A stretch of 64,000 nt of DNA, from the NCBI GenBank assembly GCA_905250025.1, contig CAJNOJ010000013.1:496001-560000 (forward strand), written 5' to 3'. Below the pieces are notes generated by a model that was not told the DNA's origin, did not search any database, and saw nothing but the letters and a program-made list of their open reading frames with translations. Positions 1 through 64,000 of the stretch are shown here, piece by piece; the stretch's first letter is position 1; each line of letters begins with the position of its first letter. Both the position numbers and the translations under genes were made by a program. Origin of the DNA: Adineta ricciae (taxonomy: Eukaryota; Rotifera; Eurotatoria; Adinetida; Adinetidae).

Positions 1-1569
1 TTAACTGTGATGAAGAAGTGAAGATGTACGGCTAGTTATAGGAGAAGATAAGTGTGAACAAAATTGATAAACAGAAGAGAGACAGAAGACGAAATAACCT
101 GCTGCGTTAATAGATTGATAGAAGATGTAACCTGCATCTAATTTATTGATAGGTTGTTTTTCATCTGTGAAGACGAATCGTCTAATTTCTTATTCGATTG
201 TTGTTAACAAGTAATCGTCAATGGATGAAATATACTTCGCATCATCATCAACATGGTGTCATTTTTGTATATTTTATGCTAGATGAATGATCAAAACTAA
301 TCAACACCTCAGTCGGCGGTTGTATGTTTTTGATTAACTGTTCATCGAGATGAAGATGGACATGTTCGGATTGACTTTCTACGATGCTGATTCACTCGGA
401 TAGCGTTTAGGGGAGAGACACAGTCGGTTGATTAGTAGAAAATGTTCGTGTAAATTATGTGATTAATTAGTGCAGGTGGAATGAACAAAACAGCTGCTGC
501 CGCGGAATCGTAGTCTGTACGTTGATTTGATATGGCCACTCCTACTTGGAATGTCTATAGCAAATACTTGTGAATGAAGATAGAATGATATCCGTTTCAC
601 CGTTTCTTGATGATAGATTCAAGTCCATAAATTTTCTTCGGATAAGAGCAGATTGACTTGGAGATTTTTTCACGAAGGACGAAAATTGAGAGTTGTGCAG
701 ACGTCTTCGTGTGAAATGATCTAGTGTGATGTGGGTGTATACACTGGAGATTTGTAGGAACTTTCTTGTTGTTACATGAACATAGGTCATCGAGTCATAT
801 GCCCATTACTGGTTATGAATTTAGATTGGTAGCCCTATGAAAAAGATTCGTTCGGTATATTTATTTATTGAAATTAACTAGCAGCATTAGTTACAGTTCA
901 CGGGATTCGTTCAAATTTGGCGATATACATTTGGTTTTAGTGTAGTTGCATAATTTGATACCATCAGAGAGTAAACAGCCTTTATTTTACATAGACTTTC
1001 AGTAGAACGGTTTATTCGTCTAAATACTTAATTCTTTAATAATGGCTGCAGTAAAATTAGAATTACTTAAGCTATTGTATTCGTCTAGATGGTAATTAAG
1101 GTTTTAATAATAGATGAGCTTGTTCAAAGGCGTTATTTGTAGGATTAAATATAGTAGTTGGAAGCACATCAATGTCTAATTATTCCTTAAAGGTGAATTG
1201 TTCTTACTAGTATGCATGATGGGATTAGTGGAACTCGGACCCGCTTCTCCTATCGCTCCAGGAATGAAAAGCTGAATTCAGAAGTAAACATGAATAATAC
1301 TTGGTGTTTGTCTCAAGTTGTTGAGAGTGAAAGGCGTTTTCTTTTTGCTATGACATGCTTGATTGCCACTGCACTTGTTGCACTACGTTGTAACATTTGA
1401 AGGATACGTTACATCGTGTCTTGCTATGTAAATTAAATAGTGACGGTTGGTTGAATTATGGCGAGATTCAAAGATATTTTACATTAGATGAGAATCGAAA
1501 CGAATAACGAGAAGCATATTTATTTTTCTTCTTTTTCTCTACAACAACTATACATGAGAAACAAAAGAT
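1..1569. other. Intergenic, no gene seen
   Basis: Only short open frames without domain patterns or plausible splice partners are present on either strand. No tRNA, CRISPR or mobile-element signature was recognised. It lies downstream of the minus-strand GPCR and so should include its 3' flank. Confidence 0.6.
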
Positions 1570-4500
1570 TCACAAGCTTGTCAAAGTTTCTTGAACTTCG
1601 TCAATAACTATAGATGGATTGTCTTCTGTATTGGATAGTAAAACCTTCGTCACCGAATGACGCGTAGTGATTGAATATTTTCGTTGTGACTTTTGTTTGA
1701 TACTTCCGGTCATTGATGACGTTGAAAACGAGAGATCCGTTGTGTTCGCCGGATTGGAAACAACTGTCGTAAAGAGTTTGCGTCTCGTTTTTCGTTTGGG
1801 TTTGTTCACGGTTAGTAACGTTGATGGACGCTTGTCCGATTGAGTTTTGCTACTTGCACTACTTGTCGAACCTATTGATCGCACCTTGTCAAGTAAATAA
1901 GATCTGATCGAGAGTGAACGCTTGCGCGGTTCAACCTTGTAGGGTGATTTTTGAACAGTTGACTCAGTATCACTCAGTGAACTTTTGCCATTTTGATAAT
2001 CATCACTCGTGCGATCGAAACTGCATGAACCATCGTCGGAGACATTCCGTGGTTGACCATTACTGCGGTTGTATGTGATACTTGTCTGCATCGAGTTATT
2101 TAGTTTTCGACGTTGGTGATGAAGATTCGGTGAGGATAAACGTCCAGAATGACGGTAACTCTCCTGCTGAGGATGATGATAATTATTTGTATTGGTCGAA
2201 AGATTGTTTGATAATTGTCGATCCAATGGATGGTGTAGTAAGTCGATTGAATGTTGTTTTATGTTCCACAAGGTACCATGTCCGCAGACCAAGATGGCCT
2301 TCAGTAAGGAGATAAGTCGTCGGCGAAATAATTTGCCTGACAAGGAATATAATAAGCAATTCGTTGATGAATTAAACAAATCAATTGACATGAAAAACAC
2401 GGCGTATTCTTTCACGACTGGACATTCTTTAAATTCAACAACATACAATGTTAAACAATGATACATTGTTAGTAAGATTGGTATTCCCCATGAGATGAGG
2501 ATGACGAGAAAACTTTCGATTAAAATAACAAGAAATGCGTGTAAATCACTTTTTAAACGACGTTTGCGTCGATTTTTTCTTGTTGATTCTTTCAAATACT
2601 GGTAACTTTTGGAAAAGTATATAACTTTGATTGATGAAAGATTGGCCAGAACAGCAATGAAGGATGGTAATGCATTGCCAAAGAAGACTGCTATCGTATG
2701 ACGGCCGAATCCGAATGAGACCGAATTGAAGAAGTCGTATGTTTTCAACCAGGTTGAATAACTAATGGAAATTTGACATGAACGAGGTTTTAATAATTGA
2801 GAAATAAAATCATGGGCTTTAGTTAGGTCAATACGGTCTATCAACGCCGATTGTTTTTTTTCATTGTCATCGATCGAAGATAGGTTTGATAGAATGGTTT
2901 CGATTCTTTCCGAAACATTGGCATCGCCATTTGAAAACAAAGATTTGGTGAAGTCTTCAAATTGATCAGTGATATTTGCAAGTAGGCAAGCAGACTAAAA
3001 CAGATCGATATGTGAAGAGTTTTGCGCGCAAACATTTCTCTATCATCTGTCATATTTTTGACATGGGATGAGCATGATTTCTCCATCCTGAAACAACTCT
3101 TGACAACGTATAGTTAGTAAAAATATAGGTTAGCAAATCAAATATAGTCTCAGTTAAGTAGGAAAACTTCAAAAGGAAAAAACGAAGAATTCACTAATTG
3201 AAAACATAAGCATTCGCCAACAATATGGAAAAATGTATTTTGTTCATGTTCTGAATAATAATACTTGGAAATATTCAGAATATTTACGCTCTTTATTTGC
3301 CTATGTCGGATTATATTCATATAGTTGAACGGGTGTATTTCACACTGCGATAGCCGACCTATAGAGCTATTCTATGCTGCATGTATTGTAACAAATTAGT
3401 ATGTTTATAATTATGAAGCTGCCATTACGGCAAAGAAAAAAATGACTCCCAAGAAGATGACAAAAACAGGAGAGATGTCTGATTAGTCTCATCCACAAAG
3501 GAACTGATTTGTAACGGGAAAAGAGTTTTTATTCAAGAACCTTCTTTGGACGTAAAATATCGAGAAAAACGGGAAGTGCTCTCAGATTTTATCTGCAGTA
3601 CATTTAAAAAACAAATTAGGATTGCATTCATACTCAATGAACGAATCATGCAGACATTAGTATCATTTTTCTTACAGATTCATTAGGTATTGTCATAAAG
3701 AAAAGAGAAACCACTCGTAAAGTCATGTCTGTATTTAATAATTCTTTCGTTTTGTTCGAACCTATTCAACTATTTAATTTGATAAACGTATCAACCTACG
3801 AGTCTTATAAACATATGGGATAAGTTATCATTTTTTATAGCATCATACTGTTTTTCGGAAGAATAACTCTGCTTTTGTACTATTTGATTCTTTCATAGAA
3901 GTACATGGTGGAACAAAAGAAAATGAATACTTGCTTTTTCTTTCTCCATTTTACGTCACACTAGTTCGAGAAGAACGTCATTGTACTTCAAACTAGTCTG
4001 GTCATCACGACCGTTCGCTAAACTCAACTTCACCTGATCTGATTAACTCAGTACTAGTACGAGCAGAGCCAATAACATCTGTAGAGCAATTCTAGAAGAG
4101 GTCTCTTCACATCTTAGTGCTAAGAATAAGCATCTATAGATGAACTTTTAATCACTCAATTAAATATTCATGACTGAAAAGGAAAGTTCTTGGACCGAAC
4201 TATCCAGGATAAAAAAAAACGACATACTTGGTTAGTAGGCGATTTGCCGCTGAACGATTCTAATAAACAACGATAACGATCCGTTGATTCATTTGAATAT
4301 CGATTTAAAGTTGACAAATAAAATTCTCTCGATGAATCATCTTGAAGAATTCTTTGATAAATGTCTGTGAAAAGCTCAGGGTCAGCGGCAGTATCATAAT
4401 ACACATGTGTCCATTCCATACACGTGATCAACGAGGCAAGAATAAGACTTAAAACACATGCCGAAAACGCAAACATACGTGATTCATGATACGAAAGTGA

Positions 4501-4932
4501 GAAAAATGTTCGTGTTCGTTGAATACTTAATATAGCTAAGAGTATAGTTGACACACGTAACCACAGAATTCGATATAATATCCATTCCAGACAAAGGCGT
4601 TCCGTAAATGCATATAGATAGTCTTTCAAACGTTCAAGATTTTTCGTTAGAAGTAAACATAACCATGATGGTTCAATTGTTGGATAGATTTCACGGTTAA
4701 TCATATCGATATAACCAATGAATAAACCCATTGAATCGCTTAATAATAAACAAATAAAATAAATCGCAATGGGTTTTTTAATAAAAACATTCGAAGAGAA
4801 TACCATGATGCAAAGGATATTCGAGATTAAACTAAATATATGAATCAACGGTAATAGATAACACCAAACGAATGGCGAACTTTGATATTTGGCGGAAGTG
4901 TTCAAATAATTGTCAATGAAATGCGTTTCCAT
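1570..4932 (-). CDS. Rhodopsin-like GPCR with long loop and long tail
   Basis: Two-exon model: 4932..4228 (235 codons, donor GTATGT) and 2994..1570 (acceptor TTTTAG), in frame across a 1,233 bp intron, giving about 709 aa. Exon 1 holds four hydrophobic segments: TM1 near residues 23-47, TM2 near 53-75, TM3 near 115-140, ending in a short SIQRTR motif in the DRY position, and TM4 near 150-172. Exon 2 holds TM5-TM7; TM7 carries NSSTNCLLY in place of NPxxY, followed by a basic FRRR. The TM4-TM5 loop is unusually long, about 150 residues, with several NxS/T sites. The C-terminal tail, about 230 residues, is Ser/Thr/Arg-rich. The architecture fits the peptide-receptor-like GPCRs expanded in bdelloids; the ligand cannot be inferred. 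The long intron could hide a small extra exon, which would alter only the loop. Confidence 0.75.
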
Positions 4933-7900
4933 GGGTGAAGTGTATCGTTCAAATTAAGATACTTGTTCTATGTTGTTCTATTTCGGTATTTTTATTACAT
5001 CGAATCTTATCTGAAGATAGAGAGTGCAGAAAAATAACATATCATATTTGATAATTAATATCAAAAGAAATAGATGAGGGTAGTGACACTAATCTGTCTT
5101 TGTATGCAAAGAATGATTCTAAATAAGTTTTTAATGAAAGAATGACGTTATTCAATAAAAAAATGCCTGCGTATAGAGACAAAGAATAGTGCAAAAATTG
5201 CGGAGGGTGGAACAGAAGAATTTGTCTATTAAAAATAGTTTTTTTTTTAAAGAAAGTATCTCAAACTCATTCGAGATGTTCTTTGTTCTCTTCATAGACA
5301 TTATTTCAGACAAAGTCTGTGTTTTTCAGACAGACAGAGAAACAAGAAGGAAGAGAACAAAACATGAACTAAGCGACATACTATTATATTACTTTATTGA
5401 CAATCATCTGTCGGCTGTAACTAAATCCCATATAGGATAACGTCTTTGCTGAAGTGTATTGAATACATATATCTACGCAAGCACTCGAATCTTCTTAGAG
5501 AACTGATTTACCTCTTGTCAAACAGCGACTGTCAAGCTTTAACTATAGTCTTGCGAGCTATCTTCGATGTGAAGAGAAGAAGGATACGATGGTCTTGAAC
5601 GAAACTTCATTTTGACATCCAGGTGACAGACAAACAGAAATCATTTCAGCTGAGATGAACATCTCTACCTATACGCATGTCCTACAGGGCTGGTTATGCA
5701 TTTATATACCTTCCGTTTTCTTTTACTCGTTAGCAATTATCAGTAGGCAAAATGAGTGCCGGTAATTATATAGAAACGAGCAAGAGTAAAGTAATATTTG
5801 TCTCATTTCTCTTCTTCCCTAGCGCGCATTTTCCTTTTTTCTATGACATAGAACATATAGCTCATCATTGTCAACGAAAAACAACACGAGATGTTTGCTT
5901 TATCTCTGTTCAGCGATAAGCATTAGCTAGAAGCAACTGAGAATCTATTTTCTATCTTTTTAATAGGCCAGGACATGGCATCATCACAATGACTAAGTCA
6001 GACATATGAAATCAGATAACTAAATTAATAATTCATACTCTCGTCGACGAGAAAAAACAAAACGAAGATAGGATTCTGTGAAACAATTTCGAAAACAAAT
6101 CATCTTTCAAGGACGTATTGAAGAAAAAGAGCTCGAATGATCTCTTGTCTAATAAGTTAATAAGTACAAATATATTCGATAAAAATAAAGCTTTCCAATC
6201 AAATATCACTGACTACTTTCAGCTGCGTCTCTGTAGACAAAAATAATAATAATGATTCCAACGAGAACAATCAGAGATATTCTATTTCCTTTTCATAACA
6301 AAGATTTTCCTGTCAGGCCCTTCAAATACGATTATGACGACGTCATCACAATGCTTCTCAATAATTCCTTAAGTTCATAAATATGTTATCATCAATGGTA
6401 GATATATATATATTGCAAAACAAAAGACAAGACGGATATACAAGTTCGTTCTTTACAGTCGATTTGAGAGAAATTAAAAAGTATGTCGAGGTGAAAAGTC
6501 AGAAAAATAACAAATGATTTGGATGATCAAACACTTTCATCGGGGTGGTTGAGTCTAACAAATAACTCAGTGTTCAAAGATTAATCTTGATTCGTCTATA
6601 TGAAATGAACAAACAACTAGTCTTTCAAATATTTTCACCCATGATAACAATCCATTCTATGAAACCTATGCGTTCATTAATCTAACGATGAGGAAAGGCA
6701 ATCTCTATACGAGACTGATTCTCTCACCATGTTAATTCAAGTTCTTTCTCTGGTAGACACAAGTAAGTCCCACCACTACAGTTTTTTATATCTGACTGAC
6801 TACATAATAGGATCAAAAGTAGCAGAACAACCGATTTATGATCAGTTTAGCAAATTGGTCTATGCTATATATAAACCTTACCACTCAAAAACATTCTTTG
6901 CACTGCGGCTCGTACTTACTCGTTCATGTCATCTCATACCGTACGGGATATTTTTGTCCTTAAGTTCGGAGTACGTTCTCAATCAACTTACCCGGGTTAA
7001 TTATGATTATATGTTCGACGGAATATAGAAAGAGCCGATTCGGATGAGCAAAGATCATACATCCTAGTTTACAACGATCTACCCGTTGATTTTACTGATA
7101 TTAATCATAAATTTCCATGAAATTGTTAATTATAATGATTCCATAGCTAAATAACAGAGACGAAATTTTCTATAATGAGTATGGAAAATCGCAAGTGTAT
7201 TTAAGATGATCTGAAATAAGTAATAGTAATCTTTTTTTTTCAAAACATATTTAGCAACAACTAATAGATATATTAAAAAATTTCTAGCCTTTGCTTATCG
7301 GTTAATAATAAATTATGGGGACCCAAGTAACATTTTTGGAACGTAATACTAAGCACTTTTCTAGGTTGCTGTAACTTGCGTTCAAATACAAACGCCACCT
7401 GAGACATGATCTGTGCTATTCCTATTCAATGACTCGCAAATCCTCAATCATTTGCGCTGGCATTGAAAGTTTTTACTCAGTGAGCCTTCTTGAAAGACGG
7501 GCAAGTCAAGTCTGCACATTATCTTCGGATCCATCTACTCTCTCTCTCTCTAACTATGAAGACATCTTATCTATTGAAGAGTATATCTCTATATATAACC
7601 AAGATCTATTTAAAATAATCTCAAACATATTCAATTTCATAGATCAGCATATCAGTCCTATTTTATTCTTAGCTATGGACTGTCTATAAATGGAATGGTA
7701 TATGCGAATATCATCTAAATTAATGAGAAGACAGAAAAAAACAACTTGGATAGTGAGACAGCTATGCTCAGTCATAGGTGTATATGACGAACGTTCGGAG
7801 GGATTAAGAAAGGAGCGTCCACATTACAATGAAGTTTCTGAGGAAATGAATTTCATCTTACCTCGTCTCCTCTGACATAGTAGCTGACGTTCATATAAAA

Positions 7901-9668
7901 GAAATGAAAATGGTCGTGTTTAACAATACTTTTGACCAGTAGTCTCTTCAGAATATATAATTACTTCTTCAGTACATTGAACTAGAAAACTTTTCGACCT
8001 GAGAGACGAAGAATTTTGACCTTTCCTTCATTTCTTCTCCGTAATTCTCATTTATTCTTATACTAATGACCATCAAGTACTCACGAATCATGTGATTGGA
8101 TGTTTTGATTATTAATTAAGAGAAATTAGTGAACAGTTCATCTCGCTGTTGAAAGAAGACGTCTGAAGATTTGCTCGTATGTCTGTGTAGATTATAAAAT
8201 TTCCAATAGACAACTTCTTAGACGTAGGTCTCCTAGTAAATGTGTATGTGCTCAAAACTGACAAGCACTGCTTTTCTATATGGAAAGTACTTTTTATGTC
8301 AATCAGCAAGTTATCCTGTATGTAAACAAGAACAGATTTTTGTTTTCTAGGATTATGAACTGTGTGAGGAAGTTGACAAGAAAGAACAGCGTTTAAATAA
8401 CTACTCATTTGACCTTTTAGACAATCAAGAGTGAAAAAAAACATATTTTTCTTATATAGAAATACGGGATTGATTATTTTTCGATTGATGATGCTTACTA
8501 GTGCCGCTAAATTAGAAGAGAGCTCACTCAAGACAGGCGTCGATGAATTGAAAAAGAAAACTAATGACGACAGGAAAATTTGGTTATTTATAGACAGACA
8601 ATCATGTTTATCATCCCATTTCTTCCATAGTGTTTATCTGATTTAATCAAATGAAATGAAATTAGAGTATAAATTAGGTCAGTTTTAATGTGACTCCTCA
8701 TCTGTTCTATTCTTTTACTAGAAGAACAATAAATTTAGAAACTGCTCTACTAAGCATCGCTCGGAAGAACAGCACTCGAAAAACAATATTAAAAGCCTTT
8801 AGGTTAAAGAAACGGATAGCATGGAAGTTTCGGATTAATTTGTTCCTTATTATAGATTCATATCGAGACATGAAGAATTGTTTCCGCTTTAGCTTAAGAT
8901 AAATCATATAAAATAAGAAGAACATAATTCACTCAATTGACAATAAGTCGTATTTTTAGCAGTGCTTCTTTTTTCATTACATCATATTTTTCCTCTTGCC
9001 GTGCGACCTATGAATAATAGATACTAAATCATTAATGTCATAAATCTGTCTATTGTTCTTTTACGATACAACATTTTGTACTATAGACAAATTTCTATTC
9101 TTTCGCTTTACTGCAAGGAAATCGATCTTGGATTTGCTGTTTCGAAACAACAATAAAAAACAAATTATGATAATCCTTCGATAAAATTAATTTTCATACG
9201 ATCGATATCGAATTGTATGTCGACTACTTGTTCAAATAGAAACGCACATGTCTCGGATTATGTTCTCTGTGTCTAGCGAAGATCGATAGTAATGCAGTTC
9301 ATTCCGTACACATCTCAGCAGGCATACTTGCTGTTCTTTTCTCGCCTCTTCCTTCTCTCTCTCTTTCTCTTCTTTGCCGTTAAAATAAATACGCAAATGT
9401 TTGTACATGATTCATTCATTATATACCGTATGAAGAAGTCGCTAGCGAAGGAAGATACGGAGAAAATGCGTAGGAAGCAGCTGCCCAAAAGATATGAGAA
9501 TGTAAGAAAAAGAAGAAGTTTAACGAATGGCAATATTTATTTTGCTTCTTACCATTGAGACCAAGGAGAAAATAGCGGTTAAGGATATCGTCTTCTCAAT
9601 AGGACGTTATATTCTTATATTCTAGATAAAGGAACTTACCCTACCATTATTCTCATCATATTCAGAAA
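4933..9668. other. 4.7 kb gene desert
   Basis: This stretch is AT-rich and full of stops in all frames. The longest frames, for example 8112..8531 (-), 6729..7028 (+) and 7429..7689 (+), show no family motif, skewed composition and no convincing splice-linked partners. Poly-purine and poly-pyrimidine runs are frequent near 9340-9370. I see no transposon ends, RNA gene or ordered repeat. Confidence 0.55.
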
Positions 9669-10066
9669 ATGAGCTTACTTATGAAGTCAACACCGATTCT
9701 CGTTTTTCTTTTGGCTTTAGTCAACTGTGTTGCTGCTGACTATTATTATGTCGGACCTACAGTTGGCGGTATTATCGGTCTAGTAAGTTCACATTCATGA
9801 TTTTCCTTTCAATCGTCTTTATCTTTTCTTTGTAAAAAGATCATCCTAATTTTGGATATCATCGCGGCAGTGGAAATTCTTCGCTCGGGAAAACCGCTCG
9901 TTGAAAAACTTCTCTGGATCTTATTCATTATCTTTTGCCCTATTATTGGTATGTCTTCATTTATCTCGTATTCATATGCACTATTTCATTATACACGTTT
10001 GCTTTTCTTTCTACAGGTCTAATTGTTTACATTTTCTTCGGTCGTCCACGCTCTGGTGGTCTATAA
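9669..10066 (+). CDS. Small PLDc_N-domain membrane protein
   Basis: Three exons, 9669..9782, 9840..9948 and 10017..10066, with donors GTAAGT and GTATGT, give 90 aa. Residues 1-23 form a signal-peptide-like segment ending near VAA. Two membrane helices follow, separated by EILRSGKPLVEKLLW, and the end reads IVYIFFGRPRSGGL. The pattern of helix, basic turn, KLLW, then CPIIG and YxFFGR is the hallmark of the PLDc_N family (PF13396), found as the membrane anchor of bacterial cardiolipin synthases and as free-standing small proteins. There is no phospholipase domain, so no enzymatic role is claimed. An AG (ATATTCAG) stands 3 nt before the start codon, suiting a trans-splice or leader-intron acceptor. 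Its exact role is unknown. Confidence 0.72.
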
Positions 10067-11341
10067 ACATGAACATCAATCAGTCGTACTCGACTTCTTT
10101 TCTCATACGAACAATTTCAGTTTTTTTTTTGTTTAAATTCATTTCATCTTTAATCGAATATTCAGCTTTTTTTTCAACATATGCAAGAGACCTGAGCAGC
10201 ATTTGAAAATAAAGATAATTATTATTCACAGAATCATTTATATTTCGACAGATAAAACGCACTCAACTCATATGTTTGAGTGCATTTATGTTAAAAAGAA
10301 TACTACACTTGTTTCTTGAAAAAGAGTGTTAATGGTCTAGTATCAAATTCATGTCATTTCGATCAGTCAGCTGATTACAAAACGCAACGTGATACGTATT
10401 TCAATTAGCCCTGCCCGTTGGTAAGGCGATGTTTAAATCTCAAGAATTGACTTTTCAATCGGAAAATCAACGAAATGCGAGAGTTTAATCTTGCCTTAGA
10501 CTGTTGTTCACAGTTAGCTTTCTATTACACAGGAATATCGTGTATACGGTTTGAATTCTGAGTATAGAACTAATTCTCTATCTGAACGAATATGGAAAAG
10601 ATCTTTTTGCACTCACTAGTTGTATCGGATGTCCTCGCTCAGCTTTTACACTTGGTATTTTCTCTCAGAAAAGTCTTTACCTGGATTGCGGCCGGTTTCT
10701 ACCTTGTTTTTGGTTAATATGAACGTCGTACTGAACCGAAGACGTTGTTTATTTAATCTTCTTTGGGTATTTATGACAAACGCATATAGCAAAGTCATTT
10801 GTTGAATGTGTTCAGAGAGATTTTACTTTTTTACCTATTATCTGTTTAAAACTGCGACTTCAAGTATATTTTGACCTCTACTACTTGTCAAAAATCCATT
10901 TATATCTCTTAATCAACTTCCCAGTATTCTCGGCGTGATGTGGTGAAAAAAATTAATTATAATCTTCTATCAAGCTGTTTCCGCTAGAAGTTATTTTGAG
11001 ATGTATAAAGTTCATATTGCTGAACATACGAACTATTTTTGTCGATTCGAAATCGAACAATAGCTGTTTTTTTTTTCATACTTCGTATGTGAATTATTTT
11101 TTTGATTACTCACATTCAGGCAATAAACGTACTTGAAAGTTAGTTTTTTACGTTCCTGTATGTGTATAAATAGGGCGCGGTTGCTATCACATCTACCAGA
11201 AGAAAATGACGAGAAAAAAGAAAGAGAACTAAACTGCAGAAAAAACATTCATCAACTTCACCTATATTTTTTTTTGTATTTCTGAAATAACTTTTACACA
11301 GTAGATAGGATAGTTACTTGTTTGAGAAAGGAAAGAAAATT
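10067..11341. other. Intergenic, 3' flank of PLDc_N gene
   Basis: Apart from the poly(A) signal at 10208..10213 no gene is supported. Short frames on both strands are low-complexity. Confidence 0.55.
10208..10213 (+). promoter_or_regulatory. Poly(A) signal AATAAA of the PLDc_N gene
   Basis: A canonical AATAAA lies 142 nt after the stop codon of the PLDc_N gene, on the coding strand. Confidence 0.5.
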
Positions 11342-13005
11342 ATGACTGATTCCGAACAATCTCTGTTACAATCAACAGAAAATAGGTAATTGAAAAATAT
11401 TTCGTATCGAATTTCAAAACGAATATAAAATATTGTAGAATAAAACACCGAGTTGTCGTAATTGGTGGTGGATGGTCGGGCCTCTACGCGTTAAAGTATC
11501 TATTAGGCGAAGGTCTAGACGCCCATTTATATGAAAATCGCTCACACATCGGAGGTATATGGTGTTTTAATGAAAATGAAAATGTCGGCGGCGTTTACAA
11601 AACTACTCACGTCACCTCATCAAAAACATTTTTACACGCATCTGATTTTCCTATACCGAAATCTTACGGTGAATTTCCTTCTCATGAAGAGATTCTTGGA
11701 TATCTACATTCCTATGCGGATCATTTTAAACTATGGCCAAATATACATTTGAATTCTGAATTGATCAAAATTGAACCACAATGGCGACTGACTTTTGCAA
11801 ATCAATCTCAGATAATTCACTGTGATTATCTTGTCATTTGTTCAGGACAACATCAGCATGCTAATGATCCACGTGACACACATCCATTTGATCAATTTAC
11901 TGGAACGTTTTCACATAGTATTTCATATAAGCATCCTTATCAGGAGCAATTTATGAACAAAAGAATCCTTGTCGTTGGCGGCGGCGAAACTGGTAGCGAT
12001 TTAGCAGTGGAACTGAGTGCAACAGTGGCTAAACGCGTTTATATGAGTATTCGGGAAGGTCAATGGTTCCAAGCACGTGTGCTAGGGCAACAACCGGCTG
12101 ATATAATGTATACAATGTTAATGAGATTATTTGGTTATTATAACAACATATTAGTTCGATGTTGGAAACGAATGTTTTTTGTTCCGATGTGGGGTAGTGG
12201 TGGTACAGGTGTTCCCGAATGGAATCCAACAGTGCCGTTTCTACACGGATTTATTAATAAAAGCCGAGAAGTTGTAGATTTCATTGCATTGAATCGCGTT
12301 ATTCCCAAACGAGGCATCACATCAATTAACCAACAACTCATTACTTTCGATAAAGATGAAACTCCCGTTGAAATTGATCATATTCTTCTTTGCACTGGTT
12401 ACAAATGGATTCACCCCTTTTTCTCACATTCAGACATTCACGATCTATACAAGCTCGTTTTTGCGTCGGGTGTCAATGGTACTCTCGCATTCGTTGGTAC
12501 AGCACGACCCGTTTTCGGTTCGATACCAGCCATGGCTGAACTGCAAGCACGATGGGTCGCTGCAGTCTTTGCTGGACGATGTCAGTTACCATCGGAAAAA
12601 GTTATGGCACAACGTCGTCAAGCCTATTGGACTCGCCATGCCCGTTTATATCCACACGATCATCATCGTCTCAGACAATTAGTTAATCTTTTTGAATACA
12701 GTGATGTTATTGGTGACGAATTAGGTGTGCGTGTTAGTTTATTTTATTTATTCTTTCGGCATCCATCGATTTGGTTTCGCATTTATTGTCGTTCACCTTG
12801 GTCGCCATTTCTTTTTCGTATTGGACGATACTCAACAGCTGAAGAAAAACTAGCCTATCAACGACATTTAGACTGTGTCCCCGAAACAGATCAAACCTTC
12901 CATCGTTTTAACGATGTCATGCTCGGAGCGTGGTTAATCACCTTGTTTTGTTTACTGATTTCTTTCACTGTAATTGCAGCTGTTTTACTTTTTTACTTTG
13001 TATAA
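11342..13005 (+). CDS. Flavin-containing monooxygenase
   Basis: Exons 11342..11385 and 11439..13005, joined across a 53 bp intron (GTAATT...TTGTAG), give 536 aa, close to the usual 530 aa of FMOs. Visible motifs: FAD-binding GGGWSG at residues 24-29; the family signature FxGxxxHxxxY at 168-178 (FTGTFSHSISY); NADPH-binding GGGETGSD at about 195-202; and LCTGY further on. The last 30 residues form a hydrophobic anchor, as in ER-bound animal FMOs. FMOs use NADPH and O2 to oxygenate soft N and S centres of xenobiotics and metabolites. The start was chosen because the small first exon supplies an in-frame ATG and correct spacing before the dinucleotide fold. The FMO subtype cannot be assigned by eye. 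Confidence 0.93.
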
Positions 13006-13779
13006 AATACTTTTCGAGATCGAACGATTCTCTTGCCATACTTCTGTCTTTCGTCCTGACATTGACGAGAAAAAGTTAGAAGGTGTTGTATTTTGTTGAC
13101 GCAATCCTCCCACATACAATAAATCAGAATGAATCAACGCGATTATTTCTGACTGCCGTCATCATCTTGAAGAAAGCCCCAAAGAGACGAACTATAAATG
13201 ATCTAGTAAATTGCGCCGTACAGTACATAGAGAGGCGATTGATGCGTCCTGTTGATCAATCAAGCAAAAAAACTACCTCACACTTTTTCACATACGTATA
13301 TAATAAATCAACCAATTTTCTTTTTTTTTCCTTTTCTTCTACAAAATTACTGCCATTTTATTTTCTTCTTCTTTACAATCCCTCTGTCGGCACTTTCATC
13401 GACATAAAGTGCAAATAGAGCTAGATTGATCGCGTGCAATGTATTCATGTTTATGATTCATAGATTGTTGTTAGTACTTGAAAAAGAAAAAAGAGAGTTC
13501 CATTCTTTTCTCTTTTTTTTTAGTTCTTAAAAGGAGGAAAAATTTTGGTTGTCATCGTCAACCGGCATCATAAAATAACATTAGGTAACTGTTTTGTTAT
13601 TGAGTCAAATATCCTTGGAGAGAGAGAGAGAGTAGGCAAAAGTATAGAATAGAAGCACCAGAGATGAAAACTAATAAACATCGATAAGGTTCTGGAATTA
13701 TTTGATCACACTGATAAAATGAATAAAGGGCAATGACATAACAATCAAGTCACGCACACTTCGTATTTTCATGTTTTAG
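13006..13779. other. Intergenic between FMO and isoprenoid-synthase-like gene
   Basis: No gene is supported. It contains pyrimidine-rich tracts, a short GA repeat near 13619-13632, and ends in a TTTTAG immediately before the downstream ATG. Confidence 0.55.
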
Positions 13780-15251
13780 ATGGATAACACAAATGATGAA
13801 GTATATTTTGAATACGATACCTACGAAGAATTTCGGCAGGAACGTCTTAAATTGAACTACAATAGTACGTTAAAGCTATGGTATTCATTACCAAATGGGC
13901 TGCCGACGATAGATAATCAACTAGTCAGACGACAGACAACTCGACAACAACGAGCACGTGTAAGAAATATGAAGTTTTTTGCATTTTACTGTACATTGCT
14001 GAAGAAAACATTTCTTAGAAAGAAAATTCAATCGAAAGGTAACAAACGAACGAGAAATGAATCGTCTTCTATGGTGTTCTTATTCTAGGTTTTCGATTAT
14101 GGAATGAAACATTGAACGTACCAGCTGTCAAAGATGAATCTCTATATGGCATCTACCAATCAATGGGTCGAATAACCAGCGAATTTCTTCAAAAAGGTCA
14201 ACGATACGATCCAACGATAAGCCACGAAGAATTATTCAAGGCTGGCCGGACTGTGTGGTTTATGATTGCTTTTCAAATGCAATTGAATTTACCTTTAGTA
14301 TTAACTGATTCAATATTTGGTTACAATATGCTTTATCCATATACCGATGATCTAGTCGATTGCAATGATATAACACGAGAAGCGAAAAAGGATTTTGCCA
14401 AAGTATTTCATGACCGATTACTCTTTGGCGAATCAACGTACGATCCTACATCTCATTTCGACGGTAAGCAATCCGATTCGACGCAGTTGAATCTGCCTAC
14501 ATCATTGCAACCGCATGCAAGTCGCGTGGTGAAAATCTTCGATATGGTAAAATTTATCGAAAATGATTGGAAACGTGGTGGCGAATACGAAGGTGTCTAC
14601 ATGAGTTTAGCAACAATTCATGAATCGCAAATGAAATCAACGTTACAACATGCTAGAACAGAAGATAATTACGCTCCGACGATGGCTCAAATTGAACAAG
14701 TTAGTGCAGAAAAAGGTGGTGCATCATTGATAGCTGCGGGTTTTCTCATCGAAGGAAGATTAACACATGCAAAACTGGCTTATCTCGAATATTTAGGATT
14801 CGGCTTACAACTGCTAGACGATCTACAAGTAATTTGCGTCGAATGTCGTATTTCATTAGAAGAATTTTCGTTTTAGGACGTGCGAGAAGACATGAAAAAC
14901 AACCATCGAACGATTTTTACTCAAACGCTCGCTGAAGGTCAACCACTAGATGCGCCGACAGCTCGTTTGATTCAATATTGTTATTGTGCTCCTGCTTATG
15001 CCAAGTTTAGTGATGATCAACGCACCGTCTCAGATCGTAAGACTGGCGTTACATTAGCACATTACGTTCGAGTCTCTATGATGATGTTTTCGGTGGTATT
15101 GGTCTTAGAAGCAGCTTCGCGTTTAAAGGAATATTATTCGAAAGACTTCTATCGCGAATTATCATCGTTAAGTCCGCTGACATTCAGTGATTTGAAAAAA
15201 GTTCGTGTCGAAGAGACGATTTGGTCGATCGTACGAAATCAATGGTTTTAA
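13780..15251 (+). CDS. Class I isoprenoid-synthase-fold protein
   Basis: Three exons, 13780..13957, 14089..14828 and 14877..15251, give 430 aa. The first donor is GTGTAAG; the second intron is only 48 bp. The alpha-helical protein has a first aspartate-rich motif DDLVD at residues 146-150 and a second, LLDDLQD, at about 301-307. Between them lies KGGAS followed by a small-residue helix, the layout of trans-prenyl transferases and related class I terpenoid enzymes, in which the two aspartate clusters hold Mg2+-diphosphate. The rest does not read like FPPS, GGPPS or squalene synthase, and resembles the loosely defined bacterial class 1 isoprenoid biosynthesis enzymes. Product and substrate are unknown. 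The start is directly preceded by TTTTAG, suggesting a trans-splice acceptor. Confidence 0.6.
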
Positions 15252-15358
15252 GAATCTTGTTCTTTTTTTTTCTTCTGCTCTCAAATTCAACAAAATGTGA
15301 TAATTAACTAATTTGATATGAAAGTATATAGTTTACGTTGACTATTTTTTCAAACGAA

Positions 15359-15364
15359 AATAAA
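15359..15364 (+). promoter_or_regulatory. Poly(A) signal AATAAA of the isoprenoid-synthase-like gene
   Basis: A canonical hexamer lies 108 nt after the stop codon, before the convergent Artemis gene. Confidence 0.5.
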
Positions 15365-15531
15365 ACTTTACATTGAAACACGAAATAATGTGATATACAT
15401 AAAAATCAGATTGGATTATTTGACGAGAGTATTGATTTTCAATCGAGAGTGGTACATTCTGAAGAGGATTATTCATCGATCTTCGCTAAACAAAACAAAA
15501 TGAATAGATCGAGAGGAAGATTGTGTTCTTT

Positions 15532-16905
15532 CTATTTACGTTTTTTTGTGACGGTTCGGTGCAAATTAGTAATTCGTTTAAATAATTGCTTCTCATTTTT
15601 ATAACAATCGAAGTCGAGCTCATCATCATCGTTGATCTTGGTGTTCTCTATTGTATGGTATCGTCGTTTGATCTGCTGTTCGGTATTATTCGATGAAAAG
15701 TTTTTCACTGATGTCTGATCGATTCCTAATTGCTTGAGAAGTTCGTTGAATCGATCGGATGTGACATGATCGGGTAATGCAATGGGATGAACACGAGTAG
15801 GAGAGATTTGTTTAATAAATGTACATATTTCGTTATAAGACGAATGTAGAGAATAGCAAAGACGATAGAAATCAATGCTGATTTGAATTAGCGGCGATTG
15901 AAAGTGTTGCTGCTGCTGTAATGTAAACCAAAGAACGGAAAGTACGATCTGAAAAAGAAGAAACCGTATGAAAATTCATCTGTCAGAAAAAAAACATCAG
16001 TAACACTTGCCTTGATTGATGGATTTGTATGTGAACATCTTGGCCAACATGCATGTAATCTTGTGCTTTGACCATCTGTAGTCAATGCTTGTTGAACTTG
16101 TGGTAAACAATCGTACAAATGATATTGCTCTGTGCTAACATGAATAGGAATTGCGAAATGTCGATATAATGACATGTAGATATATTCATAGCCGACGCGC
16201 GCTGATGTTTTCAAATAAAAGCGTCGATCTTGGTTCTGTTGAATGAAGTCAATCAACTTCTCACAAGCTTGTTCACGTTGAGGTAACTGACGAATTGACG
16301 GTTCAAAAAATGTCATATCAATGTAGAGACTATCGATGCGTTTTTTCGAAAGTATAACACGATGACGGTTGGATTGATGAGAATAAAGACGAAAATCACC
16401 GGTGTATAAAACAGTTCCATATAAACCTTCGAAAAGTAGCATTAACGAGCCCGGGCAATGACCTGCTCCAAAACAAGTCACTGTTACTGAACTATCTGAA
16501 GCAAAGAGAGAAATTGCAAAACAAAGTAGAGCGTGTGAATTTACTGTCATTCTCGGGATTTTGTATGGTAAATGGTTGATCAACATTAAGAACTGAATAG
16601 AATTGTGATAGGTGTTTGTATGCAGATAACTGGGAGAGAAAATATCGTGTGGCTTCTGAACAATATATACGGGTTGCACGATTGCTCTTGGCATAGTTCG
16701 AAAACGTTTCGTCATCTAAACCACGAAGATGATCTGTATGTCTTTGAAAACAAATGAGAAAAGAGTTCGTTTGAAAGTTTGAATAGAAAGTGTGCAGTTA
16801 CATATGTGAAATGAAGAAAACACGTGATGTTTGACAATTGTTTTGTGTAAACGAATCGACAGATATCCATGGATATTCAGTTAGAATTCCACCAAATGTA
16901 CACAT
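15532..16905 (-). CDS. DCLRE1C: Artemis-like beta-CASP nuclease
   Basis: Four exons: 16905..16802, 16741..16545, 16495..16011 and 15948..15532, 400 aa. Metallo-beta-lactamase motifs are complete: HIHTDH (H34, H36, D38, H39, made across the first intron), GHCPGS (H113), and TGDFR (D134). The beta-CASP part includes IDMTF (D160), GYEYIY, LHAC and CYSLHSSY near the end. The order and spacing follow Artemis rather than SNM1A/B. In vertebrates Artemis, activated by DNA-PKcs, opens hairpins and trims ends for non-homologous end joining. This protein stops about 85 residues after the HSSY motif, so it lacks the long regulatory tail of the 692-aa human protein. The third intron uses a GC donor (AAG|GCAAGT). 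An in-frame stop directly upstream fixes the start region. Confidence 0.9.
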
Positions 16906-17347
16906 GTTTGTTCGATGTTAGAGGAATCCAATATGATAAATAATAGTATCGAATGTTATTACACAAGAGTTAGGCAATACTCTCAGTTCTGTTTTTGCTT
17001 TGGTGGACTTTTATACCCAGTCAAAAGCCATGTGGATAGAGAACGCTATGACTGAAATCATGTGACTTAGCTTTTTTTCTCAGTATTTTCATGTTTTTCA
17101 TTTCAAAAATTGCCTAAAAGAATCTTCGCACGTGACAACGTAACAGAGAGAAGAGAAAACAAAGTCTAGTTTATGATTCAGACGTTGAAAAGTCCTGTGA
17201 AGTGAACCACTGGGGCAGAAATTGATAAGTTGATTCTTTTGTTGACATCCATTTGATTTTTTTCTCTTTTGGAGAAAAATAGAAAAGATACGCCGTTCTA
17301 AAAAAACACATACATATAAAATTTGGCAGTGCTATCGAATCCAATAC

Positions 17348-18903
17348 TTACTGATCATCGTCGAAATAATCTTTCGTGATGGTCTTACGAACAAATGCAC
17401 AAAATTCACTAAGAAATGCTAAAAACGAACTCGAACTCCATGTGCGCTAGGAGAACAAAGAATCGTGAGGTTCCAAAAGATCGAAGGGAACTTTCTTACC
17501 GCACGTGTCTCGATATCCTTGATGAGTAATGGATGTATTTGACGAACAATACCATAATCATTGCGGAAACCCAAAAGAATCTGATCAATGCCTGTTAGAA
17601 AACATTGTGACCACCATTTTGCATACTTTCGAGCACTACATAAAAAGACTCGAAGTAAATATCTTCTCTCAATATTTGATTTCTTACGTTGATGTATGCA
17701 ATTCTAACATATTCTCTGCATAAACTAATTTAATCTCCACAAATGTTCGTTTCTTCCTCAATTTCGAGTTGATATTTGTAGAATTGAGTGTTGTTTGTAA
17801 ATCGTCACTTTCATCATCGATAATTGAATCCTTGGTACAAGCATCGATCTCACTACCGTACAGAAGTGTATGTACACCAAGGGTGGCTAAATTAACCAAC
17901 GAAAATAGTTTCTTTGGCGATGGAAACAATGGTGGAGTTTCTAAAACGTAAACATCTCTTTGTAGGTTATTATATAGAATTTCAAAGCATAAGTCTTAAT
18001 TCCTTACACATCCTAGCGGTGTAAGAAATAATTCTCACATACCTGAACAGAGATAATCTTCGAACTTATGTCCCCAGTAACACATTCGCTTCTCGATAGG
18101 TGTTTGACCGAATTCAATTGCTAGTTCAGTTTCGGTATGAACGACGTGAAAGAAATGAGCGCCACGATAACGTATAACAGCAATGCGCCAATCTGTTTCT
18201 TGATTGAATAAAGATGACATGATCTTCCGAATCGTTCCACGCCACCCAACAAAATCAAATGTAAATCTTTGATAAAATCATATGGACTCAGCAATAAATT
18301 TTCGGATCGATTTACTTACCGTCCTTTCTTATTGACAACAGTGGCTTTATGTCGACTGATCCACCAGAGCATCGCATCCAGCGATGTCGATGGTTCAGCT
18401 GGATTCAGATAAGCTGACCCAATATTTAAGTCGAATTCGATATTTAATTGTTTCAGTTGTCTGGTATCGTCAATATCGTAGATCAATCGTTTCAAATAAC
18501 GGAAGTCTTCGCGACATCGATTTGCATCAGAACGATCGGCTGTTGAAAAGTAACCAATATCTTTTAAATAGAACGAGATGTTCCGTCCGTGATATTTCGA
18601 CCAGTGAAGCACCGCTAAACTTGTTGGTGATATATATTTCTCGGGAAATTGTTCACACAAAATGAATACTGGAACATTTCGCTCGATCACTGCTGACAGT
18701 GGAAGTTGGACATCAACACAGACAACCTCCGCTTTACGATGATGCCTTTTCTTTTTAGTTTTCTCCTCGGAATTTGTTAGCATCGGTGCACAAGGTACGG
18801 TATTATTCGGTTGACAAGCATATTGTACTTGTCGAAATAGTTTGCCACGGCCTGTACCGTCCAGAAAAGTTTCATTGTTGAAATAAGTCAACGACGACGA
18901 CAT
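17348..18903 (-). CDS. DXO: DXO/RAI1 decapping exoribonuclease
   Basis: Five exons: 18903..18320, 18266..18043, 17940..17688, 17635..17500 and 17446..17348, giving 431 aa (human DXO has 396). Visible active-site motifs: GWRG (R204), YWGHKFE (E264), YGSEID (E300, D302) and VEIK (E338, K340), followed by KWWSQ and LLGFR. This family removes incomplete, non-canonical and NAD+ caps and then degrades the RNA 5' to 3'. The N-terminal third before LDAMLWWI is long and has a Lys/Arg/His-rich patch near residues 48-56. An acidic-polar insertion of about 30 residues lies between the SEID and VEIK strands. The gene sits 442 bp upstream of Artemis on the same strand. Confidence 0.9.
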
Positions 18904-21176
18904 TAGAGATGATTTAACTATTTCTTCGAGAAAGCTGTTTAGCTTGTGATAGAATAACTCGTGACAGTTTTCGAACAGAGAGAGAGATTATCGAAGGAAC
19001 GCAAAAAAGAAATTCGATTTCTAAATCAGTTCAGTCGACAACACATATGTATGCTATATCCATAGTAAATAGGAGAAAGAATAGTATATGTTATGGATCT
19101 GTATGTTGAATTCATGTACTCTAGGAAGATAATCAAAACGAGCAGACGTATGAGAATTATTATTATTATTATTATTATTAGGGAGGTTTCAATAACAGAT
19201 ACGAAGGAACAGTTGGCAGACCATAGAAAATAATCTCTTCAATGAAGTATATCAGATTTATTAGATTATCATCTGGTACGTTTGCTTGGCATGCAAATGT
19301 ACTTGATGTGTGTTGTGTCGAAGAAAAACAAGTTTATACTATCGACCAATATAACCTTTCTTCATACTTAAATTATCTCTTCTCAGTAGGAATCACTTTG
19401 TTTTCTCTCGATGAGATACAGTACATACTACAGTTTAAAAATATTACATCAATTACAAGCCAAATAGGTCAAGGTCTTGCTTTGTGAAGAATAACATCAT
19501 GTTTTTCTCTTCAACCATGTGGTTTTTGTCGAAGAACTCTTCTCCACTGATTATCGCCACTCGGTTTGTAGGTATATTTATATTTAGTAGCGATTTGTCA
19601 CAGACATTCATTCATCAATCATCAATCGGAATACTATCAAACTACTAACCATTGATATATGATGAGATTTACATATGTTAGTCAATCGAAGATCATTGAT
19701 ACATTCAGATGGTCTTTCGATTTTGTGTAAAGATTTACTAACTCCGATGGATTGTAAAGTTTGGCGCACGAAAGGTCTCGCATACACTGCGTTCGAAGAA
19801 AAGTTTACTCAACGATACAAATCATGGATGTTAAGATGACATGTGTCACTTGAAACAGAATCTGTATGACATCGGTGTTCATTATAGATTCGGGATATGT
19901 TGGATGAAATGAACTGCAAAAAAAGAAAATTATAGCACGCGAATAATCTTAAAAATAGAAGCAATGTGTTTGTGATAAGAAACAGTTTTTCTATACAATT
20001 AATAACTGAATCATTGGGAATGTACCCGAGGTTGATAGTTCAAAAGAATAGTTCAATCCTCACCGAATCGAATCTTTTCTTCCCTCAAGATATTTTATGA
20101 ACTGACTTCATGTCTGATGGGTGGAAGATGATCAATTAAATTCCCATCATTACATAGTATTTTCTCATGAATTATTCCCCTAAGCTAAAACCATAAAATC
20201 TTCGTGCTTGATTATCATTCATCATATTCTCATGCACAACTGATGCATTATCTTGTGTGCATCTTTTGCCGATCTCGTTTGCATTCCTGCTCACAGATCG
20301 GTTTCGATACCAACTCGACATGAACTGCGATGTCTCGATCGACGCCTTTCGTTTTAGTGACCTACACATGATAATTATAAGATTGTTCGACTGTTAGATA
20401 TTTCACATGTTTTTTTTAATGAGTTTATCCGAGCACAATTTAATATTTTCAACATTGAATGCGAGGAAGTCGTTATTTTTAGACGCTTTTTACATGTCGA
20501 TAGTATCTCTGCATGTGAGCTTGAATAGACCTTCTCTCTGATCTGTAAAAAAGATAATTGGAGGACTAGTTGAGATATCTATTATTAATATGATAGATTT
20601 AGTAATTGTAATAGATAGAAAACACAACTCATCGAAATGCGCAAATGCCACGTATTCATAGATCCGATCAAATTTGATACTGAAATGTGTGCAATACGAG
20701 AAGCAGATGGAGAAAACGGCAGGAATATTGTTGAATGTGTCACACGCAACCAATATGCACGAGAATCTCTCGGGAAACATAATACGATTAAAAAACCTAA
20801 CCGACGAGGAAAAGCATATTTTTCTCGTGTTTTTTCCGATGTTTAAGAAATTTCTGCGTGTTAAATAGTTGGGAAAAAAAACTGAATTGGCCAGCGAACA
20901 AATAAAACCATCTGATTAGAAATTAATAATTAATTCAATTATCTTCTCAATAGTGAAGGATTCCTTTGTAGAATCTATGTAGAAAACATTTATCGACAGA
21001 TGTCAGTAGACAAGACGTGTCTATCGTGGCATCGATTGGTGAATCCCTACGATTAATATGAGTCAGCCAAACCGAGCATCGACATTTTTCTTCTTCTGGT
21101 ATTTTTTTTCAAGGAAAAAAAACGACGCGAGAAATTCCTTCTTATTTTGTATGTCAATTCATTTGACATATAGAAA
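18904..21176. other. Intergenic between divergent DXO and PITP
   Basis: This should hold both promoters. No coding exon is supported: short frames such as 20172..20369 (-) and 20637..20846 (+) lack motifs or splice-linked partners. An ATT trinucleotide repeat lies at 19156-19180. Confidence 0.55.
19156..19180. repeat. (ATT)n microsatellite
   Basis: About eight uninterrupted ATT units. Confidence 0.9.
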
Positions 21177-22652
21177 ATGTTATTACATGAATATCGAATA
21201 TGCTTACCATTTACAGTTGAAGAGGTACCAGTTTATTTGAAATTAACCGGTCGAAATCGTCTTTCTTCTTATTCTTCTAGTACCACACCGGGCAACTTTA
21301 CATGATATGTAAACATTGTGAAATCGAATCAAGTAAAGACGAGGGTGTCGAAGTCGTTCGCAACGAAGCAATTACGAATGAAGACGGTTTAACAGGACAA
21401 TTAACAGAAAAACGTTTATATTTATCAAGGTTTGAACATCTATGTCGCCATTATTATACATTCTATTTTGGTTCATACTAGCCGTCTACCAACTTGGATT
21501 CGTTCTCTCATTCCTAATGTATTTTATATAACTGAAAAAGCAAGCAATTTCTATCCGTATACAACAACCGGTACGTTTTCTATGCGCTTTGATTTCGTCG
21601 TTCTATATGAAATGACTAAGGGATTGCTCTGATTGTTTCTTTTTGTAGAGTACACCGTAAGTGATTATTTGATGTTAATATGTTGCTTTTTCCCCAAAGA
21701 TCGCGCTTTAATGCTCGAGATTCATTATTGTATCTTCATTTTTTCTGCTGTTAATACCTTTGAACATAAAAAGAATTACAAAATTTGATCACCGCCGCTT
21801 GCGCTTTTTCATCCTTATCGATCGATGTGTCTATTTGTATGTGTGTGTGTGTGTGTGTGTGTACATGGTTGTTCGTCACGTTGGATTCTTCTGAGAAAAC
21901 GATGAATTCTCTTTCAATTTCAGTGTTCATTTCTACCACGTTTTTCAATCATGGTTGAAACACGTTATGAAAATAACAATGGAACAACAGAAAATGTAAG
22001 TCGATCTGTCTTTGTCTCTTTGATTGTCAATATTTATTCCTTTGATCTAGTGTCATCAACTATCACCAGAAGAATTAGCAATACGGAAAATGGAATATTT
22101 GGATATAGCATTAGAGAATGTACCAGATTACAAGTATAAAGAAAGTGAAGATCCATGTAAATATAAATCTACTAAAACAGGTCGTGGACCATTGGTGCCT
22201 AATTGGAGAGTAAGTTTTTCTTCTTCTTTAATACAAACAAAAACGTGTCCTGTGTCCCTTTTTTTTAAAAAGGAATTTATGAAACCAATTATGTGTGCAT
22301 ATAAGATTGTTCGCGTGCGTTTCGAAGTGTGGGGATTTCAAACACGAGTAGAAGACTTTACGCAACGTGTGAGTGCTTATGTCTGTGATCATGATCGATA
22401 TGTATGCATATGCTTTAGGCTGTTCGTGATATTCTAGTTCTTGCACATCGACAAGCATTCACATGGATGGATGAATGGTAAATGGAAATGCTATGATGTA
22501 GATCAGTTTCTTCAGTCTTTCCTTTCAGGTACGGAATGACTCTCGATCAGGTTCGAGAATATGAACGGGAAATGTTCGATCGAACGAATAGAAAAGTTCT
22601 CCAGACAACTCCAGCGCCAACAACGAATACGAGCACTACGAATTTCGATTAG
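21177..22652 (+). CDS. PITP: Class I phosphatidylinositol transfer protein
   Basis: Nine exons: 21177..21224, 21281..21429, 21482..21570, 21649..21656, 21924..21995, 22051..22209, 22273..22368, 22419..22477 and 22529..22652, total 267 aa (human PITPNA has 270). Landmarks: N-terminal EYRI.LP.TVEEY..GQLY, then EGVEV, the LPTW loop, ETRYENNNG, the KTGRGPL.PNW stretch characteristic of PITPs, MCAYK, WGFQ, and AHRQAFTWMDEW before the lid helix. Class I PITPs exchange PI and PC between membranes and feed phosphoinositide signalling. Exon 4 is only 8 nt, yet completes the conserved EYT before the next strand; every junction is GT-AG and in phase. A GT repeat lies in the intron before exon 5. It is the first gene in a head-to-tail row of four. 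Confidence 0.93.
21841..21862. repeat. (GT)n microsatellite in PITP intron 4
   Basis: Eleven GT units inside the 267 bp fourth intron of the PITP gene. Confidence 0.9.
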
Positions 22653-22901
22653 AAAACCCAGAAAAAAGCTTACATGTTGTGCAAATTTTTATCTTGAAAT
22701 ATTCAGATATATGTTGTCATCTTCTTCTTTTTTTAACCTGTCTTGTCATTTATTTTTGTTTTTGAAGAAAAAAAGAGATTCAATGTATAGATGTTCTCCA
22801 TAAAAGAAAAACTCCGTTTACTTTCTTCTCATTTCGATTCTGTCTATTGTGATTACGACAAAAGAATAAAAAGAAATATTTCCATATCTTATAGATATCC
22901 A

Positions 22902-24329
22902 ATGGCTGCTCAATCGACGCCTCCTTCTGCTTCTGCTTCTGCTTCGTCTCATTCTCAACAACAAATCGATTCATCCGAAAAAATCGCTCAACAATTTCTT
23001 TCCAATGCCAACGATTATTTTCGTTCGGATATTAAATGTACGTTCAATTCTCGTTTTTCTCCTTCTCTCAATAATATTTGATTGCAAATGTGTGCGGGAA
23101 ACCGAAGTACATGCTTCAATCAAGATGCACTTAGAAATTGAATAGCATTCTTAGCTTGATTATCATCTAGCCAACGACGAGGATTACTCATCTTTCTTCT
23201 AAATAACGTTTTAATCATATCAAATGATGAAATTTCATTTGGACCTATTGAATATTCGATGAGTTCAAACAGCAGAAAATTTCATTAATGAGATTAAATA
23301 TAGATGAGACTTGTTTTCGAACAATATGAGATTATAAAATTAGGAAGAAATCCTCTTTTGAACTTCAGCAGAAGAGAGAGAGAGGAGTGTCGCATTCTAA
23401 ACTTCATCCAATTCCCGACAAATCTCGAGTAGTCCGATTGGTAAAGTTAGTCGTAGGAAAATCGCTTATTTATCTAAGTAGAAAACGATGGAAATCAGAC
23501 ATATGCAAATAGTAACATCGAGATTATTAAACATTATATGAGACATGTCAGGAAACTTCTGTCAGTCAATCAAAAGCATCTTTTCGCTCGAAGTCCTTGA
23601 GAAGATCGGTATACTACTCCTTTTTAATTTCCGGATTAGTTGAGAACGAGAGAAATATTTTCCTTTCAGACTTTAATCATTGAATGCTTTGCAAAGAATC
23701 CACATCTCAAGTGATTTCCGGCAACTGAAAATATTCCTTCTCGACTTGACTAAACAATAATCTATTACATGATTGATATCATTCAATATGTGTCAGAGAG
23801 GTAGAAATGATGTAATTGATATTACTGCGCTTTTAATGATCACATCAACTAGCAATGCAAATGAGACTTTGGATGTGCGTAGAGATATGGAGAGAATAAT
23901 TGATCGTGCCTTCCCAATGTCATCGAGACGATAAGCGATTGTCTCGAAATCGAATTCTCTCATTTCTAATCAACTGAATTTTAGTGGTTACGAGTGACTA
24001 CGATTGTTTGATACAAATGAACAATGCTGCGTTGGATAAATACAATCAAATGCACCGAAAATTACAACACGTGAATACTTCTGTACGAACGATGAGTGAT
24101 AATAATTGTAAAGATAAGACAGATTATGCGAAAAGATTTCCTTGATTGTTTTATTTTTCTAGCGACAAAAATGTTGTCGACCTTTAGTCAATTGAATGAG
24201 ATTGAAGATGCGATGTCGAATCTGGAGTCGACAATTATGAAATTGGACGCGTATTCTCGTTCATTGGAAACTCAAGTGAAGAAATTCGAAAAAACATCCA
24301 ATTCAGCAGCACGGACAACATCGCCATGA
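22902..24329 (+). CDS. BLOC1S2: BLOC-1 subunit 2
   Basis: Exons 22902..23037, 23985..24107 and 24163..24329 give 141 aa (human 142). After a Ser/Ala/Gln-rich start the chain is a heptad-type coiled coil; SDYDCLIQMN and the C-terminal KLDAYSRSLE match the conserved BLOS2 signatures. BLOS2 is part of BLOC-1 and BORC, which act in lysosome-related organelle biogenesis and lysosome positioning. The first intron, 947 bp, is far longer than the others here. The start is preceded by TTATAG 7 nt upstream. The stop lies only 97 bp before the ATG of CDK5RAP1, with a long pyrimidine tract and no AATAAA in between. Confidence 0.88.
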
Positions 24330-24426
24330 AAAACAGAAACGATTTTTTTTGTCTTTTCGTCTTCTATTTTAATTTTTGTCATGTGATTTCAATGTCTTAC
24401 TGTTGTTTTCCTCTTCTTTTTTAAAG

Positions 24427-26484
24427 ATGATATCACGTTTGATACTTTCAAACTTGCCACATATACGATGCTTATCGACAGTAACCAATGTCTGGCGTGA
24501 GAAAGTCTCTCAAGGTCCTTCATTGAAATCTTTCATTGAACAAACGGTAAATCAACCATCATACGAAACTACTCTTCCACCATATCTCAACGATGTTGAA
24601 CCATTTGATCCGTTGAATCATGTCAAACGACGTGTCTATTTCGATGTATACGGTTGTCAGATGAATGAAAATGACACTGATATTGCCTATACATTTCTTA
24701 ATAAGCACGGCGGATATGAACGTGTCAATGATGAAAACGATGCTGATATTGTTCTGTAAGGATACGATGATGTCGTCGATGACTTTGCACTGTTTGCCTT
24801 TCTGTTCGTTTTAGATTAATGACATGTAGCATCCGGTATGTCAAAAATGATAGTTTTCTTCTTGAAATTGGAATGAGATTTTCTGTGTGATTAGTGAAGG
24901 TGCCGAACAGAAAATTTGGAAGAAACTACAATCACTCGGACATCGAAAAAAGACACGTTCGCCGCATGCACCACCATTTCAAATTGGTGTACTTGGTTGC
25001 ATGGCTGAACGGTTAAAAGAAAAATTGATCGAACGTGAAAAAGTTGTTGATGTCGTTTGTGGACCGGATGCTTATCGGTCTTTGCCAAACTTACTTGATC
25101 AAACCTTAGTCGAGTCAGATCAAAAAGGCATCAACACACTTCTATCTATCGATGAAACATATGCTGATATAACACCACTACGATATGATACAAATAATCG
25201 ACGTGCTTTTGTTTCAATTATGCGAGGGTGTAATAATATGTGTGCTTTTTGTATTGTACCGTTCACACGTGGACGAGAACGTAGTCGGTGAGTATGCATA
25301 GAGACATCTCAAGAAATTCGAACCAACTGCTATTGATTTATTTAGACCTATGAGCAGTATACTTGATGAACTCCGTTATCTTGTCGATCTAGGCATAAAA
25401 GGTAGTTTCATTCTAGATTTTAGTCATAAAATTTCTATCGTGTAAATAGATGTTACTCTACTCGGGCAAAATGTCAATAGTTATTGTGATAAATCTGAAG
25501 TAAACGTATCTTTACATACAACAAAAACACTATCAAGAGGATTCAAAGAGAATTACAAAACAAATCCCACTAAAGGTAAACATTTCCATCCTTTCATATG
25601 ATAAAAATATATGTGTATTAGGATCGATTCGGTTTGCTACACTTCTTGACCAAGCCTCACAAATCTCGCCTGAACTTCGAATACGTTTCACATCTCCACA
25701 TCCAAAAGATTTCCCGGATGACTTACTACATGTAAATCGTCACATCATACTGTTTTACTCCTCAACCTTTCATGTTTAGGTGATGTGCGATCGTTCAAAC
25801 ATTTGCAAATCAATTCATTTACCATGTCAAAGTGGTAGTACTCGAATACTTGGTAAATATTAACAAAAACCAAATTATTGATCATTTTGCATTTTCGATT
25901 CGTCTCTAGAATTGATGCGTCGTGGATACAGTAAAGAAGCGTATCTTTCGTTAGTCGAACATATTCGTTCAATTGTGCCAAATATTACTTTCTCTTCCGA
26001 TTTTATTGCTGGTTTTTGTACAGAAACTGACGATGATCATCGTGACACATTAGACGTGATTGAACGCGTACGATATAATTTTCTCTATTCGTTTCCGTAT
26101 TCGATGCGAGAAAAAACAAAAGCACATTATCATTTAAATGATGATGTATCATTCGATATTAAATCTCGACGACATTTGGAAATTCATGAACTATTTCGAC
26201 ATCATGCGCATTTGATAAATCAATCTTACATTGGCCAAATCCAATTATGTCTTGTTGAAGGGCCTAGTAAACGCGCACCCGATTCGGAAGTCGCCGGAAG
26301 AAATGATTTCAATACAAAAGTCATCTTTTCGAAATATTTATCGAATAGTGGAGAAAGTTTTCAACCCGGTGATTACGTTCAAGTTCGCATTGATTCAGCA
26401 ACGTCGCAAACATTGAAAGGCACACCAATAAAACGGACGACGTTGAAAGAATTTGATTCTTCGTTTTTGAATGTTTGTTGTTGA
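24427..26484 (+). CDS. CDK5RAP1: CDK5RAP1, tRNA ms2 methylthiotransferase
   Basis: Eight exons: 24427..24755, 24815..24835, 24895..25287, 25346..25401, 25450..25575, 25622..25731, 25780..25852 and 25910..26484, 560 aa (human 587). The MiaB-type N-terminal domain offers three cluster cysteines (C77 in YGCQMN, C114 in TCSIRE, C152 in LGCMAE). The radical-SAM triad CNNMCAFC is at 229-236, followed by [16 protein letters not shown] and LPCQSGS. The C-terminus holds a TRAM-like RNA-binding region. The enzyme adds a methylthio group to i6A37 of mitochondrial tRNAs, and the first 20 residues look like a mitochondrial presequence. Exon 2 is 21 nt. The start codon is directly preceded by AAAG after a T-rich run, an ideal trans-splice acceptor. 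Confidence 0.95.
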
Positions 26485-26588
26485 TGTTATTGAGAAAACC
26501 TAGATGAATAATACATGTAAAAGGTGCATATCAATAGAGTTAAATGTTTCAAACAATGTTCTAGATACTCTTTGAGAAGAACACAGAT

Positions 26589-27783
26589 ATGTCTTTAATT
26601 TCCTTCACATCTCCATACTTTGCCTCATTGAATCTTATCCATAGTCACGTACTCGAGCGTTTTGATCGTGCTGGAATTAAAAATCTAACAGATCTAGCAG
26701 TTTACAGTCCACTTGAAATTTCGTTGAAATTTCGTTACTCTCTGAATGATGCCGAAATGATTCTTGACAAACTTCTTTCGATTTTAATCAGTCAACCAAA
26801 AAATGTTTATGATATGTTAACAGAAACATCATCATTGTATATTTTAACCAAATTACCGACACTTAATCGATATCTCAATGGTGGTCTACGACGCGGATCG
26901 TTGATCGAATTATGTGGATCATGGGGTACAAACTACGATTAAATTATCGACCGTTTTTCTCTTTTATGACAATTTTAGGTAGCGGTAAAACACAGTTTTG
27001 CTTACAACTAACTGCCCAATGTTGTTTGATGGGTTTACGAACGATCTATATCGATACTGAACATACATTCTCATCAATTCGTCTTTTGAATATGATTGGT
27101 AGTTTTGATAGTAAGCAAGAACATTTACTCGAACTGGTACGGACAGAGATGATCTTCGATGCGGATTCTTTGATGAAAATCTTGGCAACTATTGAAAATG
27201 AACTAGAAGAAGAGGTGAAAAGTGATAATAGAGATCAATGTCCTGCTTTATTGATTGTCGATTCCATTGCTGCTCCGCTAAGAATGTCAACGATGGGTTA
27301 CAGTCGAGAAAACATTCTATTACTATTTACCGATTGTGCGAAACGACTTGCTCGACGATACAATCTTCTTGTCTTTGGTATGAGTACTTGAAATGCAACA
27401 TTTCATCATTTAGTTCACTTTCAGTAACCAATCAAGTAACTACGAAACGTCGTTCAACTGTTTTAACAGAAAAACAAGATGATAACAAGAAACTAGGAAA
27501 TGATTTTTATACTAGTGTTGCCTTGGGAAAAGCTTGGTCTCATTCGGTGAACGTGCGTCTTGCCATTTCCTATCATGGTGATACACGCCGACAATTAATT
27601 GTTGGTAAATCAATCGAATCGCCAGCGTATACAATAGCATTTCGCATATTAACGAACGGGTTAGAAGAAATTGAAGAAGATTTCCAAACGAATACACAAC
27701 GAAAAGTTTTCGAAAAACAATCAACACGGCGTTTGATTCAAGCAGACGAAATGCATCTTATCGGAAAACAATTACGGCCTTAG
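26589..27783 (+). CDS. RAD51B: RAD51B-like recombinase paralogue
   Basis: Exons 26589..26925, 26979..27377 and 27425..27783 give 364 aa (human about 350-384). An N-terminal helical domain leads to LPTLNRYLNGGLRRGSL and Walker A GSWGSGKT (110-117), split by the first intron. Walker B reads LLIVDSIA, followed by TNQVTTK and the C-terminal LGKAWSHSVNVRL and RRQLIVGKS, which fit RAD51B better than XRCC3 or RAD51C. RAD51B acts in the BCDX2 complex supporting RAD51 filament assembly during homologous recombination. The stop of CDK5RAP1 is 104 bp upstream; a clear AATAAA follows this gene at 27835, the only canonical one I noted in the four-gene row. Confidence 0.87.
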
Positions 27784-27834
27784 AATCAGTCATCTATCAG
27801 ATAATTTATTTTTCTAGAGAATATGTCTTTACTA

Positions 27835-27840
27835 AATAAA
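27835..27840 (+). promoter_or_regulatory. Poly(A) signal AATAAA after RAD51B
   Basis: Lies 51 nt after the RAD51B stop and 40 nt before the stop of the convergent ZIP gene, so the two 3' ends nearly overlap. Confidence 0.6.
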
Positions 27841-27879
27841 ATTTTTTTCTCGAAAAGATAAAGTTTCATGTTGTGCTTT

Positions 27880-29134
27880 TTAAGCCCATCGCCCAATAAC
27901 AGCCATGGCGGCTACACCCAAATATAAAGCAACGAAATAGGCAAATTTTAATCGTTTACTTAAACGATTGAATCCATGAGCATTTACACCCATCTCGGCT
28001 GTTATTAAATTAACTAAAGCTACATAAATAAGAATACCAGCAGCAAATGAATCTAGTATACCAGTGGACAGTAAATAGGAAACAGATTTGGGATTATATG
28101 TTCCAGAATGTATACCGATGCCAATAGCAATACCAATAGGGGTCGTTAGCGAGAAGAATATAACCATAAAAATGGCAGACTTGATTGATGCTGATTTCAA
28201 ATTAGCAATTTGTGCACCAAGTGCAATTGCTTCGAAAAATTGATGAAAACAAAGCGCAATAAATAGAGCAACAAATGAATCTGTTGCTGTTCCCAATGTT
28301 AGTCCAATCAAGATGGAATGAAGTGCAATACCAAATTCCAATAGGTAAGTACTTATTTTGGTGCTATGTCCACTGTTTTGAAGCGCTAAGCCATGATGAT
28401 GATGGTTCGATTCTGCGCCTTCTTCGACTGATGTTAATGGAGGTTTCACTTGAATTATCTCCGAATGTTGATGCTGATGATGATAATGTACCTCGGGCGT
28501 ATGTGCATGGGCATGTCCGCCATGTGAGTGGTGCGTGTGCCATATAGAGTTCGTCCGACCTCTATCACTGTTAGCTTGTGACGCTCTGTCAAGTTCTTCC
28601 GTCTTCTCTGCCGGCGCTTTCACATTCGTGCTTTCCACCCCATGAGAATGTTTCAAAGTCATCGAACGATATTTTTCGTGTGCAAGAAACTCTATCAACT
28701 GCATTCCAAGAATACCTAACATAGCAAATAGCCCAGCATACGCTCCGTACACATTCCACGAGTCAGGTAAACAAGGATCAGTCAATGTCTCCATAGCATC
28801 TGGTAGAATATGCACAAATCCAGTGGCTAACACCACACTAGAAGTAAAAATAAGAAAATAATATGCAAAACTTGTCACATTTTGACACATACCCGCTGCC
28901 AAAAAACTTTCCGAAGTTGAGGACAATTGGATTGATACGAAGAGCTTTGAACCGGTTCGAAACTACAGACAAAGACGCTCCAACGAAGGAAACCACTAGG
29001 AGAACAAAGACCGAGACGATATGAAGTGTCAGGTTATAAGCTTGATTGATTTCTTCATCGCTTAGAAAACAAGCATTATTGTCACTGCCACTTGCATTGC
29101 TAGTTTCATTGCTAGTTTCATTGCTACTGTCCAT
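27880..29134 (-). CDS. ZIP-family zinc/iron transporter
   Basis: Exons 29134..28893 and 28837..27880 give 399 aa. Eight hydrophobic segments are visible. TM2 contains FGSGVVLATGFVHILPDA; the variable cytoplasmic loop has a His-rich cluster around residues 181-205 and a second HHHH at 225-228. TM4 carries HSILIG (H254) and TM5 carries HQFFEA (H279), the metal-binding helices of SLC39/ZIP transporters that move Zn2+ or Fe2+ into the cytosol. The N-terminus is Ser/Asn/Thr-rich and luminal. It resembles the ZIP1-3/plant IRT subfamily more than the LIV-1 group, as no HEXPHE motif is present. It is convergent with RAD51B (96 bp between stops). Confidence 0.93.
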
Positions 29135-29674
29135 GTTGATCGGCTGCTTCAGACGTTTACGACTGACAAAAATCGGTATTTTTTGTCAAATGAGTTATTA
29201 CTTTTCGTTTGCTACTGATTATTTATACGTCCAAGCTGTCTCTCATTTGTTTCTGTACTCAATTCATGCTCTCTCTTCTCTCTCTCGCTCTCCCTCTCTA
29301 TCGTCGATCGATAGGAGGAGATAGCTGCGCATACGTCTCTACAGGACCAAATTTATGCATTTTTTAAAGGTGTACGTCATTTACCCTTTTACTCTCTTAT
29401 TTTTCTTCTCGTGTTACCTTAAAAACCGTCCAGCTTGATTGTTACTATACATCTCCTCATATACAATCACGTTTTCGAGGGGACGTCCATGGCGAAAACA
29501 CCTCATTTTCTTTTTTTTCTCTTGTTACTCCCTTGTAGAATATCATTTTTTCGTATATTTCCTATGGGCCTGTAGTTATGGTTTGTTTTTATTTTAACTA
29601 AAGATTAAATGCAAGTAGATCTATAAAATGACGAACAATACCAAAAACAAAAAACATGTGTGTATTTTTCTTCG
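29135..29674. other. Intergenic, ZIP promoter region
   Basis: A CT-rich stretch near 29270-29310 and no coding frame. It must include the 5' flank of the ZIP gene and the 3' flank of the DUF4139-like gene, both on the minus strand. Confidence 0.5.
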
Positions 29675-31022
29675 TTAGTTGAGTCGTATGGTAGTAAACG
29701 TAAACGCAATTTCGGATTTTGCATCAATCACAAGGTCAGAACGAAGGCGCGAGCCAAGTGAGCGAGCCTTATTATCATAGAATAAACACGTAATGGATAC
29801 TTGACATATAGATTTGAAGCGAATATTAACTTTTCGTTGTTTATAATTCTGAATCAAAACATTCGTTGTCATTAACGATGAATTTGTTGCACGATTCATC
29901 GACAAGGTTCGATTATATACTAGCATGATATCCGCATCTTGTCCCAATTCGAATTCATATTTTTCCGATTCAGCCAATGTTGGCAATTGCCATTCTCCGG
30001 TTAAAATATGAGCAGATGAATCATAAAGTAAAAGATGACCAGTCGGAAGAAATGACGAACTATTGGATAATTGATACAGACGTTGAAATTTATGTTTACC
30101 TGAAATGATCGCTTGAGCACTATTCAGTATCGGCGATGGCATTGTTAAAATAAGAGTGTAAACAAATAAAGCTTTTACACGTATGTATGGAAAAAGAATA
30201 GGTAGTGTAAGTATCGAATAAGGTTCAATTGTTAGCGTTTTGTTGATCGTCGAAAACAAGTGAACACCACTGTAATCAACGGTGCTTTCTAATGTGTCAC
30301 TCGAAATCGTTAATGCTGAGCTTTTACCACTGCCAAATGCTAGATTAATGTCACCTGACATCAAATACGTTCGATTCGAATAGTATGGCAATGGACTCGT
30401 ATTGATGATGTCTGCTAATACTTGAAATTCGACTTGGCCATTGTTATATGTTTGCAATGTATAACGAGCATTCCAGCGAAGACTGTTGAGGATGAAGGTG
30501 ACCACGAGAGAATGATTGGTTAAGATTGGATGAAAGGAGACTTGATAGATTGGATTGGACTGCGGTTCATAAGAATATTCGATGAGATCAGAGTGGACAT
30601 GGAAATAGCGACCAGTTTTAATGTCACGAACAAGAGAATGTTCACGATCGTCTCTAATCAATTCACAAGCAATGGGTTCTTCTTGTGCTAAGTGCGTTCG
30701 TACGAAGATTCTTTTATCTAAAACAAATGGCTAATATCAGTCTTTGAATATGCGAAAAATCGAAGAAACCTGAACTATTGGCATTGAGTCGAAGGATACG
30801 ACGTTCAAAAGTGTTCGTTTGGTTAGTATCATTGGAAAATGATCGAAGAATCAGACTCTCGTGTTTGATGTTATCCCATTCGGCTTGTTGGAAACGAAGC
30901 GGTCCATTGTATACTTGATGAATTTCAGCGAATGAATCATACAAGCGAAGGTTATTACCAAATGCCGTCGTTGCAACTACCGATAAATACAAAAATCTGA
31001 GAATACTCACGAAGAACAACAT
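29675..31022 (-). CDS. Secreted DUF4139-like glycoprotein
   Basis: Exons 31022..30770 and 30717..29675 give 431 aa. The chosen start opens a signal peptide (MLFFVSILRFLYLSVVATTA then FG); a longer in-frame start at 31088 would bury it, so the shorter one is preferred. The body is beta-rich with about eight NxS/T sites. The central segment SLRWNARYTLQ followed by ADIINTS and LMSGDINLA follows the DUF4139 pattern (W-x-A-x-Y, N-x-S, GD), and the end is a run of alternating strands. The usual DUF4140 partner at the N-terminus is not obvious. No function is known for extracellular animal members. No catalytic motif is visible. Confidence 0.6.
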
Positions 31023-32007
31023 CGAAGTATGAACGTCGACTTTTCTGCTTGTAAAATGAACGCGTAAACGAATGAATAGAATTGACATGTATATTTGAAC
31101 AATATGAGAATATGATGTTTAAAATGACTTGATATGTGCAAACAAAGTACATAGGATATTTGATACGACATCGTTTCGACCTATTTATTCTCGAGAACAT
31201 TCATATCGAGAGTATAGCAATCTGGCTATTTGATCCAAACGCTCGTTACTACAGTAGTACTCGTGTTTATTTAACGTAGGAAAAATAAGTGCTATAAGAA
31301 CGATTTGTTTTTTTTTATCACGTCCGATCCATTGAAACCGTAAGATGAGATGTACATAGCTTAATTTGATTGTATCTACTCATCGAAATCTGCATAAAGT
31401 CAAGGATTATTGAATGCAATAGAAATTCAGTACAACGATATACTGCACCTTTCTTTGCATATTTCTTGAAGCATGGAGATTATGATGTAGATACTCTTTG
31501 ACCTCTTTGAAAAGATCATTTAAAATAAAGTGTTTATCCACGTGTACGATCAGATTGTATTCGTTCATTACTAAAATTCGAAAAATATTGAGGGGAGTGT
31601 TCTTCTTCTTCTCTGATGTCTTACATTTTTTCTCATTAGTTTCTCTTCTTATGCGAAGATAGGTGGATAAAGACGGAGAAATTAAGATAGATTAGGTCAG
31701 ATAGCATTTGTATATTTTCTTCTATGACACATGCCTGACAGAACTTCTATCTTATCTTTCACATCTTGTTTTTTTCATTCCCAACGTCATCAAACAGACA
31801 TTTATCTTTCCTTGACTAATGTATGTACAATATACCCAATACAGAACTTATGTTAGAGCCTTGATGTTTATCTTTTGTATGCGGCTATCAACGTCATAGA
31901 CGAGAATATATCTGTGTATATATACACGTATAAATATCGTACAGTTCGTCATTTCTCGTTCTTATTCTTCAGAGTATTCAGTCTATTGGTTATTATCGTT
32001 ACGTGCG
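31023..32007. other. Intergenic between divergent DUF4139-like and Ly6 genes
   Basis: No gene is supported. The last 80 bp hold a TATA-type core promoter for the Ly6 gene. Confidence 0.55.
31929..31936 (+). promoter_or_regulatory. TATA box of the Ly6 gene
   Basis: TATAAATA lies 72 bp before the Ly6 ATG; a CTTCAGAG-type initiator region follows about 35 bp downstream. This is one of few clear TATA boxes in the window. Confidence 0.5.
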
Positions 32008-32901
32008 ATGACGTCGAAACTTCTTCTCTTTGCGGCTTTTGTCTGCTGTAAGTTGAAGAAAAAACTATTGATCAGATTCACATTTTCGATATTTAGTAAT
32101 TTCAATTCAATTGGGTCTCATCGAAGCAAAGATTTGCTATCAATGTGATGACAAAAACCCATCGAAATGGTGGAAATTTTGGGGAGAAAAAATCACCAAA
32201 TGTAATGGTGTTCCATTTCAAAAATATGCTTCAAAAACATCAAAAGCCTTCGGTGCTGATGTTTTAACATGTTATACCGTAAGAAATCGTCAAGATCCAT
32301 AGTGATCCATTGACTGTTTTCTTTTTGTTTTCTGAAGAAATTTGACGAAGCTGGCAACGTTATTAAACGAGGTGCTTATGGATTCGGTGAAACTTTTGAC
32401 AAAAACTTCAAATGTCAAGATCGATTTCATATCTGCTGCAAAGGACCATTCTGCAATAAACATGTAAAAGCACCATGTCCACCACTCCGTAACTATCCTT
32501 TCCATCTGTACTTCCAAATTCATCATATTTTTCTAATCTATAGCAAATGCAACACAAAAGAAGGAAGTCAAAGCATGTTATGAATGTAACGGTGCTGAAG
32601 CTTGCCGACCACAAAGACTCGGAAGCGCTGAAGTTCGTACCTCCAGCATTTTTGGTGCCAGCAACTTATATTGCTACACAGTACGTTAGAAAATTGTTCA
32701 TTTGACATTCATCTATCTTGTCATATCTCATAGAAATTTGATCCCAAAACTGGTGTTGCTATTGCTCGTGGTGGCTTCGGTTTTGGTGAAGCTATTGATA
32801 AGAATCTTAAATGTGATTCAAAACACTACCTCTGCTGCTACGAAAACATGTGCAACACCCATACAACTGGTCTTTGTGATAAACATCATTACGAAGATTA
32901 A
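32008..32901 (+). CDS. Secreted protein with two Ly6/uPAR-like domains
   Basis: Five exons: 32008..32047, 32097..32278, 32338..32488, 32544..32680 and 32734..32901, 225 aa. The first 24 residues are a signal peptide. Two tandem cysteine modules follow: CYQC...CNG...CYT KFD...RGAYGFGE...ICCKGPFCN and CYEC...C...CYT KFD...RGGFGFGE...LCCYENMCN. The CxxC start, CC near the end and final CN are the three-finger (Ly6/uPAR) signature. In both modules an intron falls at the same place, directly after CYT, so the modules arose by internal duplication. No GPI-anchor tail is evident, suggesting a soluble protein. A TATA promoter precedes it and the BAF-like gene follows 133 bp on. Confidence 0.8.
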
Positions 32902-32945
32902 TAATCGAATGACACAAAAAGAAATATTCTAAAACGCGCGCGTGC

Positions 32946-32962
32946 TGTGTGTGTGTGTGTGT
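32946..32962. repeat. (TG)n repeat in the Ly6 3'UTR
   Basis: A short TG tract between the Ly6 stop and its poly(A) signal. Confidence 0.8.
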
Positions 32963-33003
32963 TTGTGTGACCAACTTTTTTTTTCGTATTCTTCATTTAA
33001 AAC

Positions 33004-33009
33004 AATAAA
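33004..33009 (+). promoter_or_regulatory. Poly(A) signal AATAAA of the Ly6 gene
   Basis: Only 24 nt separate this hexamer from the AG (TTTAACAG) that precedes the ATG of the next gene, an arrangement expected when 3' processing and trans-splicing are coupled. Confidence 0.6.
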
Positions 33010-33034
33010 CAGAAATTTGTATTAGTTTAACAGC

Positions 33035-33615
33035 ATGAAGAACTTGAATCCTATATACGATGCTCTCAATTTACAAAAATGGCCAAGATCTCATTCAAAT
33101 GAAACCTCAAATACTGTTCTCAATCAAAATGTTCGTCGTCAATTGCATACAGAAGCTTTAACGGAAGAGAATTTTCATCAAGTTCATCTATCTCATCGAA
33201 GAATAGAAGACTTTCCAAGTGAAGTACTGCTTGATTTCAATCAAGTATCTATGTATTTCTGAGAAAAGCAATCTTTCAACTAGCAATTAGTCATAAGTCG
33301 TTAATGCGATCAAGCATCTATCCTATCTCTGATAGTATCATCGCCTATACTGATAAGAATGCAGATTATCTGATTTTGGCTTTGTTTTTTTTTGTGTTAG
33401 ATCTCACTATTCACGATATCGATCGATTAAAATCGATGAATGTGCATACAATTCAAGATCTACTCGGCCGTTGTCTTATACATGATACATTAGATGAATT
33501 TCACATGTTTCTTCTGAATGGTTTTCGTTTGAGCGAAAAGACTGCGTCTGGTATAACTAATTTATTCAGCCAATGGATAGACTATAATTTAAATGGTATT
33601 CAATCAAATCATTGA
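33035..33615 (+). CDS. Divergent BAF (BANF1)-like protein
   Basis: Model: exon 1 33035..33218 and exon 2 33401..33615, 132 aa. Exon 2 reads IDRLKSMNVHTIQDLLGR followed by DEFHMFLL and a final helix with LFSQWIDY, which fits the helix-hairpin-helix and C-terminal helices of barrier-to-autointegration factor, a small dimeric DNA-bridging protein of the nuclear lamina. The first half is polar, without clear similarity. The weak point is the donor: the strong-looking GTATCT at 33245 is in the wrong phase for exon 2, so a GTGAAG donor at 33219 was used. The family call rests on a short segment. The gene follows the Ly6 gene closely. Confidence 0.5.
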
Positions 33616-33852
33616 TGTTTTCCCGATAGACTATGCCACTTTATTATTGTTTGTCTTAGAGAAGGAGAAATTGACGTCACTGTTTTCAATGATTGATAAA
33701 CGAAAAATAATGATGATTATGTGAGACTTTCATCCATATACATTTCTGTAAACTTGCAGATGAGAAAAGAGAAAAAAAGAAAAGGAGTGAAATAAAATAA
33801 GATGACCAATCACCAAAGAAGATGCTGAGAATATTGATGTGATACATCATTC

Positions 33853-35894
33853 TTATGACGATGATTTTTCTTGCGTTGACGATGCTGCTGCTGCTGGAAG
33901 TGCATTTGACAATTGAGGGTAGTGATTATTAGTTGTTGGATGTGAGGTTGGAGAAGATGATTCTGGTTCAGTGAAGAGCGGATTGCGAACTTCCATCTCA
34001 CCCGTCTAAAATATATAGATCAATGTGAACACGAGCAAGTCAAAGTTCAGTTAACGTACTGGAGCAAGACCAGGACATTCATAAACAGTGTAATCTCCGT
34101 TCGTTGGTGCTTCATCATCTGAATCATCAGAATGAACAGGTTTCGCATCCAGATGAGCTCTAAAAGCGAAGATGCCTGCTAAGATTACACAAGTTCGTCC
34201 ACATACTTTTCTTGTGCCATCATTTGTTGCCGTTGTTGTTGATAATGAAACATTTGAGCACTTTGAGCTAATTTTCGATCAGATATTGTTGCACTTGGTG
34301 AGATTTTACTACCATTGCCTTTCGATCCCGTGACACCGTACGATGGATAATCAGAGTCGATTGCTGCTTCAGCTCGTTTTTGAATTCTGTTATCCAAGGA
34401 AAACAAAAGAATTAAATTGAAAGTCTCCTCTACTATTACTTTAATGGAAGATATGTCAGGTGAAAATATAAAAAATTAATCTTCACTCAGCAGAACATTC
34501 TTCCTATGGAGAAGAAAAAAACGAGTAGCTGATATTTCATCATCTATCAAGGTCAGATTGTGTTCGCTCGTGCTACTAAGCGAAATACTCAGATTATTAT
34601 TGTCTTCCATTAACATTCATGATATAATCTTTGTTCTCTGAAAATATCATTTGATTCACGCAAATTATCATGAATTCAGACAGAAAAACTAAAATATTAA
34701 TCAAATCTGAATACTAATATAAAAAGAAAAGTTCAACTAAATCATGACATTCGTGCACACTAAACCGGATCTAGCTAGCACAGGAAAAGCAACAGACGTT
34801 TCCTTTTTTCCATACTATTTTCTATCAAAATTTAACACAAAGGAAATAATTGCATATGTTCTTTCGAATATCAACGTATCTGATCTATCCTTAAGATTTG
34901 CGTAGATTCATTGAATAAGAATCCTTACACGTACCTGTACCAGAAGACAGCGGCAGCAACAAGTCCCAGGACGCCCACTAAACTGCAAATGCCGACGATC
35001 ACTAACAGAGAGAAAAAAAAACATAAAATTTTCGATATAATGCAATCATTATTGTAATTGACACATCTGATGATGACGAGAATTTTGTTAACTATCTTTC
35101 TCAGGTTATTCAAAAGTCGTGACGATGTTCATTTGAGCTAAACTTAGTGTGAACTTACAAAGAAATATGGTGTCATTTCGTCGTTGTGCTTGATCGGAAG
35201 TATCAGATTGTAGACGTGCTGCTTCACTTTTTGCTGTATCTAAGGACCACGGCTCATCGCTGTCATGAGAAAATCTACGAGCTTCATGTGAAACTCGTGT
35301 GTCTTGGTCCAATGCTGATAAATAATCAAATTCTCGTCGATCTATTAATAATAGATGTAGTGATAAAACATTCTTTTGTCTTTAAAGGGAATAATATACT
35401 TGATGATGCTTCTGTATCCACCAATGCTTCCCAATCGAAGTTGCCCCGTTCTAATAAAAATTAAAAGAATTTGCTCTAGATGGTTAACAAAACACAATGA
35501 TAACAAAAGAAGAAACTTAACATTATAAATGATGTTTCACTTATGCTGCCTTATTTCATATAGAACTCTATACCGAATGAGTAAACAAGAAAACAACACA
35601 TTTAAATTTTACGAAATACAACACGAAACATAACAACATCGATCAATTACTTTCAATTTCATTTCCATTGTTCAACATGCCATTTTCCATAACGAACAAT
35701 GGTAGATATTCATTACTAATAGATCGTTCTTTGTAAGAATGTTCTGTTGGTTCGAATGCAGCGGGTGTTGTTTTCACTTCATGCTCAGATGAATGAATTT
35801 TCGGTAAAGGAAGATAGAATATCCGTCCAGCATCAATTGTAATTGTTGTCACAACGAAAACCAGAACGAGAAAACGAATTACAAATCTGGACAT
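33853..35894 (-). CDS. NPDC1: NPDC1 orthologue, single-pass membrane protein
   Basis: Seven exons: 35894..35651, 35450..35400, 35341..35159, 35001..34935, 34386..34207, 34159..34060 and 34005..33853, total 325 aa. A signal peptide (residues 1-22) leads into a polar ectodomain. Exon 4 encodes the membrane helix (about 160-181). The cytoplasmic part carries KLAQSAQMFHYQQQRQQM, the acidic DDSDDE patch, YTVYECPGLAP and TGEMEVRNPLF, a block strongly conserved with vertebrate NPDC1. NPDC1 is a neural/vesicle-associated protein whose tail binds trafficking and cell-cycle factors; its biochemical job is unclear. The tail ends in a poly-Ala and Ser-rich stretch. It is convergent with the BAF-like gene. 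Confidence 0.9.
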
Positions 35895-37845
35895 TGTTTC
35901 TCACATGTACTTCACTTTCATAGATACTCAAATGACGTACACTAGTGTTATTACATGCGTAGATATAGTTTCATATGCGTATATAACATCCGACTGGCAT
36001 CACTAGCATTTGAATGGATGCCAATTATGATAGTGTTCTTGTTTTTGTGCGACTTTCTTCTTGAAGTTCTATCAGAATTTCTCGCCTTTCTTTTTCTCTT
36101 TCTCTTTTTTCCCTTCGCAACATTACTGATGTCGTTCAAACAAGAAATTCCTCTTTCTGAAAAATGCATAGGGAATGTAGCAAGAGAGAAAAAAAAAGAA
36201 AAGATTCTCTATCGACACTATCTTCTACTTAAAGACAATGACACTCAACATTTAACGATGACGTTAGTACGAGACAACCAGATGAAATTATCAGCCGATC
36301 GACGATGACATCATACAATAATCAGAAACAAAATTCAATTCAATTAGACGTCATGTTCAATGTATAACTGTTACGTTCTAGGTTTTTGTTCGAATTCTTC
36401 GTCAATTTCATTTGTAAATACAATTAACCCACTAGTACCCATAGGGACATAAAGCCTGGTTTTCTCTGACAGTCTCTAGCCATTATAAATTGAAGAATGT
36501 GTCAATCAATAAATTACTTTTTGAAACGTTTGTGGACCACTCGCTTCGTGCAACCCACGCGTACCGATCGTATCATGAAAAAAAACATACGGATGGGTTG
36601 ATGTCGTCTAATTTCTACTATTCAAATATATGTTCTACATAACGACCGGAAAAAATAACGACATAGCAGTGGGACATTTGACGAAGAGTCTGTATTAGTG
36701 GCGATGAGTGATTTCACTCTACGAGACATGTTAGTGTCGATAATCATAGCTTTCGCTTTGTTTTCTCACTTGGACATGAGTGAAAAATAGATGAAAATGC
36801 GATCAGATAGATACTGACATGTAGCTAAATAAGAGTGTACGTACCACCCACGTAACGGAGAGCCAAACATGAATTGTGTTTCGTTAACAGGAGATGACTA
36901 CTAAGTAAAAGAAGGAGAATAACCGATGAAAAAACACGTGCCATGATCAAGTGTATCATTGCTATCTAATATCAAAGATTGTTATTGATACTAGAGTGTG
37001 ATTTTCATTGCTTGTGTATAACAGCACGAAAACAATAGTCGATGAATGATGTAAGTGCCTCACCCAATCAGTAAAAGTTTGAAAGATATCAAAATAAAAA
37101 ACGGGAGAAGAATGAGTAGAATAACATAATCTGAAACATATTAATGTTCGCTTGGCAATAGTCCAGAGTATGAAAAAAAGACGAAAGAGAAAAGAAAAAA
37201 AAACAAAAATTAATAGAAAAATCAACATCAGTAAAAAGTAACAGCTGTGATTGAAGTCAACTATTTCTTTTACAATGCAACAGCTTTCCAAGATGTAATC
37301 ATACATACATGTATGCATCGATAGCTACCAGCACAATTTTATGTTTTCTTTCAAAAACTATCCTAATGATTGTTATTCTTTGTCCCACGACTAGTCATGT
37401 CGCGAAATAGTTTATATTTCGCAAGAAAAAACACAAGGTGAAATGCATAAGCGGGGGCGACAGAAATCTATTAATCATATGTATGTACAATGACGCGAGA
37501 CGAATGGTATTCAGAATACACAAATAGCAACTATGACGAGAGGGACTGTACGATGCCAATAAAAGAGGTCACTAATGATCAGATTTTGTTTCGTCAATCA
37601 ATGAAGTACAATCGTTACTTTTTTGACATTCGTATTATACTCTTTTTCTGCATTCTTTCACTGTCAACTTAGATTATGTTTTTCTCGTTAATATTAATTG
37701 GAGAGTTTATTTACAATTGCAATAACTATTCTTGTTTGACTCTATTGACTTTTTTTTGTCGATGTCATTGACGAGAAACCTTTCCTTGGCCGTCCATTCT
37801 ATAAAAATTACAATCATCAAAATCAATTCAACACATATTTTAAAT
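35895..37845. other. Intergenic, nothing recognised
   Basis: Frames at 35955..36308 (+) and 36962..37318 (-) are dominated by Phe/Leu or Arg/Lys from pyrimidine-rich or purine-rich tracts and lack domain patterns. The region includes the NPDC1 promoter and the 3' flank of the MerTP-like gene. Confidence 0.55.
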
Positions 37846-38451
37846 CTAGTCAAGTTTCTTTGCTTGAAAACCAGCTGCATGAACAGTTTTCACGACCAAA
37901 CTCGTGTCTATCACATTTTTTGTGATTAACTTCGCTTGTCCAGTTTCCAGATTAACATGTACACTAAGTACACCCTCAAGTTTCCGTAGTGCTTGAATAA
38001 CCGCTGAACGGCAACCTTCGCAATGCATTCCGACGATCTGCCAATACGTAATAACGACGCCTGCAGTATGATTGAAATCATTTCTTGCGAATTGATTATT
38101 GTACATTCGTAAAAGTTCTGGTGATAACGATAGAAGTACTGTTACAAGTACAATCATTGTAAAGTGTTTTTTCGATGGACGATAACGATAGAATGAATAA
38201 GTTAAAGATATAATTGTTAGTGAAATAAATATCGGTCGATATGGTAATAGAAATGTGTTCAATCCTGCGCAACCAATTCCGAATAGATTCAGCAATAATT
38301 GTATGACACAACAGGATGATATTAAAAGACCGCCAACAAGACCATTAATCCAGTTCATATGTGTCATTTCTGTTTTTTTCTGCAACGAAGATTTCATATT
38401 CATTAAAAAAATTAATAGAAGAAGAATCATCACAATGAAATCAATGTTCAT
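37846..38451 (-). CDS. MerT-MerP-like fusion, heavy-metal transport protein
   Basis: One intronless frame of 201 aa. An N-terminal hydrophobic helix is followed by a MerT-type segment: vicinal CC at 47-48 inside the next helix, C61, then PYRPIF at 70-75 and another helix, the motif set of mercuric transporters. The last 70 residues form a heavy-metal-associated domain with GMHCEGC (C144, C147) and the usual strand-helix pattern. Bacterial MerT takes Hg2+ from MerP through such cysteine pairs; a fused MerTP is known in bacteria. Here the metal is not proven and could be copper or another thiophile. The start is 59 bp downstream of the RNPC3 stop on the same strand, with an AG (TATATAG) in between. 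Confidence 0.75.
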   Translation of the reverse strand: MNIDFIVMILLLLIFLMNMKSSLQKKTEMTHMNWINGLVGGLLISSCCVIQLLLNLFGIGCAGLNTFLLPYRPIFISLTIISLTYSFYRYRPSKKHFTMIVLVTVLLSLSPELLRMYNNQFARNDFNHTAGVVITYWQIVGMHCEGCRSAVIQALRKLEGVLSVHVNLETGQAKLITKNVIDTSLVVKTVHAAGFQAKKLD

Positions 38452-38510
38452 AGTTTACTAATCTACATCGATACGGAATGATATCTATATACAAGAAGAT
38501 AAAAATGATC

Positions 38511-39888
38511 CTAAACAGTTTCTTTTGGCTTGGCTGTTCGAGCGAACTGGACAATCAGTGGTTTTTCGTGTAAAATAAATCCATTCGTATCATTCAATGC
38601 ATTCAAAGCCAAATCTTCACTATCGAATGTCACAAATGCTTGACCTTTCATTTTTCCTTCGCGCATAAGACGAATATCAATTTCCGAAGAATTTCCTCTA
38701 TAACGATCGTATATAGAATGCAAAACACGTTCATCAACATGTTTTGTAGCGATATTCTTTATATAGAGCCGTCGGGAAGGCTGACCACGTTCGTAATTTC
38801 GATATAGACGACCATTATCGATTAATCGTAATTGATCTTCATTGAAACGATTTTTGATTATTTCGTCGAGAGGTATGAGTGGAAGTGCTGGAAGTTGCTC
38901 GACGATTTCTGAAGCAACATTCGCTGATGAAGTTGTTGATTTCGTTAGTTCTAATCGACCGAAACCATGACTTGTCGATATTGGTACGCTTTCTTCTTTC
39001 TAAAATGAGATTGTGAGTTGAACAGACGTCTCGTATTTAGAACTGAATTTACTCGAGTTTGTCGAAGTGATTGTGGTAAGATAAGCTCAATTATTGGTTT
39101 TTTCTTTTTCTCAGCGTCATTCGTTACGCTGCTTTGTTTGACAGGCTCAGTTTCTTCCGCAGTTGACTTTGGCGGAATATCTTCATGATGAAATCGACGT
39201 CTGACTCGTTTTTCTTCTTCTCCGTCATCAATTTCACTTTCATCGCCATCCGTATCCATATCAACAATTTCATTCGGCTCTCCTGTTTCATATGTAATGT
39301 TCGACGCTGATGAACTTCGAACTTTCTTTGCCGAATCTACACATAAAATACTGAAGACGATATGTCAATTCTCAAACGATTCCTACCGGCAACCATCGGA
39401 CATGGAAGAGACATTTTGTTCATAAGATGAAGAACTTGCGTATAAAAAGCAGGTACAGATAGAAGAGCATTATTAATATTTGTTAAGATTGTCTCGTTAA
39501 TTGGTGGATATGAGTACGATAGTCTATCGGATGGTAATGAATAACGGAGTTGGTTTTTACCTGGTGAGATCCCATTTAATAAAGGATCGTCTTCTAACGA
39601 TAAAGTCTTTGAAAATACTAAATGGACTAATTCCAATGGACAGTATTCAACACTCAATCGACGATTTAAGATTTCCAGTTGATGCAGACGTTGAAGTGCC
39701 TGAGAAGCTTGTGGTTTAGAGCCAAAATCCGCAATAATCGCATTGACAATGTTTTTAATGCGAGGTAAACAACGTACACGAGTAGCACCAAAATGTTCTA
39801 AAAACTCCTGTCGATCACAATCATTAAATATCAATGGAAAATTCTTGATTGTTAATACACTCGATGAATAACTAGAAAATGTGCTCAT
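38511..39888 (-). CDS. RNPC3: U11/U12-65K snRNP protein
   Basis: Exons 39888..39387, 39336..39053 and 38999..38511 give 424 aa (human 517). RRM1 spans about residues 10-90, with HLHQ-like LHQLEIL; then YPPINETILTNI and VLHLMNKMSLP, the segment that contacts the U11-59K partner; then an acidic and Lys-rich linker; and a C-terminal RRM with LYIKNI, DIRLMREGKMKGQAF and QFAR that binds the U12 snRNA stem-loop. The protein bridges U11 and U12 snRNPs at minor-class introns. The ATG is immediately preceded by TTTATTTAG, a trans-splice-type acceptor. Confidence 0.92.
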
Positions 39889-41029
39889 CTAAATAAACAC
39901 AAAACATACAATCCTCATATCTAACAGTGATAAAACGACTGGTCATGTTTAATATTGATATTTGATAGTGAATTTAGAACAAACATCAACAAAATGTTGA
40001 TTTTCGTATCACTGACGAGCTTTAAATGACATAACTAAGAGTGAAAAGTATTTACTAACGGTTTCGAGCATGCTTAGTTTGTCATAATTACTATGAAATC
40101 AAATTGTACTTTCGAACAACTGTATTAAACGATGTTTATAATGCCCTTGGACTTTGCTTTGAAGGACGAATAACAGCAGTAAGTCAGTGCTTCAAATTTC
40201 ACATTTCTACCAGCAAAAGAATCAAATTCAAGTATTCGTTAGAACATATTAACATTGATGCAACATTGTATTCGATCGTTCGAGGCTGGAGTCGATGGTT
40301 ACAATTACTATTCTATGTTGAAGAGCGAGAGAGAGACAGAAAGTATCGACGATTTGATTGGAAGAAAAGGAAAAAAGTTCAAACAAATTATATTCAAGAA
40401 TCAAGTTTGACATAAAGAGTTCGCACAATGTTGACAATCGATTTAACTTCGAACGATGATACGAACTGCTTAACTTTCAATTGTTTCTAGTCGACACGAT
40501 ATGTACAGCGGACTAACCCTCATCACCGATTCGTAAATTGATCTTTCGGTCAATGATGAATTGTTTCGATTCCAACAATTCATGTAGAAGAAAGTCATAA
40601 TCTTATGGTAAGTGTGTTTTTTTTCACCAACTGTGAAGTACGTATTGTACTAATACAAGTGAATTCATTTGCTCTTGTAAAGTTCAGATGATTGTTATGA
40701 TATTAGTCGACCAAGCACGAGATTGATCCTTCTGTGTGAATTTCGTATTGACTACCAATTGACCAAAGTTTATCTTTGCATTCATTACTGAAAGAGAAAA
40801 GAAATCAACCCGATCAATTCTATTCTTCTTGTAATATTAAAGTATAATCCTCAGGTCAGTTTGTTTTCTTTTCTTTTCATTTATGACAATGAATTCATTG
40901 TGTGTTGACCCTTTTAGTCTGATAACGACAAATCGTGTCCTTTTCCTCTCTTCTACAGCCATTCTCTCTGTCCATATATATATTTAATCATATGATATTA
41001 GTCTTTTGTCAAAAATACATTCATAGCCA
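39889..41029. other. Intergenic between divergent RNPC3 and CCHC-finger gene
   Basis: No gene is supported; frames around 40104..40437 on both strands have no motifs. Confidence 0.5.
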
Positions 41030-41495
41030 ATGGGTCAACTATTCAATCGAATATCAACCGTACAAACGGACCAAGAAACGACAGAACTAATCATTCAAAA
41101 CAGGTAAAATAATGGTCATCGTTCTCACCGGGATCGTCATGTCGCTTTTCTTAGTGCGAAATTCATTCAACCGTTGATAAAAAAACGAAAACGCCTTGAA
41201 CAAGAGAGTAATTCCCGGAAAAAGAAGTTTTATTTACACAATGATTATTCCCGACTTTTCAATTCGTCGAAATTTACTAGACAATCAATGATGAACAATT
41301 CCTTTACGTCAAAAGTAGATATATTTCACTTCAATCTATTGACTAAACGGCTTCTGTTTGTTTGTTTAGATATTCTTCAAATGTCAGTTATGTTGTCGAT
41401 GTTTTCCAACGAAAGATTCCTATCTTGATCATATGATAGATTGTGCCATTGAACGTCAGGCATCTATTCGAATAGTACGTGCCACAACTAACTAA
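41030..41495 (+). CDS. Unknown small protein, myristoylation signal and CCHC finger
   Basis: I do not recognise this gene. Exons 41030..41103, 41155..41314 and 41370..41495 join in frame through three-for-three good splice sites (GTAAAA/TCTTAG, GTAGAT/GTTTAG), giving 119 aa. The N-terminus MGQLFNRI fits the N-myristoylation pattern (Gly2, Asn6). The middle is basic (IKKRKRLEQE, SRKKKF). The last exon encodes C-x2-C-x12-H-x3-C (C83, C86, H99, C103), a single CCHC zinc finger of the kind seen in ubiquitin-binding UBZ and related modules. A membrane-tethered adaptor would fit, but this is inference. It is convergent with the hydrolase (121 bp between stops). Confidence 0.55.
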
Positions 41496-41616
41496 CTACA
41501 TGTGTCAATCGGACACAAGATGACTTTCTTGTCTTTTAAAATTTTTGTATTATTCAAGTTTTAAGACTATTTTTGTTTCTCGAAAAGAAAGTCGGATATA
41601 ATAATTATTAGAAGAT

Positions 41617-42546
41617 TTATTTCGATAGGGTAGGCGGAGTAGTGTCACCTGTTTTCAAAAATCGTACACTTTCTTTCCACAGCTCGAGCGATTGATTCTC
41701 TTTAAAGAAATGAAAATGACCACCTTTGGGTAAATGCCAAGTTTGAACATGAGTTGACCGATGAAATTGTTTGGTAAAGATATCAAATGCTTGTTGTGTA
41801 TAAAATTCATCATCAACAAAATTTAAAGCTAAAACTGGACATTTAACTGAATTAAAACCCGCTGTCATCAATTGTCCGTTATCATCAACGAAGCATTCAC
41901 GATGTAAACTCCAACGAGCCCATTGACGAATAATATCCGATGGTAGATCAACACCAGTTCGAAAAAAACTACGCATCGGATAGTATCCATACGCCCATAG
42001 CAATGGTTCACGTAACACGAGAAGTGCCAAACATGTATGAAGAAACGCAAGATTCCATTTATGGTACATTAAATACGAATTTGCAGATGATATCAGAAGT
42101 ATTCGTGAAACTTGTTCATTGATTGCTGCTGGTAAGAGTGCATGCATGTTTCCTCCTAAGCTATGGCCAACATGAACCACCTGAGGATATTTTTGGGAGA
42201 AATACGATAGCACACCAGCACAATCACGCCATGCCCAATGTTCGAGAAGAGTCCATGGAGTTGATTTTCGTTCGTGTGTTCCACGGTAATCGTAAGTAAC
42301 GACGTGGAAATGATGTTGTTCATTCAGATATTTTGCAAAAGGATGGTAAAATTGACGTCGACTACCGGTTGCTCCGGATATAACAACACAAATTGGGCTT
42401 GACACAGAAGATGGTAATGTCGCTTCGAAGAAAGTAGCTTCAATGGGATAAGAATCGACTAGAGCAGGAATTGTGATCGTCGATGATGATTTTCGTACAC
42501 AGTAAATTTTTGGTAAAAATTTGTGAATGATACGAATGGAATTCAT
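41617..42546 (-). CDS. Bacterial-type alpha/beta hydrolase (COG4757-like)
   Basis: A single intronless frame of 309 aa. Motifs in order: ISGATGSRRQFYHPFA near the oxyanion region, YDYRGT (85-90), nucleophile elbow GHSLGG with S129, LPSDIIRQWARW, acid candidate in FVDDE (D245/D246), and GGHFHFF with H277. The whole chain follows the bacterial COG4757 hydrolases, whose substrates are unknown. An N-terminal stretch of about 20 residues rich in Arg/Lys/Ser could be a mitochondrial presequence added after acquisition. Lack of introns in a genome where almost every gene has them supports recent transfer or retroposition. Function beyond ester/amide-type hydrolysis cannot be stated. Confidence 0.82.
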   Translation of the reverse strand: MNSIRIIHKFLPKIYCVRKSSSTITIPALVDSYPIEATFFEATLPSSVSSPICVVISGATGSRRQFYHPFAKYLNEQHHFHVVTYDYRGTHERKSTPWTLLEHWAWRDCAGVLSYFSQKYPQVVHVGHSLGGNMHALLPAAINEQVSRILLISSANSYLMYHKWNLAFLHTCLALLVLREPLLWAYGYYPMRSFFRTGVDLPSDIIRQWARWSLHRECFVDDNGQLMTAGFNSVKCPVLALNFVDDEFYTQQAFDIFTKQFHRSTHVQTWHLPKGGHFHFFKENQSLELWKESVRFLKTGDTTPPTLSK

Positions 42547-43374
42547 TTGAAATATTTACAAAAATGTATTTCTTGTCTTGAATCTTAATTTTTATCGGTA
42601 ATTGTTTCGTTTGTTTGAGTTCAATTCGATTGGATATATTTACGAACCAGTCGATATCAGTAAAGATAGAGTGATGGTAATTCTGTAGAACACATCTCTA
42701 TATCGTCAATGTTACAAAAAAAGTGTGACCTAGAACATTAAGCGATGTCGTGTTTGTTTAGGCACAAGATTTTGAAATCAATTGTCATTCAATCCTTATC
42801 TCTAGCCGTCTGTGGCACGAAATAGAATTTTATTTTAATCGATGCAATTATGTAAAAGACCTAGAAAGCTTTAACTATTGTTGACATCAAGCACACGAGA
42901 GAAGTCTACAACAATTATACATCGATCCACAAATTGTTGAGACTATTCTATTTGAAGATATAAACTCTTCACTTAAAATTACCATGCACTAAAAGTATAT
43001 ATATATTCAATAAGTTGAACTTTGCATTTTGGAAAGTATGTATGATCCATCCTTATTCTTAATTTAATATGTAATGCTCGTGATGTTCTTGAATAAGAAC
43101 TCTAGTATCAATTACTTTTCCTATACATGCACATAATACAAAATTGATGAAGAAACTTTTCATAGCCTAATAAATCTAATTTGAAGAGCATTAATTATGC
43201 TATGCATTCATCGAACTTCTATATATGTGTGATATAAGAAAAAAATATCGGATTTCTTTCAATCAATCTAAATTAGCATTTTCGTATATGTTGGAAAAAC
43301 ACGGCAAATTCTCGCTGTTTTTCTATCTTCGTGTATCTACAAAATTGTGTCTCTAGTACAGTCATTAATTACTC
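42547..43374. other. Intergenic between hydrolase and GPCR pseudogene
   Basis: No gene or repeat recognised; very AT-rich. Confidence 0.5.
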
Positions 43375-44167
43375 ATGTCAGTGATCACCAGTACATCATT
43401 ATCTGTTATGACTACTACAGTCCTCATAGGAATAGAGATTGCAAGCAGTGGAGTTAGTTATTACGGTCCTATTATTGTATTAATATTTGGCACGCTCGGT
43501 TGTCTCTGCAACTTCATCACCTTTACTGTAATTCAGCTTCGAAAATCATCATGCGCATTCTACTTTCTTCTCTCAAGCATTTTTGAGTTATTTGATGTTA
43601 CCTCTGATCTCGTCTCTCGATTTGCTGCCGATCATCTCATGTACTAATGTTATTGTTTGACTTCCTAACATTGATGAACGTTCGACGAACGAAACAGTGT
43701 ATAGCAGGAAAACACGCTTCGGATATAGATGCAACAAAGTAATCATATGGACATCAAAATCAGAACACCGACACACAGCTCATTGTGGTGCGAATACTGA
43801 TTTCTTCAGTAAAACACTTTATTGATAAATTGGTTTTGTTTAGATGATGTTTATTCAAATTGGATTACGTTGCATATTAATAGTGGCTCGAATTATTTCT
43901 TATGCTTATTGTATTCTTAAGCCAACAGCTACCGGACATGAGCGGTTAGTCGATGTCTTTCTTGTATCATTTACTATTATTTTATGTTATGCTAGTTTTG
44001 CAAAGTCATTCTATTTATATACATTAACAAGTCATTTCTTTCGGTCGGTGTTTGTCAATAGAATCAAATATCTCATACGCATGATTTTTGGCCTAGTCAT
44101 ATCATTTGACGCAAGGCACACGCCAATAGGTGCTGTCACGAAAAGGACTAGCCGTTCTTTGTATTAA
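43375..44167 (+). pseudogene. Broken GPCR copy, internal deletion
   Basis: The first 89 codons (43375..43641) align with the two intact copies downstream through TM1, TM2 and RFAADHL. The sequence then jumps to the CATGTACT that in the intact copies precedes the end of TM5. Measured against the copy at 45109, 322 bp (45351..45672) are missing, encoding TM3, TM4 and most of TM5. The loss shifts the frame and a stop follows at once. The former splice donor GGTAAGTGCG reads GGTGCG, so it is destroyed. The second exon (43844..44167, TM6-TM7) is still open for 107 codons. A truncated TM1-TM2 peptide could be made, but a receptor cannot. Confidence 0.85.
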
Positions 44168-45108
44168 TCGCACATGCTAAATTTATTTGCGCTGATGGTT
44201 TCTCAAAGAAACTTTGAATACTGTACACATGAGTTTTATCTAGAACGTAAATTTCCATTAATTATGCACGATAGACGACATTCAGTTTTGACGGTAAAAA
44301 AGTACGTAATTTCTAAGTGAGAATTTATTCGAACTTTTCTCATACTTTCAAGAAGTATCCAGATACACTTCTACATGAATATCAGAAGAAGCATTGATTC
44401 TAATATGACAAAACAAAACATTAAGGTCTCCATCACGAATTCATATCATGCATAAATGAGTGACATATGTGCTAGTAGTTCATTTCATAAAAGAACATCA
44501 AAACGAAAGTGGGCGTATCAAGTAAACAGGATCAAAGTTCATACTGATTAGTTATCTATAAATTTGAAACTATCCTAATGGAAGGCATGTGTTACACATG
44601 AAGTAAAATTATTTTAGTTTCCATTTCAACGTTCTTATTGATTCTTTTCTAAAACTAGTTTCTTGCAAACCAGATCGTGACCATGATTCAATCTATCAAA
44701 GTAAATCTGCATCGAAAGATCTCAATGTTAAAGAACTGCGTGTTGAAAATAATGCTGCAGAGATAAGAATTAGGTCTGTTCCTTTATTTCTAATTAAAAC
44801 ATCCAATTTATGTCCCACATAAAAGAGTACTTCTATGTTTTCTTTTAATGTTTGAAAAGAGCATGCCTTATATTTCTGCTTGAGAAATTTCAATTTTTTC
44901 AGCAAAAGATGTTATCGCCAACAGAGACATCTCTGTACGAGCGTGCAGTATTAAACATAATATAATCTGACATTTATGGCATATATTTTTTCACACGCTG
45001 ATACGTCACGACTGTTTTCTATTTAAACTGCAGATAAAATCCCCACAAGATATATTGCACTCAAATACTTTCAGGAATACACTAAAAATCCGTTGAAAAA
45101 TAAACACA
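44168..45108. other. Intergenic between GPCR copies 1 and 2
   Basis: No gene seen; it is not obviously duplicated upstream of copy 3. Confidence 0.5.
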
Positions 45109-46223
45109 ATGTCGACATCGATCACAACTACTACTGCGCCACTCATACAAATTGCCACTACTCAAATGACATTCTATAGTCCCATCATTCTTCTCATCGT
45201 TGGCATCATCAGCTGCCTCTGCAACTTTATCACCTTCACTTCACCTCAGCTTCGAAAATCATCATGCGCATTCTACTTTCTTCTCTCAAGTATTTTTGAG
45301 CTATTTGTTGTTACCTTTGGTCTCATATCGCGATTTGCTGCCGATCATCTTGGCAGTACGCTCATCAACACGGATCGAGCATACTGTAAACTTCGCGCTT
45401 ATCTCGTCTCCATCTTGCCACTCATCGCTACCTACATGATCCTGCTCTCATCCATCGATCGATGCTTGTCATCATCAGTCAGTGCTCGTCTTCGACTGTT
45501 TGGCCAAATGAAAGTGGCATATGTTGCGAGTGCGGTGGCAATTCTTCTGGCTTTTGTTTCAGGTCTTCACATTTTGATCGGATATGATCTTCGACCGCGG
45601 TGTGCAGCATTGCCAGGTGTATTCGCCATGTATGACAGTATGTTTGTGGTGTTCTGGCTAGGTGTGATTCCTCATGTACTGATGTTATTGTTTGGTTTCC
45701 TGACGTTGATGAACGTTCGACGAACGAAACAGCGTATAGCAGTAAAACCTGCAAAGAATGCGAACATATCAGATCAACAGCAAGAAGGTCATAAACAGAA
45801 GACAGACGCACAATTGATGATGGTAAGTGCGAATATAAGAAAGAGGGAAGTGAGCAATTGCATATATGGACGTTTTGCTTGTAGATGATGCTTGTTCAAG
45901 TCGGATTAAGTTTCATATTAATAATGACTCGAATGATCTACTATGCATACTATGTGCTGGGTCCATCATTGACAGGTTACGATAAATTGGTGGGATCATT
46001 TCTGATGTCATTCACAACACAAGTATACTACGCGAATTATTGTAAATCATTCTATATATACACACTATCAAGCAGCTTATTTCGAACAATATTTATCAAC
46101 CGAGTTAAGATCGGCATTCTTAAATTATTTTGTAGAACGACACCAACAGGATATGGTGAACATACGGCAAAAACTATGGAAACAACTATTACAGTTCGGC
46201 CTAAACGCAAAGCTAGACAGTGA
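45109..46223 (+). CDS. Rhodopsin-like GPCR, tandem copy 2
   Basis: Exons 45109..45822 and 45885..46223, 62 bp intron, give 350 aa. The N-terminus is Thr-rich. TM1 follows YSPIILLIVG, with a CLCNFITF motif; TM3 has C93-region AYCKLRAYLV and ends SIDRCLSSS, the DRY equivalent; TM7 is SFTTQVYYANYCKSFYIYTL, with a KSFYIY in place of NPxxY, typical of the divergent FMRFamide/peptide-like receptors abundant in rotifers. The intron falls at the end of intracellular loop 3 (phase 0). The copy at 47028 is nearly identical through TM1-TM6. The ligand is unknown. A poly(A) signal lies at 46297. Confidence 0.87.
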
Positions 46224-47027
46224 TATGCTGACAGAATAAAGTGATCTAGTTATTCTGTAATGTTTCTCTGTAGGATACATATTTATTAACTTGAAAAATA
46301 AAGTCTACGCTTATCGTGATGTGTATGTCGCTAAATTGTAAGAATCTGTGAAAAATATTTAAGAAAATGGAGTGAATAGAATACAATAGAATGGAGTTGA
46401 TTAGAATTCTATCGAAGCACGATCATGATTGTGAATGATATGTTTTTCATTGGACACCCCAGTTACCAAAGTCGAGAGACATTTCTCCAATATATTGTAA
46501 ATCGTTTTTATGGGACACAAATGAAAACAAAGACTAACTTAGAATAGTAAAAACTGACGTATACGATTCGAGAATCAGAACAGATGCGATAGTTGTTTGT
46601 GAGAAAAGCGTCAGACAGATATCAATAATATTCGTTTTTAGATTCACATGATTCAAAGAAGTGTACGACATCGATTTATATTTGGCTTCACAAAATCCAA
46701 CATATTCAAGTAATTCTTCTTAGAGTTCAACGGGAAAAATAAATCATCTCGATAATATGCCAGTAACAAAGAAAGAACGAGATGCTTAAGAGTGAAAAAA
46801 ACATTAGCAAGATTATTTCGGTATTGTCCTTAAGCATTCATTCGGATAAAAGTTTTTCTTTCTTGTGAAGTACATCATAAAAACGGAAATAGAACCCGTC
46901 TTACTGGTACTTCATAGCAATTATACTATTTCATTATTGTTGAAGTACGCACAATTATTTCTCTATCTAGAATATCTTCATTTTTCTATACCATCTTATT
47001 CCGATAAACACCAAACATCATAAAACG
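46224..47027. other. Intergenic between GPCR copies 2 and 3
   Basis: No gene seen. The sequence before copy 3 does not resemble that before copy 2, so the shared block is confined to the coding region and intron. Confidence 0.5.
46297..46302 (+). promoter_or_regulatory. Poly(A) signal AATAAA of GPCR copy 2
   Basis: Canonical hexamer 73 nt after the stop. Confidence 0.5.
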
Positions 47028-48166
47028 ATGGTGGAAAACAATATGCTTGCACCGCTTTCAACGACTACTCAAGCATCCATCAGAATTGCCACTACTGAAA
47101 TGACCTACTACAGTCCCATCGTTCTTCTCATCGTTGGCATCATCAGCTGCCTCTGCAACTTTATCACCTTCACTTCACCTCAGCTTCGAAAATCATCATG
47201 CGCATTCTACTTTCTTCTTTCAAGCATTTTTGAGCTATTTGGTGTTACCTTTGGTCTCATATCGCGATTTGCTGCCGATCATCTTGGCAGTACGCTCATC
47301 AACACGGATCGAGCATACTGTAAACTTCGCGCTTATCTCGTCTCCATCTTGCCACTCATCGCTACCTACATGATTCTGCTCTCATCCATCGATCGATGCT
47401 TGTCATCATCAGTCAGTGCTCGTCTTCGACTGTTTGGTCAAATGAAAGTGGCATATGTTGCGAGTGCGGTGGCAATTCTTCTGGCTTTTGTTTCAGGTCT
47501 TCACATTTTGATCGGATATGACCTTCGACCACGGTGTGCAGCATTGCCAGGTGCATTCGCCATGTATGACAGTATGTTTGTGGTGTTCTGGCTAGGTGTG
47601 ATTCCTCATGTACTGATGTTATTGTTTGGTTTCCTGACATTGATGAACGTTCGACGAACGAGACAGCGGGTTGCAGCAAAACCAAGCACGAATGTTAATG
47701 CACCAAATCAGCGACAGAAGTGTCGTAAACAGAAGACAGACGCACAATTGATGATGGTAAGTGCGAATATAAGAAAGAGGGAAGTGAGCAATTGCATATA
47801 TGGACGTTTTGCTTGTAGATGATGCTTGTTCAAGTCGGATTAAGTTTCATATTAATAATGACTCGAATGATCTACTATGCATACTATGTGCTGGGTCCAT
47901 CATTGACAGGTTACGATAAATTGGTGGGATCATTTCTGATGTCATTCACAACACAAGTGTACTATGCTAATTACTGTAAATCATTCTATATATACACATT
48001 ATCTAGTGGTTTATTTCGACGAGTTTTTGTTCAAAGAGTGACATATTATCCTCGAAAAGTACTTAATCTACGTAAGCCCATAAAAGCCAACATGTCAGAT
48101 GATAAGACGGATGATACACAAACGGATGTAGATGCAGTAACTCGTGGTATAAGACGACAAAGGTAA
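47028..48166 (+). CDS. Rhodopsin-like GPCR, tandem copy 3
   Basis: Exons 47028..47756 and 47819..48166, 62 bp intron, give 358 aa. From TM1 to the start of TM7 it matches copy 2 with only scattered base changes, and the intron is identical base for base. The N-terminal 20 residues, about 20 residues of intracellular loop 3 and the C-tail (Asp/Thr-rich, ending RRQR) differ completely. The same SIDRC and KSFYIY motifs are present. Divergence confined to the tips suggests different ligand access and different intracellular coupling on a shared helical core. Confidence 0.87.
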
Positions 48167-49754
48167 TGGGCTGTCCCAACATATACAATATGAATTATAT
48201 AACGCAGACATACATTGTTCTTTGTGTAAATTGTTGTTCAATATGAAAAAAGTCGGTAAATCGTAAATAAACTATTTATAATCCGTAATAGATCTAGTGC
48301 ACTTATCGAATGATAATGGATGAGTTTGTCTTATGTCGTTTTAGATTCTTCACATTCTTATCTTATACCCAAAATATCGAGAATCAAGACAGAGAAGAAG
48401 GAAGATCATCGCTCACTATATCAATCTCCATTTCAAATTAAAATTATGGAATAGAACAATTCTATTGATAAGGAAATGAGTATAGTCCAGTGTGAGAAAC
48501 ATATAAAAAAAAACAACTTTATCGCGATCTTTGGATACACACGAAAATTTGGAAAAATATTAAAAGTTATATTTTGACTTAGCAATGAGTCCTACGCAAC
48601 AATTCTAAACATTAACAAAGATACCTTCTTAACTGATTCAGATAGGAAGTATCGTTTCCTATACAAGGAAAATAAATATTTAAGTTTGAATAGTTATCAA
48701 TTGTAGTGGAAGAACATCGCGTTGTCGTTATTTTGTGGGTAACGATCACATTCTTTTATTACAATTGTTTTTCCTGCTGCCAATACTTCAAGTTTTATCA
48801 GCGAGTACCATTTTTTTTCATACTCAAAGCATTAGTTCTATAAAGCAAATGTTTTTTAGCAATGTGTATCGGTTATTCCTGATAGTCTAAGTCAAATTAC
48901 GAATCCTTCTAACACTTAATTATATAGTCTAATGTGTTCAATTCGTAAATGGAATTAGAAAGAGAAACCATCTTGAGTGAAACAAAATTGGTCATCGGGT
49001 CTCGTATGTGCTTGATGATGATGTCTTTATTTTCTATCATGTTGAAATCAGATCATCTATTAGAACGAATAAATTATAGAACTAATGCTGATTCTCAGCG
49101 ACACGATTTACCCATGTTCATCCTCACCTTGAAAGAATAGTTACCTAGATTGTATTCCTCAACAGTTTAGCATCAATCTGATCGTTATGGAGCTTATGAT
49201 GAACAATTCATGTATTAACTGATGCACGAATCGGAGTTCTGTATCGTTTACTAACACAACATTTTATTAGCAGGTTGTATTGTGTTCATTACTTAGTAAA
49301 TTATTAGTCAACAATTCTTTGTCGAAAATCAAACACATTGATCTTTAGATTTCGATTTATTCCTGACGAAAAGTCATATTATTAGGATAATTAAACAATA
49401 CAATATATTTTGGAAACAATATTATTTGTTGACGTATAATGTAAATCAATTCTCAAATAGTGATTAGAATCCCTAATTGATTGATCTTTTAACCAACAAT
49501 TCATCACACTCACTTATTGATGTTCGAATGTGCAAGCAGAACAATCTTGTCTGAGAATGCGAATAAGTTTCTTCAACCGACCAATGAATGACGTAGTCAA
49601 TAGATGCTGAAAAGCAAAAGAACGCGAGGTGTGCCTAGTTGTCGGAGCAACGTCATCAAGAATGGTTCCTATTCATCATTGTATGCGCATGTGCATATGC
49701 GATTGATAGAAAAATCAATAGGCAATATAAAGTTAAAAGATGTTTTTAGATTTC
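48167..49754. other. Intergenic between GPCR copy 3 and TBC1D32
   Basis: No supported gene. It ends in TTTTTAG 5 nt before the TBC1D32 start. Confidence 0.5.
48266..48271 (+). promoter_or_regulatory. Poly(A) signal AATAAA of GPCR copy 3
   Basis: Canonical hexamer 99 nt after the stop. Confidence 0.5.
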
Positions 49755-52700
49755 ATGCCAATGACGACCGCAAAAAACGTTTTAGAAAATGTATCTGATG
49801 ATGTATTTCAAAATTTGATAAAAAAATTTCTTAAATCACTTGATCCCGTTCTATTAAAAGCAGTACGACGTGGCTCATCAAACACCACATTTACCGATGA
49901 ACAACTGAGTAGTTCGCTCTCGTCATCCATTCACGATGTTGCACAAAAGTTTGTGAAAATATTTCATTCACCATTACCTTTCTATACACGATCTTTTTTT
50001 CTCTTGTCAACTTTTTCTAGCTCGGAGCTACTAGGGAATTTACACTACATTATTGACGATGCATTTGGTGATATAATCGATAAAGAAATCGAACGTTCTT
50101 TGTTATCGAATACATCTATGAGAAAGCAAAAACAACAATTGAATAAAAGTAAATTAGAACATGAAGGAGCATCAGCAATTAGTCAAACGATCAGTGATTC
50201 ACGAGATTTTGCTGCATTCCGCAATGATATTGTCAAGCGTCTCCAATCGATATTAGTTGATTTAGTGGAAAATTTCGATGAAGAATTTCCTGGTGCATCA
50301 TCAACATCATCAACAGCTCTTGGAATAGCATCTGACACATTGCTGATCGATAATAATGTTATTGCTGGAACTTCCATTGCATTAAGTGATATTGGAGAAA
50401 ATCATCCATCAGGTACACATGGTTATGGCGGTGGATCATCAGCTTATAATGTTAGCTATGAAAGTGATTCGGATAATTCGTACGTGAATGGTTCAATTGG
50501 TCGTCATGTATGTTTTGAATGAATATATAAATGAGTAGACGATCTAAGTCGATGTATTGTTTAGAAGAGTTTGATGTTCTTTGATGATAATCACTTGCGT
50601 ACAGTGGCTGATAATTTATCACCGAGTAAATCGGAAAAAGTAAGAGTTTTCACATGACTTTCTCCTCTGCAAACATGTTTTTTCATGACAGGTTCGCCTT
50701 CGTGCATTGAACGATGTACTGAATTACGCTCCAAATGAAGTTATTTCCATTGGAAGTTGGAAAATTCTCTGTCCGCATCTAATGTTTGCATTGGGAGATA
50801 CAAATTTAGATATAGCAGTAAGATAAATATATGATGTATAGGATAATAATGATTTTCAATCGTTTGTTTTACAGATGGCTTGTTTAACATTACATTCTCG
50901 TTTGTTAGCCGCAGCGAATATGAGTGTCGTTTGTGAAACATTGACTAATCTCGGTAAAAATTTTGTTTGGGGATTAAAAGAGGTTTCATGTTCGATTCTT
51001 CTAGTTGAACATTTGATTCGATGGTTTTCGTCATCGAACATCGACGAATTACAACCAACAGCTACTTCCATCGATACCTCTGATCCAATAATTGAAATTC
51101 AATTCAAACAAGTAAAAATAACATGATATTTCATTCTTGGTTCACTCTCAATCTTTGATTCGCGTAGATTCGTCTGATTCTCGACTTTCTACAAGAAACG
51201 ACTAAATATTGGATGAGATATTCAGAAAAGTGTGTTGCATTTTAAACGAATGTTTTAAACTTCTACGTGTTCTATTTAGTCATGTGGAACATATCATCAA
51301 TGAAACAATACGTCTTCTTGCGTTGGGTATCATACCTCCAGAAGCAAATAGAGGTCGAATACTCCCACTGCATTTCATTGCACTATTGGATCCAGAAGCA
51401 AATTGGTTTCGAACATGGATGGTAAGTGAACGAAAATTGTCATAGATTGAAGTGACTTTTTCACTTTCAAATATGTGCATGTTTTATTTCATCGTAGCAT
51501 GCAACATACAGTCGAGTGTATGTCCTACGTGCATTAACAAATAACAAGAGTTTCGTAAGTTGAAAGTGAAACTAATTTTACAGGCAAAGTCAATGATGTG
51601 GATATGCGAATTTAGTTGATAAACGCGTATCAATCTGTTCTTAATTATGCCAGTACTCACTCTCAACCACTCAATAGTGGAGCTGATGGACACGACAATA
51701 CGATGCATCCGTCTGGTGCTCGCAAAAGATCAAACAGTAATACACATTTTCATTCTCCTGTCTATCTGGAGTATAGGTAATAATTTCGTTTAGCAACAGG
51801 TTCATTGGATGGTAATGCTCGAACAACAGTGGCACCATCGAGCGGGCCATCAATGGCTCCTTCATTTCTTTCCAGTCTGATAACCAGTCCATCGATTCCT
51901 CCTGCGGCACAGACGGCTCCACCCACGACACTTCCGGGAAGTTTGTTGCACTATACACGAACCGAGTTGTCCAATGTACATTTCGTCCATTCGGTTGCTC
52001 TCTTTGAATATGTGATTTGTTCAAAACAAGCACGTGAAACTCTTTTCCCACTAATAATCAACAATGACAAACGAGGTAAATGAGTTTGCAGAGAAATTTT
52101 TTCATAAATATTTTGCTCTATATTTACAAAAGTGAACGCGAAAGAAATTTTACGAATATTCGTTCAAATCATGTTTGCTGCTGGTAGTGGAAGTAAGAAT
52201 TCTATTGAGTGATACAACTATTTTAGTGATGTTTGTTTTTGATTTCTAGAAGCTGCCTCCAATCTTTGTTGTCAATTGTTAAATCGAGTCTGTCTCGAGT
52301 CGGAAACCTGTGGTCCATTGATGTGTAGCGATGATCTTTTCGATGTATTATGTCGTCCGATAAGACAATTCCTTTCGACGAAGAAATCATTTAATGATTA
52401 CTTAAGATCTAATCAAAATGTCTTGGCTGAGAATAGTCTGATAAATCTTGCCAATCTGTTTGCTGCCATGGCTTCAAATGATATCGGTTATCAATTTCTT
52501 ATACGAACTTCAGCAACGCCAAACTCGTATGATATTGACATGAAATCAATAGATTTCTCGTAATCATCTATTCTAGAAATTCACCAGCATTGTTAATCGT
52601 TTCGTATGTCAAACGTGTTCTCTCTCAATATACTAACAACCGTTCTGGTTTCATGACACCGGATTTATCGTTACCGACATCACATTCAGCTATACCTACA

Positions 52701-55700
52701 AGATTATTATCCGAATTTATCTATGTCTGTCGTTTGATTTATTCTCGAACAGCAGGTTTACTAACAATCAAACGAACAAATCTGCATAAAGCACTAGCGG
52801 ACGCATATAAAATCGAAGTAAGACTGCGTTAATATACAGCGTGTATTTCAATCTTTTCGTACGATTTAGATAGAAACAGCAGATACACCGTCTTTGTATG
52901 TAAGTCCATCAGCGGAATCCGTGGAACAAATGAATAAAAGTACCATGTCCTGGAAGGAAACGCTATTAGATAATCTACTGTTATTCGGGTCTACACCGAA
53001 AGGTAAATTTTTACAATGTGCAATACAGAGTCATCCTCTATTTGCAAATTAGGTATGCATCTGTTGACTCAAACTGGTTATTTATCTGAGTGCGTTATTT
53101 ATATCGATGAACGTTTGCGCACATCTGGGCAAGTAGGTAAACTAGAGAACTACGGTTATGGATATTTACTGTCTGAAATGGGGAACACACCATCTGTAAT
53201 TTTGCGATTATATGAATCAGGTTTGTTCCGACTCTGTGAAATACTTATTTTGTATAGAATTTTGTACATTTAGGATTCATTGAATATTTAATTGATCAAC
53301 TTTGGAATGAATTAGAATATGTTTCTAATGATTTAACGACTGTCTTTCCACGACGGTTTCCATCCGAACCAATTAGTCGGCATGCTCTAAAAGTGAAACT
53401 TTTGTTCGAATTTAATCTTTAACTCTCTCAATGCTTCTAGCCTCTATTGAGCCTTTGCTCAGTGGTTTGTTCATTCCCTGCTGCTTATGAATTATTGTCA
53501 ATTGACGATGATGAACCAATGACTCCACATTTCAACGACGAATATCCGAAACCGTGCACACTCTCGGTAAGACTTTGCTCTAAAAGAAATCAAATTTGAT
53601 TTTGTGCTTTGATCATTGCAGCAATTACTCAAACGAATCTCATTTGTTAACGATGACAATGCAGTTCGAAAACTGCTCTCCTACGAACATACGCATACTA
53701 CTGGATTAAGGTTTGACAAAACATTGTACAAAAGAAATGTATTCATCGTCTTCAATTTTAGATTATTAACACTAATGCAATCAGATTTAGATGTTCAATT
53801 ATTACTCGAAATTAAGTATAATTATATCGAAAAATTACGGGAAGCACAAGGAGAAATCGAACATGGAGACAATATTATCATAGATCAGTTAAGTCTGGCA
53901 CGGAATCATGTTCTGGTCAATGCAGAATTGATTGGAGGAATCCAAGAGAAAAATGTGCCGCCATGGACATTGAATGAAAATGATTTGACAGAACTAAGAT
54001 CACTACCGTTATTTGCTGGATCCATGCCGCTTCCAAGTGTTTACATAGGTAAAGTCATGTACGGTAGTTTGAGCAATACAAAAACAGGTAAGACTCTTTG
54101 ATGCCCAACTCAATTTGACAGCTGTAACGAATCTATTGCAGAAGAAAACGAATTGCATCGATTTATTCGAAGTTCTCGACCAGATCGACTTGATGATCGT
54201 TGGTTGGTCAAATGTAGACATTTATTCATGACTGCACTTCGCCAATCCACGCACGAAACTGTCCCACTTTCTCGTATGCGAAAACAAAACTTAAGAATCC
54301 GCTCATTTCGATCGATCATCTTTATTTTAGTCATGGCCGATCTGTTAGATGCTGTTGTAGATATTCACGATAAACTCCATATGGAAGTTGTTTTCAATCC
54401 ATCGCGAGACTCTTCTTCATCTTCCTCTGTAACAGTTCAAAGTAGGTTTCTTACCAGTGAACTATTCGCTCTTGAAATAATCTTTTCTTTTGACAATAAA
54501 ACAGAGGATGCGCTAATGAAGCTCTCATCGACAAGTGTACTCACACCATTACAAGAACTTGGCGTGACCAAAGTCTTGAGGTATGACTATATTCCAGAAG
54601 ATCTATTGAAATGCTTATAAAAAATTCTTCTAGTTATGGTGCCCGCATCGGCCTCGTTCAAGATCAATCAATTAGTCAACAAAATCTCAGTCGATTATTG
54701 AAAGCACTTAAAACGCATTTAAAACAAAAATCCGTTATTTCGTCTTCAAATACTAGTAGCGGCAGTAGACTTAGTGGAACGACATCAGCCAATTCCTCCT
54801 TTTCAAACCTTCTATCTGCTTCAGCATTGGGTGATATCGGTGGAAATAGATCAAGTATGTCTAACTACATTGCTGTACTCAGTATATTTGTTGAACTTTA
54901 ATGTTTACTTTCAAAATATAGACTATACTTGTTCATCGGATGCATATCCTGGTTTCGATTGGTTTTCGGCAACTATCTTTCTTCTGATGGGTTGCGATGA
55001 TATTCGTTCGTGGCGTTGGTTACGTACATTTTCGTTACTCTTGCCGTCTGGCTTTCTCTGGCATGCCCGTCTCTTCAATACAGTACGTATACTTTGTGAA
55101 TTTCAAACTAGAAAACACGAACGACATGAATTCGTTTTTGTTTCTTCAGCCGTTTATTTGTAACGAGATGAACATAAACGGTCTCCATCCTGTCTACACT
55201 GGAATAGGTCATTGTGTTGAATTAATTGTTGAACAAGAGATGCCACCTACATTTGCTGCTTTTCGTATGTCTGGCTTAGCAGTTTCTCATGTAAGAAAGT
55301 ACCCAATTAGTTCTAATCACATGAAATCGGTTTTACTAGGTAATTGTACACTGGACTAAACAATGCTTTTGGTCGATATTAGACTGGCCAGAGCTTGTTA
55401 CATATATTTGTGTATGTATACTCTATGGTATTGATTATCAAGTGTATTTCTGCGTTGCACTTCTTCGTCATCTGAAAGACGACATTGTCTACCAACATTC
55501 ATCAAGAAATCTCTTACCATTTCTCAAAGTAAATATCTACATGTGCAAACACTGAATCTAACATGATTTCAATTCCATTGTTTTTCGTAGTGTCATCAAA
55601 TACAAGGATTTTCAATGCGTAATGTAATCGAATACATGGTATCGTTAGAGAAAAAGTACCGAGCAACCATTATGTCCGAACTGAAAGAAGTGCTATGCTC

Positions 55701-55746
55701 GAATTCTAATGTATCTAATACAACTACTAAGCAAACGAATGTTTGA
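49755..55746 (+). CDS. TBC1D32: TBC1D32 / Broad-minded ciliary protein
   Basis: 26 exons, 1,537 aa: 49755..50507, 50565..50639, 50692..50817, 50875..51111, 51168..51229, 51280..51421, 51498..51554, 51616..51736, 51794..52075, 52133..52192, 52250..52559, 52577..52817, 52870..53002, 53053..53220, 53274..53392, 53441..53566, 53622..53710, 53762..54087, 54142..54273, 54331..54441, 54505..54580, 54634..54854, 54922..55082, 55150..55290, 55340..55528, 55591..55746. Early SLMFF...RLRAL and the C-terminal TKQCFWSILDWPE, ILYGIDYQVY and HLKDDI match Broad-minded. The protein carries a catalytically degenerate TBC-like end and, with CDK20/CCRK, shapes cilia and Hedgehog signalling in vertebrates. It is longer than the about 1,257-aa human protein because of Ser/Thr/Pro-rich linkers (exons 1, 8-9, 22). 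One 17 bp intron (52560..52576) is suspiciously short. The intron at 54274..54330 is a multiple of three and open, so it may be retained. Confidence 0.85.
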
Positions 55747-56244
55747 TTGTGCAGCTTCTTGTTTGTTTGTTTGTTTCTCCTCATTCAAAAAATTAAAGTT
55801 TCTCATACTTGAAAACAATCGATAATCAATTATTGAAAAAGGGAGCTCAATCATCAATATGCACGTATTATGACGACATGGCGTGATCTTGAATTCTGAT
55901 TTTGAATATCCATCTATCATGTCTTCCTGACTATCACTGGACAACGTTTACCAAATATGTACCTCCGATCGACACTCATCAGTTTTTTTCTTACATCCTA
56001 ACAATTGTCAAATCACTATTCGATTGGGATTGACTCATATGTAATCATCCAGTCTCAGATGAATCGTTCACTGATTCGATGATAGTTCCCACGGAAGCAA
56101 TAATAATTAAAGAACGTATCAGTACGTTTCGCAATGTCTATGCATCGACAATGCAGTCTATTAGTATCAATGAAAGATCAAGCAAAAAATTGCATATAAT
56201 GCACGCATTCTATGAGAACAATGAAAACATATGTTTGCAAATAA
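55747..56244. other. Intergenic between convergent TBC1D32 and CorA genes
   Basis: Holds both 3' ends. A TTTG repeat at about 55762-55777 follows the TBC1D32 stop. No gene seen. Confidence 0.5.
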
Positions 56245-57578
56245 TTAGATCCATTTTTTAACTTTGTACCATGTGACCATACCCAGAAAAATGAGTGCCA
56301 ATGCAGATAAAATGATATAATATCCATAGTGGTATTCTAAGAATGCTTGAAAATAGAAATTTGTTGAATTCATACCAGTTAACAATGTACATGGCATAAA
56401 TAGAACAGTGATCAACATGAGGATTTGAAGTATCTCCTGTATTTCATTACTATTCAATGTAATCCAAAATGAAATCAGAATCGATACGCTTTCACGTTGA
56501 ATTTCTAATGAATCGATTAATTGGTCAATATGGTGATTTAAATCGTTTAAATAGACATAGATATAGTCGTTCAGATAAATTGATGAGAATTTGTTCTTTT
56601 TAGATGAAGAGTTGGATATAAAACGATTTGTTTTAGCTTGCCGACGAACAATGTGATGTTTTAAACCTAATCGTAATGCGGGATCGGTGCGTGGAAAAGA
56701 CAAGAATGGATCATCGGATGTTACACGCTGCAGACGAGCTATGATTTCTTTTAATGGGTTAAATAAAATACGTAAATGAAGTAAATCATGTTTCAGACGA
56801 TAGATCGAATAGAGAATCGACATTGTTCTCGATTGTCGATCGGCCATCAGAATTTGATCGTAATAAGCAATACGATCTGCTATTTCTTCCATGACAAATG
56901 TGTATCTATATTATAAATCGCTTCAAAACCATCGTATAAAAGAGTTTTTCATTCCTACCTGTCAATGATATCATCCAACAAACAGCAGAACAAATAATCA
57001 ACGTTTAATTGTCGCAAACGAGATGATTGATATTGTTGAAAATCTTCGCTAGTCGTCGAATAAGACTGTTGTCGCCGGAGACGATTTCGAATAGTTTGAA
57101 AAAACGATTGATGATGATCTTTCGATTGTTCTTGAAATGTAATTAACATATTCTTTGAACAGTGTAAATAGAACGATATCTGCTGTTGTTCAACTCGAGA
57201 ACCATTCCATGTTAAAAGCTTCATTAAAAGATAAAGTGCACCGTTCTGATGAAATAAATCTAATTTTGTGTATGAAGCTAGTGTTGTGATATCTTCGACT
57301 GTTAATGGATGAATGTTAAAATGTCGACAGAGAAGTCTGATACTGGTCGGAAGAGCAATCGAGCTGAAATTGATAACTTCAATCCAATGGTATCTGTCTT
57401 TGTTGGAATGACCGTTCTTAATTTGATTCTCCAAAACGAATATAAGCTCATGAACCGAATGAAATGTTTTTTCTTCGAAATAGGACTCGTTATACGAATA
57501 GAATACGAATTTCACATCGTCTAATGAAACATCGGTGGAAATCCGTCGTCGGGTGCGATCAACATCGCTTAACGGCAT
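56245..57578 (-). CDS. CorA-type magnesium channel
   Basis: Exons 57578..56959 and 56905..56245 give 426 aa. The N-terminal alpha/beta cytoplasmic domain includes HPLTVEDI, which matches the HPLxxED motif of CorA. A long helix rich in basic and polar residues follows. The two C-terminal membrane helices (about 364-382 and 401-419) flank the selectivity motif GMN at 384-386 (LLTGMNS), and the chain ends in a basic KVKKWI. CorA channels form pentamers that admit Mg2+ or Co2+. It reads as the bacterial/fungal CorA branch, not mitochondrial MRS2, because HPLTVED is intact and no presequence is visible. It is convergent with TBC1D32. Confidence 0.88.
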
Positions 57579-58784
57579 CGATATCTTCGGATGAAAACAA
57601 CATCCACCATGTTGGATGGTACTGACTAGATTTTATATCTTTACGATCGTTATAAATACCGTTGAAATCGAACCTTACACATTCGTTTCGATGAAATTTA
57701 TGGCTTAGTCATTCAGAAATCAATGGAGAAAACATTTTCGTTTAAGTTGATATGAAAGCGTTGAGAAAGAAGTGTTGAAGTATAAGTAAATATTTTCCTA
57801 TCACATCTCTATGATTTTAGAACTACTTTGTCCGTTTTTTAGATTAGATGAGATATCGAAAAGAAAAAAAGAAGCTGAAGATACATCGTGTAGATGGATT
57901 CTAAGGCTTCATAGTTATAACTGAAGCCTTGGTAATAATGATGCAATTTCGAACAAATTCTCCATTACCTGTCGATGATTTCGGTCGAAATTCTATTTGT
58001 CAAATAGAAAAAAAAATCAAAGTCTAATCGATCAGTGAAGAAACTGTCGACATTCAAATTGGAATTCAATTGACAACAAAGCAACGAGAGATTACACTTG
58101 CATTTTCAATGTGAATTGAAGACGACTTCCGTTGTTCTCATTACAGTCTTGATCTTTCTATTGGTAATTATAAGACGATTTTCTTTCTTCTCAACACATT
58201 TTTCTCCCTCTTTTCTTTCTTTCGTTCTTTCTTCCTTCTTTGCTTCAGCGTCAATTTTTAATTCATTTCATTATTACCCTCGCTGTCGCAATAGTATTGT
58301 ATTTGCTAAAAAAACTTGAAAGAAAACGAAAAGGATGTGTGTATATATATGTCAAGCTTTTACATATGATCAAGATTGGTTTGATATTTCGACATTCAAC
58401 ACATTCGTATAAACTCTCTAGACAACATCTAATCATTGTACGTACATTTCGTGCACATACATATACAAGCCTGCTCTAGCTCGTTTCTATCCATCAACTA
58501 TCGACGCGACATCGACTGGCCTTTTTACACATACACACACGCACAACACACAGCAATAGATGTATACATTAGACCATACTCTATCGTCGTTGTCATCGTC
58601 TCAATCTCTCGTTTTTACTTCTCTCTGCATCAACATTATATATAGTATCCACTAGAGTGTGCGTGGGTGGATGGTGGTAATCGTTAGTCGATTGTATTAT
58701 TTGTCAAATAGAATATCACAGATAAATCGAACGTGAAAGCAGTCGTCGTCTTTCTTTCCGTATTATTCAGCTTCATCGACTTTA
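57579..58784. other. Intergenic between divergent CorA and GRIP
   Basis: Should contain both promoters. CA-rich tracts lie around 58530-58555. No coding frame is supported. Confidence 0.5.
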
Positions 58785-61700
58785 ATGCCAAGTTGGAAAA
58801 TCAATTGTTTGAAAAGTGAAGATCACGGAAATCTCTCCACTTTACCAACCAACACCATCAATGAATCGAATCAACTTGATTCAATTCTATCATCTATCGA
58901 ACATGACAATGCAGGTATAACTAACGTCTCAGATTTCATCGTTTTTCTATCAATTACAATTACTCATACAGTCATATCAACCAACAAAAAAGACGACGGC
59001 GAAAACTGAGATAGCGATCGTCTTCTTAACGAAGCTTTCGTCTTTGATAGTCGTAACTCATCTAATTATTGTTTTGAGTTCAAGTCTACTTGAACAACAA
59101 TCGATTAACCTTAATACCGCCTACTTTGAGCTGTCTCATTCTCGACAATTGATATTCATGTGAATGTAATAAGTGTTGTCCTCTAGTCCCAAGGGAAAAA
59201 CTTTCTTGATTGAATAATTAATTGTCAAATAATATGTTTACATGATTTACTTTCTTTTTTTTTTCAAAGACACGGCAGAAACGATAACAGCAATCGATAT
59301 TCATAGTTTACCTTCGAGCCCAACAACTCTCAGTCGTCGCGATCAAAAGCAGCGATATCGTCCTTATTCACCAATTCGTAAGTTTTAAATATTTATGAAA
59401 CGTTCTACCGGTTTTTTTTCCTTCCTTGCTTCTGTGATTATTATCAATAACTGAAAAATGTGCGTGTTGATGTGACAGTATTATCAACTAGGAAAGAAAC
59501 AAAAAAAGACGATGGATGGGCAACAGCTGAGTTCGGTAGACGAGTTTATTTGTTAGGATCGTACTGGTTCTTGTTGTTCTCTTTTAAGACACATACATGC
59601 ATAAAGAAATATCTAGTATGATAATCGACTACCCGACATAGATCAGTGAAAGTAGATAAGAAAAATCGAAGGATAAACTTCAATCTATACATGTATATGT
59701 TGATAGTATGGACAACAAATCTGTTTACCATCGTTAATGTCGACAATGATTGATGTTCAATTAGTTTNTACAGAAACAAGATGTAATCGATGTCTTGATC
59801 GTTAGTTCGACAATCGATCACGATTGTCGAAGGACTCATATTAAGTGTAAAGAAGCGCATATATCTACAATTTGGCTTCTTTCGTCTTCACTTCTTACTC
59901 TTTTTCTCTCCTTTTTTTCTTACTTATTTCTATTCATATGTACCTTTATATACTTTAGGCGGAGATTGTATTGACAATGACCTTTACTCCGCCTTCTTGT
60001 TCTTCTTTTTTTTTCACTTGTTCTCACTCTCGTTCTCCTCTTCTTCTCGTCGTGCTCAATGAATACTGATATTGATCAATTGATCAGCATCACACATAAG
60101 TACTAAAAGACATGAACATTTTTTTCTTCATTCATTGTCATTATTGTCGCATCGTACGCATCAACGACAATTGTTAAATGGTACTCAATTTCAACATGTT
60201 ATGTGGTTCGTCGCGAAAATCCTCGTCAACGACTAAGTCGAAAAAGAAAGTTGATTGGAGAATCAAACGTAGAACAGATTTTCATCATAAGGGTGAGTGT
60301 CTTAGCCAATCGTCAGGAAGTCAAACGTTCAATCTCGTCTAGATTCCTTCGATAGTCTAAATCCTTGATTCAACAGAGTCAGATAGACGAGAGAGATTAA
60401 AATTTTGATTGTAAGATATATACACATTTGACATTTCATCTATCTCTTCTGTTCATATAGAACTAGTAGTATGAAGCCTTTTCTTTTCAGTTTACTTTCG
60501 AACTTGAAATTTTCAAGTACACATCGACGAATAAATGCTAGTTTGAAGCTTAGAAAAAAAACAATACTCGAATAAATTTCAATAAATATTTGCATGTCGA
60601 TGCCGTTTAGAGTATCGTGAAGAAAAGAAAAGGATTTTCGTGGATGAACTAACACAAAGAACACATCTGGACTCTTTGCGTTCGACAGAAAGAAAAGCAG
60701 TCGGAATATCTTGTACCTTGTCCTTGGAGGATACTATTTATCTATTGACAGTATTCAAGCAGCCTTCTCCGTCGGTTGTCGTAACATTTCTGTTTGTGTT
60801 GCTAATTTTATTATCGAAAGCGTTAAACTCTCGTTGATGTCATTGTAAACAAGAAGACTTGTATGTCCTGATACGGTGATGTACATATTAATTGATTGAT
60901 GAAGTAAAATTTAAATCAATTATAGACATGACGAAAAAAGTGTTCATTAAAATTCTTTCTTTCTTGCGCTTTTTATAATTGAAAAGAAGAGCGCCTTTCT
61001 TTTGTATATGTCAGTTAAAAATGAATGACGTTCTTCTTGTGTAATAGGTCTCTTCTAGTTCAATGACAGAATGATTTGAAAAGAAAGAACTGAGTGTGAC
61101 AGTTAAATATCGAAAGTAAAATCCAAGAAGATTTTCTGTTGAAATAATTGAAGATTATGCCGATTGTTATTTATGTGAAAAAGTTAATCATTGCTCGATA
61201 GTGTTGACAAGGATAATGATAATAACTGTGTTAGAAGAATAACATAAGATAAATAATATGTACGTCTATGATCTTTGTTGTAGAATTGATTAGAAGATTA
61301 TTACTAGAAGGTTTATGTAAAGAGAGAGAGAGAGAGAAAAGAAATCACCTTGAGATTTGTTAGATTATTACTTTTGTAATCAATCGATTGCTGTACGATG
61401 TGATGATTCAGAATTACTGTGTGCGCTCTCGAAAGATCAATTCTCTCTTTCTTCGTTTGCATGCCAATGCATGTGTACAAACACATCTTAACAATGCTGA
61501 TGGTAGTAGTAACACTTGATGATGAGGGACATGACAATGCGATTGATATGGTGTCGAATACACACATGAGTGTGTGTAAGAAGTGTATTATCGAACACAG
61601 CGGTATAGACGTCCGCAATTGCAGAGTTCAAAGACAGGAAAATGAGAGAAAGAGCGCAAGAGAGAAATGGGAGGGTAAAAGAAAACACTCGATGCCAATA

Positions 61701-63585
61701 CTAAAAGACAAGAGAAAAGAGAGTGAAGTGACACTTGTTCTCCTCTTTGTCTCTACACCAGTGAATTGCGCTTACCTTCCATCATTCTGCTGCATTACGC
61801 TTGTATATAAATATATACATATATTTAACGGAAGAACAGCAGGGATGGGTAATGAAGGTAATGGCTCGTTGTGGGATCTAAAACGAGCTATAACAAGATG
61901 TAAATGGACTGCGCCTAGTCCATTACTTTCACCGCGTGGTACGCATTGTTAATTGCTTAGATTTCTATACTTGAAAGCGTATGAGCTTCTCAGCTGATGT
62001 TTATTCTGAACTTTTACTTTAGCAATACGAGCTCGAACAACAGTCGAATTAATCAAACGAGAAAACTGTCCACTTGGCCTAACGATATCCGGTGGAAGTG
62101 ACAAAGATGGCAAACCACGCGTTGCTCAATTGAAGCCAGGCTCCGTCGCACAGAAAGCAGACATTTTAGAAATTGGTGATGTTGTCCTCAGTGTCAATAA
62201 TATCAAAACAGCTGGCCTCAAACACGAACAAGTTATCGATTTAATTAAGCAAACGGGCGATCAACTGACATTAGATATCGAATATGATCTACCTAAATGG
62301 CGTATGTATAATCACCAATTTGGATTTCTCTCTCTTTTTTTTTCTTGCCGAGTCTTTATTCGAATCTAATTATATATATGTGTATATGTAGCTATACATG
62401 CAATTAATACAGTACATACAAAAACGATTCAAATACAATTGGAAAAAGAAGGACAAAGTTATGGTTTTATTTTACGTGGTGGAGCTTCGGATGACAAGGT
62501 TAAAACAAGACCACTTATTATTACAAAGATACGTCCGCAAGGACCAGCTGATAAGTACGAATTTAATATTTAACAAATAGATGAGATTGCTTTTTTTTTC
62601 TTTCGTCATTCAGAGAAGGTACAATTAAGATTGGCGATCGAATCCTAGCAATCAATGGAATTAGTGTCGGAGGAGCAACCTTACAAGATGCATACAATTT
62701 GATGAGACAATGTCGAGGAACGACGTTATTTTTGATTGAATACGATGTTGCTGTTGTTGGTAAGATATAATTAACGTTTTGATTGATAATTATCGTGCAT
62801 TTATCTATCAAATGTAGAAAGTGTTAAGCATGCGACAGGATCGTTATTAATTGAAATTGAAAAGTCTCCTGGTTCAACGATTGGAATCAGTCTAACACAA
62901 AAATGGACACGAAGTAATCGTTCGCTGATCGTTATTGATCAAATAAAACCAGCCAGTATTGCTGATCGGTAAGTTTTCATTTCTCCAACACAACCGAGAA
63001 AAGACTATTTGCTCGATCTAATACAGTTGTGGAGCTTTGCATTGTGGTGATCAAATCAATGCTATCGATCAGAAATCGTTCGATGGAATGTCTTTGTCCG
63101 AAGCAAATTCGATCCTTCGTTCTTGTACAGGTGATTTCTGTCGAATTGAAGTCACACCGTCGAATATTATCCTTGAACAAGTCAATGATATACAAATCAA
63201 TTCGCCTGTTGGTCGATCGTTTCTGAATGAAAATTCTCGTCAAGCTTTCTATCGAACACCCTCAGGCAATCCCCTATCATCATCGACATCCAACTCGAAT
63301 TGGTCAATGAGAAATAGTTATCAGAATCTTCCGAGAAAATCAATGACGAAGACACGTCATAATTCCATGAGTAAGTTTAACGAATTACTACATACAATTT
63401 TCTCCGTCGTACCTCATTTAATAAGCAAATATTGAACTTTGATGTCAATATTGGTAAACTTTAACAAAATACCTCGTCTCATCCATCTATAGGTCTCAGA
63501 TCATTGGATAGATTGTCTACTTCTACTTCTACAAACAACAAAACTTCTCCATCAGTAATGAAAATGTATAATCTTCGTGAGTTAG
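58785..63585 (+). CDS. GRIP: GRIP, multi-PDZ scaffold (5' part)
   Basis: Exons seen: 58785..58914, 59270..59377, 62023..62301, 62392..62554, 62614..62759, 62818..62968, 63027..63370 and 63493..63585, where a GTAAAT donor leads out of the window; a 2,645 bp intron follows exon 2. Three PDZ domains are readable: PDZ1 with CPLGLTISGG and DKDGKPRV, PDZ2 with YGFILRGG and GDRILAINGI, PDZ3 with IGISLTQKW and GALHCGDQINAI, in the order and wording of glutamate-receptor-interacting protein. The start MPSWKINCLK resembles the alternative vertebrate GRIP1b terminus, whose cysteine is palmitoylated. GRIP links AMPA receptors, ephrins and kinesin. Four further PDZs and the stop are expected beyond 64000. 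Confidence 0.88.
60178..60292 (+). CDS. Candidate alternative first exon of GRIP (b)
   Basis: Inside the long second GRIP intron an ATG-led frame (ATG at 60178 or 60196) runs to a GTGAGT donor at 60293, leaving one base over, the phase needed to join the PDZ1 exon at 62023. The peptide has a cysteine close to the start (MLCGSSRKSS) and is strongly basic (KSKKK, RIKRR), like an acylated membrane-targeting N-terminus. The prediction rests on phase and composition alone. Confidence 0.4.
61321..61337. repeat. (AG)n repeat
   Basis: Eight AG units within the long GRIP intron. Confidence 0.85.
61806..61813 (+). promoter_or_regulatory. TATA box before GRIP alternative exon (c)
   Basis: TATAAATA, 32 bp upstream of the ATG at 61845. 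This implies a very short leader, or a start slightly downstream. Confidence 0.35.
61845..61938 (+). CDS. Candidate alternative first exon of GRIP (c)
   Basis: ATG at 61845 opens a 31-codon frame ending at a GTACGC donor in phase 1, matching the PDZ1 exon 84 bp downstream (acceptor TTTAG at 62022). The peptide begins MGNEGNGSLW (a possible N-myristoylation signal) and contains TRCKW before SPLLSPR. The position right before the first PDZ exon mirrors the alternative N-termini of vertebrate GRIP1. No transcript evidence is available. Confidence 0.45.
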
Positions 63586-64000
63586 GTAAATTGCTCAAAA
63601 GAGATTCTACTTGATCCACCATAATACGCTCAAATATACTTATTTTTGGAATGTTTCTTCTGCTCTCGCGACTGCATATCCGTATGCCATGTACATCTCA
63701 TGTTTTGCTCAGCTTTGAAACGGATAATCTTGTCCTCTTTTTGTGACATGATCATGCATTTTACCTGCTTACAGCCATTATGGTTCTGTCTGGTTTTTTT
63801 TTAAATTCATTCATTCATAATCATTATCTTCACTTGGCTATTTTTTTAACAAGAAAAAAAAAAGAAATGAACGATACGTAATGGTACACATTGAGTCGTT
63901 GTTTTTCTGAATAGGTTCATTGAATTCATGTTATCAGACAGTATTAAGCAATCAAATGTGCCATACAGAAGTAATGGAATGTGTCCTTAAACTTGATTCA

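Follow-up and report, generated by a model that had tools for sequence, protein, structure and literature searches.

Gene order and gene identity

The window, a stretch of 64,000 nucleotides of Adineta ricciae DNA, carries three unrelated housekeeping genes, BLOC1S2, CDK5RAP1 and RAD51B, head-to-tail on the + strand. From stop to ATG they are separated by 97 bp (gap 1, 24330-24426) and 104 bp (gap 2, 26485-26588), the spacing given in the original prediction of an operon-like row. BLOC1S2 (22902-24329; exons 22902-23037, 23985-24107 and 24163-24329) was recognized by PF10046 (E 2.1e-17), and its model is open, with no internal stop and a first intron of 947 bp. The second gene (24427-26484; exons 24427-24755, 24815-24835, 24895-25287, 25346-25401, 25450-25575, 25622-25731, 25780-25852 and 25910-26484) encodes a tRNA methylthiotransferase with the Pfam domains UPF0004, Radical_SAM and TRAM, and from domain set and sequence we read it as probably CDK5RAP1 in preference to other methylthiotransferases. 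RAD51B (26589-27783; exons 26589-26925, 26979-27377 and 27425-27783) contains a Rad51 domain (PF08423, E 3e-22), and its best PDB match was RAD51 homolog 2 (E 2.6e-25), which we take to be RAD51B. The gene for a phosphatidylinositol transfer protein (PITP; gene model at 21177-22652, + strand, start codon uncertain; PF02121, E 9.1e-99) ends 249 bp 5' of the BLOC1S2 ATG (gap 0, 22653-22901), as had been proposed, and could be the first cistron. Rfam gave 0 matches at gathering scores across the window.

At two settings, the gene finder favoured a fused CDK5RAP1-RAD51B model of 929 aa, in which an intron at 26473-26564 drops the stop codon and joins the frames (26472/26565). A single gene or an alternatively spliced fusion is nevertheless very improbable, given that the donor is weak (13th percentile), the split model is only 4.7 log units worse, and the halves belong to unrelated enzyme families by Pfam; chimeric mis-annotation is also reported for flatworm operons (PMC12582326).

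An ohnologous duplicate of the row was sought and rejected, CDK5RAP1 matching at one place only, the row itself. A second RAD51B copy was likewise rejected; the genome otherwise gave one weak 41-residue match, on contig C106. BLOC1S2, searched as a Pfam family only, gave one exon here and, on contig C189, a weak match interrupted by a stop codon, both below the cut-off. For PITP and for the neighbouring zinc transporter (ZIP), paralogues exist at other sites, none on a common contig among the matches listed. As checks for rotifer contamination, prokaryote contigs were searched for RAD51B relatives (none found) and viral contigs for the spliced leader (SL) pattern (0 matches).

Gene sample and intergenic distances

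Gap lengths were compared in a curated sample of 264 kb containing 90 genes that encode 100 aa or more and 49 tandem gaps. Models below 100 aa were dropped, two TBC1D32-like halves in the window were merged, removing an 87-bp gap, and the CDT1/FKBP and SPC-like/VAMP models on contig C1 were split; these gene names are our working assignments, and the labels HAP40, HAD-like, YIF-like, INTS9 and RNPC3 are presumptive or only partly Pfam-backed. HAP40 and a zinc finger gene on C1 were rejected as a close pair because the second half had no visible ATG, and a zero-gap pair on the same contig was a model error with a true gap of 296 bp. Two gene-finder settings were set aside, one of which over-spliced and the other fused more genes; very cheap gene boundaries yielded mostly spurious ORFs, which were kept out of the counts. 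Since the gene finder fused CDK5RAP1 and RAD51B, further short gaps may be hidden. Other operon-like pairs were seen in the sample, for example CDT1-FKBP.

The gaps of 97 and 104 bp are the two shortest among the 49 tandem gaps and are neighbours of each other. Adjacent gaps so short arose in 2.4% of permutations (p 0.024), a post hoc value because the row was chosen for its closeness. Both lie within the operon distance thresholds reported for flatworms (300 bp, PMC12582326) and chaetognaths (250 bp, PMC12460157).

Short distances are also expected from plain genome compaction, under which the genes of the row would be independent, their 5' ends would be capped in the ordinary way, and the AG sites would be present by chance. 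Bdelloid genomes are compact, with median intergenic distances of 0.8 kb in A. vaga and 0.6 kb in A. ricciae (PMC5916493, Table 1, columns as interpreted by us), and convergent gaps in the sample reach a minimum of 74 bp, with examples of 74-121 bp. We consider compaction an unlikely explanation in view of the acceptor-like sites described below. A somewhat less unlikely alternative is that each gene has its own promoter, in the gap or at the tail end of the gene before it, and that the transcripts are SL trans-spliced singly, with no shared pre-mRNA. In the gene models, the ATGs of three divergent pairs are 17, 17 and 77 bp apart, which, if real, would imply very compact promoters and so favour it. 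Together with the convergent gaps, these pairs also indicate that short spacing is not peculiar to tandem neighbours, a point against an operon. Against a promoter for each gene, 97 bp would have to accommodate a 3' end, a promoter and an outron, unless the promoter lies inside the preceding gene.

Spliced leader and acceptor-like sites

The genome was searched with a pattern built on the published bdelloid spliced leader. At 1-2 mismatches 44 genomic matches were obtained, and the reversed-pattern control gave 0; SL-bearing reads of this species would carry TGCTTATTACAACTTACCAAGAG or its 3' part. The matches comprised that SL exon and three variants with a second mismatch, and an unrelated leader would escape a search seeded on one known SL. 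In the 20 loci read, of the 44, a GTAAA donor directly followed the SL exon, and these 20 look like SL-RNA genes. The background assumed in the original prediction, that bdelloids trans-splice a leader, thus has a counterpart in this genome. SL is reported on >50% of transcripts in two bdelloid species (PMC1925144), and a pre-ATG acceptor alone is therefore no proof of an operon.

Acceptor-like AG dinucleotides lie within 24 nt of all three ATGs, at positions -7, 0 and -24, and score between the 29th and 74th percentiles of 466 predicted cis acceptors. In gap 0 the AG ends at 22894, 7 nt before the BLOC1S2 ATG (score 5.67, 57th percentile), and within the gap no donor reaching the 5th percentile was found at least 38 nt before the acceptor. 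Gap 1 is T-rich with only two AG dinucleotides, and its acceptor-like AG ends at 24426, abutting the ATG (score 6.44, 74th percentile); the T-rich tract ending in AAAG noted earlier does sit immediately 5' of the CDK5RAP1 ATG. Gap 1 also had no usable donor (at least the 5th percentile) at intron distance inside the gap, and a local 5'-UTR cis-intron therefore fails to explain the acceptors of gaps 0 and 1. In gap 2 the AG ends at 26564, 24 nt before the RAD51B ATG (score 4.24, 29th percentile), and since potential donors lie in the gap itself at 26517 and 26524, a 5'-UTR cis-intron of 41-48 nt is possible there.

Shuffled gap ends reached the observed acceptor with P 0.016 (gap 0), 0.0795 (gap 1) and 0.0215 (gap 2), and Fisher's combination of the three values, calculated by hand, was approximately 0.002. 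Acceptor-like sites as good as those of gaps 0 and 2 are thus rare in shuffles, and less clearly so for gap 1, on which most emphasis had been placed; the value for gap 1 is as high as it is because this gap is T-rich, and it favours compaction. Of 3577 30-nt windows taken at random from noncoding sequence, 2.3% attained a score of 5.67, 1.0% a score of 6.44 and 7.4% a score of 4.24. It is the occurrence of such sites at all three ATGs, with the combined shuffle P, that argues against compaction.

For comparison across the sample, close tandem genes were defined by a gap <310 bp, and the close divergent genes (6) were kept outside the acceptor and AATAAA-before-ATG comparisons. An acceptor scoring at least 4 preceded the ATG in 6/13 close tandem, 9/36 far tandem and 2/34 far divergent genes, and the close tandem genes differed from the far-spaced genes (11/70) with p 0.010 by the Mann-Whitney test and p 0.022 by Fisher's test. 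This excess is due in part to the row itself: with the row removed, acceptors remained in 3 of 10 close tandem genes (p 0.069), and with closeness cut at 150 bp the difference was non-significant (p 0.082). That acceptors are commoner in close than in far tandem genes speaks against a promoter for each gene, and their presence in 9 of 36 far tandem genes speaks for it. No general pre-ATG excess was seen, scores of at least 4 occurring before 18% of ATGs (89 genes, an earlier set) versus 17% of post-stop windows, which suits compaction; the frequency was 16% in 74 windows 100-130 nt upstream and 11% when the same bases were read antisense.

Polyadenylation signals

AATAAA is absent from gaps 1 and 2 and present at 27835-27840, 3' of RAD51B, the last gene of the row, as first described. 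None of the 13 poly(A)-signal hexamers sought occurs in gap 1, and weak poly(A)-signal variants are present in gap 2; the lack of a canonical signal in both gaps is a point against an operon. The use of the missing AATAAA as evidence for an operon was rejected because 37 of the 87 gene ends in the sample also have none; AATAAA was found at the ends of 7/13 close tandem, 21/36 far tandem and 22/38 convergent genes. In C. elegans, moreover, the cistrons of operons are cleaved and polyadenylated individually, and 3'-end cleavage of the upstream pre-mRNA is reported to precede trans-splicing of the downstream gene (PMC5025045).

Gap 0 does contain AATAAA (22865-22870), a site that does not appear in the original prediction. 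It begins 29 nt ahead of the point where the acceptor AG ends, and in CDT1-FKBP the corresponding distance is 28 nt (by hand), which would place cleavage at the acceptor or close to it in both. AATAAA starting 20-60 nt before the ATG was found in 3/13 close tandem versus 2/70 far-spaced genes (p 0.026, post hoc) and in 1/6 close divergent genes. With its acceptor at -7 and this AATAAA, gap 0 makes PITP a possible fourth member of the row.

Interpretation and relation to known operons

Head-to-tail spacing of about 100 bases with a splice-acceptor-like site at each start makes one shared RNA possible. On balance, we judge it probable that the row is an SL-resolved operon, co-transcribed and then split by SL trans-splicing. 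A single promoter 5' of BLOC1S2 or PITP would give a polycistronic pre-mRNA, the upstream cistrons would each be cleaved and polyadenylated, and the SL RNA of this genome would donate its SL exon to the AG before each downstream ATG (-7, 0, -24). The layout, the bdelloid-type SL and the acceptor-like sites at three ATGs carry this interpretation, with the AATAAA argument of the original prediction removed; that the mRNAs of the row receive the SL, that they are co-transcribed and where their promoter lies is what we infer from them.

SL2-type operons of C. elegans resemble the row in their single strand, little functional kinship and an acceptor at the downstream gene, and intercistronic spacing is reported as about 100 bp in C. 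elegans, with a C. briggsae median of 111-112 bp (PMC7986045). The row differs in that the search covered, and recovered, a single known leader, gaps 1 and 2 are without AATAAA, and SL addition and co-transcription are predicted. Operons of Ciona and SL1-type operons of C. elegans are without intercistronic sequence; Ciona is reported to have a single SL (PMC7986045) and a poly(A) site abutting the acceptor (PMC12582326). Such closeness is predicted from AATAAA for gap 0 and CDT1-FKBP and is not seen in gaps 1 and 2. In the chaetognath P. gotoi, a fellow member of the Gnathifera, operon candidates (<250 bp) are reported to include 18% of genes with no operon-specific leader (PMC12460157); those operons are backed by SL reads with three leaders, whereas the rotifer row is known from sequence. 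The two-gene RFC140-flp gap of Hydra, with a putative poly(A) signal, a T-rich tract and an acceptor, lies 417 nt from stop to acceptor and is reported to have been examined with a two-reporter construct (PMC3273482); the T-rich tract and acceptor are shared with the row, and the length and the reporter test set Hydra apart.

More tentatively, and with some doubt, bdelloids may possess SL-resolved operons of unrelated housekeeping genes genome-wide, with one shared SL and a poly(A) site sometimes at or next to the acceptor, as in Ciona, the present row being among the clearest in 264 kb. Operons in rotifers were given as not reported in a 2021 paper, and an operon in a bdelloid rotifer would be unusual for the animal group. 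The row supplies exact coordinates for an RNA-seq test in A. ricciae. A bdelloid operon class, if true, would warn that bdelloid gene models may fuse cistrons, would extend the operons of Gnathifera beyond chaetognaths, and would bear on whether SL trans-splicing leads to operons.

Gene layout and spacing

Training of a small gene finder used the window together with 200 kb of contig C1 from the same genome. The curated sample held 49 tandem gaps and 90 genes with products of 100 aa or more, of which 23 lie in the window and 67 on C1. The layout given in the original prediction was right: BLOC1S2, CDK5RAP1 and RAD51B (window 22902–27840) share one strand; from stop to ATG they are separated by 97 bp (BLOC1S2–CDK5RAP1, gap 1) and 104 bp (CDK5RAP1–RAD51B, gap 2), and PITP precedes them on that strand by 249 bp (gap 0). 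All four identities had a Pfam basis, and RAD51B was additionally identified by PDB chains. We know of no functional link among the four genes. No second copy of CDK5RAP1 or of RAD51B, presumably the same gene as RAD51L1 (K10869), was found in this genome. RAD51L1 is entered with two copies for A. vaga in a table in PMC6264785. The first intron of BLOC1S2 (window 23038–23984) measures 947 bp against a median of 56 bp for predicted introns, which are short; an Rfam scan of the window, this intron included, gave 0 matches.

The gaps of 97 and 104 bp were the shortest two of the 49 and were neighbours. Permuting the gaps among slots placed the two shortest side by side in 2.4% of permutations and produced three successive gaps of at most 249 bp in 6.3% (both P values post hoc). 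Convergent gaps went down to 74 bp, and divergent pairs lay 17, 17 and 77 bp apart, some of their starts being possibly wrong; spacing is thus tight in every orientation, which counts against an operon.

Splice sites in the gaps

Acceptors were scored with the gene finder's matrix, built from 466 predicted introns, and percentiles are relative to predicted cis acceptors. Each of the three gaps contained a single strong AG near the ATG: at −7 for BLOC1S2 (score 5.67, 57th percentile), at 0 for CDK5RAP1 (6.44, 74th) and at −24 for RAD51B (4.24, 29th). Dinucleotide shuffles of the gap ends matched the real score with P of 0.016, 0.0795 and 0.0215 for gaps 0, 1 and 2, respectively, and 2.3%, 1.0% and 7.4% of random noncoding 30-nt windows (n = 3577) reached these scores. 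No donor at or above the 5th percentile was present at intron distance within gaps 0 and 1. Gap 2 held two such donors, and the RAD51B site may therefore belong to a tiny 5′-UTR cis-intron. Upstream of PITP itself, sites scored 5.92 at −63 and 3.88 at −3.

Comparison with other genes of the sample

Within 30 nt of the ATG, 6/13 close tandem genes (gap below 310 bp) had an acceptor with a score of 4 or more, as did 9/36 far tandem and 2/34 far divergent genes; the six close divergent genes were excluded. Close tandem genes differed from the 70 far-spaced ones (Mann–Whitney p 0.010, Fisher p 0.022); with the row removed the count was 3/10 (p 0.069). Cuts at 200 bp (n = 6) and 150 bp (n = 5) gave p 0.031 and 0.082, with Fisher tests not significant at either. 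Across 89 genes of an earlier set there was no excess of acceptors before ATGs (18%, against 17% after stop codons and 16% of 74 windows 100–130 nt upstream); the same bases read antisense gave 11%, a small excess for the sense strand. The general operon signal in the sample, partly driven by the row, is therefore suggestive only.

Among the other close tandem genes, acceptors were strong for an INTS9-like gene (gap 174 bp, score 5.72), for the FKBP-like gene that follows a CDT1-like one (239 bp, 7.13) and for a VAMP-like gene (296 bp, 4.17), and weaker for the C1 gene at 77499 (257 bp, 3.55) and for the gene of a MerT/HMA protein that follows that of an RRM protein (143 bp, 3.21). Scores were below 2 for a HAD-like gene after LSM14 (129 bp), the window gene at 33035 (133 bp) and the C1 genes at 198347 (231 bp) and 62712 (252 bp). 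An Artemis/SNM1-like DNA-repair metallo-beta-lactamase gene at 15469, 265 bp beyond a same-strand RAI1/DXO-like gene (window 15469–18903, −), likewise scored below 2, no acceptor being found near its predicted ATG.

The C1 pair at joined positions 151962–155280 (−; stretch L046), which we take to be CDT1-like and nuclear FKBP-like, forms a further operon-like pair. The gene finder fused its members, as it did CDK5RAP1 and RAD51B, and wrongly modelled SPC-like/VAMP as touching. Such fusion across close tandem genes resembles the chimeric gene models spanning operon cistrons described for flatworm annotations in PMC12582326.

The MerT/HMA gene (window 37846–38367, −) is a single-exon gene whose 173-aa product combines a MerT-like half with an HMA domain (Pfam HMA E 1.1e-12; MerT E 1.4e-7, 32.0 bits, below the cut-off of 32.9). 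This product resembles proteins of the mercury-transport type; the gene, found here in an animal, was perhaps acquired horizontally. On C1:300001–500000 (L031–L050), five short predicted peptides that resemble one another, MIIF[AT]VHQSNAAATDRKPLLD... (62–75 aa), occur on both strands over 25 kb, at joined positions 28689, 34726, 39208, 53067 and 53475.

Matches to the spliced leader

The 23-nt Rotifera consensus leader listed in PMC3795323 gave 44 matches in the assembly (130 Mb, 1033 contigs), 41 with one mismatch and 3 with two; the reversed pattern gave 0. In all loci read (20/44) a GTAAA donor and roughly 80 nt that resemble one another between loci come after the leader; matches often formed divergent pairs about 130 bp apart. 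They were clustered on few contigs (C2, C6, C8, C43, C76, C77, C79, C99, C112 and C146 of this genome, G000; stretches L003–L022), and the first base of the spliced leader (SL) exon was T, against G in the published leader. Both this leader and the short introns agree with a bdelloid rotifer.

Since the SL is reported on more than half of bdelloid transcripts (PMC1925144), an acceptor alone is no proof of co-transcription. Rotifer operons are entered as ND in PMC2481426, and no bdelloid operon was named in titles or abstract openings among the papers that the literature searches listed. The row is best explained as an operon, the reading towards which we lean, and independent promoters with SL addition rank next.

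Poly(A) signals

The missing AATAAA, originally taken as a sign of an operon, was not borne out as such. Because cleavage of the upstream pre-mRNA comes first in C. elegans operons (PMC5025045), a poly(A) signal is to be expected in operon gaps. When each gap, or the first 300 nt of it, was examined, AATAAA turned up at 7/13 gene ends in the close tandem class, 21/36 in the far tandem class and 22/38 in the convergent class; as it is often missing, two absences in the row say little. From the start of AATAAA to the end of the acceptor AG, the distance is 29 nt in gap 0 and 28 nt (computed by hand) in the CDT1–FKBP pair. A start 20–60 nt before the ATG was seen for 3/13 close tandem against 2/70 far-spaced genes (p 0.026, post hoc) and for 1/6 close divergent genes. 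By analogy, this closeness to the ATG or acceptor would fit a poly(A) site adjoining the acceptor, and AATAAA just before the acceptor at gap 0 and in CDT1–FKBP would be a likeness to the SL1-type operons of Ciona and C. elegans, in which, according to PMC12582326, the poly(A) site adjoins the acceptor.
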